In this document: piece after piece, positions 1 to 64,000 of the stretch
How positions within the stretch are numbered: the first letter of the stretch is position 1
Layout: the number at the start of each line of letters is the position of its first letter
From: Aurantimonadaceae bacterium
Lineage (GTDB): Bacteria; Pseudomonadota; Alphaproteobacteria; Rhizobiales; Rhizobiaceae
NCBI GenBank assembly: GCA_947474855.1
Contig: CANJKV010000001.1
Span: forward strand, 45,622 to 109,621
Direction of reading: 5' to 3'
DNA: 64,000 nucleotides
Translations under genes and position numbers: made by a program
The notes under the pieces: model-generated
Told to the model about the DNA's origin: nothing
Databases searched by the model: none
The model's input: the letters and a program-made list of their open reading frames with translations, nothing else

Positions 1-1293
1 CCAGACGCCCGCGGAGAGGCCGTATTGCGTGCCGTTGGCGATCGCGATCGCCTCCTGCGAAGTCTCGAAGGTGAGCACCGTCAGCACCGGGCCGAAGATC
101 TCCTCGCGCGCGATCGCCATGTCCGGCGAGACGCCGGTGACGATGGTGGGCGCCATGAAGCGACCGCTGTCGGCGGACAGGATCGCCCCGCCCGCCGGAA
201 AGCGCGCGCCGGCGCCCCGCGCGCCCTCGACATAGGCGCCGATCTTGTCGGTGTGATCCTGCGAGATCAAGGCGCCGACGACCGTTTCGTCGTCCAGCGG
301 ATCGCCGACGCGCACGCGCGCCGAGCGCGCCCGCACGCGCTCCACGAGGTCCTCGGCGATCGAGGCGTGGACGACGAGGCGGCTGCCGGCATTGCAGCAC
401 TCGCCCGCGTTGAAGAAGGCGCCGAAGACGATGGCGTCGGTCGCAGCATCGAGGTCGGCGTCGGGAAAGACGATCTGGGCGTTCTTGCCGCCGAGCTCCA
501 TCGAGACCTTCTTCAAGGTTCCGGCGGCCAACGCCATCAGCGCCTTGCCGACCTTGGTCGAGCCGGTGAAGGAGAGCATGTCGACGTCATCGCTCTCGAC
601 GGTCGGCGCGCCTGCCTCTGGCCCCGTGCCGGTGACGATGTTGACGACGCCCTTCGGCAGGCCGGCCTCGATCAGGATCTCCCCGAGCAGCAGCGTCGAG
701 GCCGAGGTCATCTCGCTCGGCTTCACCACCGCCGTGCAGCCGGCCGCGAGGGCGAAGGGCAGCTTCTGCGACAAGATCAGGAAGGGGAAGTTCCACGGCG
801 TGATGATCGATACGACGCCGATCGGCTCGCGCAGGACGACGCCGAGCTTCGTTTCGCCGATGGTCGAGAAGGACTGGCCGTGCAGCGTCCGGGCGAGCGC
901 GGCGGCGAAGCGCCAGATGTCGACCGCGCCGGCCACCTCGCCCCGAACCTGCGCGATCGGCTTGCCGGCCTCGATCGCGTCGAGCCGGGCGAACTCCTCG
1001 GCGCGCGCTTCGATGCAGGCCGCGACCTTTAGGAGGAGGCTCGACCGCTCGGCGCCGGTCATGCGCGGCCAGGGGCCGACGTCGAAGGCCGCCCGCGCGG
1101 CGGCGACGGCGGCGAGCGCATCCTCGCGCCCTGCCCGCTCGTAGATGCTGACGGCGACGCCGTGCGCCGGCGCCACGCGCTCGATCGTGCCGCCGCCGCG
1201 TGCCTCGGTCCAGGCGCCGTCGATCAGGAGACGATAGCGGCGCGGGCCGGCTTCGGCTTCCGGGATCGGGGCGATGGTGATGTGTGCGGTCAT
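1..1293 (-). CDS. NAD(P)-dependent aldehyde dehydrogenase, C-terminus outside the window
   Basis: Reading the minus strand gives a continuous aldehyde dehydrogenase that runs off the left edge, with about 430 residues visible of the usual ~490. It oxidises an aldehyde to a carboxylate with NAD(P)+ in the cytoplasm. Visible family marks are the nucleotide-binding stretch TPWNFPF, the GSTKVG segment, the general-base motif ELGGKNAQ and the catalytic-cysteine region FFNAGECCNAG, followed by EEIFGPVL near the truncated end. I start at the ATG ending at 1293 (MTAHITIAP); another in-frame ATG lies at 1314. It follows the enoyl-CoA hydratase and CoA-transferase on the same strand, so it is probably the last visible gene of that operon. 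Family is secure; the aldehyde is unknown. Confidence 0.9.
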   Translation of the reverse strand, partial: MTAHITIAPIPEAEAGPRRYRLLIDGAWTEARGGGTIERVAPAHGVAVSIYERAGREDALAAVAAARAAFDVGPWPRMTGAERSSLLLKVAACIEARAEEFARLDAIEAGKPIAQVRGEVAGAVDIWRFAAALARTLHGQSFSTIGETKLGVVLREPIGVVSIITPWNFPFLILSQKLPFALAAGCTAVVKPSEMTSASTLLLGEILIEAGLPKGVVNIVTGTGPEAGAPTVESDDVDMLSFTGSTKVGKALMALAAGTLKKVSMELGGKNAQIVFPDADLDAATDAIVFGAFFNAGECCNAGSRLVVHASIAEDLVERVRARSARVRVGDPLDDETVVGALISQDHTDKIGAYVEGARGAGARFPAGGAILSADSGRFMAPTIVTGVSPDMAIAREEIFGPVLTVLTFETSQEAIAIANGTQYGLSAGVW

Positions 1294-1320
1294 CGGTCGG
1301 GTCTCGTGTCTCATCGATGC

Positions 1321-2133
1321 TCAGCGGCCGGGAAAGGCGGCGGGCCGCTTCTCGCGGAAGCTCGCCACGCCCTCATGCCGGTCGGCGGTGGTCGCGACGA
1401 AGGCGCTGGCGAGCGCTTCCGCCGCCCCCTCCCGCTCCTCGCCCTCGGCCATGTTGAGGAGGAGCTTGACGGCTTGCGTCGCGGTCGGCGCGCGAGCCGC
1501 GATAGACCGAGCCCAAGCGAGCGCCACGTTGCGCCCCTCTCCCGTCGGCGCCAGCCGGTCGGCGAGGCCCTCGCCGAGCGCTTCGCGGGCCGTCAGCACC
1601 TCGCCGCCGAGCGCCATGCGGCGCACGATCCGGATGCCGAAGCGCCGCGCCGCGCGCTGCGTGCCGGACCAGCCGGGGACGACGCCGATGGAGCTTTCGG
1701 GAAAGCCGAACTTCACCTGCTCCTCGGCGACGCGGAAGTCGGCGCAGGCGGCCAGTTCCAGGCCTCCCCCGAGAGCATGGCCGTCAAGCAGCGCGATCAG
1801 CGGCACGGGAAGGCGGGCCAGCCGGTCGAAGATCGCGTGGCCGCGGCGCACCCACCCCTGCGCGAAACCGAGCGGCTCCATGTGGCCCCAGGCGAGGATG
1901 TCGCCTCCGGCGCAGAAGCCGCGCCCCTCGCCCGACAGGATCGCGACGCGCACGCCCGGCTCGGCCGCGAGCGCCGAGATCGCGCCGTCGAGCGCGTCGA
2001 GCATCGGGAGGTTCAGCGCGTTGAGCTTGGCGGGTCGCGCGAGAACGATCTCGGCGACCGTGCCCGACACGACGAGCCGGACGCCGTGCCCTTCCTCGCC
2101 GAAGAGGCGGGCGGTGGAGACCTCAGGCTGCAC
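1321..2133 (-). CDS. Enoyl-CoA hydratase/isomerase family protein
   Basis: A 270-residue crotonase-fold protein, which hydrates or isomerises an enoyl-CoA thioester. The oxyanion-hole segment RGFCAGGDI is near residues 71-79 and the family signature spans about 117-160. Both catalytic glutamates of true hydratases appear present, at E126 (GGGLELA) and E146 (FPESSIG). I start at the GTG at 2133, which overlaps the end of the upstream CoA-transferase by 11 bases and has a purine-rich stretch (GGCGGAAG) just before it; the longer ATG start at 2268 would read about 45 residues of shadow sequence. Translational coupling to the CoA-transferase suggests that the CoA ester made there is the substrate here. 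Which acyl-CoA is unknown. Confidence 0.88.
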   Translation of the reverse strand: MQPEVSTARLFGEEGHGVRLVVSGTVAEIVLARPAKLNALNLPMLDALDGAISALAAEPGVRVAILSGEGRGFCAGGDILAWGHMEPLGFAQGWVRRGHAIFDRLARLPVPLIALLDGHALGGGLELAACADFRVAEEQVKFGFPESSIGVVPGWSGTQRAARRFGIRIVRRMALGGEVLTAREALGEGLADRLAPTGEGRNVALAWARSIAARAPTATQAVKLLLNMAEGEEREGAAEALASAFVATTADRHEGVASFREKRPAAFPGR

Positions 2134-3748
2134 GGGCTTCCGCCTTCGGCTGGAGCGCGACGCCGGACGCGACCTTCCTCGGCAGCGCCAGGCCCATCGG
2201 TTCGGGCCGGTAGAGCGCCGCGTCGGAGGTCTTGAGGTTCGGCGAGACGAGAAGCGGGAAGTCGGCATGGGCGAGGACGTCGCGCTGAAGGTCGATGCCG
2301 GGCGCGATCTCCGTCACCTCGATGCCCGCCGGCGTCAGGCGCATGACGCAGCGCTCGGTGACGTAGAGGATGTCGCGGCCGGCAGCGCTCGCGCGCGGAC
2401 CGGAGAAGGAGACGTGTTCGACCTCGCGCACCAGCTTGTTGACCTTGCCTTCCTTCTCGATGACCACGCGGCCGTCGGCGACGCCGACACGCGCGCCCGC
2501 CTTGAAGAGGCCGGAGAAGACGATGCGCCTGGCATGCGAGGTGATGTCGACGAAGCCGCCGGCCCCGGCCGTCACGTGCGGCCGGGCGGACAGGCGCGAC
2601 ACGTTCACCGAACCGTCCTGCCCGATCTCCAGGAAGGACAGGAGCGAGGCGTCGAAGCCGCCCGCCTGGAAGTAGGTGAAGAGGTGGGGCGAGGGCATGA
2701 TCGCCTCGGCGTTGGACGAGCAGCCGAAGGCGAAGTCGAGAAGCGGCAGGCCGCCGACCGCGCCCTGCTCGATCACCCAGGTCACCGTCCCGTGCAATCC
2801 CTCCTCCAGGAGGATGCGTGGGACGTTGGCCGAGATGCCGAAGCCGATGTTGACCGCCATGCCGTCGGCGAGCTCCGTCGCGACGCGCCTGGCGATGACC
2901 TTCTGCATGCCCCACTCCGCCGTCTCGAAGTGCGAGAGCGGATGGAAGATCTCTCCGGAGATCGCAGGGTCGTAGGTGGTCTGCGTCGTCTGCATCTGGT
3001 CGGGTGCGACGACGACGTGATCGACGAGGATGCCCGGCACGCGGACGTCCTGGGGCGACTGCGTGCCCGCCTTCACCTCGCGCTTGACCTGCGCGATGAC
3101 GACGCCGCCATTGTTGTGGGCGGCCATGGCCTGCTCCAGCGCGCCGAGAAAGGCGCCCTCGTGCTCGAAGGTGAGGTTGCCGCGCTCGTCGGCGCTCGTC
3201 GCGCGGATCACCGCGACGTTCGGGCGGATCGCCGGGAAGAACAGCCATTCCTCGCCGCCGAAGCGCTCGACGCGCACCACCGGCTCGCCGGAATTGTCGT
3301 TCATCGCGCAGCCGTGGCGGCGCGGATCGACGAAGGTGTCGAGCCCGACCTTGGTGAACACGCCCGGCCGGCCGGCCGCCGCCTCGCGGTGCATGTCGAA
3401 GAGGATGCCGGACGGGACGTTGTAGGCCTCGACCGCATTCTCCCCGATCATCCGCCAGATCGCGGGCGGCTCGGCCGTCGATGGCCCCGAGGGATACGAG
3501 CCGCAGATCGTGCGCTTGAGGAGACCGGGCCTCGCCAGATGGTCGATGCCGCGGATGCCGTACATGTCGCCCGCCGCGATGGGGTGCAGCGTGGTCAGGC
3601 CGCGCGGATGCCCCGTCGCCTCGAACCGCTCGCCGATCGCCGCCAGCACCGCGTCGGGGCAGCCGAGACCGGACGAGGAGGAGACCGTCACGACCGAGCC
3701 GTCGCCGATCAGGCTTGCCGCCTCTTTGGCCGAGATGCGCTTGCTCAT
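2123..3748 (-). CDS. Family I acyl-CoA:carboxylate CoA-transferase, fused subunits
   Basis: A 541-residue single-chain class I CoA-transferase (alpha and beta halves fused, as in propionate CoA-transferase and YdiF). It moves CoA between an acyl-CoA and a carboxylic acid through a glutamyl-CoA intermediate. The likely catalytic glutamate is E327 in VIEQGAVGG, after the GFGISANVP segment. I choose the ATG at 3748 (MSKRISAKEA), where family-like sequence begins; an upstream in-frame ATG at 3889 would add a low-complexity extension. It is the first gene of the minus-strand operon with enoyl-CoA hydratase and aldehyde dehydrogenase. It is divergent from a LacI-type regulator and has a palindromic operator about 230 bases upstream. 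It probably activates the acid substrate of this pathway. Confidence 0.9.
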   Translation of the reverse strand: MSKRISAKEAASLIGDGSVVTVSSSSGLGCPDAVLAAIGERFEATGHPRGLTTLHPIAAGDMYGIRGIDHLARPGLLKRTICGSYPSGPSTAEPPAIWRMIGENAVEAYNVPSGILFDMHREAAAGRPGVFTKVGLDTFVDPRRHGCAMNDNSGEPVVRVERFGGEEWLFFPAIRPNVAVIRATSADERGNLTFEHEGAFLGALEQAMAAHNNGGVVIAQVKREVKAGTQSPQDVRVPGILVDHVVVAPDQMQTTQTTYDPAISGEIFHPLSHFETAEWGMQKVIARRVATELADGMAVNIGFGISANVPRILLEEGLHGTVTWVIEQGAVGGLPLLDFAFGCSSNAEAIMPSPHLFTYFQAGGFDASLLSFLEIGQDGSVNVSRLSARPHVTAGAGGFVDITSHARRIVFSGLFKAGARVGVADGRVVIEKEGKVNKLVREVEHVSFSGPRASAAGRDILYVTERCVMRLTPAGIEVTEIAPGIDLQRDVLAHADFPLLVSPNLKTSDAALYRPEPMGLALPRKVASGVALQPKAEARAA

Positions 3749-3978
3749 CGTGTCACCAGTCGCTTTTCGTGTGGTCGCCGGGTGTCCGCGAGATCGGCCG
3801 AAGATCGATCTCTCCGGAAGCTCGCGGACGATGCAGCCCGGCGCGCGGGGCGCCGAGCCGTGGTCGCACGGGGAAACGTCGGTATTCATCGAGCCCGGCC
3901 GCCGCTCCTGCGGGCGGCACCGCGCGCCCCTCGTCTGGACCGCGGAGCTTCGACGATCTCTCCGCCTCCCCGGAGATT

Positions 3979-3992
3979 TTGGAACGTTCCAA
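3979..3992. promoter_or_regulatory. Candidate LacI-family operator 1
   Basis: TTGGAACGTTCCAA is a perfect 14-base palindrome with the central CG typical of LacI/GalR-family operators. It begins 17 bases after a TTGACA -35-like hexamer on the minus strand, so a bound repressor would cover the -10 region of the CoA-transferase operon promoter. A second copy differing at one base lies before the adjacent lacI-type gene. Confidence 0.75.
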
Positions 3993-4220
3993 CATGCTGC
4001 GCGCGGATTGTCAACCTGCCTGACGAGCCGCTCTAGTTCGGATGATCACGAACGACGCCTTGCGCAGACGGGAGACGAGCTCCAGAACCAAGCAGACTGT
4101 CGCAGCCGGAAGCGTGGAAGGCTCGCGTTTCAATGCCGTCGCTTCTGTACGGCGTGACACGGAATTCCGCGAATTCGGCGTTGTAGAGCGCGCACGGGGC
4201 CATGCCGCCCCTTGACTGTT

Positions 4221-4234
4221 TTGGATCGTTCCAA
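4221..4234. promoter_or_regulatory. Candidate LacI-family operator 2
   Basis: TTGGATCGTTCCAA matches operator 1 at 13 of 14 positions and keeps the central CG. It follows the TTGACT -35-like hexamer at 4212-4217 and would lie inside the spacer of that promoter, 34 bases before the regulator's ATG. This fits autoregulation. Confidence 0.75.
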
Positions 4235-4267
4235 CAAGCTCGGTCGAATCGAACTCCGGAGGATAGG

Positions 4268-5305
4268 ATGGGTCGGCCGCGGGTCACCGTCATCGACATC
4301 GCTCAGGCCGCGGGCGTCTCGAAGTCGACGGTCTCGCTGGTGCTGCAAGGCTCACCCCTCGTGAAGGGGACGACGCGGGCGAAGGTCCTCGAGGCGATGA
4401 ACGAGCTCGGCTACGTCTACAATCGCGGTGCCGCCAACCTGCGGCAGACCGGCTCGAAGTCGGGCATCGTCGGCGTCGTCGTGAACGACCTGACCAACGG
4501 CTTCTTCGCCGAGCTCGCGGTGGGCGTCGACATGGTCGTCCAATCCGCCGGCTTCGTGCAGTTCCTGTCCAACACCGGCGAGAGCATCGACCGCCAGCGC
4601 GAGGTCGTCGCCTCGATGCGCGAGCACGGCATCTCGGGCCTCCTGGTCTCCCCGGCGCGGGGAACGGACCCATCGGACTTCGCGCCCCTCGTCGAGGCCG
4701 GCATCCCCGTGGTCGTCGTGGTGCGCAGCCTGCCCGGCGGGAAGCTTTCCTCGGTGGTCGCCGACAATCCGAGCGGCGTCGCCGGCGCGGTCCGCCATCT
4801 GGTCTCGCTCGGTCACCGGCGTATCGCCTTCCTCGGCGGCTTTCCCGACACGGCCGTCTTCCACGAACGGCTGTCGGGCTACCGCTCTGCGGTGACCGCG
4901 GCGGGCTTCGGGTTCGACGAGGCGCTCGTGGTGCCGTCGCCTCCGTCGCGGGCGGGCGGCGCGGATGCGGTCGCGCGGGCGCTCGCCGCCGACGCGCCCC
5001 CCACGGCCGCCGTCTGCTTCAACGACGCCACCGCCTTCGGAGCCTGCGACGGACTGCGCTCGCGCCGCCTGGAGCCAGGTCGCGACTTCGCAGTCGTCGG
5101 GTTCGACGACGTCATCGAGGCGCGCACCGCTGTTCCCGCCCTCACCACCGTTTCCGTCGACCCACAGGCCATGGGCCGCCGGGCCGGGCAGCTCCTTCTC
5201 AAGCAGATCGCCGCCGGCGGCGTGTCGTCCGAAGCCGTGATGACGTCGGTCCGGCTCGTCGTCCGCGAGAGTTGCGGCGCTCCGCGGCTCGCCGCCGACG
5301 TCTGA
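4268..5305 (+). CDS. LacI/GalR-family transcriptional regulator
   Basis: A 345-residue regulator. The N-terminal helix-turn-helix VTVIDIAQAAGVSKSTVSLVLQ (about residues 6-27) is classic LacI, followed by a hinge and a periplasmic-binding-protein-like effector domain (GIVGVVVNDLTNGFF, then VVGFDDV near the end). The ATG at 4268 is set by a strong GGAGG at 4258-4262 and by the HTH beginning immediately; an upstream ATG at 4202 would put the second operator inside the gene. It lies between the CoA-transferase operon and the flavoprotein gene, and palindromes in both flanking promoter regions make it the likely repressor of both. The effector is unknown. Confidence 0.93.
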   Translation: MGRPRVTVIDIAQAAGVSKSTVSLVLQGSPLVKGTTRAKVLEAMNELGYVYNRGAANLRQTGSKSGIVGVVVNDLTNGFFAELAVGVDMVVQSAGFVQFLSNTGESIDRQREVVASMREHGISGLLVSPARGTDPSDFAPLVEAGIPVVVVVRSLPGGKLSSVVADNPSGVAGAVRHLVSLGHRRIAFLGGFPDTAVFHERLSGYRSAVTAAGFGFDEALVVPSPPSRAGGADAVARALAADAPPTAAVCFNDATAFGACDGLRSRRLEPGRDFAVVGFDDVIEARTAVPALTTVSVDPQAMGRRAGQLLLKQIAAGGVSSEAVMTSVRLVVRESCGAPRLAADV

Positions 5306-5388
5306 GGTTCGGCCCGACCGCGTCCGTTTCGCTTCTCGTCACCGTCGAATTGTCGCGCCCGCCGAGCGCCCTCCGCCGAAAGACACCC

Positions 5389-7494
5389 ATGACCCTCGAA
5401 GTCCCGCAACACATTCTCGACGCCCTGACCGACGTCGACATGCCCAGGCTCCCCGCGGAGCCAGCGGCCGCCGAGACGATCGCCGTTTCCGGCACCGAGC
5501 TTCCGCTGTACCGCCGCGCATGCATCGTGGTCGGGTCGGGCGCGGCGGGACTTCGCGCGGCCGTCGAGGCGAAGCGGCGCGGCGTCGACGTCCTGGTCCT
5601 CAGCCAGAGCGCCTGGGGCGGCACCTCGGCCTGCTCCGGCTCCGACAAGCAGACGCTCCACACGGCCAACACGGCGAATGCGGGGGACAACTTCGGTGCC
5701 ATGGCCCGTGCCCTGCGTGCGGGCGGAGCGATGGACGAGGACACCGCCTATGTCGAAGCCGTCGGCTCGGCGCGGATGATGGCTTCGCTCCAATATCTCG
5801 GCCTCCCCCTGCCCCAGGATCCGCTGGGCGGGACTCTGCGCTATCAGACGGACCACGACGAGGTCGGCCGGGCGACGAGCTGCGGCCCCCGCACCTCGCG
5901 GCTGATGGTCAAGGTGCTGGCCGAGGAGGCGATCCGGCTCGGGGTGCCGATCCTCAACCACACCACCGCGGTTCAGCTCCTCGTGGTCGATTCGGGAGCC
6001 GAGCGGCACGTCGCCGGCGTGCTCGCCTTGCGCGCCGGAGACCGCACCGAAGCGAACCCGTTCGGGCTTGCCGTGTTTCGAAGCAACGCGGTCGTCCTGG
6101 CCGCCGGCGGACCGGGCGAGCTCTACCGCGACAGCGTCTACCCGAACGGCTGTTTCGGCTCGCTCGGCCTCGCGCTCGAAGCCGGGCTCGACCTCGTCAA
6201 CCTGACCGAGAGCCAGTTCGGGATCGGCACGCGGCGGGAGGGCTTCCCCTGGAACCTGTCGGGCACCTACGTGCAGGCGATGCCGCACATCTACTCGGTC
6301 GATGCGGATGGACGGGAGCACCACTTCCTCGCCGACTACTACCGCACGACCCGCGAGCTGGCCTCGAACGTCTTCCGCAAGGGATACCAATGGCCCTTCC
6401 ACGCGACGCGGATGCTGGACTTCGGGTCGAGCCTCGTGGACCTTGCGATCGTGCGCGAGTCGGCGGCCGGGCGCCGCGTGTTCATGGACTTCCTGAGGAA
6501 CCCGCTGCCCGTCGGCGACGACCTGCCCTTCTCGCTCGAGCGGCTGGACGACGACGTGCGCCGCTATCTCGGCACGGCCGGCGCCGACCAGGCGCTGCCG
6601 ATCGAGCGCCTGCGCCACATGAACCCTCTCGCGATCGAGCTCTACCGGCGCTACAAGGTCGACATTGCGCGTGAGCCGCTGGAGTTCGCGGTGAACAACC
6701 AGCACATGAACGGCGGCGTCATGGTCGACGTCTGGGGCCGAACCTCGCTGTCCGGCTGCTACGCGGTCGGCGAAGCCGCCGGCACGCACGGCGTCACGCG
6801 CCCGGGCGGCGCCGCCCTCAACGCGGGCCAGGTCTTCGGCACGCGCGCCGCGGAGCACCTCGCGGCACGGTTCGATCCCGAGCCGGCCGACGTCGACACG
6901 GCGGGCTTCCACGAGGCCGTCGGAGGCGCGCTGGCCGGCATTCGCGCGGTGCTTCGCCCCGACAGCCCCTTGTCGATCCGCTCCGTCCGGGCCGAGGTGC
7001 AGGATCGGATGAGCGACAAGGCCGGGCTGCTCTGCGAGGCGACCGAGGTCGGGACGGCCCTTGCCGACGCCAAGTCGCTCAACGCGCGAATCCGGGCCGA
7101 AGGCATCTCCTACGCTCGCCCCGCCGAGGCCGGGCGGGCGCTCCAGTGGCGTCAGATGGCCCTCGCTTCGGAAGCGGTACTCACGGCGCTGGATCATTTC
7201 GTCCGCAGCGGCGGGGGCAGCCGCGGCGCCCGCGCGATCATCGACCGCGACGGCGAATCCCTGCCGCTGGCGAGGTCGGGTGCCTTGGAGGATTGTCGCT
7301 TCCGCAAGGAGCGTGAGGCCCAGCGCGCGGAGCAGATCATCGTCGCGATGGATCGCGACGGCATGCGGGCGTCAACGCGGGCCAACCGCGGCTTCGACGA
7401 GAGCGGGCGATCGTTCTTCGAGCGGGACTGGCCCGATTGGTTGACGGGGCGGATTTTCTCTTCCGGAGACGACAGGAGCGGGACCGATGACTGA
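5389..7494 (+). CDS. FAD-dependent oxidoreductase, fumarate reductase/succinate dehydrogenase flavoprotein-like
   Basis: A 701-residue flavoprotein. The dinucleotide-binding motif VVGSGAAGLRAA starts near residue 45, and a capping/catalytic region with QTDHDE and CGPRTSR follows. The second FAD-contact region is YAVGEAAGTHGVTRPGGAAL at about 462-481, then a C-terminal helical domain as in SdhA, FrdA and aspartate oxidase. I start at the ATG at 5389 (MTLEVPQH), since the longer frame back to 5272 overlaps the regulator's end. The gene follows lacI by 83 bases, and its stop overlaps the start of a 41-residue ORF. It probably oxidises or reduces a carbon-carbon bond of an organic acid. No iron-sulfur or membrane subunit is encoded nearby, so the electron partner is unclear. 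Confidence 0.85.
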   Translation: MTLEVPQHILDALTDVDMPRLPAEPAAAETIAVSGTELPLYRRACIVVGSGAAGLRAAVEAKRRGVDVLVLSQSAWGGTSACSGSDKQTLHTANTANAGDNFGAMARALRAGGAMDEDTAYVEAVGSARMMASLQYLGLPLPQDPLGGTLRYQTDHDEVGRATSCGPRTSRLMVKVLAEEAIRLGVPILNHTTAVQLLVVDSGAERHVAGVLALRAGDRTEANPFGLAVFRSNAVVLAAGGPGELYRDSVYPNGCFGSLGLALEAGLDLVNLTESQFGIGTRREGFPWNLSGTYVQAMPHIYSVDADGREHHFLADYYRTTRELASNVFRKGYQWPFHATRMLDFGSSLVDLAIVRESAAGRRVFMDFLRNPLPVGDDLPFSLERLDDDVRRYLGTAGADQALPIERLRHMNPLAIELYRRYKVDIAREPLEFAVNNQHMNGGVMVDVWGRTSLSGCYAVGEAAGTHGVTRPGGAALNAGQVFGTRAAEHLAARFDPEPADVDTAGFHEAVGGALAGIRAVLRPDSPLSIRSVRAEVQDRMSDKAGLLCEATEVGTALADAKSLNARIRAEGISYARPAEAGRALQWRQMALASEAVLTALDHFVRSGGGSRGARAIIDRDGESLPLARSGALEDCRFRKEREAQRAEQIIVAMDRDGMRASTRANRGFDESGRSFFERDWPDWLTGRIFSSGDDRSGTDD

Positions 7495-7612
7495 CGGATC
7501 TTGGATGACGGCCGCGATCATCGGCGAGACCATGGTCGAGGGACGATGCCTCGACGGTTCTGCCCAGCGTCGCGCGAAACGATCACAAACGTCATGTGGA
7601 GAGCCTCGATGA
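7487..7612 (+). CDS. Putative 41-residue protein, translationally coupled on both sides
   Basis: ATG at 7487 lies inside the last codons of the flavoprotein gene and is preceded at nine bases by AGGAG (7473-7477). The frame reads MTDGSWMTAA and onward for 41 codons, ending in a TGA at 7610 that overlaps the ATG of the next gene as ATGA. The strong ribosome site and the overlap at each end argue for translation. Its two cysteines (about 21 and 37) do not form a ferredoxin motif, and the C-terminal part is basic. I recognise no family. It could instead be a leader that only couples translation between its neighbours. Confidence 0.45.
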   Translation: MTDGSWMTAAIIGETMVEGRCLDGSAQRRAKRSQTSCGEPR

Positions 7613-8094
7613 CCATACCGGATCTCGAAGAACTCGCGCGCGAGCTGGAGGAGCTTCGTTTCGAGCGCTTCGATCTCGACGATGCCTGGCGACTCGGCTG
7701 CATCGTGCGGGAGATGGCGGTGGCCGATGCGCTTCCCGTGCGCATCGAGCTGAGCGTGGCGAGCAACGTGCTGTTCGCGACCGCCCTGCCCGGCACCAGT
7801 CCCGACAACGCCGAGTGGGCCCGCCGCAAGCGCAACACCGTGATGCGCTTCCACCGGTCCTCGCTCGCGCTACGCCTCGAGTGCGAGGCAAGAGGCGTCG
7901 CGCTCGGCGCGCGGTTCGGCCTCGACGAACGGGACTTCGCCGCGAGCGGCGGCGGCGTGCCGATCGCCACGCGGGCTACTGGCATCATCGGGGCCGCCGT
8001 CGTCAGCGGCTTGCCGGACGTGGAGGATCATCGGCTGCTGGTACGCGCCATGAGAGCGCTAAGCGTCGAGCAGAACGGACAAGCGAGAGCCTGA
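7609..8094 (+). CDS. UPF0303 / heme-degrading-domain-like (HbpS/GlcG-type) protein
   Basis: A 161-residue protein of typical UPF0303 length. Recognisable family stretches are an N-terminal helix rich in Glu/Leu, LPVRIELSVASNVLFATALPG, the segment DNAEWARRKRNTVMRFHRSS, and near the end DFAASGGGVPI followed by GTGIIGAAVVSGLP-like sequence. The start is the ATG at 7609 with GGAGAG six bases before. The family is related to HbpS/GlcG proteins, often found beside oxidoreductase genes, and its role is not settled. Its position directly after the flavoprotein and the 41-residue ORF suggests an accessory function, possibly cofactor or redox handling. Confidence 0.8.
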   Translation: MTIPDLEELARELEELRFERFDLDDAWRLGCIVREMAVADALPVRIELSVASNVLFATALPGTSPDNAEWARRKRNTVMRFHRSSLALRLECEARGVALGARFGLDERDFAASGGGVPIATRATGIIGAAVVSGLPDVEDHRLLVRAMRALSVEQNGQARA

Positions 8095-8243
8095 CGGCAC
8101 GGCCGGGTCGCCCGCCACCGTCGATACCGCCGCTGGCGAGTTCAGGTCATGCCCTGCAGGCGTTTCCCTGATCGCTCCGCATGCCGCGTTCCGCGCTTGC
8201 CGGCATGGTTGGGAGCCGTCGACGTGCGTCGAAGCGGCACGGC

Positions 8244-9143
8244 TCACGCGCGGGCGGGATCTCCGGCGCTTCGATAGGCCTCGATGAAGGCGGCAAGCGC
8301 CGGATTCTCGTTGCCCGGCAGCCAGACCATCATCAGTTCCACCGGCTCCGCCGGATCGGCTACCAGCTTTCGGAACGAGACGCCGTCCATCCCGAGACAT
8401 GCTGCGCTTTCGGGCACGAGCGCCGCGCCGAAGCCGGCTGCCACGAGCGCCAGCATGGTATGGATCTGGCCGACCTGCTGCACGACGTTCGGCCGCACGC
8501 CCGCGCGATCCAGAATTCCGCTCGTCAGCTCGAAGAAGTACTTCGACGCGTCGGGCGAGTAGCCGATGAGGTCGCGTTCTGCGAGGTCCGTCGGCGCAAG
8601 TTCCAGGCGCAGACAGAGCGGATCGTCTCGCTGGAGAGCCACCATCATCGCTTCCGGCGCGAGCGGCAGGCTGGCGTGCCTCGCGCCCGGCGGCAGGGCG
8701 CGCAGGAGCCCGACATCGAGCGTGCCGCTGTCGAGCCCTTCGAGCTGCGCGTGGGTGACCATTTCCCGTAGCACGACGTCGATCCCGGGCAGTTGCCGCC
8801 GCAGGAGATCGAGGAGCGTCGGCATCCGGCTGTAGCCGGACGCTGCCGTGAAGCCGAGGCGCAGCGTGCCGGCCTCGCCCCGCCACACGCGGCGCGTCCA
8901 GCTCGCCGCGCTCTCCGCTAGGCGCAGGATGCGACGAGCCTCCGGCAGAAAGGCGCGCCCCGCCGGCGTCAGGCGAACGACCCGGCTGGATCGCTCCAGG
9001 AGGCGGGCTTCCAGCGCGTGTTCCAGGAGCTGGATCTGCCGGCTCAGCGGCGGCTGCGTCATGTTCAGCCGCGCGGCAGCGCGCCCGAAATGTAGCTCGT
9101 CGGCGACAGCCACGAAGCAACGCAACTGGCTCAGCTCGAACAT
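8244..9143 (-). CDS. LysR-family transcriptional regulator
   Basis: A 299-residue LysR regulator. The winged HTH spans residues 1-60 ([20 protein letters not shown], then [15 protein letters not shown]), and the co-inducer domain begins around residue 90 ([14 protein letters not shown]). The ATG at 9143 puts the HTH at the very N-terminus. It is divergent from kdgD-gudD-tctC, and the shared gap holds an inverted repeat with LysR geometry, so it probably controls glucarate catabolism in response to a hexarate or an intermediate. Confidence 0.92.
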
Positions 9144-9169
9144 CGATCCACTTTCCGCATCGATCCATT

Positions 9170-9188
9170 CGGTCTTTGAGTTAGACCG
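9170..9188. promoter_or_regulatory. Candidate LysR binding site upstream of lysR/kdgD
   Basis: CGGTCTTTGAGTTAGACCG is a perfect 6-7-6 inverted repeat and contains a T-N11-A core, the usual LysR box. It lies 26 bases upstream of the regulator's start and about 160 bases upstream of kdgD, in the divergent gap 9144-9345. Confidence 0.6.
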
Positions 9189-9345
9189 CATCGAAGCAGG
9201 CGTCTACGTCTCGGCTCACGAGCCGCGGGCCAGCACGATCGCTCAGACGCGGGCACCAGCGCTGGCCGAGGCTTGGATCGCCCGTCATGGAACGAGCACC
9301 CCAGCACTCGGATCGACCGACCGAACCGGAACCGGAGGAATCCAA

Positions 9346-10290
9346 ATGACCAGTCTTTCGCCCGCCGCGATGGCCAGCGCCGTTGGATCCGGCCTCCTGA
9401 CCTTCCCGATCACGCAGTTCGACGCGAACAACCGCTTCAACGAGGAGGCCTTTCGCGAGCACTGCTCGTGGCTCCTGGCTCACGACGTGGCCGCCCTCTT
9501 CGCGGCCGGCGGCACGGGCGAGTTCTTCTCGCTCACTCCGGCCGAGGTCGACGCCGTGGTTCGCGCGTCCGTCGCCGAGACGGCGGGCCGCGTGCCGGTG
9601 ATCGCAGGCTGCGGCTACGGAACCGCGATCGCCGTGGAGATCGCGACGGCCGCCGAAAAGGCCGGCGCCGACGGCCTTCTGCTTCTGCCCCCCTACCTGA
9701 CCGAAGCCGGGCAGGATGGTCTGGCCGCCCATGTCGAGGCGGTGTGCCGTTCGGTCGACATCGGCGTCATCGTCTACAACCGCGCCAACGCCGTTCTCGG
9801 CCCCGATGCGCTGGCCCGGCTCTGCGAGCGCTGCCCGAACCTCGTCGGCTTCAAGGACGGCGTCGGCGACCTCGAGCTGATGGCGCGCGTCGCCAGCCGG
9901 ATCGGGGACCGCCTGACCTATGTCGGGGGCCTGCCCACTGCCGAGACCTTCGCCCTGCCCTACCTCGAAATGGGCGTGACGACCTATTCGTCGGCGATCT
10001 TCAACTTCATGCCGGAATGGGCGCTGCACTTCTACAAGGCGGTGCGGGCCCGCGACCGCGACACGGTCGCCCGGGAGCTGAAGGAGTTCGTGCTGCCCTA
10101 CATCGCGCTGCGCGACCGCGGCCGGGGCTATGCCGTTTCCATCGTCAAGGCCGGCGTCGACGCCGTCGGGCGCCGCGGTGGCCCGGTCCGCACGCCCTTG
10201 ACCGATCTCACCGCATCCGAGCGGGCCGAGCTCAAGGCGCTGATCGAGAGCGCCGAGGCGCGTCTAACCCGCGCCTCGCTCGCCGCCTGA
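9346..10290 (+). CDS. kdgD: 5-dehydro-4-deoxyglucarate dehydratase
   Basis: A 314-residue member of the dihydrodipicolinate synthase superfamily. It dehydrates and decarboxylates 5-keto-4-deoxy-D-glucarate to 2-oxoglutarate semialdehyde. The Schiff-base lysine is K170 in LVGFKDG, the proton-relay tyrosine Y144 in VIVYNRAN, and GGTGEF (55-60) is the carboxylate-binding loop. The sequence [12 protein letters not shown] is typical of KdgD. The ATG at 9346 follows GGAGGAATCCAA. It heads an operon with glucarate dehydratase, which makes its substrate, and a TctC-type binding protein. Confidence 0.9.
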
Positions 10291-10361
10291 ACCAGCCGCC
10301 ACCGCGGGTGCGACGCGTTTTCGACGCGCTTCGCGCCCCGGCATCCGGAGGGAGGATCCCG

Positions 10362-11738
10362 ATGCTCGCCGACCCCACGTCCAGCACGACTGCCGACCGT
10401 CACCTCGCCCGCCAAGCGCCCCGGATCGTTTCCGTGCGCGCCGTGCCGGTGGCCGGGCGCGACAGCATGCTCCTCAATCTCAGCGGCGCCCACGCTCCCT
10501 TCTTCACCCGCAACCTCGCCATCGTCGAGGACGATGCCGGCCATGTCGGCGTCGGCGAGGTGCCCGGCGGCGAGGCGATCCGCCAGACGCTCGACCAAGC
10601 GGGACCGCTCCTCGTCGGGCACTCGGTCGGCGAGTACAACGCGCTCCTGAACCGCGTGCGCGCGACCTTCGCCAGCCGCGACAGCGCCGGCCGCGGGCTC
10701 CAGACCTTCGACCTGCGCACGACGATCCACGTCGTCACGGCTCTCGAGTCGGCGCTTCTCGACCTTCTCGGCCAGCATCTCGGCGTGCCCGTCGCGGCGC
10801 TTCTCGGCGACGGCCAGCAGCGCGACCGCGTCGAGATGCTCGGCTACCTCTTCTATGTCGGCGACCGCCGCCGCACCGATCTGCCCTACCGCGCCGGCGA
10901 CGGCGCGAGCGACGCCTGGACGCGCCTGCGCGACGAGGAGGCGCTGACCCCCGAAGCCGTCGCCCGCCTCGCCGAGGCGGCACAGGAGCGCTACGGCTTC
11001 CGCGACTTCAAGCTGAAGGGCGGCGTTCTCGCGGGCGAGGCGGAGATGGAGGCGGCAGCCGCGATCAAGCGCCGCTTCCCGCAGGCGCGCGTGACGCTCG
11101 ACCCGAACGGCGCCTGGTCGCTCGACGAGGCGGTGCTGCTCTGCAAGGGGCGCGGCGACGTCCTTGCTTATGCCGAAGACCCTTGCGGCGCCGAGAACGG
11201 CTATTCCGGCCGCGAGGTCATGGCCGAGTTCCGGCGCGCCACCGGGCTGCCGACCGCCACCAACATGGTGGCGACGGACTGGCGCCAGCTCGCCCACGCC
11301 GTCCAGCTCCAGTCGGTCGACATTCCGCTTGCCGACCCGCACTTCTGGACCATGCAGGGCTCGGTGCGCGTCGCCCAGCTCTGCCAGACCTTCGGCCTCA
11401 CCTGGGGCTCGCACTCCAACAACCACTTCGACGTGTCGCTCGCCATGTTCACGCATGTCGGCGCGGCGGCGCCGGGCCGGGTGACGGCGCTCGACACGCA
11501 CTGGATCTGGCAGGACGGCACCGAACGCCTGACACGTGAGCCGCCGCGGATCATCGACGGCCACGTCGCGGTTCCCGATCAGCCGGGTCTCGGCGTCGAG
11601 CTCGACATGGAGCGCGTGGAAGCGGCGCACCGCCTCTACCTCGACCATTGCCTCGGGGCGCGCGACGACGCGCTCGCGATGCGCTTCCTCGTGCCGGACT
11701 GGCGCTTCGACAACAAGCGGCCCTGCCTCGTGCGCTGA
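10362..11738 (+). CDS. gudD: Glucarate dehydratase (enolase superfamily)
   Basis: A 458-residue enolase-superfamily enzyme that dehydrates D-glucarate to 5-keto-4-deoxyglucarate. Residues expected of GlucD are visible: the KxK base pair K217/K219 (FKLKGG), metal ligands D247 (LDPNGAW), E272 (YAEDPC) and N301 ([10 protein letters not shown]), and the opposite base H351 in [14 protein letters not shown]. Its length matches E. coli GudD (~446). A GGAGGGAGGA ribosome site precedes the ATG at 10362. Its product is the substrate of the kdgD product 72 bases upstream. Confident from the sequence and the pairing. Confidence 0.93.
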
Positions 11739-11820
11739 GCGCGCCCGCATCACGCGAAATCGCGCCGCGCACGCCGATGGGAGGCGGAGCGCGACGATGA
11801 TCAACCTGGGAGGAAACCAA

Positions 11821-12786
11821 ATGAAGAAGACCCTGATCGGGCTCGCCGCCGGCATGGTGATGTCGGCAGTGGCCGGGGCGGCCTACGCCTTTCCGGACGG
11901 GCCGGTCACGATCGTCGTGCCCTTCCCGCCGGGCGGCGCCACGGACACGACCGCCCGCCTCATGGAGGCGACGATGGCAGCGGCCCTCGGCGGCAACGTC
12001 GTCGTGGAGAACCTGCCGGGCGCGACGGGATCCATCGGCGCCAGCCGCGTCGCGACCGCCGAAGCCGACGGGCAGACCCTGATGGTCGCCTCGCTCGGCA
12101 CCTTCGCGACCAATCCGTACCTCCAGAAGAACCTTGCCTACGATCCCGTCAAGGACTTCGACCTCCTCACCGTCGCGGTTCGCACGCCCAACGTCCTCGT
12201 CGCCAACCCGCAATTTGAGGCGGCCGACGTCGCGGCGCTCGTCGAGGCCATGAAGGCCGAGCCGGCCACGGTGACATTCGCGAATTCGGGAACGGGGTCT
12301 TCGGATCACCTGACGGCAGCCCTGTTCTGGCAGGCGACGGGCACGGAAGGCGTCCACGTGCCCTACAAGGGCGGCTCCGCGGCCCAGACCGACCTTCTCG
12401 GCGGCCACGTCGACGTGTCCTTCCAGAACCTCGGCGCGATCCTGACCTATGTCCAGGCCGGCCAGATGAAGGCCCTCGCCCAGACCGGCGAGACGCGCCA
12501 TTCCATGCTGCCGGACGTGCCGACGCTGCAAGAGCTCGGCTATGCCGACGTCGTCGTCAATTCCTGGCAGGGCGTCGCGGCCCCCAAAGGCCTGCCTGCC
12601 GAGACCCGGACGAAGCTGAACGAGGCGCTTCAGATTTCGCTCAAGGATCCGGGCGTGGTGGAAGAGTTCGGCAAGCTCGGCTTCGAGGTCGTGGCCAACT
12701 CCAACGAGGAGTTCGCGAGCTTCCTGACGCAGGAAATGGCGCGCTGGAGGGGCGTCATCGAAAAGGCCGGCATCCAGCCGGAATAA
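11821..12786 (+). CDS. Bug/TctC-family periplasmic solute-binding protein
   Basis: A 321-residue secreted protein with a clear signal peptide (MKKTLIGLAAGMVMSAVAGA, cleavage after AYA). The mature part starts FPDGPVTIVVPFPPGG, the hallmark of TctC (Bug) proteins, followed by VPYKGG near residue 180. These proteins capture carboxylates for tripartite tricarboxylate transporters. GAGGAAACC precedes the ATG. It lies 82 bases after gudD, so the likely ligand is glucarate or another hexarate. No TctA or TctB membrane gene is present in the window, so it must use permeases encoded elsewhere or act as an extracytoplasmic sensor. Confidence 0.88.
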   Translation: MKKTLIGLAAGMVMSAVAGAAYAFPDGPVTIVVPFPPGGATDTTARLMEATMAAALGGNVVVENLPGATGSIGASRVATAEADGQTLMVASLGTFATNPYLQKNLAYDPVKDFDLLTVAVRTPNVLVANPQFEAADVAALVEAMKAEPATVTFANSGTGSSDHLTAALFWQATGTEGVHVPYKGGSAAQTDLLGGHVDVSFQNLGAILTYVQAGQMKALAQTGETRHSMLPDVPTLQELGYADVVVNSWQGVAAPKGLPAETRTKLNEALQISLKDPGVVEEFGKLGFEVVANSNEEFASFLTQEMARWRGVIEKAGIQPE

Positions 12787-12800
12787 TCCAACGAGCCGAG

Positions 12801-12830
12801 AGCGGCCGCGCCGCGGAGGCTGCGGCCGCT
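12801..12830. terminator. Stem-loop between convergent tctC and tetR genes
   Basis: AGCGGCCGC at 12801-12809 pairs perfectly with GCGGCCGCT at 12822-12830 around a 12-base loop. It fills the gap between two convergent genes, so it could end transcription from both sides. There is no T-run, so a classic intrinsic terminator is not proven. Confidence 0.45.
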
Positions 12831-13439
12831 TCAGGAACGGCTCGGCGATCGCTCCGCGAGGAGGCCGGTCGCCATAGCGCGGAAGACCTCGACGGCCTTG
12901 GGCACGACGGCGCGCGGCTCGTCGCTGGCGGCGATCCAAAGGGCGGCGTTCAAGGCCGCGCCGCTCAGAAGGCGGGCCGCGGCCTCCACGTCGACGGGCT
13001 TCATGACGCCCTCCGCGACGAGATCGGCGACGGCCTGCTTTGTCAGCTCCAGGCAGGCGTTCTGGCTCGGCCACGTCGAGGGATCCCCGAGAAAGGCCGG
13101 ACCGTCGAGAAGCACGATGCGCCGGACCTGCGGATCGAGCGCCATCTCGATATAGGCAGCGCCTTCCGCCAGCAGAGCCTCCCACCGGCTCGGCGCCGCC
13201 TCTGCAGCTTGCCGGGCTTGCGCCGCCATCTCCCCGTCGAGCTCGGCGACGACCGCGGCCAGCAACCCCTTCTTGTCGCCGAAGTTGTGGTAGAGCGCCC
13301 CGCGCGTCAGGCCGACATCGGCGGTCAGCTCGTCCATGGATGCGGCGGCGAAACCCTTCTCCGCGAACGCGCGGCGCGCCGCCCGGACGAGCTTTACGCG
13401 GTTTTCTTCCATGGCTTCGAGGCGGCGATTGGGACGCAT
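12831..13439 (-). CDS. TetR-family transcriptional regulator
   Basis: A 202-residue TetR regulator. The HTH is at about residues 30-55 (MDELTADVGLTRGALYHNF, then GDKKGLLAAV), followed by an all-helical ligand domain. I choose the ATG at 13439 (MRPNRRLEA); a longer frame to 13592 would run through the operator region. It is divergent from the RidA-family gene, and two ATACG-N3-CGTAT palindromes lie between them, so it probably represses both itself and that gene. Confidence 0.9.
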   Translation of the reverse strand: MRPNRRLEAMEENRVKLVRAARRAFAEKGFAAASMDELTADVGLTRGALYHNFGDKKGLLAAVVAELDGEMAAQARQAAEAAPSRWEALLAEGAAYIEMALDPQVRRIVLLDGPAFLGDPSTWPSQNACLELTKQAVADLVAEGVMKPVDVEAAARLLSGAALNAALWIAASDEPRAVVPKAVEVFRAMATGLLAERSPSRS

Positions 13440-13478
13440 GACGCTTCTTCCAAGTGGCGGCAGCGCGCACGTCGATTG

Positions 13479-13495
13479 ACATACGCTCCGTATGT
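13479..13495. promoter_or_regulatory. TetR operator candidate 1, overlapping a -35 element
   Basis: ACATACGCTCCGTATGT is a perfect 7-3-7 inverted repeat. It overlaps TTGACA at 13476-13481, a likely -35 of the plus-strand promoter for the RidA-family gene. Confidence 0.72.
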
Positions 13496-13507
13496 GAGCT
13501 ACTCCGG

Positions 13508-13520
13508 ATACGCGCCGTAT
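13508..13520. promoter_or_regulatory. TetR operator candidate 2
   Basis: ATACGCGCCGTAT repeats the core of operator 1 (ATACG-N3-CGTAT). Its centre is 27 bases from that of operator 1, a spacing that allows two dimers to bind. It lies about 87 bases before the RidA-family ATG. Confidence 0.65.
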
Positions 13521-13606
13521 ATCAAAAGATGCGGCTCCGGCAAAGCTCCGGCTGCTGCCTGCGGCAGGCAGCGCGAGGTCTGTGCCGCCCACGGAAGGAT
13601 CCGATC

Positions 13607-14005
13607 ATGACCAAACGCGACACCGTCTTTCCCGCAAACCGTCATGCCCTCTACGAGAAGCACGGCTACTCGCCCGCCATCCGCTCCGGCGACCTCCTGT
13701 TCGTGTCCGGCCAGGTCGGAAGCCGTCTCGACGGTTCCCCCGAGCCGGATTTTCCGAGCCAGGTGCGGCAGGCCTTCGCAAACCTCGAGGCGATCCTGGA
13801 CGCGGCCGGCTGCACCTTCGATGACGTGGTGGACGTCACGACCTTCCACACGGACCCGGAGAACCAGTTTCCGGTGGTCATGGAGGCGAAGGGCGAAGCC
13901 TTTCCGCAGGCGCCCTACCCGACCTGGACGGCTCTGGGCGTCAACTGGCTCGCCGGCTTCGACTTCGAGATCAAGGTGATCGCCCGCATCCCGGCCACAG
14001 CCTGA
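13607..14005 (+). CDS. RidA/YjgF/YER057c family protein
   Basis: A 132-residue RidA-superfamily protein; members hydrolyse reactive imines and enamines or act in specific catabolic pathways. Family features are AIRSGDLLFVSGQVG near residue 25, the central FANLEAILDAAGCTFDDVVDVTTFH, and the C-terminal PTWTALGV-NWLAGFDFEIKVIARIP. The usual active-site arginine of canonical RidA (IEAIA.. near R105) is not obvious, since this protein has WTALGVNWLAG instead, so it may belong to a different Rid subgroup. A GGAAGGA site precedes the ATG at 13607. It is divergent from TetR with paired operators between, suggesting inducible expression. Confidence 0.85.
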   Translation: MTKRDTVFPANRHALYEKHGYSPAIRSGDLLFVSGQVGSRLDGSPEPDFPSQVRQAFANLEAILDAAGCTFDDVVDVTTFHTDPENQFPVVMEAKGEAFPQAPYPTWTALGVNWLAGFDFEIKVIARIPATA

Positions 14006-14013
14006 CGACCGTC

Positions 14014-14042
14014 CCGCAGCGGCACCATCGACGCCGCTGCGG
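14014..14042 (+). terminator. Stem-loop after the RidA-family gene
   Basis: CCGCAGCGGC (14014-14023) pairs perfectly with GCCGCTGCGG (14033-14042), nine bases after the RidA-family stop. No T-tract follows, so it is a terminator-like or RNA-stabilising hairpin. Confidence 0.45.
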
Positions 14043-14121
14043 CGAGTGGGATCGGTGGCAGCCCGCGGCTCGCCGAACCGGCCTCCGCCTCCTCAAGGCA
14101 GCGCCGGCGTCCGATCGGACC

Positions 14122-14304
14122 TTAGTTGTTGGGGCCGTCGATCCGGCTTGGCTGGATGGGATCGGAGGTCGGGAAGCTGTCCTCGAGCGACTTCTCCAGC
14201 TTCTCGTCGTCGGTCAGCGGCCGCTCCTGATGACCCGGCGTGCCATGATCGTCTCCGATCTTCTGCATCGTCGGCGCCTTGATGTCATGTTCGGACTTGG
14301 ACAT
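14122..14304 (-). CDS. Small conserved 60-residue protein with SFPTSDP motif
   Basis: A short hydrophilic, acidic protein with no membrane segment or cysteine. The C-terminal part reads EKLEKSLEDSFPTSDPIQPS, resembling a motif (LexSFPASDPP) common in small proteins of unknown function in alphaproteobacteria. A very good ribosome site (AAAGGAGAT) precedes the ATG at 14304, supporting a real gene. It lies just downstream of the ABC permease on the same strand, with a 58-base gap, and is probably transcribed separately. Function unknown. Confidence 0.75.
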   Translation of the reverse strand: MSKSEHDIKAPTMQKIGDDHGTPGHQERPLTDDEKLEKSLEDSFPTSDPIQPSRIDGPNN

Positions 14305-14362
14305 GGGATCTCCTTTGCCAAGCGAGGAGAAGCCCGCGTCGCGCGCGATGGTTCCCGCTCGG

Positions 14363-16075
14363 TCAGTCCCGCCAGGGAACGATGCCGGGAAGGCGCCGGC
14401 CGAGCCGATCGAACAAGGCGGCGAGAAACGCGACGACGAGGATCGACAGGACGGACAGCGCCGATGCCTTGCCGGAATTGCCCTCGTACTGGAAGGCGAA
14501 GACCATCACGCCCACCGTTTCGGTGCCCGCCGACCAGAGAAGCGACGACACGGTCAGCTCGTTGAAGGCGGTCAGCGCCGCGAGAACCATGCCCGCGCCC
14601 GCGGCCGGTGCGGCGAGCGGCGCGGCGATCCCCCGCAGCCGCCGCCCCAAACGCACGCCGCAGACGCGGCCTGCATCGTCGAGCGCCGGATCGAGCCGGG
14701 CGAGCGCCGCCGAAATGGGGCCGAGCACCAGCGGCAGGAAGCGTACGACATAGGCGAAGAGAAGGATCGCCGGCGTCGCGTAGATCGAGATGCCGACGAT
14801 CGGCAAGGGCGGCAGGAAGACGAGAATGAATGCGAGCGCCACCACGGTCCCGGGGAGCGCGAAGGGCACCTCGGCCGCGAGGGTGGTCAGCCGAGCGGCG
14901 GGATTTCGGCGCAGTCTGGCGAGGTAAGCGAGCGGCACCGCGACGAGGCCGGCGATCAGCGCCATGAACAGCGAGAGCGCGGCGGAGTTCAGGATGGCGC
15001 GGCGCACGGCGGCGCTGGAGAGGACCGCCTCGTAGTTCGCCGCGGTCGCGCTGGTCCAGCTCAGCGCGACGCCGAGGGCCGGCGCGAGGGAGCTGAGCAC
15101 GAGGGCGAGCATCGGCAGGATTGCCACCACCGTAACGCCCCCCCACACCACACCGAGGGCGAGCGGGAGCGGCGCGCTCGTCAGCATCGGCGTGGCGGCG
15201 CCCGGGCGCACTTCGACCGGCACCGCCATGTGCCGCAGCAGAAGCGCCCGCGCCGCGAGGGCGCCGAGAACGAGAACGGCGAGGATCAGCGCGATCACCG
15301 CGACCTGCGGCAGGACGGCGGGTCCGAAGCCGTTCAGCCGCTGATAGGCGAGCGTGGTGAGAACGGGGAAGCGGCCGGGGATACCGAGAAGCGCGGGAAT
15401 GCCGAAGTTTCCGATCGAGGCGGCGAAGGCGAGGACGGCGCCGCTGAGGATGGCGGGTGCGAGCAGCGGCAGAACGATGCGGCCGGCGATCCGTCGGCGC
15501 CGGGCGCCGCAGATGCGGGCGGCCTCGACGAGGTCGGCGGGCAGTCCCGTCATGGCGGCGCGCGTCGCCAGAAACACGAGCGGCATGGCCTCGACGCCCA
15601 TCAGAGCCGCGATACCCCAGCCCGAATAGAGCGGACTGCCGCCCGTTCCCGCCCAGATCAGGCCCGACAGCTCGATCCATGCGAGCGCGATGATCTGCGA
15701 GGGGATCAGGAGCGGCGAGAGCAGGAGAAAGGTCGCGGCGGTGCGGGCGCGCGAACGGCCGTAGCCGAGGGCGAGCGCGAGCACGGCGCCGGACAGCGTC
15801 GCGACGATCGTCGCCCCGGCGGAGACGGCGAGGCTGTTCACGAGCGCGCGCTGAACGGCCGTGGATGCCACCGCCTGCGACAGCGTGCCCAGGATCGTCC
15901 CATCCTCGCCCGCCGAGAAGGCGAGCGCGATCAGCCGGGCGAGCGGATAAAGGCTCGCGCCGCAGACGAGAAGAAGCAGGCCGCCCGCAAGGACGGTATC
16001 CCGTCGAAGCGCGGGTCGCCGCAGCCGGAAGCCGCCGGGTCGGCGGCCGGCTGCGGCCTCGACGACGTCAGCCAC
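14363..16075 (-). CDS. Fe(III)-type ABC transporter permease, two fused permease domains
   Basis: A 570-residue inner-membrane protein with about twelve hydrophobic segments in two halves, as in FbpB/SfuB. Each half has an EAA-like coupling loop for the ATPase: DLVEAARICGARRRRIAGRI around residues 190-210, and a second one (DDAGRVCGVRLGRRLRGIAAP) around 475. It begins with GTG at 16075, overlapping the binding-protein gene by 8 bases. With that protein and the ATPase upstream it makes a complete importer of the ferric-ion/thiamine/2-aminoethylphosphonate type. Iron is the first guess; the substrate is not proven. Confidence 0.88.
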   Translation of the reverse strand: MADVVEAAAGRRPGGFRLRRPALRRDTVLAGGLLLLVCGASLYPLARLIALAFSAGEDGTILGTLSQAVASTAVQRALVNSLAVSAGATIVATLSGAVLALALGYGRSRARTAATFLLLSPLLIPSQIIALAWIELSGLIWAGTGGSPLYSGWGIAALMGVEAMPLVFLATRAAMTGLPADLVEAARICGARRRRIAGRIVLPLLAPAILSGAVLAFAASIGNFGIPALLGIPGRFPVLTTLAYQRLNGFGPAVLPQVAVIALILAVLVLGALAARALLLRHMAVPVEVRPGAATPMLTSAPLPLALGVVWGGVTVVAILPMLALVLSSLAPALGVALSWTSATAANYEAVLSSAAVRRAILNSAALSLFMALIAGLVAVPLAYLARLRRNPAARLTTLAAEVPFALPGTVVALAFILVFLPPLPIVGISIYATPAILLFAYVVRFLPLVLGPISAALARLDPALDDAGRVCGVRLGRRLRGIAAPLAAPAAGAGMVLAALTAFNELTVSSLLWSAGTETVGVMVFAFQYEGNSGKASALSVLSILVVAFLAALFDRLGRRLPGIVPWRD

Positions 16076-17063
16076 CGAAGAGGTCGGAGAAGCGCATCTT
16101 GAGGTCGTCCTCGTCGGCGAGGAGCTTGGCGGCGTCGGTCGGAAGCACCTTCAGCGTCGCCGCATCGGGATAGCCGGCCGGCGCGGCCATGCCGGCGATG
16201 ACCGGGAAATAACCCTGCGCCACCGATTGCTCCTGCGCGGCGCGACCGAGCTGCCAGTCGACGAAAGCCTTCGCGGCTTCCGGATTGTCGGTGCCGGCGA
16301 GGATCGCGACGGGCTGGGTGATCGTCGAAACGCCCTCGGCCGGGAAGACGAAGTCAACCGGCGACCCCTTCGCCTCGGCGTTCATCGCCATGTATTCGAC
16401 GATGATGCCGTAGGCTTTCTCGCCGCGCGCCACGGCCTCGATCACCGTGCCATTGCCCTGGCCCGCGACCGCGCCGGCATCGGCAAGCGCCTGGTAGTAA
16501 TCCCAGCCGAACTCGGGCTGCTGCATCATCGTTCCGACATGCACCACCGCCGCTCCGGAATAGAGCGGGCTCGGCATGATGAGCTGCGAGGCGACGGTCT
16601 CTTCCTTGAGGTCCGCCCAGGAGGTTGGCGGCGTCTGGACCTTCTGCGTGTTGTAGACGATTCCGGTGGTGATGAGCTTGGTGCCGAAGTAGGTCTTGTC
16701 CGGGTCGACCAGCGTCGCCGGAACGTCGGCGACGGGTGCCTCGGCGTAGGGCATGAGGCGCTTGTCGTTCTTCAGCTGCGTCATCGCGATCGTGTCGGCG
16801 ATGAGCAGCACGTCGGCGGGCGAGTTGCCGGCGGCGAACTCGGCCTGGAGCTTGGCCATCAGCTCCGTGGTGCCGGCGCGGAAGATCTCGACGGATACGC
16901 CCGGATGATCCTTGCGGAACGCGTCCACCACAGCGGTCATCTGGTCGTTGGGCTGCGAGGTGTAGACGGTGATCGTGCCCGTCGCGGCATCCTGCGCCGC
17001 GGCGGGAGCGGCGAGCATGACGGCGGCGAGCGCGGCCATAGACGAGCGGAGACGGAAATACAT
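16068..17063 (-). CDS. Periplasmic iron-type ABC substrate-binding protein
   Basis: A 331-residue exported protein. The signal peptide is SSMAALAAVMLAAPAAAQ, and the mature protein begins with TITVYTSQPNDQMTAVVDAF, typical of FbpA/AfuA-like class II binding proteins. Also visible are ADVLLIADTIAM and YNTQKVQTPPTSWADL, common in this group. The ATG at 17063 is followed directly by the signal sequence. It lies between the ATPase (80 bases upstream) and the permease (overlapping). FbpA proteins bind ferric iron through a C-terminal tyrosine pair, which I do not see clearly here (GWDYYQAL is the only YY), so phosphonates or other anions remain possible. Confidence 0.85.
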   Translation of the reverse strand: MYFRLRSSMAALAAVMLAAPAAAQDAATGTITVYTSQPNDQMTAVVDAFRKDHPGVSVEIFRAGTTELMAKLQAEFAAGNSPADVLLIADTIAMTQLKNDKRLMPYAEAPVADVPATLVDPDKTYFGTKLITTGIVYNTQKVQTPPTSWADLKEETVASQLIMPSPLYSGAAVVHVGTMMQQPEFGWDYYQALADAGAVAGQGNGTVIEAVARGEKAYGIIVEYMAMNAEAKGSPVDFVFPAEGVSTITQPVAILAGTDNPEAAKAFVDWQLGRAAQEQSVAQGYFPVIAGMAAPAGYPDAATLKVLPTDAAKLLADEDDLKMRFSDLFGG

Positions 17064-17143
17064 GCGACGGCCTTCCGAAAGCGGCGGGATGCTCAGCAGC
17101 TAACGCGGCCGCATGACAGGCGGATGACGACCGGCCGGAGGCG

Positions 17144-18226
17144 TCAGCTGGCCCGCGGCAGCACCCAGCCATCCACGACGCGCAGCCGCACCGCCGCGCC
17201 GGTCGGCAGGGGAACGGGACTGCGGACCTGCACCGCAGCCGCCTCGCCTGCCCGTCCGAGATCGACCGTCAGGAGATGATGGCCGCCCTCGAAATGCCCA
17301 TCCCGCACCGTGCCGCCGAGCAGAGGCTCGCCCGGCGAGCGGCTCCCGTCGTCGGCGAGCGCGAGGCCCTCGGGCCGAAGGCAGATCCAGCCGGGCCCGC
17401 CCGGGGCCGAGCCGGCCAGCGAGAGCACGCCCTCGGCGAGCCAAACGTCGAGCCGCGCCGGATCGTCCGCCGACGCGCCCAGCACCTCCACGGGCAGGAG
17501 CCGCCGGCTGCCGACGAAGCGCGCGACGGCCGGCGAGGCGGGACGGTGCCAGATGTCCTCCGGCGCCGCGACCTGTTGCAGACGCCCGCCGTCCAGAACC
17601 GCGACGCGGGTCGCGAGCGCCATGGCTTCGGCCTGATCGTGGGTGACGAAGACGAAGGTGGTGCGGGTCTCGGCATGGATGCGCCGGAACTCCGCGGCCA
17701 TGCTCGCGCGCAGGTTCGCGTCGAGGTTGGCGAGCGGCTCGTCGAGGAGGATGAGCCGCGGCCGCATGGCGAGGCTGCGTGCCAGCGCCACGCGCTGACG
17801 CTGGCCGCCGGAAAGTTCGTGCGGCCGCGCGCGCGCCTTGGCGGAGAGACCGACGAGATCCAGCGCTTGGCCGACCCGCGCCGTGATCTCCGATCGGTCG
17901 AGGCCGCGCCCGTGGAGGCCGAAGGACACGTTGCCCTCCACCGTCATGTGCGGCCAGAGCGCATAGGACTGGAACACCATGCCGAGCCCGCGATCCTCGG
18001 GCTCGACGAAGACACCCTCGCCCGCCACGACCCGCTCGCCGAGCGCGATCGTGCCACGGTCCGGGCGCTCCAGCCCGGCAAGAAGGCGAAGGACGGTCGT
18101 CTTTCCGCAGCCCGACGGCCCGAGAAGCGCGAGGAAGGCGCCGTCCTCGACCTCCAGGTCCAGGTCGTCGACGGCGCGCGTTCCGCCGTAGCTCTTGCTC
18201 ACCTGCCGCAGAACGATACCGACCAT
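17144..18226 (-). CDS. ABC transporter ATP-binding protein (FbpC/PotA-like)
   Basis: A 360-residue ATPase that energises the importer. It has Walker A GPSGCGKTT (36-44), Q-loop Q86, signature LSGGQ (138-142), Walker B LILLDEP (158-164), an H-loop in FVFVTHDQAEAMAL, and a C-terminal TOBE-type regulatory domain from about 270. I use the ATG at 18226 (MVGIVLRQVSKSYGG), where homology starts; the frame is open back to 18373 but that part overlaps the inverted-repeat element. It is the first gene of the importer operon. Confidence 0.92.
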   Translation of the reverse strand: MVGIVLRQVSKSYGGTRAVDDLDLEVEDGAFLALLGPSGCGKTTVLRLLAGLERPDRGTIALGERVVAGEGVFVEPEDRGLGMVFQSYALWPHMTVEGNVSFGLHGRGLDRSEITARVGQALDLVGLSAKARARPHELSGGQRQRVALARSLAMRPRLILLDEPLANLDANLRASMAAEFRRIHAETRTTFVFVTHDQAEAMALATRVAVLDGGRLQQVAAPEDIWHRPASPAVARFVGSRRLLPVEVLGASADDPARLDVWLAEGVLSLAGSAPGGPGWICLRPEGLALADDGSRSPGEPLLGGTVRDGHFEGGHHLLTVDLGRAGEAAAVQVRSPVPLPTGAAVRLRVVDGWVLPRAS

Positions 18227-18321
18227 GCGCGCCGTCAAATTGCCACCCGAAGTCCGGCCACTTAGCTCCCGCATGCGACGGCGCTGTGACAAGCGGGGCC
18301 GAATGAGCTCAACGGCAGCCA

Positions 18322-18487
18322 TAGAGCCTGTCATGGACCATGGATAGGTGTTGTGTCGGGTGAGCGAGGTCATCCGGGGCGTCGGCTAGTTGAGCTAAGA
18401 CGGATAGTCTTGGCTCGACGAACCTCCTACCGGGCTGAACCGCGCTGACCCGACACAACACCTATCCATGGTCCATAACAGGCTCTA
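18322..18487. repeat. Small palindromic element with ~45-nt terminal inverted repeats (MITE-like)
   Basis: The first 40 bases (18322-18361) match the reverse complement of the last 40 (18448-18487) with a single mismatch, and a few more bases match inward (to 18366). The ~80-base middle contains its own small hairpin, AAGAC-GGATA-GTCTT flanked by GAGC/GCTC. The outermost bases are TA on the left and TA on the right just outside GAGCCTG/CAGGCTC, consistent with a TA target duplication. The element carries no ORF. It lies in the 375-base gap between the ABC ATPase and the HWE kinase; the rest of that gap (18227-18321 and 18488-18601) shows nothing I can identify. Alternatives are the remnant of an insertion sequence or a long RNA hairpin. 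Confidence 0.75.
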
Positions 18488-18601
18488 GGTTCGTCCGGTG
18501 CCGCGTCGTCGCGATGGTCGGGCGCTCGACGGTGTCGCCCCGCGTCGCACGGTTCCAGCATGGCCGATGATGACTCTGTAGTGCGCCCGTTCGAGCCGCG
18601 G

Positions 18602-20299
18602 CTAATGCTTCGACGCCGCAGTAGCGTCCGTTCGCTCGGTCCATCGCGCCGCGAAGGGCTCGGTGCGCAGCCCTTCGCCGGTCACGAACGCCAACGGAAG
18701 GGTCGCGAACAACCCGGAGGCGTCGATGCGTTCGATCCGGCCGAAGAGCTGACGCTCCAGGCACAGGCGCACGAGCCGCAAACCGAAGCCGGACGTCCAC
18801 GGCAGGGGATCCTCGCCGTCCGGCAAGACCCAATGGAATCGGATGTGCTCGCCGGCTTTCTCGACGCGCAGGACGACGGGCTGGCCCCTCGCCTGCCCGT
18901 GCAGGCGCTGGTTGACGGCGAGTTCGTGCAGCGCCTGCGCCAGGGGTACGACGGCTTCGGCGCGCATTCGGATCTCGGGGCCTTCGAAGAGGATGGTGAG
19001 CTGCTCCTGCTCGGCCGTCCTCGCGACGAGTTCCGACAGAGCCGTGGGCGACCATTCGGCGTGCGACAGGAGATCGTGCGCTCTCGACAGGGCCATGATG
19101 CGCCCCGAGGTCTTGGACGCCAGAGCCGCGTTGTCGCCGCTGCTCCTGATGGTGTGCTCGACCACGGAGCGGAGCACGGACAGCGTGTTGCGGACCCGGT
19201 GGTTCAGCTCGGCCAGAAGGAGGTCGCGATGACGGTTCCGCTCGCTGAGGGAGGCATCGGCTTCGCGCAGGGCGGTTGCGACCGTCACGAGCTCGCTGAC
19301 CGTCTGAGGCGTCCTGTCCGCCGGTCTGCCCGTCCCCGTCGAAGCTGCCAGCGTCTGGAGCGCCCGGACGTCGCGCTCCAGGCGGAGCGAATAGAGCCGG
19401 GCGAGAAGGGCCGACGTCGCGAGGACGAGGGCGATCACCGCCGCGAGTGACAGAACGAGCGTGCGGAACGGCGCGTTGAGGACCGAACGGGGCACCGCGA
19501 CCACGACGCGCCAGGGGGTCTCCTCCAGCGTGTCGTAGGCCGTGAAGACCGGCGTCCCATCAAGGGCCTGGACATCGTCGACGACGCCGGACTGGAACTC
19601 GGCCGCTCGTTCGGTGAACGAGGGCGGCGCGAGCTCGCCGATATAGCGCTCCTGGTCCCGGCTCCGCGCCACCACACGATCGCTTCCGTCGAGAACGGTC
19701 GCGGTCCAGGCGGCCGGCAGGGGCGCATTTGCCAGAATGCCGCGGATCACCTCCGGCGCCATCGCCATGTTCAAAGCGTAGCGGACCTCGCCCTCGACCC
19801 TGAGAGGAACGTTGACCAGCACGTATCGTCCTCCCGTCAGGGCGCCCGTGTAGAGGTCGGACACGGTCGGATCGCCCGTCGAGAACACGCGCACGTCCGC
19901 GGTGACGACCGCCGGATCCCTGTTCACGGGCAACGGCGTGCCGGTGGGAACGAGCGTGTTCATCGTTTGGCGATGGTCGCGATCCCGCACCGAGATCATC
20001 GATCCGCGGACCTTGAGGAGCTGCAACGCCTGCTCGCGGAGTGCTCCGAAATCCTGGACGGCAACGTTCGGTGAGGTCGCCAGGGCCTGCAGCGCTGCCT
20101 TCGTCGCTACGAGCTCGCGGTCCAGCTGGCTGCTCACGGTGGCCGCGAGCGCGACGGCGCCTTCCTCGACCCGTCTGTGCTCGGCGACCGCGTACCACCA
20201 GCCGAGACCGAGGCCGAGCAGGAGCTGGGGAACGAGGATCAGCACGGCGAACACCAGAAGGTGCCAGCGGATCGGCAGGGTTCGGAGCGACGGCTTCAT
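18602..20299 (-). CDS. Membrane-bound HWE/HisKA_2-type sensor histidine kinase
   Basis: A 565-residue sensor. A transmembrane helix lies at about 12-38, then a ~240-residue extracytoplasmic sensor of the dCache type (PVFTAYDTLEETPWRVVVAVP marks its end), then a second membrane helix near 280-300. The phosphoacceptor box LLLAELNHRVRNTLSVLRSVV follows. The ATPase part has an N-box-like HELAVNQ and a G-box GFGLRLVRLCLE, but both look degenerate compared with typical HWE kinases (which read HELATNAVKYG). The ATG at 20299 puts the first membrane helix near the N-terminus. The next gene upstream is a hybrid kinase and a lone receiver follows further on, so the three may form one signalling pathway, possibly linked to general stress. 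Confidence 0.85.
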   Translation of the reverse strand: MKPSLRTLPIRWHLLVFAVLILVPQLLLGLGLGWWYAVAEHRRVEEGAVALAATVSSQLDRELVATKAALQALATSPNVAVQDFGALREQALQLLKVRGSMISVRDRDHRQTMNTLVPTGTPLPVNRDPAVVTADVRVFSTGDPTVSDLYTGALTGGRYVLVNVPLRVEGEVRYALNMAMAPEVIRGILANAPLPAAWTATVLDGSDRVVARSRDQERYIGELAPPSFTERAAEFQSGVVDDVQALDGTPVFTAYDTLEETPWRVVVAVPRSVLNAPFRTLVLSLAAVIALVLATSALLARLYSLRLERDVRALQTLAASTGTGRPADRTPQTVSELVTVATALREADASLSERNRHRDLLLAELNHRVRNTLSVLRSVVEHTIRSSGDNAALASKTSGRIMALSRAHDLLSHAEWSPTALSELVARTAEQEQLTILFEGPEIRMRAEAVVPLAQALHELAVNQRLHGQARGQPVVLRVEKAGEHIRFHWVLPDGEDPLPWTSGFGLRLVRLCLERQLFGRIERIDASGLFATLPLAFVTGEGLRTEPFAARWTERTDATAASKH

Positions 20300-20387
20300 C
20301 GTCGCTCGACATCCGCCATCGCGCCGGCCAGGGGCTTCGTCCCCCTCCGATCTCGCCGAACCGTCGCCACCCTGCGCGAGGCCGACC

Positions 20388-23090
20388 TCACGGCCGCTCA
20401 TCCCGGATGACGGCTCCGATCCGGCGGCCGAGATCCTCGACGTTGAACGGCTTCGTCACGACCGACATGCCGTGATGGAGATGGCCGTGATTGAGCACGG
20501 CATTCTCGGCGTAGCCCGTCACGAACAGCACCTTGAGGGTCGGCCTGAGTTCCCGGGCTGCGTCCGCGACCTGCCGTCCGTTCATGCCGTTGGGAAGGCC
20601 GACATCGGTGATCAGGAGGTCGATCCGCGCGTTCGATTGCAGCACCTTCATGCCCGAGGGGCCGTCGACCGCCTCGATCGCCCTGTAGCCGAGGTCTTCC
20701 AGGACGTCGACGACGAGCATGCGCACCAGCGGCTCGTCGTCGATGACCAGCACGGTTTCCCCGTCGCCGCCGGGAACCGCTGGCTGCGCGGCTCCGACGG
20801 ATTCGGCCTCGGCGTCGCCGAGGTGTCGAGGCAGGTAGACGCAGACCATCGTGCCCTGCCCGACTTCCGAATAGATCCGCACCTGACCGCCGGACTGGCG
20901 GGCGAAGCCGTAGATCATCGAGAGGCCGAGGCCGGTACCGACGCCGATGGGTTTGGTGGTGAAGAAGGGCTCCATCGCCCGCTCGACGACGTCGCGCGGC
21001 ATGCCGGTTCCGTTGTCCGAGACGCAGAGCGACACGTACTGGCCGGGCGGCAGGTCGCGCTCGCGCGCCGCCCGCTCGTCGAGCCAACGGTTGCCCGTCT
21101 CAATCGTGAGCCTGCCCCCGTCCGGCATGGCATCGCGGGCGTTGATGCACAGGTTCAGGAGCGCGTTCTCGAGCTGGTTGGGATCGGCGAGAACCGGCCA
21201 GGCGCCGCTGGCGGCGACGACCTCCACCGAGATCGACGGCCCGACCGTGCGGCGGACGAGCTCCTCCATGCCGACCACCAGGGTGTTGACGTTGGTCGGC
21301 TTGGGATCGAGCGTCTGGCGCCGCGAGAACGCGAGGAGGCGGTGCGTCAGGGCAGCGGCGCGGCGCGCGGCGCCCTGCGCGGCGGACAAGTAGCGCTCGA
21401 CATCGGCGCTGCGCCCCTGGGCGATCCTCGTCTCCATCATCTCGAGGCTACCCGAGATCCCGGCCAGGAGATTGTTGAAATCGTGCGCGAGCCCTCCGGT
21501 GAGCTGGCCGACCGCCTCCATCTTCTGGCTCTGGCGCAGCTGCTCCTCGATGCGCTTCTGATCGGTCACGTCGCGGCCGACGATGTGGAACGAGCCGGTC
21601 TCCACCTCGGGGATCGCCGTCCAATCGATCGTTCGGTATGCGCCGTCCCTGCCGCGAACATGGTCGACGAAGTCGGTGACGGTCTCTCCCTTCGACAGGC
21701 GTCGAACGACGTCGGCCGCTTCCGAGTGGTCGGCCGGGTCGACGATATCGGCGAAGGGATGAGCGAGCAGTTCCTCCTCGGTCCAGCCGAGCATGCGGGT
21801 CCAGGCCGGGTTGACCGACTTCATATACCCGTCGAAGCCGGCCGTCCCCATCAGGTCGTTGGTGCTCTGCCAGACGCGGTCACGCTCGCGGGTGCGGCGA
21901 TCAAGCTCCTCCGCCTGTCGCTTCACCCGCGTCACGTCGCGCACGGTGGCGTAGATGCGCCCGTCCCGCGGCACCGCGTTCCAGGAAAGCCAGCGGTAGG
22001 TTCCGTCGCTATGTCGATAACGGTTCTCGAAGGAGAGCTGGGCCTTTCCGTCCGACAACCGGGCGGCGGCCGCGCGGGTCGTGCCCTGGTCGCCGGGATG
22101 AACGAAGTCCAGGAACGGCCGCGATCGCATGTCCTCCTCGCTCCAGCCGAGCGTCTCGGTCCAGGCCGGATTGAGTTCGACGAAGTAGCCGTCGAGATCG
22201 GCGACGCAGAGAAGGTCGTTGGACGCGCTCCAGATCAGGTCGCGCTCGCGGGTCCGCTCCTCGACCTTGGCCTGCAGCGCCGAATTGAGCCGGGCAAGCT
22301 CCGCCGCCTGGCGCTTGTTGTCGTCGATGTCGGTGTTGGTGCCGACCCAGCGCGACACGGCCCCGGCATCGTTTCTCACGGGAATGGCGCGCACGAGGAA
22401 CCACCGGAACAGGCCGTCGTGGCGCCGGATGCGGAACTCCACCTCGTAGGTCTCGCCCGTCGCGAGGCTGCGTGACCAGGCTTCCACGGCCTGCGGCAGG
22501 TCGTCGGCATGCACGATCCGGCCCCACGTCTCGGCACCATTGAGCGTGCCGGGCGCGACGCCGCAATAGGCGTAGACTTGGGCGTTGAACCAATCGAGGT
22601 GGCCGTCGCCCGTTGCCGCCCAGACCTGGTTCGGCACGGCCTGCGCGAAGACGCGGAACTGTTCCTCGCTCCGGCGCAGCTCCGTTTCGGCGGCCTTGCG
22701 CGCGCTCGTGTCGTTGAACAGGAGGGCGACGCGATGGCGCTCCGACGCGTCGACCGGAAAGGCGTAGACGTCGAACCATCGGGCCATGGCGTCCGAGCCG
22801 CTCTCGAAGCGGCTCGACTCGCGCCGACGGTCGATGTCGGCATAGGTATCGACCCAGGCCTGCTCGAGGTTCGGCACGAGCGTCCGGGCGGTGCGCCCCG
22901 TCGCGTCCCTCAGACCTGTTTGTTGCTCGAAGGACGGATTGGTCTCGACGAAGAGGTAGTCGACGGCTCGGCCATCGGCATCGTGGAGCACCTCCAGCAC
23001 GCAGAAGCCGAGATCGGTGTTGTCGAGGATCGCACCGTAACGGGCGGCATCTTCGTCGAGGTGGAGTCCGGTCGGCTCGGGATCGCTCAT
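20388..23090 (-). CDS. Multi-PAS hybrid sensor histidine kinase with C-terminal receiver
   Basis: A 900-residue soluble kinase with no membrane helix. About four PAS domains cover residues 15-510 (for example WSASNDLLCVADLDGYFVELNPAW and WQSTNDLMGTAGFDGYMKSVNPAW, which are internal duplicates). HisKA carries His536 in GLAHDFNNLLAG, the HATPase domain has LENALLNLCINARDAMP and GTGLGLSMIYGF, and the receiver has Asp829 in LLITDVGLPNGMNG. Autophosphorylation would pass phosphate to the attached receiver and perhaps to the lone receiver upstream. It is 88 bases from the HWE kinase gene. The signal is unknown; I see no obvious heme- or flavin-binding cysteine motif. Confidence 0.92.
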   Translation of the reverse strand: MSDPEPTGLHLDEDAARYGAILDNTDLGFCVLEVLHDADGRAVDYLFVETNPSFEQQTGLRDATGRTARTLVPNLEQAWVDTYADIDRRRESSRFESGSDAMARWFDVYAFPVDASERHRVALLFNDTSARKAAETELRRSEEQFRVFAQAVPNQVWAATGDGHLDWFNAQVYAYCGVAPGTLNGAETWGRIVHADDLPQAVEAWSRSLATGETYEVEFRIRRHDGLFRWFLVRAIPVRNDAGAVSRWVGTNTDIDDNKRQAAELARLNSALQAKVEERTRERDLIWSASNDLLCVADLDGYFVELNPAWTETLGWSEEDMRSRPFLDFVHPGDQGTTRAAAARLSDGKAQLSFENRYRHSDGTYRWLSWNAVPRDGRIYATVRDVTRVKRQAEELDRRTRERDRVWQSTNDLMGTAGFDGYMKSVNPAWTRMLGWTEEELLAHPFADIVDPADHSEAADVVRRLSKGETVTDFVDHVRGRDGAYRTIDWTAIPEVETGSFHIVGRDVTDQKRIEEQLRQSQKMEAVGQLTGGLAHDFNNLLAGISGSLEMMETRIAQGRSADVERYLSAAQGAARRAAALTHRLLAFSRRQTLDPKPTNVNTLVVGMEELVRRTVGPSISVEVVAASGAWPVLADPNQLENALLNLCINARDAMPDGGRLTIETGNRWLDERAARERDLPPGQYVSLCVSDNGTGMPRDVVERAMEPFFTTKPIGVGTGLGLSMIYGFARQSGGQVRIYSEVGQGTMVCVYLPRHLGDAEAESVGAAQPAVPGGDGETVLVIDDEPLVRMLVVDVLEDLGYRAIEAVDGPSGMKVLQSNARIDLLITDVGLPNGMNGRQVADAARELRPTLKVLFVTGYAENAVLNHGHLHHGMSVVTKPFNVEDLGRRIGAVIRDERP

Positions 23091-23385
23091 CTCGAAAGGT
23101 CAGGTCCGGCTGCGGGATGCTGTGTCATGCAGGACGCCACCCGAAGGGACCGACGCCCGATCCATTCCGCTGGCCCGGAGCGGCGGCCCGGAGGAGCCTA
23201 GATAGTCGTCTAGACGCCTTTGGCGAGGCTCGTCCTGGTTGTGCGATTGCCCGGTCGGCATGTCGTCGTCAGCCGCCCGAATTCCATGCCCGGACATCGA
23301 CGGTCTTCGCACGGGCGAGTCGCACCCGGGTCTTCATCGGGTGCGCGTCAGGGGCGACGGAGCGCTCCGTGCAGATCATCGTTGG

Positions 23386-23772
23386 TCAGCGTTCCTGATG
23401 GTCTGGCACTTCGAGGACGAGCGGCTCAAGGGCCCGCAGAATGTCCTCCTCCCGGAAGGGCTTGGCGATGAAGCCCAGGGGCTCCCAGGCTGCGGCAATC
23501 GCGCGGAGGCGGTTGTCGACGTTGCCGGACACGAAGAGGGAGCCGACACCATGCTCCTCCCTCAGCCGCCGTGCGACATCCACGCCGTCGTGGCTGCCGG
23601 CGATGTTGTAGTCCATGATCGCGACGTCGAGACGTTTCCTGGAGGCGATCTCCATGGCCTCGCTCATCCGCGTCGCGATGCCGGCGACCTCGTGATCCGC
23701 ATCCTCGATGATGCTTTGAAGATCCATCGCGATCAACGGCTCGTCCTCGACGATCAACACGCATAGGCTCAT
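23386..23772 (-). CDS. Single-domain response regulator
   Basis: A 128-residue receiver with no output domain. It has the acidic pair E9/D10, phosphoacceptor D54 (VAIMDYNIAG), a conserved Ser82 in LFVSGN, and K104 in FIAKPF. The ATG at 23772 starts the receiver fold directly. Such proteins act as phosphate relays or sinks, often with HWE kinases in alphaproteobacteria. It lies 295 bases upstream of the hybrid kinase on the same strand; the gap 23091-23385 shows no gene or clear site. Confidence 0.9.
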   Translation of the reverse strand: MSLCVLIVEDEPLIAMDLQSIIEDADHEVAGIATRMSEAMEIASRKRLDVAIMDYNIAGSHDGVDVARRLREEHGVGSLFVSGNVDNRLRAIAAAWEPLGFIAKPFREEDILRALEPLVLEVPDHQER

Positions 23773-23990
23773 TGCTGCAGGCTCCTTCGAGCCGCAAACA
23801 CACCGCGAGGCCGGAAGGATGCGGTGAATAGGCGTTGAACCTGTGGACGGCGACGGGTGACGGTAGACCGGCCCCCATCGATGAGCCTCGGCTGATCGCG
23901 ATCGCGACCCCAGCCCCCGATCGCCCGGCGCATCCCCCGCCGATCCGCGCGGACCGGCGAGCCGCACCCGCGCGGTACGGGAGAGCCGGA

Positions 23991-25187
23991 CTATCGCCTG
24001 GCGGGCCTCAGGCGGATGAGGTCGACGTCGTCGCTCGACATCGGTCCGTCGCCACCTCCGGCCGACCGGCCGCGAATCCCGACCGTGGACCGATCGACGG
24101 CCTCCAAAAACCGGGTCCGCGTGAGATCACGCCCGCTCTCGGCCAGGCCGTCCCGCACGAGGCTTGCGAGCAGGTCTGCAAGTTCGTCGCGACTGGCGAA
24201 GGGAGGAGCCGGCCTCACGAGAAGGGTTTCGGCAGGCGCTTCGGCGAGGCGCTCGAGATCGCTGGGCGTTTTCACCGCGAAAATCGACACGATGAGGCTG
24301 GTGCCGGCGAGGTCCGCCTCGGGAAGCGCCAGGATCGCGGCGAGGTCGCGGGCCGACGTCGCGTGACGTTCCACGCGGTCACCGGCATCCCGAAGCGTAC
24401 CGGCATTCCGCGAGATGAAGTCGGCAAGGGCACTCTCGCCGGGGGTGAGCCACACGACGTCGGGCAGCCGCTCGCGATCTCGCGACGGCAGGTGGGCCGG
24501 ACCGACCACCGGGATGCCTTGGGCGACGAGCGCGTCGAGGAGCCCGGTGCCGAAGGCCGTTCCCGGCTCGCTGCCGAGAACCGCGAAGACGTCGTCGAAC
24601 GCTCTGGAGGCCGGATCGGCGAGGATCGAGACGAATTCGGCGCGCCGCCCGTTCACGTCGGGCGAACCGAGGGCGCGCCAGGCCCGCTCCAGGGACAGGC
24701 GAAGGGCCTCTGCTTCCTCGCGGTTGCCGGGCTGCGCCGCGACGGCGAAGCGGACCCGCCCCGCTTCGACCCCGCGTCGCTCGTCCGCCTCGAGCTGCGA
24801 CAGAAAGAGCCATAGGGCATCGATCTGCGCCTCTTCGAGCCCATAGCGCGGCATGGCGAGGGCCAGAGGCCGTCCGTCGCTGCGAAGCCCGTCGCGGAGC
24901 GCGCGGGCGAAGAGCGCGGGGTCGTAGGCGGGACGCGTGGGCGCGGGCTCGCGCAGCGTTCGGCCGTCCACCGGCGGGATCACCGCCGAGCCCGCGACCG
25001 CCCCCGACGCGTCGCGGCCATGGCAGCCCGAGCATCGAAGCCCGGTCTGCGGCACGCCGGCGATCGTCGCAGCTCGGTCGGAGGCTCGCATGCCCCGGAA
25101 GATGGCGCTCCCGCTCTCCCCGCCGATCGCAGGACCGATCGAGGCCAGCACACCGAAAAGGCTGACGACGAGCAGACAGTGCCTCAC
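23991..25187 (-). CDS. Cytochrome c fused to a periplasmic-binding-protein-like domain
   Basis: A 398-residue exported protein with a signal sequence (CLLVVSLFGVLASIGPAIGG). The N-terminal class I cytochrome c has heme motif C52-S-G-C55-H56 and likely axial M112 in AMPRY. From about 145 to the end comes an alpha/beta region (RVRFAVAAQPGNREEAEALRLSLERA, PVVGPAHLP) that looks like a type I periplasmic-binding-protein fold. I start at the GTG at 25187, which overlaps the SCO gene's stop as GTGA; the longer ATG frame to 25754 is the SCO gene's shadow. It is the last gene of the multicopper oxidase operon and probably accepts or passes electrons in the periplasm. Confidence 0.8.
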   Translation of the reverse strand: MRHCLLVVSLFGVLASIGPAIGGESGSAIFRGMRASDRAATIAGVPQTGLRCSGCHGRDASGAVAGSAVIPPVDGRTLREPAPTRPAYDPALFARALRDGLRSDGRPLALAMPRYGLEEAQIDALWLFLSQLEADERRGVEAGRVRFAVAAQPGNREEAEALRLSLERAWRALGSPDVNGRRAEFVSILADPASRAFDDVFAVLGSEPGTAFGTGLLDALVAQGIPVVGPAHLPSRDRERLPDVVWLTPGESALADFISRNAGTLRDAGDRVERHATSARDLAAILALPEADLAGTSLIVSIFAVKTPSDLERLAEAPAETLLVRPAPPFASRDELADLLASLVRDGLAESGRDLTRTRFLEAVDRSTVGIRGRSAGGGDGPMSSDDVDLIRLRPARR

Positions 25188-25762
25188 GGCGGAGATCGGA
25201 CCCAGTCCAGGAGTTCCTGCGGTTCGACGAAGCCGTCGCGGATCGAGGGCTCGCGGTCCCCGGGAGCCCAGCGCACGAAGCGAACGGAGTGATCCTCGCC
25301 GCTGGACGGGCGCATGGCGAGCCCGTCCAGAACGGCGAAGACGTCGGCGGGATGGCCGGTGAGGAAGATCCGCGAGGGGTCGAGATAACGAGCCCGCTCG
25401 GCTTGGAGGCGTTCCGGCGTGTCGTCGAGCGGGTTCAGCGTCAGCGTCGCCAGGGTGATGCCCTCGAGGCCTTCCGTCCGTGCCTTGCGGGCGACGGCGT
25501 CCATGATGGCGTCGCTGGGCGGACACTGGGCGAGGCAGCCGGTCAGGGTGAAGGACAGGAGCAGCGTCCCCTCGCCCGCCAGATCGTCCGGGAAGCGAAG
25601 GGTCCGCCCGTCCGACGTCACGAGCTCGACCCCGACGGTCCGTGGCCCCGGCGCGCTGCTTTCGACGCTCAAGTCGATCGCGCGGGCGACGCCCGGGGCC
25701 GAAAAAAGCAAGGCCGCGGCGGCGGCGCGGAGCATCCATCGCAGGGTGTCGCAAGCGGTCAT
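25184..25762 (-). CDS. SCO1/SenC-family copper chaperone
   Basis: A 192-residue exported thioredoxin-fold protein. A hydrophobic signal sequence occupies about 10-28. The copper ligands C76 and C80 sit in TGCLAQCPP, and the distal H158 in EDHSVRF, the set used by SCO proteins to bind and deliver copper. The start ATG at 25762 overlaps the propeller gene's stop as ATGA. In this operon the natural client is the giant multicopper oxidase rather than cytochrome oxidase. A thiol-disulfide role is the alternative. Confidence 0.88.
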   Translation of the reverse strand: MTACDTLRWMLRAAAAALLFSAPGVARAIDLSVESSAPGPRTVGVELVTSDGRTLRFPDDLAGEGTLLLSFTLTGCLAQCPPSDAIMDAVARKARTEGLEGITLATLTLNPLDDTPERLQAERARYLDPSRIFLTGHPADVFAVLDGLAMRPSSGEDHSVRFVRWAPGDREPSIRDGFVEPQELLDWVRSPP

Positions 25763-27600
25763 GGCGTCGTTCTCCGAACGTCGAAGACGGCAGGCGCGAT
25801 CTCGATGCCCGGCGCTTCGACCGACAGCGAGAAGCGCCCGGGCCGGCGCGCGAGCTCTACGACGAAGGTCCGGTCCGGACCCGGGCGGGCCAGAAGGCGC
25901 TTGGGCGCGCCGAAGCCGAGATCATGGAGCCGGAGCGCGAGCGGCCCCTCGGCAAGGCCTGGCGGACGGTTGCGGATCGCCAGGACCACCACCGCCTTGC
26001 CGCCCGGCTCGGGCGGCGGCGTCATCGAGACGACGCGAAGGGAGGCCGGCGGCAACTCCTCGGCGCCCGGTCCCTCCACGAGGAAGCCGGCGCAGCCGGT
26101 GGTTCCTCCAGGCCCCGTGGTCGCCACGAGCTGGTAGGATCCGCCGCGCGGAAGCGTCACCAACGCCGAGAACCGGCCGGGCGCGATTTCGGCGAAGCCG
26201 CGATCGAAGAGCGCGAGCTCGTCGATCGTCCGTCCCGCAACGCGGATGGTGGACGTCATCGCGTTGGAGATGCCGCCGCCTGCCGCGATGCGATAGGCGA
26301 CGGGACTGCCGGGCGGCAGGAAGAGCGCCATGGGCTCGGGATCGAGAGGCACGAGGATCCCGCTCCCGGCATCCGGCGCCGTGAGCGGGCCGGGAACGTC
26401 CACCCGTCGAAGGAAGGGCGGCGCACCGCCCCCGAGCGGCGCGAGATCGAGGACGCTCACGAGACGGGAATCGGCGTGCGCGAGAACGAGGGAGGTGCCG
26501 GCGCGGGCGCTCGCCGTCACCGGGCCGGGAAGCGGCAAACGCGCTGCGATGCGCGAGAACGTCAGATCGACCACAGCGAGATCGGGGCGCGCCCCGTCGC
26601 TCCAGGCGAGGGCATAGCGGCGATTGCCGGCTTCGCCGAGCGCCAGGCCGGAGGGCGAAAACGGAAGCGGGAGGCGCGCCGCGTCGGCGGGGGCGTCGAG
26701 CCAGCGAAGTCGCAGCTCGGGCGCATCCGGGACGGCCGACACCAGCGCTACCCCATCGGCCGCGACCGCTGGCCCGAGGCTCGCCGGAGGCAGGCGAACG
26801 GGCGCAGACCCGAGATCGCGCAGGATCGCCGCCGACCCGTCGGCAGCCGCGACGATCGCGCCGGCGCCGGACGCCGTCATGCGGATCGGACCGGGACCGA
26901 GGTTTTCGCGGCGCAGGAGCGTGCCGTCTCCATTCAGAAGCGCGATCGATCCGGCCGCGTTTTCGGTGACGATCAGCCCGTCGCCGCCGAGCGCGAGAAG
27001 CCCGCTGGGGTTGCGGAGATTCTCGGCGACGAGCCGACGACCGCCGGCGGGAAGATCGACCGCCTCGATCCGCCCGGCTGCACGATCGAGAAGAAATGCG
27101 CGCGGTACCGTTCCGCCGAGCGCGAAGCCGTCCGCCGCGCCGTCGATTTGCGTGACGCTGATCGTGTTGGCGACGCCGAGGCGATGGGCGAGATCGGTCA
27201 CCACGAGCCGTGCTCGACCGTCTTCGCGAGCGAGGCCGACGAGATAGCGCCCGTCGAGCGGAAAGTCGTCCGGCGACAGCGTTCCCGAGGCGCGCAGCAT
27301 GTGGGCGGCCGCCCCGCAGCTCGGCGCGCCCGGCTCCAGCCGCCGGACGAAGGCGCGCGGCCGGAGCCCTGTCGCCGGCCGACCCGAGGTCGCGTCCGAG
27401 AAGGAGACGGTGACCGATAGCACCTGTCCGGCCATGAGGGACGGATCGCCGGCAGGCCTGCCTGCGGAGAAGGGCTCGATCGTCATGGCCGTTCGCAGGC
27501 CCGGAGCCGACGGGACATCCTGGGCTGCGGCCGTCGCGAGCGCCGCCGCGAGGAGGCCGAGGGCGGCGCCGACGCGGCCGGCCCGGTTCAGGGCTTGCAC
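25759..27600 (-). CDS. Exported beta-propeller-like protein of unknown function
   Basis: A 613-residue protein with a signal peptide (VGAALGLLAAALATAAAQ). The middle (about 120-470) is rich in repeated short strands such as VPRAFLLDRAAGRIEAVDLPAGG, NPSGLLALGGDGLIVTENAAG and PSGLALGEAGNRRYALAW, which read like NHL/YVTN blades. The C-terminal ~130 residues look like an Ig-like domain. I use the GTG at 27600, overlapping the oxidase gene's end by 13 bases; the upstream frame to 27687 is shadow. Its own stop overlaps the SCO start. It may be a structural partner or electron-transfer scaffold of the oxidase. I cannot name a family. Confidence 0.65.
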   Translation of the reverse strand: MQALNRAGRVGAALGLLAAALATAAAQDVPSAPGLRTAMTIEPFSAGRPAGDPSLMAGQVLSVTVSFSDATSGRPATGLRPRAFVRRLEPGAPSCGAAAHMLRASGTLSPDDFPLDGRYLVGLAREDGRARLVVTDLAHRLGVANTISVTQIDGAADGFALGGTVPRAFLLDRAAGRIEAVDLPAGGRRLVAENLRNPSGLLALGGDGLIVTENAAGSIALLNGDGTLLRRENLGPGPIRMTASGAGAIVAAADGSAAILRDLGSAPVRLPPASLGPAVAADGVALVSAVPDAPELRLRWLDAPADAARLPLPFSPSGLALGEAGNRRYALAWSDGARPDLAVVDLTFSRIAARLPLPGPVTASARAGTSLVLAHADSRLVSVLDLAPLGGGAPPFLRRVDVPGPLTAPDAGSGILVPLDPEPMALFLPPGSPVAYRIAAGGGISNAMTSTIRVAGRTIDELALFDRGFAEIAPGRFSALVTLPRGGSYQLVATTGPGGTTGCAGFLVEGPGAEELPPASLRVVSMTPPPEPGGKAVVVLAIRNRPPGLAEGPLALRLHDLGFGAPKRLLARPGPDRTFVVELARRPGRFSLSVEAPGIEIAPAVFDVRRTTP

Positions 27601-30600
27601 GGCGTCGCCTCCCCCGGAGCGTTCGGCGAAACCGCGAGATAGCCCCACACGCCGGCCGCGAAGATGTGCTGCGGCCCGTCGCGCCACAGGTATTCCCCCG
27701 AAGCCTGCGGCGCGCAGCCGAAGGCCGTCATCGCCTTGCCGGGACCGAGCAGCGCCGAATGCCCGGATCCGAAGCCGGGCATGAGGTCGTCATAGCCGAA
27801 GCCCGTCGACACGAAGGCCCGTTGGCGCGCCCGTCCCTGCGGCAGGGCGATGCGCACGGCGATCTCCTCCTGCGGCCGCGCCGCGATCTCGGGGCTGGCG
27901 AGCGGCCGCGTCTGCGGCGAGGCGAAGCGCCGGGCGAGGAAGTCGGGCGCGAACTCGACGGCGTTGAGGTCGTCCCCGTCGCCGCGATCGGGATAGCCGC
28001 GCGTGCCGAAGGCCGCGTCGGCTCCCCCCGTTCCGGCGATGCGCAGCCGGAACGGCGCGGAGCGATAATCGACACCCTGCTCGCCGCGATCGTAGGAGTC
28101 GTCGCAGACGACGCAGTCCGGAAGCGGCCGCCCGCTCCAGCCGGGCAGCGCGGCCACCGCGGAGGCGCGACGCCAGAGGTTGAGGCCGTCCTGCCAGAGA
28201 AGCACCCGCTCGCGCAGGATCGCCTCCGGCACGTGCGTCGCGTCTCCGGGATCGCCGACGACCGTGACGGCGGGCACCGGCACGAGCGCTGCCGGGGCGT
28301 GGCGCCAGGTGAAGCGCTCCGCCGAGCTTCCGGTCGGCGTCGATCCCTTCGGCTCGACCACCAGCGTTCCCGACAAGCCGTGGACGCCGTGCGAGACGAT
28401 GTCGCCGAGGGAGCGGATCGGCAGAGCGCCGAAGGCGTAGGGAATGCTCACGAAGACGCGGTCCGCCCGTCCGGGTTCGGCGAAGAAGGCGTCGAGCGCC
28501 CGCTGCACGAAACCCGTCTGCTCTTCGGGGATGTCGTAGACGCAAAGAACCAGACCGAAGACGGTGATCTGCTTCTGCGTGGCGCATCCGTTCTCCTCGC
28601 TGCTGCGCAGGACGACTCTCATCGCCTCCCCCGCGCCGAGCCCGGCCGCGGCCCGCAGCGCGGCGTCGAGGCCGGAGCCCGAACCGGGGTCGAGAAGTTG
28701 GTCCAGCCGGTTCTCGCTCGCCCAGGCGAAGCCGGCGAAATAGCGCGTGACGGTCCAGAACGGCCGCGACGAGCCGCCCGGCGGCACGGCGCGGGCCTCG
28801 TTGACGCCGACGGCCTGGAGTCCGCCGGGCCTCAGCATCGGGGTGGTCAGCGGAAGCGACAAGGCCACGTGCCGCGAAGGCACGAGTTCGAAGGAACCGC
28901 CCGTCTGCCGCCGGTCCACGTTGAGGGGAACGATCGGCGGCATCAGCGCGTCGCCCGGCTGATCCCAGATCGCTCCGGTCGCGCTCAACGCGTTGATCAG
29001 CAGCAGGTCGGCGCAGTCGCCCGCTGCCACGCGGAGGACGAACGGCATGCCGAAGATCGTGGCGCGCTTAGCGGCCTGCGTCGCCGCGTCGTCGCCCGGC
29101 CGGATCGCCGCGTCGAGCTTGCGGCGGATGATGGCGCGGATCGCGCGGGCATCGAGTCCCGCGAGCGTCGCGTCTTGGCGGTTGGCGAAGGCCTCGTAGA
29201 GCCCCATGCCGGACCCGCCGTCGTAGTAGGGGGCGAGATTCAGGGGAGCCCTGTCGAGGCCAAGGTCGGCGAGCGACAGGGGCACGAGCATCAATCCGTC
29301 GGGATCGAACAGCCCGTTCTGGCGCGGCCCCGCACCATAGATCGTGCCGGGAACGGCGAAGTCGTCCTTGGGAAGCACCTCGCCCGCCCGCACCGCGGCC
29401 GCGATCACCGGAACGCGGTCACCATCGAGGGGACACCACGCCTTGAGGCTCGACGTTTCGGCCGGCACGGTCGGTGCGATCGTCGGCGTGGCTGGAACCG
29501 GCGCGCCGCTCGTGGTCGCCCTCCACTGCCGGCGCAGGACCGGAAGCGGCACGAGGCGCCGTCCCACCGCGCTCCCGGCCGCCACCGGATCGAGGCAGCG
29601 CTCGAACTCGTCGCCCGTTCTGGGCGGCGTCGACAGGCACGTCGCCGCGTCGGCCTCGCCCGGCCCGTCATAGGTGCGGATCAGGCCCCAGGCCCCGTTC
29701 CATAGGGCGTCGGTCGAGCCGAAGTGATAGAGGAGATCGAGCGAAGGCCGGCCGTCCGGAACGCTCGCGACGAGGCTGCTGGCGCCTCTACCGTCGTTCG
29801 AGCCGTTCGACCCGATGGCCGGCGCGAAGGATGCCCCCTGGTTGTTGACGCCGCTGGCAACGAGCGAGCCGAACTCGAAATGCTCGGAAATGCCGACCTC
29901 GTGCGCGGCGACGAAGCCGAGGGGGTTGTCGCAGCCTGCGACGAAGGTCTCCATGTCGTTCCAGAACGGCTGGTTCTCGTAGCCGCCGACCGACCAGCCG
30001 GGGAACTCGCCGGGCCGTCCGCTCCGGCCGAAAGGCGATTCGAGGCAGGCGGTGCTGCGCGAGCGCGGACCGCTCCGCTCCGACTCGTGGCGCTCCGCCG
30101 GAAAGGGCTGATCGACGTTGCGGCGGATGGTGCGCCCCTCGACCGTGAAGATGTGCTGGACCTCCTGCGCACCCTGGATCAGGCGGACGACGAGGCGCTC
30201 GCCGGACAGGGCCTCCAGGACGGGCGTGCAGGGATCGCCGTGGAGGTCGGAGCGGAAGATGTTGGCCATGTCGCCCGCCTCGCCGCCGCGCTGGCGCACG
30301 ATGCTGCGGTTGTCGCTCGGCGAGAGGCTCGGCGCGCCGGCCGGGCCGCAGGGGCTCGCGGCGAAGGGTGGCGGCAGGCCGTTCCGGTCGCCTCCCACGC
30401 GAAGCGGGATCGGCTCGCCCCGATAGTTGACGAGGTAGGGATCGTGGTGATCGGCCGAGATCGCCTCGGGACGTGCCGGCGGCGCGATCGGGCGGCCGTG
30501 CTCGCGCCGGATTTCGCGCCAGCGCTCGGCGAGTTCGGTGACGCGGGCTTCGCTCGGCGACAGCGGGGTACCCCGCAGGGCCAGATCGAGGGCAGGCGCC

Positions 30601-33600
30601 GCCTCGCCGTTGGCGACGTCGTCCGGCGAGGGGGACGTCGCAGGATCGAGGGCCTCGGCCACCAGCCGGTCGAGACCGCGAAGATCGCCGGCCGGTTGCG
30701 GCACCGGCAGGGGCGCGTTGGTCTCGCGCCTGCCGTCGTAGAGTAGCGCGAAGTCGGCGATGGCGAGGGCATATTCGCGGGCATCGACCTGCAGGGGATC
30801 GCCGGCGACCTGCTTGGCCGGGTCGCCGAGCCTCGGCCGGTCCCCCGGCTGCTCCAGCGCGTTGTCCTTGTAGGTGAAGACGTTTGCACGCGCGCCGACG
30901 AGGCGTTCGGACTCTTCGGTAGCGAGCGTCGGCACCGGGGGCGACGCGCCCTGCGCGGTCGCCGGGCCGGCGACGCAGAGCTCGGGCGGCGCGGCCTCCT
31001 CGCCCGGTCGCGGCAGCGGGCAGACGACGTGCGTCGACGGCTCGATCAGGAGCGCGGAGTAGAACCCGTGCTGCTGGATGTTGGAGGGTCCGAAGTGATC
31101 GTGGGTGAACACGGTACGCAAGGTGCGGTCGGCGACCTGCGCTCCCTCGCCCGCGCGCCCGACGAGGCCCTCGTAGCTGAGGATCGGGTCGGCGAACCAG
31201 CGCTGCACGGTGGTCTGGAAATACTGGATGTTCTCCGGCAGGAACCGGTCCAGCTTGTGGACCGTCTCGATCATCCGGGCGGCGCATTGCGCGTCGGTGC
31301 GCTCGGCGATGTCGTCGATGGAGGACGGATCCTCCCCGTCCCGCTTCGTCGCCCGGCCGCGCGAGTGGCAGATCCGGGCCAGGACTTCCTGCGGCGAGAA
31401 GGTGCCATCCTCGTAGTTGAAGCCGTTGCCCGAGCCGTCCGACGAGGTGACGTCGAACTTCACGAGGTGGATATGCTGGCCGATCGTGTCGGTCGGAACC
31501 TTCATCTGGAAGTCGTCGAGCTTCAGCGCCTTGGCCGTTTCGTTCGTGTGCTGGACCTCGATGCACTCTCCGGAAAAGGCGCGGAAGTAGAAGGGTTCGG
31601 CGGTGGCGGTGGAGCGCCCCTTGGTGGCACCGGCCTGCGAAGACAGGACGTTGATCCGTCCCTGCGGATCGTGCCAGCCGGCGCGGTTGACCACGAGATC
31701 GACGTCGACTGCCGAGACCTTGAAGCGGCGGAAACCCAGAAGCCCCGGATCGGGCACCATCCTGACCTCGGCCGCGCGCAGCGGATCGGCGATCTCGGCG
31801 AAGGCTTGCGGATCTCGGGCCCAGGAACCCGTCGCGGCGTCGAAGCGGCGGAAGGGACTGCCTGCCATCACGCTCGGCGCGCCGCACGGATCGGCGAAGG
31901 GAGCACCGGGCGCGGGCGGCGCGCCGTTCACCGGAAAGAAGGCGCGGGTCGGCGGCATCGCGGGCGGGCTCGGGCGGGGCCGCAGAGGCGCAGAGCCGGC
32001 AGCCGCGACGGGCGCGGGCATCGCTGCCAAAACGCCGGCGGTCGGGACGTCGTAGGCACCCGCGTTGGCGTCGGGCGCGGCCACGACCGCGCCGTGGGCA
32101 TCGCGCAGCTTCACCGCCGCACCGTCGTGGTGGAAGCGCATGGCGGATCGTTCGAGGCGGGTGCCGGCATGGGGCAGCAGTTCCAGCCGCAGCTCGCCGA
32201 ACTCCGACGTCATGTCCCCGAGCGCCAGCATGCGCTCGATCGGCACCACGGGGTCTTCGCCCGCCTCGAAGCGCTCGCGCTGCTCGTCGGTAGCCGCGCC
32301 CGGGAGGGACCGCCCCGCCGTCACGACGTGGCGCGGAAGCCCGCCGTCGAGGCGCGGCCGGCCGAGCGCCGCGGCGAGGTTCGGCTCCAGCGCGTTCGCC
32401 GCCTCGGCCATGTCGAGCGGCGGCTGCGGCGTGCGATGGCCGGGCACGCCGGGAATATAGAACGGATAGCCCGGCATGGCCGTGCCGGGACCCTCGGTGT
32501 CGGCATAGGTCGGCAGGAGCGGTAGGCCGTTCGCGGGCAGCGGGACGAGCCCGGGGATTGGCGTTCCCAAATCCTGACGTGCGGCGCCGGGCTCGCGCCA
32601 TTCGCCCTGCGGGCCGACGCTGCCTTCCCGCCGCGGCGTCGTCGCGCCCGCCAGGATCTCGGCCTGCGTCTGCTTGCCGCGCGGCTCGACGGAAAGCGAC
32701 GGCTCGACCTGCCCGTCCGGCAGGAGGCGCGTGCCGTCCTCCAGAACGTCGTGGACGCGCCAGAGCGCCCACATGCCTTGCGCGAAGTGCGGGTAGAGGT
32801 GGCAATGGAAGATCGCGTCGCCCGGCGTGCGGTTGCGATTGCCCGTGCCGAGCGATGCCCAGTAGCCCTTCGGTTCGGGGAGGCTGCCGTCCGGCTGGCG
32901 CGGCGCGAAGCGGTCGAGCCCGCCCTGGTAGATCCTGTAGGTCAGACCCTGCTGCGGGGCGATGGTCTGGCTGTCGAGATAGGCCCCCCGGCCGGAGTCG
33001 TTGCCCGCGAACCATTGATGGCTGTGCAGGTGGAAGACGTGGGTTTCCTTGCCCGCGTGGAGGTTGCGAAAGACCACCTTGTCGTTGAGGTAGGAGTGGT
33101 GGACGTTCGAGGGATCGTCGGGAAAGACTTCGAGAAGCGCCGGGTCGCCGTTCGCCCAGCTTTCCAGGAAGAACTCCTCGTATAGGCATTCGGCGCACTG
33201 TCCGGCTGGGCCGATGCCCAGCCGGTTGGCCAGCACGGCCGCGCCGACCCCGCTTGAGCCGTAGTTGATCGCGAAACCGTCCCGCACGCCGGCGAGCTGA
33301 CCGTAGCGGCCGAGCGCCTTCAGGTCGTCGGCGTAGAAGGTCTTCAGCTCGTCGTGGAAGATGACGGTGAACTCGCGAAAGGGTGCGGCCGCTTCGCGCG
33401 CCAGGCGCCGTTCGCGCAAGCTCGCCTCCGTCCGGGCCACGGGAAGCGGCTCGGCCTCAGTCTCCGGAACGACGATGGCGTTGAGGTCGGAATGAACGAT
33501 CTCAAAGACCGGCGCGGTCTCGCCGGCGTCGATGCAGGGCCGGAGCATGGCGAGAACCGGAACGTCCTGCACGCCGCAGTCGAAGCCTCGGCCGGCCCGC

Positions 33601-34625
33601 GCCGCGTCGCGGCTGTCTGGCACAGCCGCGAAGTAGTCAACCGTGCCTTGCCGCGCGTGGCGCACCGGCCCTTCCGATTTTGGCCAGACGCGATCGAAGG
33701 CGGCGGGCGAGACCTGGCTGCGGAAGGCCTGCGCACCGGCCCGCTCGACGATGAGCGCGCCGAAGAGGCCATGGATCAGCGAGCCGCCGTCCGCCTCTCC
33801 GCCGGCCGGCGCGGCATAGCTCGACACGAGATGCGTGCCTTCGGTCGGCAGGCGCCAGCGGCAGGTGAAGCTTGCGCCGGGTGCGACCGCGCCGGTGCCG
33901 ACGCAGGCCGGATGGATCTCGCTCCCGACAGGCACCGGTTCGAGGCCGGGAATGACGAAGGACAGGTTGCGCGTCAGCGGCCAATCCGTCCCGTAGCCGT
34001 TGGCGGCCACGGCCTCGTCGCCGTCCGCCTCGACCGTCCGACACTGCTCCGCGAAGGCGGCGCCCACCTCGTCACGCAGGGCGACGGAGCCTGCGCCCGC
34101 GTCCTCGCAGAAGCCCAGTCCAGGCTCGCCGTCGGTTGCGGAAGGCGGCAGCGCGGTGCTTGTCAGCCCCGGCTGGTCGGGCCGCAGGAGGTTGGTGACC
34201 GTCACTTCGAGCGTGTCGCCGACATTGGCGCGCAGGACCAGCGGACGCGGACGCAAGCAGTCGCGAAGCCGGACCTCGCCGGGTTCGAGCGGCCCGGTTC
34301 CGCCTTCGGCGCCGGTCATCTCGCCGCAGGCCTCAGCGTCGGGCCCCTCGCCGCTTCCGGCATCGAGGGCCGACACGTTGCGCTTGAGCGCGAAGATCAT
34401 GCCGTAGGGATTGAAGGAGCCGAAGCGGTTGTAGACGATGAGGTGATCGAGGGCGACGACGTCGGCGTGGACGATGCGGCCCACCTCCTGAGCACCCGCC
34501 TCGCCGGCCGAAAGGCCGCCGCTCGCCGTGAGCAGGAGCGCCGAGAGCGCCATGGCGATCCGCGGCGGCCGGGCCGAACCCGATCGGCACCGCTGCGACG
34601 GAGCGAGACGAACAACGTCGAGCAT
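27588..34625 (-). CDS. Giant exported multicopper oxidase-like protein (2,345 residues)
   Basis: One open frame encodes 2,345 residues, far longer than usual multicopper oxidases (~500) and MnxG or ceruloplasmin (~1,000-1,200). A signal peptide (PRIAMALSALLLTASGGLSAGEAGA) is present; the ATG is at 34625, with an alternative at 34553. Copper-ligand motifs include VFHLHSHQW (~530), FHCHLYPHFAQGMW (~608, with type 1 Cys, His and axial Met spacing), GQHIHLVKFDV (~1052) and DHFGPSNIQQHG (~1175). Domain-end signatures recur at ~283 (HGLFGALIVER), ~1180 (HGFYSALLIEP) and ~2077 (HGVHGLSGTLVVEP), suggesting repeated cupredoxin modules. It heads an operon with propeller, SCO and cytochrome genes. Resemblance in size and context to MofA-type Mn(II) oxidases makes metal oxidation a reasonable inference, not a proof. 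Confidence 0.85.
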   Translation of the reverse strand: MLDVVRLAPSQRCRSGSARPPRIAMALSALLLTASGGLSAGEAGAQEVGRIVHADVVALDHLIVYNRFGSFNPYGMIFALKRNVSALDAGSGEGPDAEACGEMTGAEGGTGPLEPGEVRLRDCLRPRPLVLRANVGDTLEVTVTNLLRPDQPGLTSTALPPSATDGEPGLGFCEDAGAGSVALRDEVGAAFAEQCRTVEADGDEAVAANGYGTDWPLTRNLSFVIPGLEPVPVGSEIHPACVGTGAVAPGASFTCRWRLPTEGTHLVSSYAAPAGGEADGGSLIHGLFGALIVERAGAQAFRSQVSPAAFDRVWPKSEGPVRHARQGTVDYFAAVPDSRDAARAGRGFDCGVQDVPVLAMLRPCIDAGETAPVFEIVHSDLNAIVVPETEAEPLPVARTEASLRERRLAREAAAPFREFTVIFHDELKTFYADDLKALGRYGQLAGVRDGFAINYGSSGVGAAVLANRLGIGPAGQCAECLYEEFFLESWANGDPALLEVFPDDPSNVHHSYLNDKVVFRNLHAGKETHVFHLHSHQWFAGNDSGRGAYLDSQTIAPQQGLTYRIYQGGLDRFAPRQPDGSLPEPKGYWASLGTGNRNRTPGDAIFHCHLYPHFAQGMWALWRVHDVLEDGTRLLPDGQVEPSLSVEPRGKQTQAEILAGATTPRREGSVGPQGEWREPGAARQDLGTPIPGLVPLPANGLPLLPTYADTEGPGTAMPGYPFYIPGVPGHRTPQPPLDMAEAANALEPNLAAALGRPRLDGGLPRHVVTAGRSLPGAATDEQRERFEAGEDPVVPIERMLALGDMTSEFGELRLELLPHAGTRLERSAMRFHHDGAAVKLRDAHGAVVAAPDANAGAYDVPTAGVLAAMPAPVAAAGSAPLRPRPSPPAMPPTRAFFPVNGAPPAPGAPFADPCGAPSVMAGSPFRRFDAATGSWARDPQAFAEIADPLRAAEVRMVPDPGLLGFRRFKVSAVDVDLVVNRAGWHDPQGRINVLSSQAGATKGRSTATAEPFYFRAFSGECIEVQHTNETAKALKLDDFQMKVPTDTIGQHIHLVKFDVTSSDGSGNGFNYEDGTFSPQEVLARICHSRGRATKRDGEDPSSIDDIAERTDAQCAARMIETVHKLDRFLPENIQYFQTTVQRWFADPILSYEGLVGRAGEGAQVADRTLRTVFTHDHFGPSNIQQHGFYSALLIEPSTHVVCPLPRPGEEAAPPELCVAGPATAQGASPPVPTLATEESERLVGARANVFTYKDNALEQPGDRPRLGDPAKQVAGDPLQVDAREYALAIADFALLYDGRRETNAPLPVPQPAGDLRGLDRLVAEALDPATSPSPDDVANGEAAPALDLALRGTPLSPSEARVTELAERWREIRREHGRPIAPPARPEAISADHHDPYLVNYRGEPIPLRVGGDRNGLPPPFAASPCGPAGAPSLSPSDNRSIVRQRGGEAGDMANIFRSDLHGDPCTPVLEALSGERLVVRLIQGAQEVQHIFTVEGRTIRRNVDQPFPAERHESERSGPRSRSTACLESPFGRSGRPGEFPGWSVGGYENQPFWNDMETFVAGCDNPLGFVAAHEVGISEHFEFGSLVASGVNNQGASFAPAIGSNGSNDGRGASSLVASVPDGRPSLDLLYHFGSTDALWNGAWGLIRTYDGPGEADAATCLSTPPRTGDEFERCLDPVAAGSAVGRRLVPLPVLRRQWRATTSGAPVPATPTIAPTVPAETSSLKAWCPLDGDRVPVIAAAVRAGEVLPKDDFAVPGTIYGAGPRQNGLFDPDGLMLVPLSLADLGLDRAPLNLAPYYDGGSGMGLYEAFANRQDATLAGLDARAIRAIIRRKLDAAIRPGDDAATQAAKRATIFGMPFVLRVAAGDCADLLLINALSATGAIWDQPGDALMPPIVPLNVDRRQTGGSFELVPSRHVALSLPLTTPMLRPGGLQAVGVNEARAVPPGGSSRPFWTVTRYFAGFAWASENRLDQLLDPGSGSGLDAALRAAAGLGAGEAMRVVLRSSEENGCATQKQITVFGLVLCVYDIPEEQTGFVQRALDAFFAEPGRADRVFVSIPYAFGALPIRSLGDIVSHGVHGLSGTLVVEPKGSTPTGSSAERFTWRHAPAALVPVPAVTVVGDPGDATHVPEAILRERVLLWQDGLNLWRRASAVAALPGWSGRPLPDCVVCDDSYDRGEQGVDYRSAPFRLRIAGTGGADAAFGTRGYPDRGDGDDLNAVEFAPDFLARRFASPQTRPLASPEIAARPQEEIAVRIALPQGRARQRAFVSTGFGYDDLMPGFGSGHSALLGPGKAMTAFGCAPQASGEYLWRDGPQHIFAAGVWGYLAVSPNAPGEATPCKP

Positions 34626-34934
34626 AGGCCCTCACACGGAGATCGTGCGTGCCATGCGGTGTCCGCCCCATTTGCCGAGGCGGCGCGCACAAGCTTCACG
34701 CACTGGACGACGTTAGGGAAGGCAAGTCCTTGATACTCGAGCAGATCGTGGAACGTCGACGCGATCCCGATCACGCTCGCAACAGACACTCAGACTCTGG
34801 CAACAACGTCCCGCGAAGCGGACACGACTCATCCGACCGGGCACGATCTACATGCTCATCATGCCTACTATACATAGAATTTATTTGGCATCAACATGCG
34901 CAGCGAGCATCGGCCGTCGACCGGAGACCGTAGG
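34626..34934. promoter_or_regulatory. Divergent gap between giant oxidase and metalloprotease
   Basis: A 309-base gap without a convincing gene. It includes a patch (about 34855-34892) much richer in A+T than its surroundings, with TACTAT/TATACA hexamers that could serve as a -10 for the protease gene. ATGCC at 34861-34865 and GGCAT at 34887-34891 form a loose inverted repeat around it. An in-frame ATG at 34896 exists for the protease, but the GGAGA before 34935 favours the later start. Confidence 0.4.
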
Positions 34935-36704
34935 ATGGGTATTCTCGCGAGTGGACGCTATCGAGGCCAGTTCGATGGCGGGCAAACCATGATCCTGCGC
35001 TGCGAACGGGATGCCGCGAGCGGCGGACTGGCGCGGATCAGCGGCGACGTCGCGGAGCCCGACGCAGCGATCTACTCATTCGTATCGGACCCGCCCGGCA
35101 ACGCCGGCTTTCCATCCGAGGGGGCCGACGGATTCCTGCGGTTCTCGGCCGAAACGGTGAGCCGGACGGGCGCGAACGCTTTTCGCATCACGCTCGATCT
35201 GCTGCCGCGCGAGGCTGGGCAGGTCGACGTCAGGCTGGTCAGTCCCCTGGCCGTCATGAACGGCAGCCTGTCCTTCGTCGACAGCCTGTTCCGCAGCCTC
35301 GTCCTGCGCGTCGACGTCTGGCCCGGCGTGGTCCCGCGCGAGCCGGTCGACAACGGTTCCGAGTGCGGGCGCCAGATCGTGTCCGCCTTGGCCGCGGCAG
35401 GCATCGCGGCGACGATCGAGCCCGGGGTCGCGCCAGATCCCGCGGCGACGCCGCGGCGGATGGAGTTCCGCGACCTTCATGCCTGGCTGCGCAATCTCCC
35501 GCCGACGTCTCTCAGCAACGGCGACTTTTTCGTCAGCCTGCTACTCGGCAGCAGCCTGGCCGGGGGTACCGGCAAGCACACGCAAGGCATGATGTACGAG
35601 ACCTTCGGCGAGCGGGCTCGCCAGGGCGTCGCCGTCTTCCTCGACCACTCGGCCTTCGGAACGCCGAACGAGACCGTCTGGCACCGCGAGTTCGTCTTCT
35701 CCGTGCTGCACGAGATCGGGCACGCCCTGAACCTTCCCCATGCTTGGCTCGCCGAGCCTCCGGGACCATCCGCCCTGTCCTGGATGACCTATCCCGACCG
35801 ATATCCCGGCGGCATCGCCCCCTTCTGGACGGCCTTCGAGCCGGGCTGCTTCGGCGAGACCGAACTGCCCTACCTGCGTCACGCCTATCACTGCGACATC
35901 GCACCGGGGCAGAGCCACTTCGACGAGCGCGCTTGGCCCGGCTTCGTGCGGGGCGGCGGCAGCGACCTGACGAGCGCGCGCCGATCATCATCCGCCGGAT
36001 TGGCGATCGCGCCGCTGAAGCCGCACTACGCCCTGGGCGAGCCGATCTTCCTTCGCGCCGAAATCCGGAACACGGGCGCGCGGTGGCTGTCCTTCGTCGA
36101 CGCTCTCGACCCGAGCGACGGATGGCTCGACGTCGTCGTCACGACGCCGGACGGGAGCCGGCGCAGCTTCGTTCCACCAGCTCGCCTGTGTCAGACGCCA
36201 CGCCGCCGGCGCCTGGAGCCCGGTGCCTGCAAGCCGTTCGACGGCATCCTTCTCAGCTTCTCGCAGGACGGACCGCTGTTCGAGGAACCGGGACTCTACC
36301 GGATCGAGGCGCGCTTCGACGGACTGCAGAACGGGCCGCTTCTCGCCGCCACCGAGATTCGCATCCTGTACCCGACGCGAAACGAGGAGCTGTTCGCGCG
36401 GGCGCTGTTCGCCGACGCCGCTCTGTGCCGTGCCATCTGGCTGCGCCATCCCCTATCCGAGAAGCAGGCCTGGGCGGGCATGATGGACAAGCACGCACAC
36501 CTTCTGCCGACGGACGCCGACAACACCACGAGCGCCTATCTGCACTACGTCGCAGCTCAGGGCTGGCTGAAGCCGCACCGCGAGGGCGTCGACGGCCAGG
36601 ACTGCGGCATCAGCCGCGGCAAAGCCAAGGCGCACCTGCAGGCAGTCGAGCCGGCCAACCTTCCGCAGAGCGTCGGCCGATTGCGAGCGCGGCTCGCGCG
36701 GTGA
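34935..36704 (+). CDS. Putative metzincin-type zinc metalloprotease
   Basis: A 589-residue protein with the extended zinc motif H259-E-x-x-H263-x5-H269 (LHEIGHALNLPHAW) and a probable Met-turn at M284 (LSWMTYP), which together mark a metzincin-like peptidase. The C-terminal half (about 355-460) reads like a beta-sandwich domain. No signal peptide is obvious from either start (34935, or 34896 in frame), so secretion by a non-Sec route or a cytoplasmic location is open. It is divergent from the giant oxidase operon and ends 10 bases before a truncated P-type ATPase on the other strand. Substrate unknown. Confidence 0.75.
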   Translation: MGILASGRYRGQFDGGQTMILRCERDAASGGLARISGDVAEPDAAIYSFVSDPPGNAGFPSEGADGFLRFSAETVSRTGANAFRITLDLLPREAGQVDVRLVSPLAVMNGSLSFVDSLFRSLVLRVDVWPGVVPREPVDNGSECGRQIVSALAAAGIAATIEPGVAPDPAATPRRMEFRDLHAWLRNLPPTSLSNGDFFVSLLLGSSLAGGTGKHTQGMMYETFGERARQGVAVFLDHSAFGTPNETVWHREFVFSVLHEIGHALNLPHAWLAEPPGPSALSWMTYPDRYPGGIAPFWTAFEPGCFGETELPYLRHAYHCDIAPGQSHFDERAWPGFVRGGGSDLTSARRSSSAGLAIAPLKPHYALGEPIFLRAEIRNTGARWLSFVDALDPSDGWLDVVVTTPDGSRRSFVPPARLCQTPRRRRLEPGACKPFDGILLSFSQDGPLFEEPGLYRIEARFDGLQNGPLLAATEIRILYPTRNEELFARALFADAALCRAIWLRHPLSEKQAWAGMMDKHAHLLPTDADNTTSAYLHYVAAQGWLKPHREGVDGQDCGISRGKAKAHLQAVEPANLPQSVGRLRARLAR

Positions 36705-36714
36705 CCGGGACGCC

Positions 36715-37368
36715 TCAACGACCGACGTGACAGCAGACTCGCGCGAGAGCGGCCCGGAGGTTCGCCAGGATGATCACGGCGCCGACAGCGGCGACCGTCA
36801 TCAGCATCTCGATCGAGAAGGGCGTGCCGTAGCGCGCCTCGGTGATCGCCCGCCGGGCGACGGGCACGAGGCGAATAGCCAGCGCGAGCAGGAAGGCGTC
36901 TCGCTCCATACCGGGCACGGCATGGCCGAAGACGTAGGCCGCGACGAGCGCGGCGCCGCAGGCGGCGGTCAGGCGCGCCTTGCGGGTCTTCCACCAGGCG
37001 GCTCCGCCTCCGTTTTCCGCGTGGGAATGCAGATGCCCGTGGGCGGACGCCCATTCGTTATGTCCGCGATGGTCACGGCCGACATGCGAGGCTGTTGCCG
37101 ATCCGGGTCCGACGGCGGCCGGCGCGATGCCGTAGCCGAGGTTCCTCACCTGCCGCTCCAGCGCGCCAGCATCGGGGGAGGAAACATGGGTGACCGTCAT
37201 CGTCTCCGTGGAGACCGAAACCGAGACGTCCTCCAGGCCGGGAAACAGTCTGACGGCCGTACCAACCTTCGCAGCGCAGGACGCGCAATCCATGCGGGAT
37301 AGATGGTAGCGGGAACGATCGAGAGCGGCGCTCATGGGACAAGTCCTCGTTTGTCCCGCTATCGCCAC
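36715..37368 (-). pseudogene. Truncated Zn/Cd/Pb P-type ATPase (N-terminal remnant)
   Basis: The frame encodes the first ~217 residues of a ZntA/CadA-type pump. It has a heavy-metal-associated domain with the MDCASCAAK ligand motif, a His-rich linker (HNEWASAHGHLHSHAENGG), a first membrane segment, and the ARYGTPFSIEMLMTVAAVGAVI segment that precedes the third helix. After that, homology stops in ILANLRAALARVCCHVGR and a stop codon. The phosphorylation domain (DKTGT), the CPC membrane motif and the ATP-binding domain are all missing, so it cannot pump. The break lies 10 bases from the protease gene's end, suggesting a deletion or rearrangement joint there. The start may be 37368 or 37335 (MSAALDRSRY). 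Confidence 0.8.
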
Positions 37369-37492
37369 GTCCTCCAGCGACTAGAGGATCAAGCGCTTGG
37401 TCGATCACGGCTCCTTGAACATCTCGCCGGCTCGAGCAGCCTCGCCCGGTCGGCTCGCCGCGGCCTCGTCGGCGTGAAGGAAGCAGCCGGTC

Positions 37493-38092
37493 TCATCGAA
37501 CGCTGCCGACGAGAAGGTCGCGAATGTCTTCGATCGTGACCCAGCGTCCGGCATGAGCCTCGGACTGGCGCTTCAGGTAGGTGTAGGGCGTCAGCTCCCA
37601 GGCGAGGACCCGATCCTCGAGGTTGTCGAGGATGAAGTCGCCCTGGTCGGTGCGCAGAGTCAGGACCGCGTGGCCGTCGCCGTTGCTCTGCCGCACGACG
37701 GTGATCAGGAGGGCCGAGGCCGGAACGCCCTCCGTCTCCAGGACCCGCTGCTTGAACAGGACGTAGTCCTCGCAGTCTCCCTCGCTCGTCGGATAGGACC
37801 AGAACTCCGATAGGCCGTGCATCTCCTGATCGGTGCGGGGCTGGATACGGACGTTCGCGAGATAGTTCACGCGCTGCACGGTCTGCCAGAGTTCGGGCGT
37901 CAGCTTCACGATGGCCCGAACGGCGTTGGCCGTGCAGCGCGAGGGCTCGCGGCGGCAGAAGTCGTGGTGGCCGATCGGCTGAGAGGCCGGACCTGTCGTC
38001 GGCATCGGTCTTCCCGCCTGCGCCGAGGTGGCCGTCACGACCCCCAGCGCCGTGAAGACCAGCGCAACCAAGGCACGACGAACCGCTCGCAT
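37493..38092 (-). CDS. Bacterial transglutaminase-like cysteine peptidase (BTLCP)
   Basis: A 199-residue exported protein: signal peptide VALVFTALGVVTATSAQA, then a transglutaminase-like fold with the triad C107 (EGDCEDYV), H141 (GDGHAVLTL) and D156 (FILDNL). LWQTVQRVNYLANVRIQPRTD is typical of the proteobacterial BTLCP family (LapG relatives). LapG enzymes cleave surface adhesins and are regulated by c-di-GMP receptors, but no LapA/LapD-like gene is nearby and most alphaproteobacterial BTLCPs are uncharacterised. The 124-base gap before the ATPase remnant (37369-37492) holds nothing recognisable. Confidence 0.88.
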   Translation of the reverse strand: MRAVRRALVALVFTALGVVTATSAQAGRPMPTTGPASQPIGHHDFCRREPSRCTANAVRAIVKLTPELWQTVQRVNYLANVRIQPRTDQEMHGLSEFWSYPTSEGDCEDYVLFKQRVLETEGVPASALLITVVRQSNGDGHAVLTLRTDQGDFILDNLEDRVLAWELTPYTYLKRQSEAHAGRWVTIEDIRDLLVGSVR

Positions 38093-38461
38093 CCCCGTCC
38101 CCCGCTCCGTCCCGTCCCCGTCCCGCCGCTCGGTGGCGGTGGTTAACGAAAACTTAACGCTGCTGGGCCGTCTCGGACAGGATGGTCTCGGCCATCGTGG
38201 TTAATACCCACAATCTTAAACATTGCCGCGGCCATTGCATCGGAGCGAGCTCCACATCAGCGCGTCGGGCAGCATCGTCGCACCGCCGCAAGCGTCGAGC
38301 GCGTGCGGGATGACGGGCCCGAGCCGGGTGACGGCACTGCCTGAGCGACCACTGACCGGCCGTCGTCGCGCCACCCGGCCGGTCAGGCGCTCGGCCGCAC
38401 CGGCGCGCCCCGCGACAAGGCACGGGCGGCGTCCTCCGGCGCGACGGCGGTCGAAGTCGCG
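38093..38461. other. 369-base gap between BTLCP and aconitase genes
   Basis: No convincing coding frame. GTGGTTAA occurs twice (38139-38146 and 38197-38204), and the region around 38140-38220 is locally A+T-rich with GTTAAC and CTTAAA stretches, so it probably contains the BTLCP promoter on the minus strand. The remainder (38225-38461) shows nothing I can identify. Confidence 0.4.
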
Positions 38462-41065
<2,604 letters not shown>

Positions 41066-41153
41066 CGATCCCCCTTCGAGGCTGCTTTGCCTTGTCATGA
41101 GTCGGGTGTCCGCCCCCTCTCCGCAGAGGGCCGGCATGTACCACAAATCACAT

Positions 41154-41166
41154 AAAATGCAATTTG
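41154..41166 (-). promoter_or_regulatory. Candidate GntR box upstream of aconitase
   Basis: On the minus strand this reads CAAATTGCATTTT, inside an A+T-rich patch about 90 bases upstream of the aconitase ATG. The same string with one change occurs upstream of the tctC gene on the far side of gntR. Confidence 0.5.
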
Positions 41167-41236
41167 CAGCGAGATGCCGCCGCTGCGCCTGCGATTTGGT
41201 CGACCAGAAGCGACGGACGCGGGCGGGGCCTGGCCG

Positions 41237-42127
41237 CTAACCGACCACCGTCGGGCTCTTGATCGCGCCGGCACCCAGGATGTGCGCCTTCAGGAAGGCT
41301 GAGGCGCGGGCCAGCTCGCCGGCCTCGATCATGTCGAGGATCAAGAGATGCTCCTTCGACTGAAGCGGCAGGCGCGAGCGGTCCACCGTCGCGCGATATT
41401 CCAGGAGCCGGCGCAGACGATTCACCCGCACCAGCGCGTCGGTGAAGAAGGCATTGCCGGCGCAGCCGACGAGCATCTCGTGGAAGCGCGAGTTCAGTTC
41501 GAAAAGCCGCGCTCGCCCCATGCGCTCGAAGCCGCCGGCGAGGATCTCCTCCTGGCTGGCCCGCGCCTCGGCAAAAGCCGCTCGGTCGATACCGAAGCTC
41601 GGCAGGAGGAGCGCCTGGCTCTCCACGGAAGCCCGGAACTGGTAGGCGTCATCGTAGGCCGCGCGCGAGCGCAGCCCCGCCAGGAACTCCCAGCCGTTGC
41701 CGGGACGCCGGTCGGCCCAGCCCTCGTTCCGGATGCGGTTGAGGGTCTTGAGGAGGCGGGCGCGCGCCAGGCCGTAGAGGCGCATCAGCTCGTTCTCGCT
41801 GACGCGCTCCGGCAGACGGCCGGACAGGCAGTCGTCGACGATGCGCGCGTAGACCTCGTCTTCCGGCTCGGCCGCGGCGGCAGGATCGGCCAGCGGCGAG
41901 GCGATGTCGTTCGGCGCCTTGGCGAGGAAGTAGCCGCGGTTCGGCTCGAGGCGGACGATCCCCTCCTCGGCCATTCGCTTCAGGGCGGCGCTGACGGGGG
42001 CGCGCGACAGTCGCAGCGCGTCGGCGAGACCTTGAGCGGGCAGATGCTCACCCGGCGTCAGTCCTCGGTCGCGGATGTGGGCGATGATGCGCGAGGCCGT
42101 CGGGACAGACAGATTCGGCCGTGCCAT
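41237..42127 (-). CDS. GntR-family regulator with two winged-helix segments and an FCD domain
   Basis: A 296-residue regulator. Residues 9-70 form a GntR winged helix (LADALRLSRAPVSAALKRMAEEGIVRLEPNRGYFLAK). A second segment, 90-150, looks like another winged helix (YARIVDDCLSGRLPERVSENELMRLYGLARARLLKTLNRIRNEGW). An FCD-type all-helical effector domain follows from about 155 to 285. Most FadR-like regulators have only one DNA-binding domain. I start at the ATG at 42127; the frame continues to 42196. Its neighbours are aconitase and a tricarboxylate-type binding protein, so a citrate- or aconitate-like effector is plausible. Confidence 0.85.
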   Translation of the reverse strand: MARPNLSVPTASRIIAHIRDRGLTPGEHLPAQGLADALRLSRAPVSAALKRMAEEGIVRLEPNRGYFLAKAPNDIASPLADPAAAAEPEDEVYARIVDDCLSGRLPERVSENELMRLYGLARARLLKTLNRIRNEGWADRRPGNGWEFLAGLRSRAAYDDAYQFRASVESQALLLPSFGIDRAAFAEARASQEEILAGGFERMGRARLFELNSRFHEMLVGCAGNAFFTDALVRVNRLRRLLEYRATVDRSRLPLQSKEHLLILDMIEAGELARASAFLKAHILGAGAIKSPTVVG

Positions 42128-42193
42128 CTCGATAACTCCTCCGCGACGCCCGTCAGGCTCTAGCACGAGGCTCACCGGACGAGCCACAGTCGA

Positions 42194-42206
42194 CAAATTG
42201 CTTTTT
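42194..42206 (+). promoter_or_regulatory. Candidate GntR box upstream of tctC
   Basis: CAAATTGCTTTTT on the plus strand, in an A+T-rich patch 50 bases before the tctC ATG. It matches the site before aconitase at 12 of 13 positions, and both are oriented toward the gene they would control. Confidence 0.5.
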
Positions 42207-42255
42207 GATTTTAATTAGTGCAATGAACGGGCGTTCGATCCATGGGAGAACCTCG

Positions 42256-43242
42256 ATGCTCCGTTTCAATCGCCGCGCCCTGCTCGGCGCCTTGTCGGCC
42301 GTAACGCTCGTCCTCGCGGCGCCGCTTGCAGGACCCGTTCAAGCCCAGGAGGCGCTGCCCGAGCTCAAGCTCATGGCGCCGGCCGGCGCGGGCGGCGGCT
42401 GGGACACGGCTGCGCGCACGTTGCAGGAGGTGATGACGCAGGCCGGCGTCGCGCGCTCCGTCCAGGTGATCAACGTGGCCGGCGCCGGCGGAACGGTGGG
42501 TCTCGCCCAGTTCGTCGGCCAGGCGGACGGCGATCCGAGCCAGCTCATGGTCGGCGGCATCACGATGGTCGGCGCCATCATCTCCAACAAGGCGCCGGTT
42601 TCGCTCGATCAGGTAACGCCCCTCGCCCGCCTGACCGGCGACCCTCTCGTCATCGTCGTCCCGAAGGACTCGCCGCTGAAGACCATCGACGACCTGATCG
42701 CCGCGCTCAAGGCGGACGTGGCGTCGACGACCTGGGCGGGCGGCTCGGCCGGCGGAGCCGACCACATCCTCGCGGCCCTCGTCACCAAAGCTGCGGGCGT
42801 CGACCCGGCCAAGGTCAACTACGTCGCCTTCTCCGGCGGCGGCGAAGCCCTGGCCGCCATGCTCGGCGGGCGCGTTTCGGCGGGCGTTTCGGGCTACGGC
42901 GAGTTCGAGAGTCAGATCGAGACCGGCGAGTTGCGCGCGCTCGCCCTCTCCTCGCCCGAGCGGCTCGCGGGCGTCGATGTGCCGACGCTGAAGGAGCAGG
43001 GCGTCGACGTCGAGGTCGTCAACTGGCGCGCCCTCTTCGCCGGCCCAAACATCGCGGACGAGGACAAGGCGAAACTCTCGGCCGCCGTCGAAACGACCGT
43101 CAAGTCTCCGGAATGGACGGAAGTCCTGAAGACCCGTGGCTGGACCGACTACTACGCTCCCGCCGACGAGTTCGCCGCCTTCGTGTCGTCCGAGAACGCG
43201 CGCGTCGGCGAGATCCTGAAGTCGGTCGGCCTCGCCGACTGA
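42256..43242 (+). CDS. Bug/TctC-family tricarboxylate-type binding protein
   Basis: A 328-residue exported protein. The leader MLRFNRRALLGALSAVTLVLAAPLAGPVQAQ has an RR pair followed by hydrophobics and could be Tat- or Sec-dependent. The mature part (LPELKLMAPAGAGGGWDTAARTLQEVM) is typical of TctC proteins of the tripartite tricarboxylate transporters. A GGGAGAA site precedes the ATG at 42256; the upstream frame to 42205 runs through the promoter. It is divergent from the GntR gene. As with the copy after gudD, no TctA/TctB genes are nearby. Linkage to aconitase suggests a citrate- or aconitate-like ligand. Confidence 0.88.
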   Translation: MLRFNRRALLGALSAVTLVLAAPLAGPVQAQEALPELKLMAPAGAGGGWDTAARTLQEVMTQAGVARSVQVINVAGAGGTVGLAQFVGQADGDPSQLMVGGITMVGAIISNKAPVSLDQVTPLARLTGDPLVIVVPKDSPLKTIDDLIAALKADVASTTWAGGSAGGADHILAALVTKAAGVDPAKVNYVAFSGGGEALAAMLGGRVSAGVSGYGEFESQIETGELRALALSSPERLAGVDVPTLKEQGVDVEVVNWRALFAGPNIADEDKAKLSAAVETTVKSPEWTEVLKTRGWTDYYAPADEFAAFVSSENARVGEILKSVGLAD

Positions 43243-43250
43243 GCGCAAGC

Positions 43251-43278
43251 GCCGGCGGCCGACCCATCGGCCGCCGGC
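43251..43278 (+). terminator. Strong stem-loop after tctC
   Basis: GCCGGCGGCCGA (43251-43262) pairs perfectly with TCGGCCGCCGGC (43267-43278) around a CCCA loop, eight bases after the stop codon. The 12-bp stem is very stable, but no T-run follows. The remainder of the gap to 43438 shows nothing clear. Confidence 0.55.
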
Positions 43279-43438
43279 GGGAGCCTCGCGCTCCAGGGGA
43301 GTGCGAGGCAGACGTGACCGGCAGCGCGAACGCGCGACGGAAAACCAGCCCCGAACGACGGATGTTCACCGGCGCTCGCAGATGATGTAGGCTCCGGGGA
43401 CCAAGGCGTATCGGGCGCGGGATGGCTGGGAGGGTTTC

Positions 43439-43987
43439 GTGGAGGCGGTCGGCAGCGGCTATCGCACCACGGCACGGCTCCTGCACTGGACGGTCGCCGT
43501 TCTGGTTCTCGGCATGATACCGGCGGGCCTCGCCATGACGACGGAGGGCCTGCCGCGCGGCGTGCGCGACATGCTGTTCATCGGGCACAAGAACGCGGGC
43601 GCCCTGGTGCTCGTTCTGATGCTGGCGCGGATCGCCTTTCGCCTGACGCACAAGCCGCCGCCCTTGCCCGCCGACCTGCCGGCGGTCCAGCGGCATGTCG
43701 CGGCGGCGACGCACACCCTTCTCTACGTCGTCGTCCTCGTCATGGCCGTGTCCGGCTTCGTTCGCGTTCAAGCCGGCGGCTTTCCGATCGAGATGCTGGA
43801 CACGCTCGGCCTTCCGCCGCTCGTGCCGCGATCCGACGCTGTGGCCGAGACTGCGAAGCGCCTCCACTTCCTCGCGCACTACGTCGTTATCGGCCTCGTC
43901 GCCCTCCACATCGCGGGAGCGCTCCATCACGCGCTCTGGCGGAGGGACGGCCTCGTGCGGCGCATGTGGCCGCCGATCGCGCCGTGA
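43439..43987 (+). CDS. Cytochrome b561 (CybB-type)
   Basis: A 182-residue four-helix membrane protein. Heme-ligand-type histidines are at H16 (RLLHWTVA), H50 (FIGHKNAG), H147 (FLAHYV) and H157 (VALHIAGALHH), the pattern of bacterial di-heme b561. These proteins pass electrons across the inner membrane, for example to superoxide or a periplasmic partner. The GTG at 43439 follows GGGAGGG, which decides the start. It stands alone, converging on the methyltransferase gene with a four-base gap. Confidence 0.88.
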   Translation: MEAVGSGYRTTARLLHWTVAVLVLGMIPAGLAMTTEGLPRGVRDMLFIGHKNAGALVLVLMLARIAFRLTHKPPPLPADLPAVQRHVAAATHTLLYVVVLVMAVSGFVRVQAGGFPIEMLDTLGLPPLVPRSDAVAETAKRLHFLAHYVVIGLVALHIAGALHHALWRRDGLVRRMWPPIAP

Positions 43988-43991
43988 GCGC

Positions 43992-44780
43992 TCAGCGCGC
44001 GGCGGGGATGGCGAGAAGATCGACGTGGCCGACGGTGCACAGGGCGCCGCTCGCCGCCGCCGATCGCCGAAACGCTGCCCAGTCTTCGAGATCACCCGGC
44101 GAGATCCGGCCTGTCTCGGCCGCGGCCGCGGCGAAGCCGTCCAGAAAGGCACTCTGCAGCGCCGCATCGGCCGGGCCGAGGCGCCAGGCGCTGTCCGCGA
44201 GCCGGACCGCGAAGCCGCGCCGGCGGAACGCCTCGGCGCAGATGCGCGGCGCCGCCGGGCCCAGTGCGGCGCCGAAGCCCTTGTCACCGCCTTGATGCGC
44301 GACGAAGGCCGACACGACGGCCGCGTCGAGCGGATGCGGCACGCTCCAGCCGACGCGGCCGTCGACCGACAGAGCGGCGTAGAACGGCAGGCGGCGCTCG
44401 GCCAGCGCATCGGCGAGGCGCTCCACGAACGAGGCCGATACGAGATCGAGCAAGGCCGAGGCCGTGACGAGCCCGGCTCCGCCGATAAGATCAGGATCGA
44501 AGTCGGCGAGGTCGGCGGCGAACGTCTCGACCCTGTCGCCGCTTCGCTGCCGCGCCTGATCGAGAAGGTCGGGATCGGCGTCGACGAGGCGCCAGCGTGC
44601 GGCTTCGGCAAGCCGCGGCTGCAGAGCTCGAAAGCTAGAGCCCGTGCCGGCGCCGAGATCTACGACGAGGCCGCCGCGCGCGCCGGCAAGCTGCGCCGCT
44701 TCGGCGAGAAGGCGCGGATCGCGGGCGCGGGCGTCCGCGGGCTCGCGCAGATCCAGCCAGCCGCTGTCGAAGCCGCTCAC
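43992..44780 (-). CDS. Class I SAM-dependent methyltransferase
   Basis: A 262-residue Rossmann methyltransferase. Motif I is GLVVDLGAGTGSSFRAL (about 37-53), followed by the acidic residue in RLVDADPDLLDQA. The start is a GTG at 44780 that overlaps the glycosyltransferase stop as GTGA, so the two are translated together. It ends the operon of dehydrogenase, pterin-synthase-like protein and glycosyltransferase. The acceptor is unknown; a pterin glycoside or similar product of the operon is a guess from context. Confidence 0.82.
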   Translation of the reverse strand: MSGFDSGWLDLREPADARARDPRLLAEAAQLAGARGGLVVDLGAGTGSSFRALQPRLAEAARWRLVDADPDLLDQARQRSGDRVETFAADLADFDPDLIGGAGLVTASALLDLVSASFVERLADALAERRLPFYAALSVDGRVGWSVPHPLDAAVVSAFVAHQGGDKGFGAALGPAAPRICAEAFRRRGFAVRLADSAWRLGPADAALQSAFLDGFAAAAAETGRISPGDLEDWAAFRRSAAASGALCTVGHVDLLAIPAAR

Positions 44781-45823
44781 TGCCCTGCCTCGGTCAGCGC
44801 GCCGGCGACGAGCGTCGCCGTGTCCCGCCAGCTCGGCAGCAGCTCGGCGGCCTGGCGCGCGCCGCGCGCGAAGGCCACGCGCTCCGCGTCGCTGGACAGG
44901 AGCCGCCGCAGCGCCGAGGCTAGTCGAGCCGGGTCGTCCGGCGGCACCAGGATGCCGGCCGTTTCCGGAACGACATCGGGGACCGAGCCGGCTCGCGCGG
45001 CGATGATGGGCAGACCATGCGCCATGGCCTCGGCAAAGACCATGCCGTAGCCCTCGTAGCGGCTTGGAAGCGCGAAGACGTGGGCGCCGGCATATTCGGC
45101 CGAGGGATCGACCACACCGCCGACGAAGACCACGCGCCCGGAGAGGCCGTGCCTCGCCACCCGCTCGCGCAGCCCCGCGCCCCAGGCGGGGTCGATCGAG
45201 TCGCTCCCGACGATGCGGCAGCGCCAGTCGAGGTCGGCCACAAGGGCCAAGGCGTCGATCAGAACGTCGTGGCCCTTGCGCGGGATCAAGGACCCGACGG
45301 ACAGGACGAGCGGCGGGCCTGCCGGGGGCTCGCGCGCCGGCGCGCGATCGGTGCCGGGCGGCGCCACGGTCAGGCGTGCGCGCGGCACGCCGAAGGCCGC
45401 GACCAGGGTTTCCGCCGTGGCGGGGCTCGTCACGACGACGGCCAGGGCTTCCGCCAGCGCCTGCACCTCGGAGCCGCGCAGCTCGGCGGCGAGCGCGGGA
45501 TCGAGTCCGGTCTCGAGCGCCAGGGGATGGTGGACGAGCGCGACGAGGCGCAGCCGCCGCGCCTCGGCCGCAGCGGTCTTGGGCATCAGGGCGTAGGCAA
45601 GGCCATCAACGAGAACGAGGGCTCCGTCCGGAAGGGCTGCGAGCGCCGAAGAAGCTTCGGCCTCCGCCTCGCGCGCGTTGTCCGAAGCGAGCTGCGGCAG
45701 CGCGACGTGCCGGACGTCCCAGCCGAGGAGGCGCAGCTCGGCCATGAGGCGACGGTCGTAGCCGTAGCCGCCGGTACGCGCCTCGATGTCGCCGGGAACG
45801 ACGACGTGGAGGACGGCGCTCAC
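44777..45823 (-). CDS. GT4-family glycosyltransferase
   Basis: A 348-residue GT-B glycosyltransferase. The C-terminal nucleotide-sugar half has LVLSVGSLIPRKGHDVLIDAL near residue 187, ALPSRYEGYGMVFAEAMAHGLPIIA (with the EGYGMxxxEAM motif of GT4) and the NVPETAGILVPP-like VPETAGILVPPDD. The N-terminal glycine-rich GGYGYDRRL is the acceptor side. A GTG start at 45823 overlaps the previous gene's stop as GTGA. It transfers a sugar from a nucleotide donor to the product of the neighbouring enzymes, whose identity is unknown. Confidence 0.87.
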   Translation of the reverse strand: MSAVLHVVVPGDIEARTGGYGYDRRLMAELRLLGWDVRHVALPQLASDNAREAEAEASSALAALPDGALVLVDGLAYALMPKTAAAEARRLRLVALVHHPLALETGLDPALAAELRGSEVQALAEALAVVVTSPATAETLVAAFGVPRARLTVAPPGTDRAPAREPPAGPPLVLSVGSLIPRKGHDVLIDALALVADLDWRCRIVGSDSIDPAWGAGLRERVARHGLSGRVVFVGGVVDPSAEYAGAHVFALPSRYEGYGMVFAEAMAHGLPIIAARAGSVPDVVPETAGILVPPDDPARLASALRRLLSSDAERVAFARGARQAAELLPSWRDTATLVAGALTEAGQ

Positions 45824-46218
45824 AGATCAGCCTCGAACCAGGCGCGGGCGACGTTGGACTCGTGGAGCCGCACGCGCAGGCGAACGATCCGCGCGCCGCC
45901 GCTGCCCAGGCGCCCGTCCCGGATCAAGCCGGCGATGGCGTCGAAGACGTGCCGCGCCAGCACCTCGGTCGTCGTCACGCGCCCGGCAAAGACCGACAGC
46001 TCGTCGAGATTGGCGTAGTTCAGCGGAGCAAGCACCTCGCGCAGCACCTCGAAGGCGAGGCCGATGTCGACCGCCAGTCCGTCCTCGTCCAGCTCGCGCG
46101 TGAAGAAGGCGGCGTCGACGTGGAAGGTCGCGCCATGCATCCCCTGCGCCGGGCCGAAGACGGGGCGCGGAAGGCTGTGGGCGATCATGATGTGATCGCT
46201 GACTTCGACGGCGAACAT
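45820..46218 (-). CDS. 6-pyruvoyl-tetrahydropterin synthase / QueD-like protein, non-canonical active site
   Basis: A 132-residue T-fold protein. The family pattern is present in altered form: H14 in MIAHSLP and H28 in MHGATFHV (the HGH motif reads HGA, with H33 as a possible substitute third zinc ligand). The usual catalytic cysteine before the HGH motif is absent, as the stretch reads FGPAQGMHG. The C-terminal part (LNYANLDELSVFAGRVTTTEVLARHVFD and a final LHESNVARAWFEA) is typical of PTPS/QueD. The ATG is 46218. It may act on a pterin or a different substrate; the loss of the cysteine argues against normal QueD chemistry. Its neighbours are a dehydrogenase and a glycosyltransferase. Confidence 0.82.
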   Translation of the reverse strand: MFAVEVSDHIMIAHSLPRPVFGPAQGMHGATFHVDAAFFTRELDEDGLAVDIGLAFEVLREVLAPLNYANLDELSVFAGRVTTTEVLARHVFDAIAGLIRDGRLGSGGARIVRLRVRLHESNVARAWFEADL

Positions 46219-46228
46219 GGCGGCTCCT

Positions 46229-47215
46229 TCAATATCGGATGCGGTGGCAAAGGGTGTCCGGCGCGTCGAGCACCGCGGCGTAGTCGCGGGCGAGCGAGGC
46301 GAAGCAACTCTCGCCGGAGACGAGCACGTCGAGCTCCGGCCGATCGCGAAGAAGGCGCAGCGCGAGGTCGAGGCGGCGCGCGGTGCTCCAGCGCGCGCGC
46401 CGCGACGGCGGAACGGCGCCAACCTGCGAGCCGAGAATCGACAGGCGTCGCGAATGAAACGCGCCGCCGAGCCGAAGCTCCACGGGCGCCGTGCCGTACC
46501 AGCTCGCCTCCACGGCCCGGCCCTCGAAGCCGAGGCAGGCGATCGCCGTGTCGAGGCCGCCGGCGCTGCCGCTGACATGCACGGCGACGTCGCAATCCGT
46601 CGGCGCATCCCCGGGCACCGCGAAGCCGATCCCGAGCGCGGCTGCAAGGCGCGCGCGCTCCGGGGCGACGTCGACCAGCGTCACCTCCGTGCCGGGGATG
46701 CCTGCGGCGAGCGTCGCGACGAGCGCACCGACCATCCCGGCGCCGATCACGGCGACCCGGTCGCCGGGCTGCAGGCCGGCATCCCAGGCGATCGTCAGCG
46801 CCGTTTCCATGTTCGCGGCGAGCACCGCGCGCTCCGCCGGCAGCTCCTCCGGCACGAGGTGCAGAGCCTCGGCCGGCACGACGAAGCGGTCCTGGTGAGG
46901 GTGGAGGCAGAAGACGGTGCGGCCGAGAAGAGCCGCGGGTCCTGCTTCCACGACGCCGACCGAGGCGTAGCCGTACTTCAACGGAAAGTCGAAGCCGCCG
47001 TCCTGAAACGGTGCCCGCATCGCCTCGTGCTGGTCCGCCGGCACGCGGCCGCGAAAGACGAGCCGCTCCGTTCCGCGGCTGATCGCGCCGAAGCGGCTCG
47101 TGACGCGGCACTCCCCCTCTGCCGGCTCCGGCAGTTCTTCCCGGCGCAGCGCCGCCCGTCCCTCGGCCTCGATCCACAGAGCCGTCGCTTCATGCCGCCG
47201 CGGCTCGTCGCTCAT
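46229..47215 (-). CDS. Medium-chain (zinc-type) alcohol dehydrogenase superfamily protein
   Basis: A 328-residue MDR-superfamily protein with an NAD(P)-binding fold at GDRVAVIGAGMVGALVATLAA (about 152-172). The catalytic-zinc cysteine region is replaced by FGAISRGTERLVFRG, as in BchC-like and related subfamilies, and the structural four-cysteine lobe is absent. The ATG at 47215 heads the minus-strand operon. The next gene, the pterin-synthase-like one, starts 10 bases after its stop. The substrate is unknown. Confidence 0.82.
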   Translation of the reverse strand: MSDEPRRHEATALWIEAEGRAALRREELPEPAEGECRVTSRFGAISRGTERLVFRGRVPADQHEAMRAPFQDGGFDFPLKYGYASVGVVEAGPAALLGRTVFCLHPHQDRFVVPAEALHLVPEELPAERAVLAANMETALTIAWDAGLQPGDRVAVIGAGMVGALVATLAAGIPGTEVTLVDVAPERARLAAALGIGFAVPGDAPTDCDVAVHVSGSAGGLDTAIACLGFEGRAVEASWYGTAPVELRLGGAFHSRRLSILGSQVGAVPPSRRARWSTARRLDLALRLLRDRPELDVLVSGESCFASLARDYAAVLDAPDTLCHRIRY

Positions 47216-47330
47216 CGGATCTCGTCAGCGGCCGAAAATCGATCAACGCTCATTGTCGCATTCCTGAATCAGCGGCACTGCCGCGCTAGGTTTCATTCTC
47301 ATCCGCATCCGCAAGGCCGCAACCCCCATC

Positions 47331-48098
47331 ATGACCCTCCACGACCCTCGCATCGTGCCGCAGGCCTCCGCCATCCGCCTCGCCCGATCGGGAGCAGCGG
47401 GAGCCTTCGCCGCCTCGACGCTCCTGCTGCTCGGCTTCGGCGTCGTGGCGATCGGTACGTTCGAGCTGGGGTGGCAGCTGCTGCCGCTTTCGTCCGGGCT
47501 GTTCGCGGCAATGGGTGTCGTCGTTCTGACGAGCCTTCCGAACGGCCATCCGCATGCCCGCTTCGGGCCGGCCAACACCATCACGACCGTTCGGGCGGCC
47601 ATGACGGCGCTTGTCGCGGGTCTGCTGCCGGAAGCGGAGCGGATCGCCGATCCGGCGCAGGCGGGCCTCGCGTGGACGTTGACGGGATTTGCGGCGCTCG
47701 CGCTTGCGCTCGACGGCTTCGACGGGCGGGCCGCACGGCGCAGCGGTCTCGCTTCGCGCTTCGGCGCGCGCTACGACATGGAGGTGGACGCTCTTCTCAT
47801 CCTCGTGCTCTCGGTTTTTGCGCTGGCCTCCGGCAAGGCGGGCGTGTTCGTTCTCGCGATCGGACTCATGCGATACCTCTTCGTCGCCCTCCTCGCCCTC
47901 GTGCCCAGCCTGGACGGCGAGCTCGCGCCATCGCAGCGCCGGAAGGCCGTGTGCGTGGTCCAGGTCGCAGTGCTCTGCGCCCTCCTCGCTCCGCCGCTCG
48001 CGCCGCCGCTGTCGGGCTGGCTCGCGGCCGGGGCTCTCGCTTTGCTCGCGGCCTCCTTCGCCGCCGACATCCTCGCCCTGGCGCGGCGTCGCGGATGA
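47331..48098 (+). CDS. CDP-alcohol phosphatidyltransferase family protein
   Basis: A 255-residue integral membrane enzyme. It carries the full CDP-alcohol phosphotransferase signature D128-x2-D131-G-x2-A-R-x8-G145-x3-D149-x3-D153, with all four catalytic aspartates, inside a protein of about six helices. These enzymes swap CMP on a CDP-linked alcohol for another alcohol, usually in phospholipid synthesis. The ATG is at 47331, 115 bases from the divergent dehydrogenase; no ribosome site is obvious. Its stop overlaps the FkbM gene as ATGA. The product lipid or phosphodiester is unknown. Confidence 0.88.
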   Translation: MTLHDPRIVPQASAIRLARSGAAGAFAASTLLLLGFGVVAIGTFELGWQLLPLSSGLFAAMGVVVLTSLPNGHPHARFGPANTITTVRAAMTALVAGLLPEAERIADPAQAGLAWTLTGFAALALALDGFDGRAARRSGLASRFGARYDMEVDALLILVLSVFALASGKAGVFVLAIGLMRYLFVALLALVPSLDGELAPSQRRKAVCVVQVAVLCALLAPPLAPPLSGWLAAGALALLAASFAADILALARRRG

Positions 48099-48835
48099 AC
48101 GCCGACGTCGCGTCCACGCTCGGTCTCTGGCGCTCGCTCCTCATCTATCGCGGCCAGCCCTGGCGCACCCTGGCGCTTCGGCGCCTATGCCGGACGCTCG
48201 TGCAACCGGGCGACCTCGCCTTCGACGTCGGAGCGCATGTCGGCAGCCGCACCCAGGCCCTGGCGGCTGCGGGCGCCAGGGTCGTCGCGGTCGAGCCGCA
48301 GCCGCTCTTCGCGGATTATCTCGCGCGGCGCGTCGCCGGTCCGCATGTCGCCGTCCTGCCGGTGGCGCTCGGACGAACGCCGGGGCGCGCGACGCTCAAC
48401 GTTTCGCGTCGGCATCCGACGGTATCCACGCTGTCGACGGACTGGATCGGCAAGGTGCGGGAGGCGCCGGGCTTCTCGGGCGTGCGATGGGAGGGCCGCG
48501 TCGAGGTTCCCGTCACCACTCTCGACGCCCTCGTCGCAGAGCACGGCCGCCCGGCGTTCTGCAAGATCGACGTGGAGGGAATGGAGGCGGAGATCCTCGG
48601 CGGCCTCAGCAAGCCGATCCCGCTGCTCTGCTTCGAGGTCCTGCCGGCCGCCGCCGACGTGGCGGAAGCCTGCATCGCACAGCTCGCCGGGCTCGGGCCG
48701 TACCGCTTCGGCTTCGTGCTGGGCGAGCGACATCGCCTGGGAGACGAATGGCTGAGCGCCGGCGAGATGGCAGCGCGGCTCCCCGACATCGCGGCAGCCG
48801 GCCGCTCCGGCGACATCTATGCCCGCCTCGACTGA
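48095..48835 (+). CDS. FkbM-family methyltransferase
   Basis: A 246-residue methyltransferase with SAM motif I LAFDVGAHVGSRTQAL (41-56), VVAVEPQPLFADYL, and the FkbM stretch CKIDVEGMEAEILGGL. FkbM enzymes usually O-methylate sugars or polyketides. It starts at the ATG overlapping the previous stop (ATGA) and its end overlaps the sulfatase start by 17 bases, so it is coupled to both neighbours. Confidence 0.9.
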   Translation: MNADVASTLGLWRSLLIYRGQPWRTLALRRLCRTLVQPGDLAFDVGAHVGSRTQALAAAGARVVAVEPQPLFADYLARRVAGPHVAVLPVALGRTPGRATLNVSRRHPTVSTLSTDWIGKVREAPGFSGVRWEGRVEVPVTTLDALVAEHGRPAFCKIDVEGMEAEILGGLSKPIPLLCFEVLPAAADVAEACIAQLAGLGPYRFGFVLGERHRLGDEWLSAGEMAARLPDIAAAGRSGDIYARLD

Positions 48836-50444
48836 CGGCCGGCGCAGGGCGGCGCTGCGATCGATCCTGGGTGCGGCGCTTCTCGCCGCCGGGCTGACGC
48901 TTCCGGCACCGGGCGGCGGGCTGCCGTCCAATCTCCCGCTCGAATGGCCGCTGGCGATCCTGCTCCTGGTTGTCGCTGCCCCCTCGCGCCTGCCCTTCGC
49001 GGCCCTGCGGCTGCTCGTGACAGTCGCCGTGGCGCTGACCGTCTTCTTAAAGCTCGCCGACCTCGGTACCGGGCTTGCCTTCTCGCGCCCCTTCAATCCG
49101 CTCCTCGACGCGTCGATCCTCGTGTCCGGCTGGCACCTTCTGGCCGGCACGATCGGGCGCGGCGAGGCGCTGGCCGTCGTGGTTCTCGCGCTTGCAGCCT
49201 GGGGCGCGACGACGGCGCTCCTGTTCTGGAGCCTCGGCGGCTTTTGCCGTCTGCCGGCGAGCCCGCGCCGGCTCGTCGGCGGCCTTGCGGCCGCGATCGC
49301 GTCGCTGTGGCTCGTCCCGTCCGGTCCGGTGAAGCCGGAGGCGACGCGCTATCTCGACGCCCGGCTCGATCTCGTCGCGCAGTCCGTTGCGAGCCTCGCA
49401 CGCTTCGAGGATTCGCTCGCGACCGATCCGCTGGCCGGACGCGCGCCCGAGACTCTCTTCTCGGCGCTGTCGGGCAAGGACGTGATGATCCTCTTCGTCG
49501 AGTCCTACGGGCGAAGCGCCGTGGAGGATCCCGCCTATGCCGGCGCGACGCTGAGCCGCCTCCGCGCGGCGGAGAGCCAGCTGTCCTCGGCCGGCATCGG
49601 CACCGTCAGCGGCTGGCTGACGTCTCCCACCCTCGGCGGCCAGAGCTGGCTCGCGCACGGCGCCCTCCTGTCCGGGCTCTGGACGAGCGACCAGAGCCTC
49701 TACGATCGGATGATCGCGAGTGATCGGGCAAGTCTCAACGCCTTGTTCCGCACGGCCGGCTGGCGGACGATCGCGGCGATGCCGGCGATCACCATGGAAT
49801 GGCCCGAGGCCGGCTGGTTCGGCTACGACGCCGTGTTCGACGCGCACAATCTCGGCTACCGCGGCGAACCGTTCGACTGGGTGACGATGCCCGACCAGTT
49901 CACGCTCGCCGCGATCCGGCGGGTCGTCGAGGCGGAGCATCCGCGTCCCGTGATGGTCGAGGCTGCGCTGATCTCCAGCCACGCTCCCTGGACGCCGCTG
50001 CCGCGGATGGTACCGTGGGAAGACGTCGGCGACGGCCGCGTCTTCAACGGTCAGGCCGCGTCCGGCGAGAAGCCCGAGGAGCTGTGGCGCGATCCGGCGC
50101 GGGTCCGCGCCGCCTATGGCCGATCGATCGACTACGCGCTGGAGGCCGTCTTCTCCTATGCCGCGACCTTCGGCCGGAACACCGTCTTCGTGATCCTCGG
50201 CGACCATCAGCCCGCGCCGCTGATCACCGGTGATGGCGCCACGCGCGACGTGCCCGTCCACATCCTCTCGGACGATCCCGAGGTCCTCCGCCGTCTCGCG
50301 GAATGGAACTGGACGCCCGGGCTCGTTCCCGCGCCCGATCTGCCGCCGTGGCGGATGGATGCCTTCCGCGAACGCTTTGCGCGGGCGACGAGCGATTCGC
50401 CGCTTCCCTCGCCGGAGCATGCGGGCCATAGCTCGACGCCATGA
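48819..50444 (+). CDS. Membrane-anchored sulfatase / LTA-synthase-like phosphotransferase
   Basis: A 541-residue protein with several membrane helices in the first ~170 residues and an alkaline-phosphatase-fold domain after about 220. VMILFVESYGRSA matches the LtaS/OpgB opening strand, TSPTLGGQSWLAHG the probable nucleophile region, and FVILGDHQPAPL the C-terminal metal site. Such enzymes transfer phosphoglycerol or phosphoethanolamine, or hydrolyse sulfate esters, on the periplasmic face. It lies between FkbM and TauE, with overlaps on both sides. Context (CDP-alcohol transferase) favours phospho-alcohol transfer; the adjacent TauE-type exporter leaves sulfur chemistry open. Confidence 0.82.
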   Translation: MPASTDGRRRAALRSILGAALLAAGLTLPAPGGGLPSNLPLEWPLAILLLVVAAPSRLPFAALRLLVTVAVALTVFLKLADLGTGLAFSRPFNPLLDASILVSGWHLLAGTIGRGEALAVVVLALAAWGATTALLFWSLGGFCRLPASPRRLVGGLAAAIASLWLVPSGPVKPEATRYLDARLDLVAQSVASLARFEDSLATDPLAGRAPETLFSALSGKDVMILFVESYGRSAVEDPAYAGATLSRLRAAESQLSSAGIGTVSGWLTSPTLGGQSWLAHGALLSGLWTSDQSLYDRMIASDRASLNALFRTAGWRTIAAMPAITMEWPEAGWFGYDAVFDAHNLGYRGEPFDWVTMPDQFTLAAIRRVVEAEHPRPVMVEAALISSHAPWTPLPRMVPWEDVGDGRVFNGQAASGEKPEELWRDPARVRAAYGRSIDYALEAVFSYAATFGRNTVFVILGDHQPAPLITGDGATRDVPVHILSDDPEVLRRLAEWNWTPGLVPAPDLPPWRMDAFRERFARATSDSPLPSPEHAGHSSTP

Positions 50445-51262
50445 CGCCCGATCCCATCCTCATCGCCGAAACCGTGGTCCTGCTCCTGGGGGCCAGCGCC
50501 TTTGCGGGCGTTCTCGCAGGCCTCTTCGGCATCGGCGGCGGCGCCGTCTTCGTGCCGGTGCTCTACCAGACCTTCGGACTCTTCGACGTCGATCCCGACA
50601 TATCGATGCAACTCGCCATCGGCTCCTCGCTCGCGATCGTGGTGCCGACATCGATCCGTTCGGTGATGAGCCACCGGGCGCACGGCGCGGTCGATTTCGA
50701 GCTTCTGCGGAGCTGGATCGTCATCGTGCCGCTCGGGGCCGTCGCCGGCGTCGCCGTCGCGACGGCCATCTCGTCGGAAGCCCTGCGCTCGATCTTCGCG
50801 GTGATCGCTTTCGTGCTCGGGACGCAGCTCCTGATCGGAAAGCTGCCCTTCACGCTCGGCACGGACCTGCCCGGCCGCCTCGGCCGCTGGATCGCCGGCA
50901 TCTTCATCGGGATGGTCGCCGCGCTGATGGGCATCGGCGGCGGCGTTCTCAACAACACCTTCATGACGCTCTACGGCCGACCGATCCACCAAGCCGTAGC
51001 GACCTCGGCCGGCGTCGGCGTGCTCGTCTCGATCCCGGGGCTCCTCGCCTTCGTGGTCGGCGGCTGGGGGAGCCCCGACCTGCCGGCCTGGAGCCTCGGC
51101 TATATCAGCCTGCCGGTGATCCTGATCGTCGCGCCGCTGGCGACGCTCTTCACCCCGATCGGCGCGCGCCTCGCCCACCGGCTGACCAAGCGGCAGCTTC
51201 AGGTGGGCTTCGGCATCTACCTCCTCACCGTGGCGCTACGCTTCTTCATCAGCCTGGTCTAG
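50441..51262 (+). CDS. TauE/SafE-family sulfite/anion exporter
   Basis: A 273-residue membrane protein with eight or so helices in two internal repeats. Each repeat has the signature glycine segment: AGLFGIGGGAVFVPVLY near residue 28 and ALMGIGGGVLNNTFM near 166. Family members export sulfite, sulfoacetate or related anions. The ATG overlaps the sulfatase stop as ATGA. Its place in this operon suggests export of a small product such as an organosulfur anion, but that is inference. Confidence 0.88.
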   Translation: MTPDPILIAETVVLLLGASAFAGVLAGLFGIGGGAVFVPVLYQTFGLFDVDPDISMQLAIGSSLAIVVPTSIRSVMSHRAHGAVDFELLRSWIVIVPLGAVAGVAVATAISSEALRSIFAVIAFVLGTQLLIGKLPFTLGTDLPGRLGRWIAGIFIGMVAALMGIGGGVLNNTFMTLYGRPIHQAVATSAGVGVLVSIPGLLAFVVGGWGSPDLPAWSLGYISLPVILIVAPLATLFTPIGARLAHRLTKRQLQVGFGIYLLTVALRFFISLV

Positions 51263-51320
51263 ACACGCTTTCCTGATCTGCGACCTGAAAACTCGGCTTC
51301 AGATCATTGACATCGCGGAC

Positions 51321-51800
51321 CTATCCGGCGGCGAAGGCTTCGGGATTGCGGCGCCAGACCGACCGGTTCAGGCCGGCGGCCAGACAGACCCAGGCAAGAT
51401 AGGGAACGAGCAGCCAAGCCGCGACGGCGTCGATCGGCGCGAACATCGCGATGTTGGCGAGGATCGCGGCGCCCAGGGCCAGAATGTCCGCGAAGGCGAG
51501 ATCGGGCCGGCGCAGGCCGAAGAACAGCCAGGACCAGGCGGCGTTGAGGACGAGCTGGAGCGCGAAGATCGCGAAGGGCAGCGGCGCCAGCCCGACCGCC
51601 TCGTAGACCCGCCAGCCGCTCACGGCGATCAGGACGTAGAGCACGGTCCAAACGATCGGAAAGGTCAGGTTCGGCGGGGTCCAGGACGGCTTGGCGAGCC
51701 CGTTGTACCAGGTGCCCGGCTTGAACAGGATGCCGGTCGAGGCCACCGCAAGGACGATGACGAGAAAGGCGCCGAGGCTCAGGATGGAGGGCAGTGTCAT
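51321..51800 (-). CDS. tspO: TspO/MBR-family tryptophan-rich sensory protein
   Basis: A 159-residue five-helix membrane protein. TspO marks visible are GLAKPSWTPPNLTFPIVWTVLY, the NAAWSWLFFGLRRP segment and the aromatic-rich C-terminal helix ending in GLNRSVWRRNP. TspO binds porphyrins and affects tetrapyrrole or stress signalling. I start at the ATG at 51800; the frame continues to 51956 but the extra part is hydrophilic shadow. Confidence 0.9.
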   Translation of the reverse strand: MTLPSILSLGAFLVIVLAVASTGILFKPGTWYNGLAKPSWTPPNLTFPIVWTVLYVLIAVSGWRVYEAVGLAPLPFAIFALQLVLNAAWSWLFFGLRRPDLAFADILALGAAILANIAMFAPIDAVAAWLLVPYLAWVCLAAGLNRSVWRRNPEAFAAG

Positions 51801-51983
51801 GGCATGCAGCTTCTTCAGACGGTTGCGGCGGATTGCTAAGCTAGAACGTTCGAGAGGTCGCGGCCAGCCCCGCACGCGGCGCGGCGGGAATGAGCGCGAT
51901 CTCTGTGCGGTTCGTGACAGGATCGACAGCATTTTGCGTGCATGCTTCCCCGACACGATGCGCCCAACCGGAGGAACCCGCCC

Positions 51984-52493
51984 GTGAATGCTCGACTCTG
52001 CCGCCTCGCCGCCGCCCTCGCCGTGGCGACCGTCGCTTTCGCGCCGCTCGCGCAGGCCGACGAGAAGCAGGATCTGAAGACCCTGCGCACCTGCCTCGGC
52101 GAGAAGTCCGAGGACGAGAACGCCTGCATCGACGTCGTCGCGAACCCCTGCATGGAGGAGCCGGACGGTTCCACCACGGTCGGCATCACCGAGTGCCTGT
52201 CGCGCGAGGAGGCCGCGTGGGACGTGCTTCTCAACGAGCGTTACGAGGCGCAGGTCAAGAGCGCCAAGGCGATGGACGCCGAACTGAAGGGTAATGCGGC
52301 CACAGAGAACGCGACCTCCGTGCTGGAGAGCCTGAAGACGGCTCAGCGCGCCTGGATCGCCTATCGCGACGCCGAGTGCGAGCGGCGCTGGGCGAACTAT
52401 CAGGGCGGCACCATCGCGTCGAACGTCGCTGCCGCCTGCACCCGCGACATGACCGCGAGCCGCGCCATCGACTTCGCGCCCGACGCAGGCTGA
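51984..52493 (+). CDS. DUF1311 / LprI-like secreted protein
   Basis: A 169-residue exported protein: signal peptide LAAALAVATVAFAPLAQA, then a four-cysteine, helix-rich domain (CLGEKSEDENACIDVVANPC, TECLSREEAAWDVLLNERY, LKTAQRAWIAYRDAECERRWANYQGGTIAS). This matches DUF1311, the family of lysozyme-inhibitor LprI. GGAGGAA at 51971 sets the start at the GTG at 51984. Role probably periplasmic; lysozyme inhibition is known only for one member. Confidence 0.85.
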   Translation: MNARLCRLAAALAVATVAFAPLAQADEKQDLKTLRTCLGEKSEDENACIDVVANPCMEEPDGSTTVGITECLSREEAAWDVLLNERYEAQVKSAKAMDAELKGNAATENATSVLESLKTAQRAWIAYRDAECERRWANYQGGTIASNVAAACTRDMTASRAIDFAPDAG

Positions 52494-52499
52494 GGTCGT

Positions 52500-53006
52500 T
52501 CACAGCGAGGCGTGCTGCCAGGCGTAAGCCGCGACGACGGCCAGGAGGACCGTCGCCAGCCCCATCTGCAGCGGCCGCAGGCGGGCGAAGAACAACGGCG
52601 CCTCGCCCCTGCGGGCGGCGCGCGGGTCGAGCACGCCGAGGCTCGCGAAGCCCGCGAGTTCGATGACCGACGCGGGAAAGGGAAAGCCCCAGGCAACGGC
52701 GAAGAGCGCGGCGATGCCGGCCAGGAACAGCCAGAGCATCGTCGCGATCTGCGCCGTCGTCGGCCCGCCCGGCTGGCGGAAGGACACGCCGCGACGCACG
52801 CCCGCGAAGAAGGTGAGCAGCGCCGCCCCGAAGATCAGGACGGCGTTCAGGATCAGGAAGGACAGGCCGCGCGGCGCAAGCCACAGCGACAGCGCGCCGA
52901 CCGCGAGCGGAACGAGCGCCGCGTAGGCGAACAGGAAGCCTTCGGTCGGCGTGTCCGCCGGCTCGCTCGCCTCGATGCGTCGTGACCCCCCGGTATCGGT
53001 CATCAT
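52500..53006 (-). CDS. DUF3429 integral membrane protein
   Basis: A 168-residue protein with about five helices; PLAVGALSLWLAPRGLSFLILNAVLIFGAALLTFFAGVRRGV is the recognisable DUF3429 segment. The start is the ATG at 53006 or 53003, both preceded by AAGGGGACGG. It converges on the LprI-like gene with a six-base gap. Function unknown. Confidence 0.8.
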   Translation of the reverse strand: MMTDTGGSRRIEASEPADTPTEGFLFAYAALVPLAVGALSLWLAPRGLSFLILNAVLIFGAALLTFFAGVRRGVSFRQPGGPTTAQIATMLWLFLAGIAALFAVAWGFPFPASVIELAGFASLGVLDPRAARRGEAPLFFARLRPLQMGLATVLLAVVAAYAWQHASL

Positions 53007-53210
53007 CCGTCCCCTTTCGGCACTTCCGCACCTCAACCGGCGCGGCAGGCACGCGTTCCACGCGGGATGGCGCCCGCGCGGTCACGCAGCCGGAGCGATC
53101 TGCCACAAATCTTGAATCCGTCAGAGGGGGTAAGGCTTTGCACCGGCCGGCCAAACCGGATAGCGGTCGGCGACGTTTTTCCCCCGAGCCGCAACACCGA
53201 GGCCGCATCG

Positions 53211-54341
53211 ATGCAGAGCCCCATCCAGTTCATCGATCTCAACACGCAGCGCGATCGCATCCGCGCCCGCGTCGACGCCCGCCTCGCCGCCGTTCTCGAC
53301 AGCGGCGCCTACATCATGGGGCCGGAGATCGCCGAGCTGGAGGACGGCCTGTCGCGCTTCGGCGGCATGGAGCGCACCATCGCCTGCGGCTCGGGCACCG
53401 ACGCTCTCGCCCTGCCGCTGATGGCCTGGGGCCTCAAGCCGAACGACGCGGTGTTCGTGCCGAGCTTCACCTTCGCCGCGACCGCCGAGGTCGTCGCCTG
53501 GTTCGGCGCCGTGCCGGTCTTCGTCGACGTGTTCGAGGACACCTACAACATGGACCCGGCGAGTCTTCGCCGGGCGATCGAGGAAGCCCGCGCCGGCGGC
53601 CGGCTCAACCCGCACAGCGTCATCGCCGTCGACCTCTTCGGCCAGATTGCCGATTATGCCGCGATCCGCGCGATCTGTGACGAGTTCGGCCTCAAGCTGA
53701 TCTCGGACGCGGCTCAGGGCTTCGGCTCGACCCGCGACGGCAAGACCGCCGCGCACTGGGCGGACGTCGTCGCGACGAGCTTCTATCCGGCCAAGCCGCT
53801 CGGCTGCTACGGCGACGGCGGCGCGGTCCAGACCAACGATGCGGAGCTCGACGCCGTGATGCGCTCGCTGCGCGTGCACGGCTCGGGTACCGACCGCTAC
53901 GACAACGTGCGCATCGGCATGAACGCGCGCATGGACACGCTGCAGGCCGCGATCCTTCTGGAAAAGCTTGCGATCTTCCCCGAGGAGATCGAGGTCCGCA
54001 TGCGCGCCGCCGCGCGCTACGCCGAGGCGCTGGGCGACGTCGTCGCCGTGCCGCGGTTGCCGGACGGCGTCGTCTCGACCTGGGCCCAGTATACGATCCG
54101 GCTGAAGCCGGGCACGCGCGACGCCTTCGCCGCCGCGATGCACGAGGCGGGCGTCCCCACCGTCGTCTACTATGCCCGGCCGCTCCACCGGCAGACGGCC
54201 TATGCGCACTATCCGCTTGCCGGAAACGGCCTGCCGGTGACGGATAGGCTAGCCGAGACGGTGATCAGCCTGCCGATGCACGCCTATCTCGACGAGGCAA
54301 CCCAGGATCGCATCATCGCGGCCGTTCGCACCGCCTTGTGA
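53211..54341 (+). CDS. DegT/DnrJ/EryC1/StrS-family sugar aminotransferase
   Basis: A 376-residue PLP-dependent enzyme that adds an amino group to a keto-sugar nucleotide. The PLP lysine is K195 (SFYPAKPLGCYGDGG), the ring-contacting aspartate D166 (LISDAAQGFG), and ACGSGTDALALPLMA and FVPSFTFAATAEV mark the fold. I start at the ATG at 53211 (MQSPIQFIDL), since the frame to 53067 is shadow. It stands alone, so the sugar pathway lies elsewhere, perhaps in O-antigen or capsule synthesis. The 204-base gap before it shows nothing clear. Confidence 0.9.
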   Translation: MQSPIQFIDLNTQRDRIRARVDARLAAVLDSGAYIMGPEIAELEDGLSRFGGMERTIACGSGTDALALPLMAWGLKPNDAVFVPSFTFAATAEVVAWFGAVPVFVDVFEDTYNMDPASLRRAIEEARAGGRLNPHSVIAVDLFGQIADYAAIRAICDEFGLKLISDAAQGFGSTRDGKTAAHWADVVATSFYPAKPLGCYGDGGAVQTNDAELDAVMRSLRVHGSGTDRYDNVRIGMNARMDTLQAAILLEKLAIFPEEIEVRMRAAARYAEALGDVVAVPRLPDGVVSTWAQYTIRLKPGTRDAFAAAMHEAGVPTVVYYARPLHRQTAYAHYPLAGNGLPVTDRLAETVISLPMHAYLDEATQDRIIAAVRTAL

Positions 54342-54347
54342 AGCGGC

Positions 54348-54382
54348 AGCCCGGCTGCGACCGCCGTTCGGCGCAGCGGGCT
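54348..54382 (+). terminator. Stem-loop after the aminotransferase gene
   Basis: AGCCCGGCTGCG (54348-54359) pairs with CGCAGCGGGCT (54372-54382) with a one-base bulge, seven bases after the stop. No T-run follows. Confidence 0.4.
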
Positions 54383-54502
54383 CTGCACAGTGTGTAGGCA
54401 AGCCGCTCAAAGGTCACGCAGGACGCGAATCCCCGCGCAGTTCAGACTTGATTTTCGCCTCGGCGACTATCTCTTAGAAGAAGGTCCGAAGCGGAGTTCC
54501 CT

Positions 54503-55915
54503 GTGAAGCCTTTCGACGAAATGCTCCTCGACGGCGGCGGCGTCCGCCTGCCCTATCAGAGGTTCGAGGACTGGTTCGAACGACAGGATCACGCCGCCCT
54601 GATCGAAAAGAGCACGGAGGCGGAGAACGTCTTCCGCCGCACCGGCATAACGTTCAACGTCTACGGACAGGAAGAGGCCGCCGAGCGCCTGATCCCCTTC
54701 GACCTCGTGCCGCGGATCATCTCCAAGGGCGAGTGGGATCGGCTCGCCGTCGGCATCGAGCAGCGCGTCCAAGCGCTCAACGCCTTTCTCGCAGACGTCT
54801 ACAACGAGAAGGAGATCATCAAAGCGGGCATCGTCCCGGAGCGGCTGATCTCCGGCAACGAGGCCTACCTGCCGCAGATGGAAGGCTTCAGGCCGCCGGC
54901 CGGGGTCTACACCCACATCATCGGCACCGACATCGTGCGGACTGCCGAGAACCAGTTCTACGTCCTTGAGGACAACGCCCGCACGCCGTCCGGCGTCTCC
55001 TACATGCTGGAGAACCGGGAAACGATGATGCAGATGTTTCCCGAACTCTTCGCGCAGAACCGCGTGCAGCCGGTCGAGACCTACCCGCACGACCTGCGCC
55101 GCTCCCTGGCGGCGGTTGCCCCGCCGGCCTGCGAAGGCGTGCCGACGGTCGCGATCCTGACGCCGGGCATCCACAATTCGGCCTATTACGAGCACGCCTT
55201 CCTCGCCGACAACATGGGAGTCGAGCTGATCGAGGGCTCGGACGTCGTGACGATGGACGGGCGCGTGAAGATGCGCACGACGGCCGGCTACCGGACGATC
55301 GACGTCCTCTACCGCCGCGTCGACGACGCCTTCCTCGATCCTCTCGCCTTCCGGCCCGAATCGGTGCTCGGCATTCCCGGCATCATGGACGTCTACAAGC
55401 GGGGCGGCGTCACTATCGCCAACGCGCCGGGTACCGGCATCTCCGACGACAAGGCGATCTATTCCTACATGCCCGAGATCGTCGAGTTCTACACGGGCAA
55501 GCCGGCGATCCTCCAGAACGTGCCGACCTGGCGCTGCGCCGAGCCCGACAGCCTCGCCTATGTCCTGGAGCATCTCGCCGAACTCGTCGTCAAGGAAGTC
55601 CACGGCTCCGGCGGATACGGCATGCTGGTCGGCCCTGCCGCGTCCAAGGCGGAACGCGAGGTCTTCGCCGCCAAGCTGCGCGAGAAGCCCGGCAACTACA
55701 TCGCCCAGCCGACGCTGTCGCTTTCCACGGTTCCGATCCTCGTGGACAAGGGACTCGCGCCGCGGCACGTCGACCTTCGGCCCTTCGTGCTCGTGTCCGA
55801 CAAGATCCGGATCATCCCCGGCGGGCTGACCCGCGTCGCTTTGAAGGAGGGCTCGCTCGTCGTGAACTCCAGCCAGGGCGGCGGGACCAAGGACACCTGG
55901 GTGCTGAAGGACTGA
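54503..55915 (+). CDS. Circularly permuted ATP-grasp protein
   Basis: A 470-residue protein of the CP-ATP-grasp type 1 family, full length. Typical stretches are NVYGQEEAAERLIPFDLVPRII, YVLEDNARTPSGVSYMLENRE, and the C-terminal VVNSSQGGGTKDTWVL. ATP-grasp enzymes couple ATP to carboxylate-amine ligation, so a peptide-like ligase role is assumed but not shown. GTG at 54503 is the start (GCGGAG before it). The alpha-E gene follows after three bases and an Anbu peptidase gene after that, a conserved bacterial island. Confidence 0.92.
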   Translation: MKPFDEMLLDGGGVRLPYQRFEDWFERQDHAALIEKSTEAENVFRRTGITFNVYGQEEAAERLIPFDLVPRIISKGEWDRLAVGIEQRVQALNAFLADVYNEKEIIKAGIVPERLISGNEAYLPQMEGFRPPAGVYTHIIGTDIVRTAENQFYVLEDNARTPSGVSYMLENRETMMQMFPELFAQNRVQPVETYPHDLRRSLAAVAPPACEGVPTVAILTPGIHNSAYYEHAFLADNMGVELIEGSDVVTMDGRVKMRTTAGYRTIDVLYRRVDDAFLDPLAFRPESVLGIPGIMDVYKRGGVTIANAPGTGISDDKAIYSYMPEIVEFYTGKPAILQNVPTWRCAEPDSLAYVLEHLAELVVKEVHGSGGYGMLVGPAASKAEREVFAAKLREKPGNYIAQPTLSLSTVPILVDKGLAPRHVDLRPFVLVSDKIRIIPGGLTRVALKEGSLVVNSSQGGGTKDTWVLKD

Positions 55916-55918
55916 TCG

Positions 55919-56866
55919 ATGGCACTTCTCGGACGCACCGCCGCCGGCCTGTTCTGGATGTTCCGCTATATCGAGCGCGCCGAGAACATGGCGCGCATCG
56001 TGGATGCGGGCCTCAGGCTCTCCCTCACCAACCTGACCAGCGGCCCGGAAGAGTGGCAGTCGGTTCTCGTTTCGGCGGGCGCGGAAGCCGCCTTTCGCCG
56101 GAAGCACGCCGAGTTCGACCCGCAGAGCGTGATCGACTTCCTGATCCGCGACCGCGACAACCCGTCGAGCATCCGCTCCTCGATCGACACGGCGCGCTCG
56201 AACGGACGCATGGTTCGCACCGCCCTCACCCGCGAGGTCTGGGAAACGCTCAACGAGGCCTATCTCGCGCTGAAGGTCCGGCTGGAGCGCCCCGTCCCGG
56301 AGCACGAGCTTCCGCAGGTGATCGACCTCGTGAAGCGGCAGACCGCCCTTATCCGCGGCGCGTTCCACGGCACGATGCTGCGCAACGAGATCTTCGACTT
56401 CTGCAATCTCGGCGCCTTCGTCGAGCGCGCGGACAACACCGCGCGCATCCTCGACGTCAAGTACTGGGTGCTGCTGCCGACGCATTCCTCGGTCGGCTCG
56501 CCGCTCGATTCGCTGCAGTGGGCGTCGATCCTGCGCTCCGTCTCGGCGCAGCGCTCCTATATCTGGGAGTACGACGCCGAGTACCGGCCGATCGAAGTCA
56601 TCGACTTCCTGATCCTCAACCGGCGCATGCCGCGATCCCTGGCCTATTCCAGCGCCTGCATCCTGGAAAGCCTCGGCTTCCTGGCGCGCAGCCACGGCTT
56701 CGACGCGGACTGCCACCGCACCGCGCAGGCGCTGAACGAACGGATGACGCGGCGCAGCGTGACGGAGATCATCGATGCGGGACTGCACGAATTCCTGGAG
56801 CAGTTCATCATCGACAACAATCGGCTCGCCAGCGAGATCGCCGAGAGCTTCAACTTCTACAAGTGA
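55919..56866 (+). CDS. Alpha-E domain protein
   Basis: A 315-residue, almost entirely helical protein. Family marks are LLGRTAAGLFWMFRYIERAENMARIVD at the N-terminus and FLILNRRMPRSLAYS near residue 235. It always occurs with the ATP-grasp protein encoded just upstream and is thought to form a ligase system with it. Biochemical function is unproven. Confidence 0.92.
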   Translation: MALLGRTAAGLFWMFRYIERAENMARIVDAGLRLSLTNLTSGPEEWQSVLVSAGAEAAFRRKHAEFDPQSVIDFLIRDRDNPSSIRSSIDTARSNGRMVRTALTREVWETLNEAYLALKVRLERPVPEHELPQVIDLVKRQTALIRGAFHGTMLRNEIFDFCNLGAFVERADNTARILDVKYWVLLPTHSSVGSPLDSLQWASILRSVSAQRSYIWEYDAEYRPIEVIDFLILNRRMPRSLAYSSACILESLGFLARSHGFDADCHRTAQALNERMTRRSVTEIIDAGLHEFLEQFIIDNNRLASEIAESFNFYK

Positions 56867-56973
56867 CGCGCTCCACGCTGCACCGTTGCAGGCGGGTGAC
56901 GGCGCAAGCTTGAGGCAGTCTCGGCGAGCCTATCGTCTTCCGGCCCGCTCGAAGGAGCGCTAACGAGCTGTAG

Positions 56974-56995
56974 CCGCCCGGCGGAGACCGGGCGG
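56974..56995 (+). other. Stem-loop in the leader of the Anbu peptidase gene
   Basis: CCGCCCGG (56974-56981) pairs perfectly with CCGGGCGG (56988-56995) around a six-base loop, 21 bases before the peptidase ATG. It could end the alpha-E transcript or affect translation of the peptidase gene. Confidence 0.4.
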
Positions 56996-57016
56996 GCACG
57001 TCGAAAGAGGGCTCCC

Positions 57017-57754
57017 ATGACCTATTGCGTCGGTCTCGCGGTCGATCGGGGCCTCGTCTTCATGTCGGACACGCGCACCAATGCGGGCGTCGACAACATC
57101 TCGACGGTCGGCAAGATGAAGACCTGGGAAGTGCCGGGCGAGCGGTTCCTGTGCCTGCTCAGCGCCGGCAACCTCGCGACGACGCAGGCGACCGTGTCGC
57201 TCCTTGAGGAGCGCCGCGTGGCGCCGGCCGAGCGCAAGCCGGCGATCCTCACGATGCCCTCCATGTTCCAGACCGCGAGGCTGGTCGGCGACACGCTGAA
57301 GGAGGTCATCGCCGAATCGACTCCGGCCGGCCCCAACGCCGACGGGCGCTTCACCGCGAGCTTCATTCTTGGCGGCCAGATCAAGGGCGGGCGTCCGCGT
57401 GTCTTCATGATCTATCCCGAAGGCAACTTCATCGAGACGACGCCGGACAACCCCTTCTTCCAGATCGGCGAGCACAAGTACGGCCGCCCGATCATCGTGC
57501 GCACCTACGATCCCGGCATGTCGCTGGAGGAGTGCGCCAAGCTGCTCCTCGTCTCGTTCGATTCGACGATCCGCTCCAACCTGTCGGTCGGGCTGCCGAT
57601 CGACATGCAGTTCTACGAGACCGACTCGCTGAAGGCCGGCTATCGCCGCCGCTTCGACCGCCGCGACCCCTATTACGTCAGCATCTCCGAAGGCTGGTCC
57701 GAATCGCTGAAGAAGGCCTTCGACGACCTGCCGTCCTTCTCGACGGAGAGCTGA
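57017..57754 (+). CDS. Anbu (proteasome-type) peptidase
   Basis: A 245-residue proteasome-beta-like protein. After removal of Met1 the N-terminal residue would be Thr2 (MTYCVGLAVDRGLVFMSDTRTNAGVDN), the nucleophile of Ntn hydrolases. SASFILGGQIKGG-like sequence (TASFILGGQIKGGRPRVFMIYPEGNF) identifies the family. Anbu forms an open spiral complex, and its genes usually neighbour ATP-grasp, alpha-E and a transglutaminase-like gene. Here only 150 bases separate it from alpha-E, so that transglutaminase is not in the usual place. Confidence 0.92.
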   Translation: MTYCVGLAVDRGLVFMSDTRTNAGVDNISTVGKMKTWEVPGERFLCLLSAGNLATTQATVSLLEERRVAPAERKPAILTMPSMFQTARLVGDTLKEVIAESTPAGPNADGRFTASFILGGQIKGGRPRVFMIYPEGNFIETTPDNPFFQIGEHKYGRPIIVRTYDPGMSLEECAKLLLVSFDSTIRSNLSVGLPIDMQFYETDSLKAGYRRRFDRRDPYYVSISEGWSESLKKAFDDLPSFSTES

Positions 57755-57766
57755 CGCGGGGCCGCG

Positions 57767-58354
57767 TCAGTAGATGCCGGGGACGATCCGGGCGGTGCGC
57801 GCGCGATAGGCGCGGAACTCGTCGCCGAAGGCTTCCTCCATCATCCGCTCCTCCGGGCCGATGCGCAGGAAGAACAGCGTGCCGAAGCCGACGAGGCCGG
57901 ACAGACCCGCCAGCCAGTTCGGCAGGAGCAGCGCCTGCGCCACGGCCATCGTCCAGAAGGCGAGGTACATGGGGTGGCGCAGCCGCGAATAGATGCCGCT
58001 CGTCACCAGCTTGTGGCCTTCGCGGATGTCGAGCGAGACCGACCACATCTTGCCGAGCGCCTTGTGCGTCAGCCGGAACAGGACGAGCGCGAAGGCGGCG
58101 GCGATGCAGCCGATGACGATCTGCAGGCCCGAGGGTTCGTAGGACAGGGAGCGCGGCCAGCGCGTCGCGGCGAAGATGCCGGGCAGGATGCCGAGGCCGG
58201 TCAGCGAGATCGCCATGCGCACTGTCTCGGCCGTACCGCGCTCCGAGGCGGCGACGCGGGCGCGCTTGGCCCGCCGCGCGAACGAGAAGCGGATCACGTA
58301 CCAGCCGACGCCGAGAACGACCCAGGCGGCGACCCCGATGCTCGTCCAGCTCAT
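57767..58354 (-). CDS. Isoprenylcysteine-carboxyl-methyltransferase-like membrane methyltransferase
   Basis: A 195-residue membrane protein with about five helices. The C-terminal SAM-binding motif reads LVTSGIYSRLRHPMYLAFWTM, then RIGPEERMMEEAFGDEFRAYRARTARIVP, as in ICMT/PEMT-like bacterial methyltransferases. The ATG overlaps the stop of the upstream hydrolase-like gene as ATGA, so the two are co-translated. The acceptor is unknown. Confidence 0.85.
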   Translation of the reverse strand: MSWTSIGVAAWVVLGVGWYVIRFSFARRAKRARVAASERGTAETVRMAISLTGLGILPGIFAATRWPRSLSYEPSGLQIVIGCIAAAFALVLFRLTHKALGKMWSVSLDIREGHKLVTSGIYSRLRHPMYLAFWTMAVAQALLLPNWLAGLSGLVGFGTLFFLRIGPEERMMEEAFGDEFRAYRARTARIVPGIY

Positions 58355-59541
58355 CGCGCTGCGTCCCCGGCGGGCGCGGGACCCAGCGGCGGCAGATCGA
58401 CGGAGCGCGCCTCGACGAAGCGCTGGAATGAGACGGGGCCGAACAGGATCATGTGGAACGCATAAGGGCGTCGGCGCTCGTTGCCCAGCACGAACTGCCG
58501 GTGCAGCCGGAAGAAGTTCAGCCGGACGCGACGGAAGGTCTCCGGCGTCAGGAGCTTGGACAACGAGATCCGCATCGTTTCCGGCATTCGCCCCGTCTCA
58601 ATTCCGATCGAGCGGGCGGGATGAGATCGATAGAAGTTGATCGGATCGGTGATGGCCTGAACGTCGAGCCATAGAACACGATGGCGCGAAACGAGCGCCT
58701 CCACCGCCGCCCGCTGTTCGCGGCTCGCCGGATGCAGCGCCGTCTTCATGAGGCTCGATCCTACGGTCAGAAGGCCGAGTTGCGGCGGCACCGCGCCGAT
58801 CCGCTCCAGCGCTTGAGCGAGCGCCGGCACGGCGAAGCTCGCGCCCAGGCTGTGCGCGGCGACGACGATCTCGTCGGCATCGTTGTCCGCCAGACGTTCG
58901 GTCAGGAGGTCCGCGAAGGCCGCGAGCCGCGCCTCGATCGCGGGCGAGCGGCCGCGGCAGAGATCCGCCGCCAGAGCCCAGTCGTCCAGGGCGACGAGAA
59001 GGTGAAAGCGCTTGTCCGCACGCTCGAACATGAGGGTGCCGACGGCGAGGCCGAGCGGCACGCTCCAGACGGCATGCCAGGCGGACAGGCCGGCCCAGGC
59101 CGGCAGCGTGGCGAGTGTCCCGCCGAAAGCGGCGACGACCGCCAGGAGGATCAGCGGGAACAGGAAGAACAGCGCGTAGCGCCAGCTCGTGCGGCAGTAG
59201 CGGAAGAACGTACCGCTGACGAGGAAATCGCCCATGGCGGCAAGGCCCGCGAGGATCCGGCGCCGCTTTGGACGCGCCGCATAATCGAGGACGATGTCGC
59301 CCCAGCCGCACAGGACGAGCTCGGTTTGGCTGCGCCAGCCCGCGCCCTCCCCGGTCCAGCGGGTTTCGGACAGACAGGCGCCCGGCCCGGCCGGATCGGC
59401 GCGGTCGAGCGTCAGGGATAGGTCGAAGGCGGCAGCGGTCTTCTCGGCGCCATGACGAAGGCGGCCGACATGGTCGGCCGCCTGCATGGGTTCGAATCCT
59501 GGAAACAGGAACACCAGCCGCCGCGAAACCGGGTCGATCAT
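58351..59541 (-). CDS. Membrane protein with alpha/beta-hydrolase-like domain
   Basis: A 396-residue protein. Two to three hydrophobic segments lie at about 110-190 (ALFFLFPLILLAVVAAFGG), splitting an alpha/beta domain. The nucleophile-elbow-like AAHSLGASFAVPAL (about 230-243) has the G/A-H-S-L-G form of serine hydrolases, and the opening RLVFLFPGFEPM looks like the first strand. I do not recognise a named family, and a catalytic His/Asp pair is not evident. It is coupled to the membrane methyltransferase by an ATGA overlap. A lipid-directed hydrolase is only a guess. Confidence 0.65.
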   Translation of the reverse strand: MIDPVSRRLVFLFPGFEPMQAADHVGRLRHGAEKTAAAFDLSLTLDRADPAGPGACLSETRWTGEGAGWRSQTELVLCGWGDIVLDYAARPKRRRILAGLAAMGDFLVSGTFFRYCRTSWRYALFFLFPLILLAVVAAFGGTLATLPAWAGLSAWHAVWSVPLGLAVGTLMFERADKRFHLLVALDDWALAADLCRGRSPAIEARLAAFADLLTERLADNDADEIVVAAHSLGASFAVPALAQALERIGAVPPQLGLLTVGSSLMKTALHPASREQRAAVEALVSRHRVLWLDVQAITDPINFYRSHPARSIGIETGRMPETMRISLSKLLTPETFRRVRLNFFRLHRQFVLGNERRRPYAFHMILFGPVSFQRFVEARSVDLPPLGPAPAGDAAR

Positions 59542-59593
59542 CGGGCCAGTCTGCGCGGGATGCGGGCGGAGCGCCGAAGCGCCCCGTACGGCA

Positions 59594-60175
59594 TCAGGTG
59601 TTCATCGCCTTCAGCGTCTCGATGTAGTTCTTCGGGAAAAGCATCGGGCTGGGAGCCCGGTAGCCCATGTGGTTGGCAATCTTGCCAACGAAGCCCGAGC
59701 AGTTGGCGAGCACCGCGTGCCAGACCGGCGAATTGGCCTGGAGGTGGCGGATATAGGCGAGGACGTCGTTGTACTGCGCCCGGTTCAGGTTGATCCGCCA
59801 GTTGGCGGTCATGTACTCGTCCTCGAGGTCGCCGTCGCTCGCGCCGGTCTCGGAGGGCACGGGCACCATGTGACCGAGGACGTAGGGCACGTCGCTGGTC
59901 GAGGCCGGGTGCAGGCCGGCGACCTCGCGCGTGAGGATGTTGCCGGCGCGGTCACGCTTGCCGAACATCACGAAGGTATGGCCGTAGCTTTCCGCCGAGC
60001 GGGCGCGAAACTCGATGTAGTAGAGACCGTCGTCGACGGGCGCGTAGGCGTTGGCGGCGTAGTCGGCCGACGACGTCGAAGCCATCGCCATCGAGGCGTT
60101 CTCGTTGGTGGAGGCGCAACCGGCCATACCGAGGCAGACAAGGCCGAGGAAAGCCGTCTGGATCATCATCTTCAT
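59594..60175 (-). CDS. Putative lipoprotein with possible Cys-His peptidase-like fold
   Basis: A 193-residue protein whose lipobox LGMAGC puts the lipidated Cys at residue 20. The conserved-looking pair H66 (SYGHTFVMFG) and C159 (LANCSGFVGKIANHMG) resembles the catalytic residues of permuted NlpC/P60- or DUF4105-type proteins, but I cannot assign it firmly. The start at 60175 places the signal sequence directly at the N-terminus. It has no close partner; the next gene is a lipobox-bearing L,D-transpeptidase transcribed in the same direction, 169 bases upstream. Confidence 0.65.
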   Translation of the reverse strand: MKMMIQTAFLGLVCLGMAGCASTNENASMAMASTSSADYAANAYAPVDDGLYYIEFRARSAESYGHTFVMFGKRDRAGNILTREVAGLHPASTSDVPYVLGHMVPVPSETGASDGDLEDEYMTANWRINLNRAQYNDVLAYIRHLQANSPVWHAVLANCSGFVGKIANHMGYRAPSPMLFPKNYIETLKAMNT

Positions 60176-60344
60176 ACGTTTTCGTTCCTTCGGACCGGCA
60201 GGCGCTCGCGGGGGCGCTCGTCCCGGCTTCTGACACGATGCTTAAGGCGTTGATTTACGAGGCACCATCGCGGAGTGAATGGCGTTCGCCCCCTCCTGCT
60301 CGACCTTTTGCGCGCCTGTTGCTTGGATGCAACAAACGCTGGGA

Positions 60345-61466
60345 TCAGTACTGCTGCGCCACGGACGGAAAGTAGGGATCCAGCGGATCGGCTTCACGCG
60401 TCGGGTAGGCGTCGACGGCCGGCATGGTCGATCCGGTTTCCCGGGAATCGACGTAGGACTGCGCGCCATATCCGCCTTGAGACGAGCCATAGCCGCCCTG
60501 CGCGGCGGGGTAACCGCCGGATGCACCGCCACCCTGGGCCGGATAAAGCTGCTGCGGATAACCCGCCTGACCATTGCCGTAGGGCTGCTGCTGAGCCGGA
60601 TAGGACTGCGACTGCGCCGGGTAGGACTGGCTCGGCATGCCGCCGACGCCGCCGCCCTCCATCGGCGCGCCCATGCCGGTCGCGCCCGTGTTGCTGGCGA
60701 CGTATTGCGGCAGGTCATCGTCGTTCTCGCCGACGAGTGCCTCGTTGCCCTGCAGCACGACCACCTTCGCTCCGACCGGGATGCGGTTGTAGAGGTCGAT
60801 GGCGTCCTGGTTCATCAGGCGGATGCAGCCGGACGAGGCGGCGGTGCCGATCGTCCACCACTCGGCCGTGCCGTGCAGGCGGTAGAGCGTGTCCTTGCCG
60901 TCCGCGTAGAGGTACAGCGCGCGCGCGCCCAGCGGATTGGTCAGGCCCGGGGGCATGCCGTTCTTGTACGGCTCCAGCTCGGGCTTGCGCTTGATCATCT
61001 CCGCCGGCGGATGCCAGCTCGGCCATTCGCGTTTTGTGCCGACCTTCGCCTCGCCCTTCCAGGACAGACCGGAGCCGCCCACGGCCACGCCGTAGCGCAT
61101 CGCCATGCCGTTGGCCTCGACCACGTAGAGGAAGCGGTTCGGCGTATCGACGATCACCGTGCCGACTTCGTAGCCCTGCGCGTTGTAGGGCACGCGCTGG
61201 CGCAGGAAGCGCGGATCGACCTTGTCGACCGGGATCTCGACGAGGTGGTGGCCGTTGTCGTCCACGGCCGCGTAGTTCATCACGGAGTCCGGCGGCGTCG
61301 GTGCGCCGAACGCCGACTCGGCGGCGAGCTGGGTCTCGGGCGGCATCTGGGTCGCTTCGGGCGCGAAGGCGTCCTCGGTGAGAGAATCGTGCGTCAGGCA
61401 GCCCGACAGCGACATCGTCGCCGCGGCCATCAACGCGATCCGGCTCGTTTTCGACAGCATTCTCAT
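60345..61466 (-). CDS. L,D-transpeptidase (YkuD family) with a repetitive C-terminal tail
   Basis: A 373-residue envelope enzyme that makes 3-3 peptidoglycan cross-links or attaches proteins to peptidoglycan. The lipobox LSGC has Cys at 23. The YkuD catalytic motif is H198-G-T ... S-S-G-C214-I-R-L. The last ~130 residues are low-complexity and rich in Gly, Gln, Tyr and Pro (QSYPAQ units, GGYGSSQGGYG), an unstructured tail unusual for this family. AGGAAGG precedes the ATG at 61466; the frame to 61592 is shadow. Confidence 0.9.
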   Translation of the reverse strand: MRMLSKTSRIALMAAATMSLSGCLTHDSLTEDAFAPEATQMPPETQLAAESAFGAPTPPDSVMNYAAVDDNGHHLVEIPVDKVDPRFLRQRVPYNAQGYEVGTVIVDTPNRFLYVVEANGMAMRYGVAVGGSGLSWKGEAKVGTKREWPSWHPPAEMIKRKPELEPYKNGMPPGLTNPLGARALYLYADGKDTLYRLHGTAEWWTIGTAASSGCIRLMNQDAIDLYNRIPVGAKVVVLQGNEALVGENDDDLPQYVASNTGATGMGAPMEGGGVGGMPSQSYPAQSQSYPAQQQPYGNGQAGYPQQLYPAQGGGASGGYPAAQGGYGSSQGGYGAQSYVDSRETGSTMPAVDAYPTREADPLDPYFPSVAQQY

Positions 61467-61851
61467 GCGAGACCTTCCTCGACCTGCGGAACCTGGTGCC
61501 GCCCGGGCGCAACGCGTGCCCCCCGACGGGCGCCCGCGACGCTGCACCGCGATTCCCCGGTTTCGTCCGCAGCAAACCTGCAACAGTGTCAACCGTGTGG
61601 CACGGACAGGGTTTCTACTATGCTATTGGAGAACAATGTCCTAAGCAGACTGGCCTCGAAAACGGACCGCGTTTGCAGCGCGAAAGGCCCACGTAGGGCC
61701 GGACTGGCAGGAATCCTGCCGATGGCGCAAGCCTTTGCGGCGTCCTTGAGGGCGGCGCGCGTCACCCGTCCGAGCAAGCAGACCTGTTGCAGGACAGACA
61801 CAGAGATCGACCGCGGAACGAGGACGCCGCGGCTCGGGATGAGGACCGGAC
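61467..61851. other. 385-base gap between divergent envelope genes
   Basis: No convincing gene. TTGACA occurs on the minus strand near 61592-61587 as a possible -35 for the L,D-transpeptidase, without a good -10. I find no clear operator for the plus-strand lipoprotein gene. Confidence 0.35.
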
Positions 61852-62493
61852 ATGAAGAATCTGATCGCGGCGGCCCTTTTTTGCGCGTCGCTCTCCGCCT
61901 GCGCCACGACGCAGCCGGACGTGGCACTGCAGCCGGTGGCTCGGGGCCCCTCGCCGGAGGAGGTGCGGAACGACAATCACTGCCGAGGCCTGCTGATGCA
62001 GCCCGGGACCTTCGTCTACGTCCAGTGCCGGCTCGCCATGGACGGCACCCAGCTCAAGCAGGAGCGCCAGTTCCGCGCCCGGCTGGAATCGGTCGGCGGC
62101 CCGCTCGCGCCCGACGTCGAGAACGCGATGCGCGCCGACGTCATCTGCAACTTCAACGAAGCGTCCAAGCTCTCGCAGCAGGTGGGCGACGCGCAGGCCC
62201 TCGCCTACCAGGCGCTCGGCAAGTGCCGCCGCCAGCGCGGCGTGCTTGAGCGCTCGGTCGCCACCTGGCTGCCGGGCCGCTTCGACGCCCTGGCCACCTA
62301 CGAGCAGGATGCCGTCGGGCGGAACGTGACGACGATCAACGAGGCGCGGGCCTTCCCGACGACGCCTCCCCCCGGCGCGATGGCCGCGGCAGGCGCACCC
62401 GGCCCGGGTGGCATGCCGGGAGCCGGCGCGACCCAGCCGGTCGGCGGCCCGGCCGTGCCGACGGGCCAGCTCGCGCCGATGCGGGCCTACTGA
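61852..62493 (+). CDS. Putative lipoprotein of unknown function
   Basis: A 213-residue protein with lipobox LSAC (Cys17) after a short signal sequence (MKNLIAAALFCASLSAC). The middle (about 40-140) is helical with three more cysteines in CRGLLMQPGTFVYVQC and VICNFNEA, and the C-terminal 45 residues are a low-complexity Gly/Ala/Pro tail (PGAMAAAGAPGPGGMPG). I recognise no family. It probably sits at the outer membrane. The gap after it (62494-62680) precedes a second small lipoprotein gene. Confidence 0.7.
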   Translation: MKNLIAAALFCASLSACATTQPDVALQPVARGPSPEEVRNDNHCRGLLMQPGTFVYVQCRLAMDGTQLKQERQFRARLESVGGPLAPDVENAMRADVICNFNEASKLSQQVGDAQALAYQALGKCRRQRGVLERSVATWLPGRFDALATYEQDAVGRNVTTINEARAFPTTPPPGAMAAAGAPGPGGMPGAGATQPVGGPAVPTGQLAPMRAY

Positions 62494-62680
62494 GCCGCGG
62501 CGCGGCACGATCGCGTCGCAACCCATTGTTCACCACGCACGAAACGTTGGGGAGTTCGGGCAACGCGTGTTGCGCTGTTGCACTAGCGAGATGGCCTGGC
62601 TTGCCCCAATTTGCGCTGCATGCGTATTTCCTGAGGTGGCTTGGGCGCATTCAACGTTTGACAGTAGAGGATCCCTCTCA

Positions 62681-62851
62681 ATGAAGAACATCATGGTTAT
62701 CGCCGCTGTGTCGTTCGCGATGGCTACCCTCGCCGGCTGCGCCGGTGACGGCATCGGCAAGGGCGTCGGCAAGGGCAAGGGCAAGGGCCCGGTCGTCGTT
62801 GAAGAGCCGGCGCCGGTCGTGACGCAGGACACCTACGTCTCGAAGGGCTGA
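62681..62851 (+). CDS. Tiny lipoprotein with Gly-Lys repeats
   Basis: A 56-residue protein: signal sequence MKNIMVIAAVSFAMATLAGC with the lipobox Cys at 20, then GIGKGVGKGKGKG and a Val/Pro-rich end. It is highly basic in the middle, which could contact peptidoglycan or lipopolysaccharide. AGAGGATCC precedes the ATG at 62681. An intrinsic terminator follows 61 bases after the stop. No family recognised. Confidence 0.65.
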   Translation: MKNIMVIAAVSFAMATLAGCAGDGIGKGVGKGKGKGPVVVEEPAPVVTQDTYVSKG

Positions 62852-62911
62852 GCCCCGCCAAAACCAGCGGCGAGCGGGCAGCTTCCTCGAAGCGCCCCTC
62901 GCCTGTCTTCA

Positions 62912-62945
62912 GGCTCGTCGGTTCATCAGGACCGGCGAGCCTTTT
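62912..62945 (+). terminator. Intrinsic terminator after the tiny lipoprotein gene
   Basis: GGCTCGTCGGT (62912-62922) pairs with ACCGGCGAGCC (62931-62941), with one G-T pair, around an eight-base loop, followed by TTTT. This is the clearest rho-independent terminator in the window. Confidence 0.8.
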
Positions 62946-63005
62946 CCATTTGAAACACTCGCGCGCAGTCGACATCGAGCGCCAGCCCGGTGCGGCGACC
63001 GAATC

Positions 63006-63371
63006 TCAGGGATCGCGGCGCAGGCCCTTGGCGGCGAGTTCGTCGAGATAGGTCTGCCAGCGCGCGTCGCGATTCGCGCCGAGCTCGGACAGGTAGCTCC
63101 AGGTGAAAAGGCCGCTGTCGTGCCCGTCGTCGAAGACGATTCGCACGGCGTAATGGCCGATCGGCAAAACGTCGCGGATCGCCACGGCGCGCTTGCCGCC
63201 CACCGTCACGCGCTGGTCCGGAGCGTGGCCCTGCACCTCGGCCGAGGGCGACATGACGCGGAGCATCTCGGCGGGCAGTTCGTCCCGCGAGCCGCCCTTC
63301 CAGACGATGAGCAGGGTTCGACGGTCGGGCGAGATGCGCAGCTCTTCGGGAACTTGCGTGGGTGACGACAT
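63006..63371 (-). CDS. DUF971 (gamma-butyrobetaine hydroxylase-like N-terminal domain) protein
   Basis: A 121-residue protein. Family stretches are ELRISPDRRTLLIVWKGGSRDELPAEMLRVMSPSAEVQGH and, near the end, YAVRIVFDDGHDSGLFTWSYLSELG. DUF971 occurs as a stand-alone protein in many alphaproteobacteria, often next to moaA as here (divergent, 126-base gap), and is proposed to act in iron-sulfur or molybdenum-cofactor enzyme assembly. The ATG at 63371 begins the domain. Confidence 0.88.
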   Translation of the reverse strand: MSSPTQVPEELRISPDRRTLLIVWKGGSRDELPAEMLRVMSPSAEVQGHAPDQRVTVGGKRAVAIRDVLPIGHYAVRIVFDDGHDSGLFTWSYLSELGANRDARWQTYLDELAAKGLRRDP

Positions 63372-63497
63372 GATTCGTGGCCTTTGAGCTGAAGGGAGGA
63401 CGCCCCGCGGAGGGTCGCTCCGCTTGACCGCGCCCACCCCTGCTTCCACATTCGGGGGATCAGCACGGGAGAATGCGCCCTCCGGGGCGGTTATGTC

Positions 63498-64000
63498 ATG
63501 GATCAAGCCGAGAACATCAAGCTGGACAAGGCCCCGGCCGCGGCCCGTCCGCAGATGATCGATCCGTTCAAGCGACCGATCACCTATCTCCGGGTCTCCG
63601 TCACCGACCGTTGCGACTTCCGCTGCGTGTACTGCATGGCGGAGGACATGACGTTTCTCCCCAAGCGGGACCTCCTGACGCTCGAAGAGCTCGACCGCCT
63701 GTCGAGCGCCTTCATCGCCAAGGGCGTGCGCAAGCTTCGGCTTACCGGCGGCGAACCCTTGGTGCGGCGCGGCATCATGCAGCTCATCCGCTCCCTGTCC
63801 CGGCACCTGGACAGCGGCGCGTTGGAAGAGCTGACGCTGACCACCAACGGCTCGCAGCTCGCGCGATTCGCTTCCGAACTCGCCGATTGCGGCGTCAGGC
63901 GAATCAACGTGTCCCTCGACACGCTCGATGCCGGCAAGTTCAAGGCGATCACGCGCTGGGGCGACTTCGACAAGGTGATGGGCGGCCTCATGGCCGCGCG
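63498..64000 (+). CDS. moaA: GTP 3',8-cyclase MoaA, N-terminal part (runs off the window)
   Basis: The first ~167 residues of a radical-SAM enzyme that starts molybdenum cofactor synthesis from GTP. The [4Fe-4S]-SAM cysteines are C39, C43 and C46 in [16 protein letters not shown], followed by [26 protein letters not shown] and [15 protein letters not shown], all characteristic of MoaA. I start at the ATG at 63498. The C-terminal cluster and GTP-binding part lie beyond the window. Confidence 0.93.

Follow-up and report, generated by a model that had tools for sequence, protein, structure and literature searches.

What is the near-perfect palindrome that stands, with TA at either end, between the genes for an ABC transporter ATPase and a sensor histidine kinase in the genome of an Aurantimonadaceae bacterium, and how did it come to be there? 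The palindrome lies in a stretch of 64,000 nucleotides that was analysed as a whole (the window), and an earlier note made from its letters took it for a miniature transposable element (MITE), mobilised in trans by a TA-targeting transposase, most naturally of the IS630/mariner type. The comparisons described below indicate that the palindrome is a non-autonomous MITE, shortened from the 271-273-bp form that prevails in its family, and that, very probably, its mobilisation in trans would be the work of an 867-bp insertion sequence (IS) with an IS5-family transposase.

The 166-bp palindrome with its TA flanks was confirmed at 18322-18487 (Table 1). Its inverted repeats, previously put at about 45 nt, are real and slightly longer than that: the two arms (18322-18370 and 18439-18487) measure 49 nt each, are complementary at 46/49 positions (94%) and are separated by a spacer of 68 nt; their outer 40 nt pair throughout except at arm position 11 (C/T). 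Folded as single-stranded DNA, the element reaches -67.7 kcal/mol, whereas shuffled sequences average -23.8 (z -15.6), and none of 200 dinucleotide shuffles folds as well; as RNA, the energy of either strand is about -121 to -125 kcal/mol, with z near -18. The internal hairpin that had been claimed was located within the spacer, and the element indeed encodes no ORF of its own, neither a transposase nor any other protein. The only long frame to enter it from the ABC side is an artificial N-terminal extension of the ABC ATPase ORF; the orthologous ATPase starts at the position of 18229. Within the element no tRNA or Rfam match, no sigma-70 promoter and no terminator, including a terminator-like T-run, was found.

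Table 1. Coordinates of the element, its parts and the flanking genes in the window
Feature	Position	Strand	Basis
ABC transporter ATP-binding protein (2-aminoethylphosphonate/polyamine-type)	17144..18229	-	Profile matches, sister alignment
MITE in its short form (166 bp with both TA)	18322..18487	+	Sequence, fold, copies; absent in sister species
Left TA of target-site duplication	18322..18323	.	Single TA at aligned A. aurantiaca empty site
Left terminal inverted repeat, 33 nt family TIR	18322..18354	+	Copy alignment, IS comparison
Junction at which long-form hairpin 1 (about 106 bp) is missing	18354..18355	.	Alignments and long-form fold
Internal hairpin (hairpin 2), 13-bp stem, 5-nt loop	18389..18419	+	Fold; compensatory changes in relatives
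Right terminal inverted repeat, outer 17 nt matching the IS TIR at 16/17	18455..18487	-	Copy alignment, IS comparison
Right TA of target-site duplication	18486..18487	.	Single TA at the same aligned A. aurantiaca empty site
HWE-family sensor histidine kinase	18602..20401	-	Profile matches, sister search

A Pfam scan of the 32 distinct ORFs of the window found no transposase or recombinase, so that the description of the palindrome as the only clear mobile-like element there holds as far as tested, and the window search gave no tRNA or Rfam match. An ORF of about 2345 aa in the same window (27588-34625, minus strand) starts with what resembles a signal peptide and has stretches reminiscent of multicopper oxidases (HSHQWF and HCHLYPH), but has no Pfam match at E 1e-6.

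The palindrome belongs to a family with many copies in its own genome, for which the assembly containing the window (5.48 Mb, 415 contigs) was searched. The family comprises 18-23 insertions and a 22-bp remnant; eight copies are complete, and in 19 others a contig ends in the element, so that only one flank is present. Four pairs among these 19 are the left and right flanks of one insertion each, since they are neighbours in the genome of a sister species. Most copies are long forms of 271-273 bp, in which a TIR stem carries two internal hairpins. Two forms of 196-197 bp lack one arm and the loop of hairpin 2, and the short form in the window lacks about 106 bp, which is exactly hairpin 1, cut at the hairpin base where the long-form fold has its three-way junction. 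The family TIR is 33 nt long, and the window copy pairs 32 of these positions. Identity among the long forms is 97-99%, a sign of recent spread, except for one rearranged copy (C68:6260-6530, equal to L033:1261-1531). In that copy the hairpin-1 loop is inverted between intact arms (identity 52/55 when reversed versus 36/61 unreversed), which suggests recombination or template switching inside the hairpin, if it is not an artefact of assembly. The remnant, on contig C309, was also considered as the single end of an autonomous element and rejected, being 22 bp beside ordinary genes. Diverged members of the family occur in three related genomes (G281, on contigs C1, C12, C33, C40 and C46; G083, on C11; and G079). 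The family is new, of a well-known kind; a search of the open-access literature found no MITE family described in this genus.

If the element is mobile, relatives should have sites without it, as the earlier note had proposed to look for, and such sites were found for the window copy and others. The sister species, found by searching with the histidine kinase, is Antarcticirhabdus aurantiaca R10, with 93% identity at the protein level. At its orthologous locus both flanks align with 92% identity, and one TA stands in place of the element; most simply, the window copy was inserted after the split from A. aurantiaca. For six other complete copies, the joined flanks each match one unbroken A. aurantiaca stretch, with exactly one CTAG at two of the six sites and divergence or small indels at the remainder, and four further uninterrupted sister sites were reconstructed from the paired contig ends. 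A. aurantiaca itself holds two copies of the 867-bp IS and one diverged 168-bp member of the MITE family, with no close copy of the MITE. Because the sister sites are empty and only this diverged member is present, the burst of the MITE most likely followed the split. These results also bear on the idea of a chance or locus-specific palindrome, for example a dyad that regulates the ABC-transporter operon. The position of the element speaks for this idea, since it lies 92 bp upstream of the ATPase start (18229) on the minus strand; on its other side, the stop codon of the histidine kinase (18602) is 114 bp away. The probability of a chance or locus-specific palindrome is negligible, given a sequence that is multi-copy, absent at the orthologous site and folded as strongly as the z-score above indicates.

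The flanks define the target as CTAG and the duplication as TA. A C precedes the TA in 29 of 33 MITE flanks and in 6 of 7 IS flanks, and a G follows it in every complete copy. A duplication of the full 4-bp CTAG was considered and rejected: three insertions (the window copy, the copy on C242 and the IS on C145) have A or T as the left outer base and G as the right one, so only TA is duplicated. CTAG is strongly depleted in the window: base composition predicts about 178 sites, and there are 15.

Which enzyme could move such an element? In a scan of the genome for ends within one mismatch of TAGAGCCTGTTATG, 43 sites were found against 0 in the control, all belonging to the MITE family or to the 867-bp IS and to no other sequence in the assembly; a search of the genome contigs for the exact TIR pattern gave no match. 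The IS is present on contigs C30 and C145, has the TIR TAGAGGCTGTTATGGAC and encodes between its ends a single intact transposase gene of 271 aa, which matches the NCBIfam model transpos_IS5_3 (NF033580) with 196 bits (cut-off 110) as well as PF01609 and PF13340. It inserts at CTAG too, with TA flanks, and homologous elements of 864-867 bp with the same boundaries occur in plasmids of Roseomonas, Methylobacterium and Sphingobium. The outer ends of the MITE (GAGCCTGTTATGGACCATGG) are identical to those of the IS at 16 of 17 positions, with a consistent difference in this genome at position 6 (C versus G); in the left TIR of the window copy this family-wide difference is joined by the C/T at position 11, which is private to that arm. 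In the relative G281, most of five family members have the IS end exactly (TAGAGGCTGTTATGGAC, 17/17). The sharing is limited to the outer 17 bp and the interiors are unrelated, and the MITE as a simple deletion derivative of the IS was rejected on that ground. Two other IS5-type genes (on C4 and C26) were rejected as mobilisers, since their ends, AGAG(C/T)CCGTCCGGAAA and AGAGCCCGTTTCA, diverge from the MITE beyond the first bases. The MITE-bearing relatives G281 and G083 have no close homologue of the transposase (best 39%), and there the family may depend on another IS5-type enzyme, or the IS may have been lost.

An IS630/mariner-type (DDE_3) transposase, the candidate named originally, also duplicates TA, and a TA duplication with a CTAG target would suit IS630 as well. 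The two DDE_3 matches in the genome look broken or partial, since one contains an in-frame TAG and the other spans half of the domain, and a MITE end, even with one mismatch allowed, occurs on neither of their contigs. The matching ends flank the IS5-family gene instead, leaving the IS630/mariner proposal unsupported and this type of enzyme a very unlikely mobiliser. The reading as a MITE itself is strongly supported: the element is short and lacks a transposase gene, has TIRs, a TA duplication and empty sites in the sister species, is multi-copy and has its ends in common with an autonomous element. The outcome that the earlier note had set against its own proposal, one copy shared by all relatives at one position with no related IS, clearly does not apply.

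At 10 of 32 MITE flanks, corresponding to nine insertions (L029, L030/L046, L033, L038, L039, L047, L048, L049 and L051), an in-frame TAG stands behind a long GC3-rich frame, compared with 2 of 52 background CTAG sites; Fisher's p against this background is about 0.0008 for 10/32 and about 0.0002 for 9/23, values to be read with the small background counts and heuristic gene calls in mind. The sister counterparts of the genes at L038, L047, L048 and L051 have their TAG stop at the corresponding position. At L030/L046, two convergent genes end on one CTAG palindrome. Since the first base of the element after the TA is G, the TAG stop is rebuilt upon insertion, and a CTAG target rebuilt as TAG accounts, at the level of sequence, for how an element of this kind can multiply in a dense, GC-rich genome and leave its genes unbroken. 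The excess at stop codons may reflect target choice or the survival of harmless insertions. One could go further and suppose a family specialised for CTAG at TAG stops, which would rebuild the stop with its own first base and supply gene 3' ends with a conserved three-way junction while the proteins stay unaltered, the structure being preserved through an effect on mRNA 3' ends or through the insertion mechanism; we regard this extension as doubtful.

The structure itself is conserved. Among the 104 pairs of a consensus fold for the MITE copies of this genome and of G281, 29 show compensatory changes; 97.6% of cells are paired, and the covariation score is reached by none of 500 shuffles. A model of the right half has matches, some of them weak, in 11 of the 349 genomes from the bacterial family. 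The conserved pairing of stems and hairpins between species is therefore real. Together with the many copies that adjoin stop codons, it could be taken to mean that the family has a function as a structured nucleic acid, an RNA hairpin or a cruciform, and is not merely selfish, with selection for folding acting on its hairpins. Several observations make this unlikely. Among non-Watson-Crick changes, A-C occurs in 9 pairs and G-U in 8 on the folded strand (own count), and this near-equality means that no strand is favoured as RNA. The inverted hairpin-1 loop points to arm-to-arm template switching, which yields paired changes without selection; moreover, the sister sites are empty and a terminator-like T-run is absent. 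We infer that the compensatory changes come mainly from arm-to-arm correction at the DNA level, an explanation preferred because of the inverted loop as a sign of template switching, the similar frequencies of G-U and A-C, and TIR position 19, where eight copies have four different pairs. Covariation in palindromic repeats thus calls for caution as proof of RNA function, the inverted loop pointing to correction between arms during replication. A long RNA hairpin between the two operons, also suggested earlier, is physically possible but not conserved at the locus, the sister species being without the element.

Taken as a non-autonomous MITE with an IS5-family partner, the element would have spread as follows. 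The transposase would bind in trans the 17-bp ends common to IS and MITE, cut at the TA boundary and insert the MITE into CTAG. Hairpin 1 was most likely lost from the window copy by polymerase slippage or template switching at the hairpin base, which could have happened before or after its insertion. MITE and IS form a testable pair: the genome has both the recently amplified element and an intact candidate transposase, and the sister species has the empty sites.

Prokaryotic MITEs are short, non-coding and foldable, with long TIRs, a target duplication and many copies mainly outside coding sequence (PMC10969869). The present family has these general traits in common with ERIC, Correia elements, MITEAba12 and QMITEs, but differs from them as a separate, GC-rich sequence family that is not in Rfam, folds into a three-way junction, inserts at TAG stops and has no match in the plasmid collection with either the short or the long query. 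As for the partner IS, its TA flanks and size agree with the TA-duplicating IS427 subgroup, to which both it and IS711 presumably belong. IS711/IS6501 of Brucella is likewise about 0.85 kb long with an IS5-family DDE transposase. IS711 is reported to duplicate TA at a YTAR target and is thought to need a -1 frameshift (PMC2266754); the CTAG target and TA duplication of the partner IS fit this pattern, whereas its transposase is a single open frame. Brucella, of the same bacterial order, also has palindromic repeats, Bru-RS1 and Bru-RS2, associated with the TA-duplicating IS711 (PMC2266754), and these, likened here by description only, offer a lead for the MITE and its 867-bp partner.
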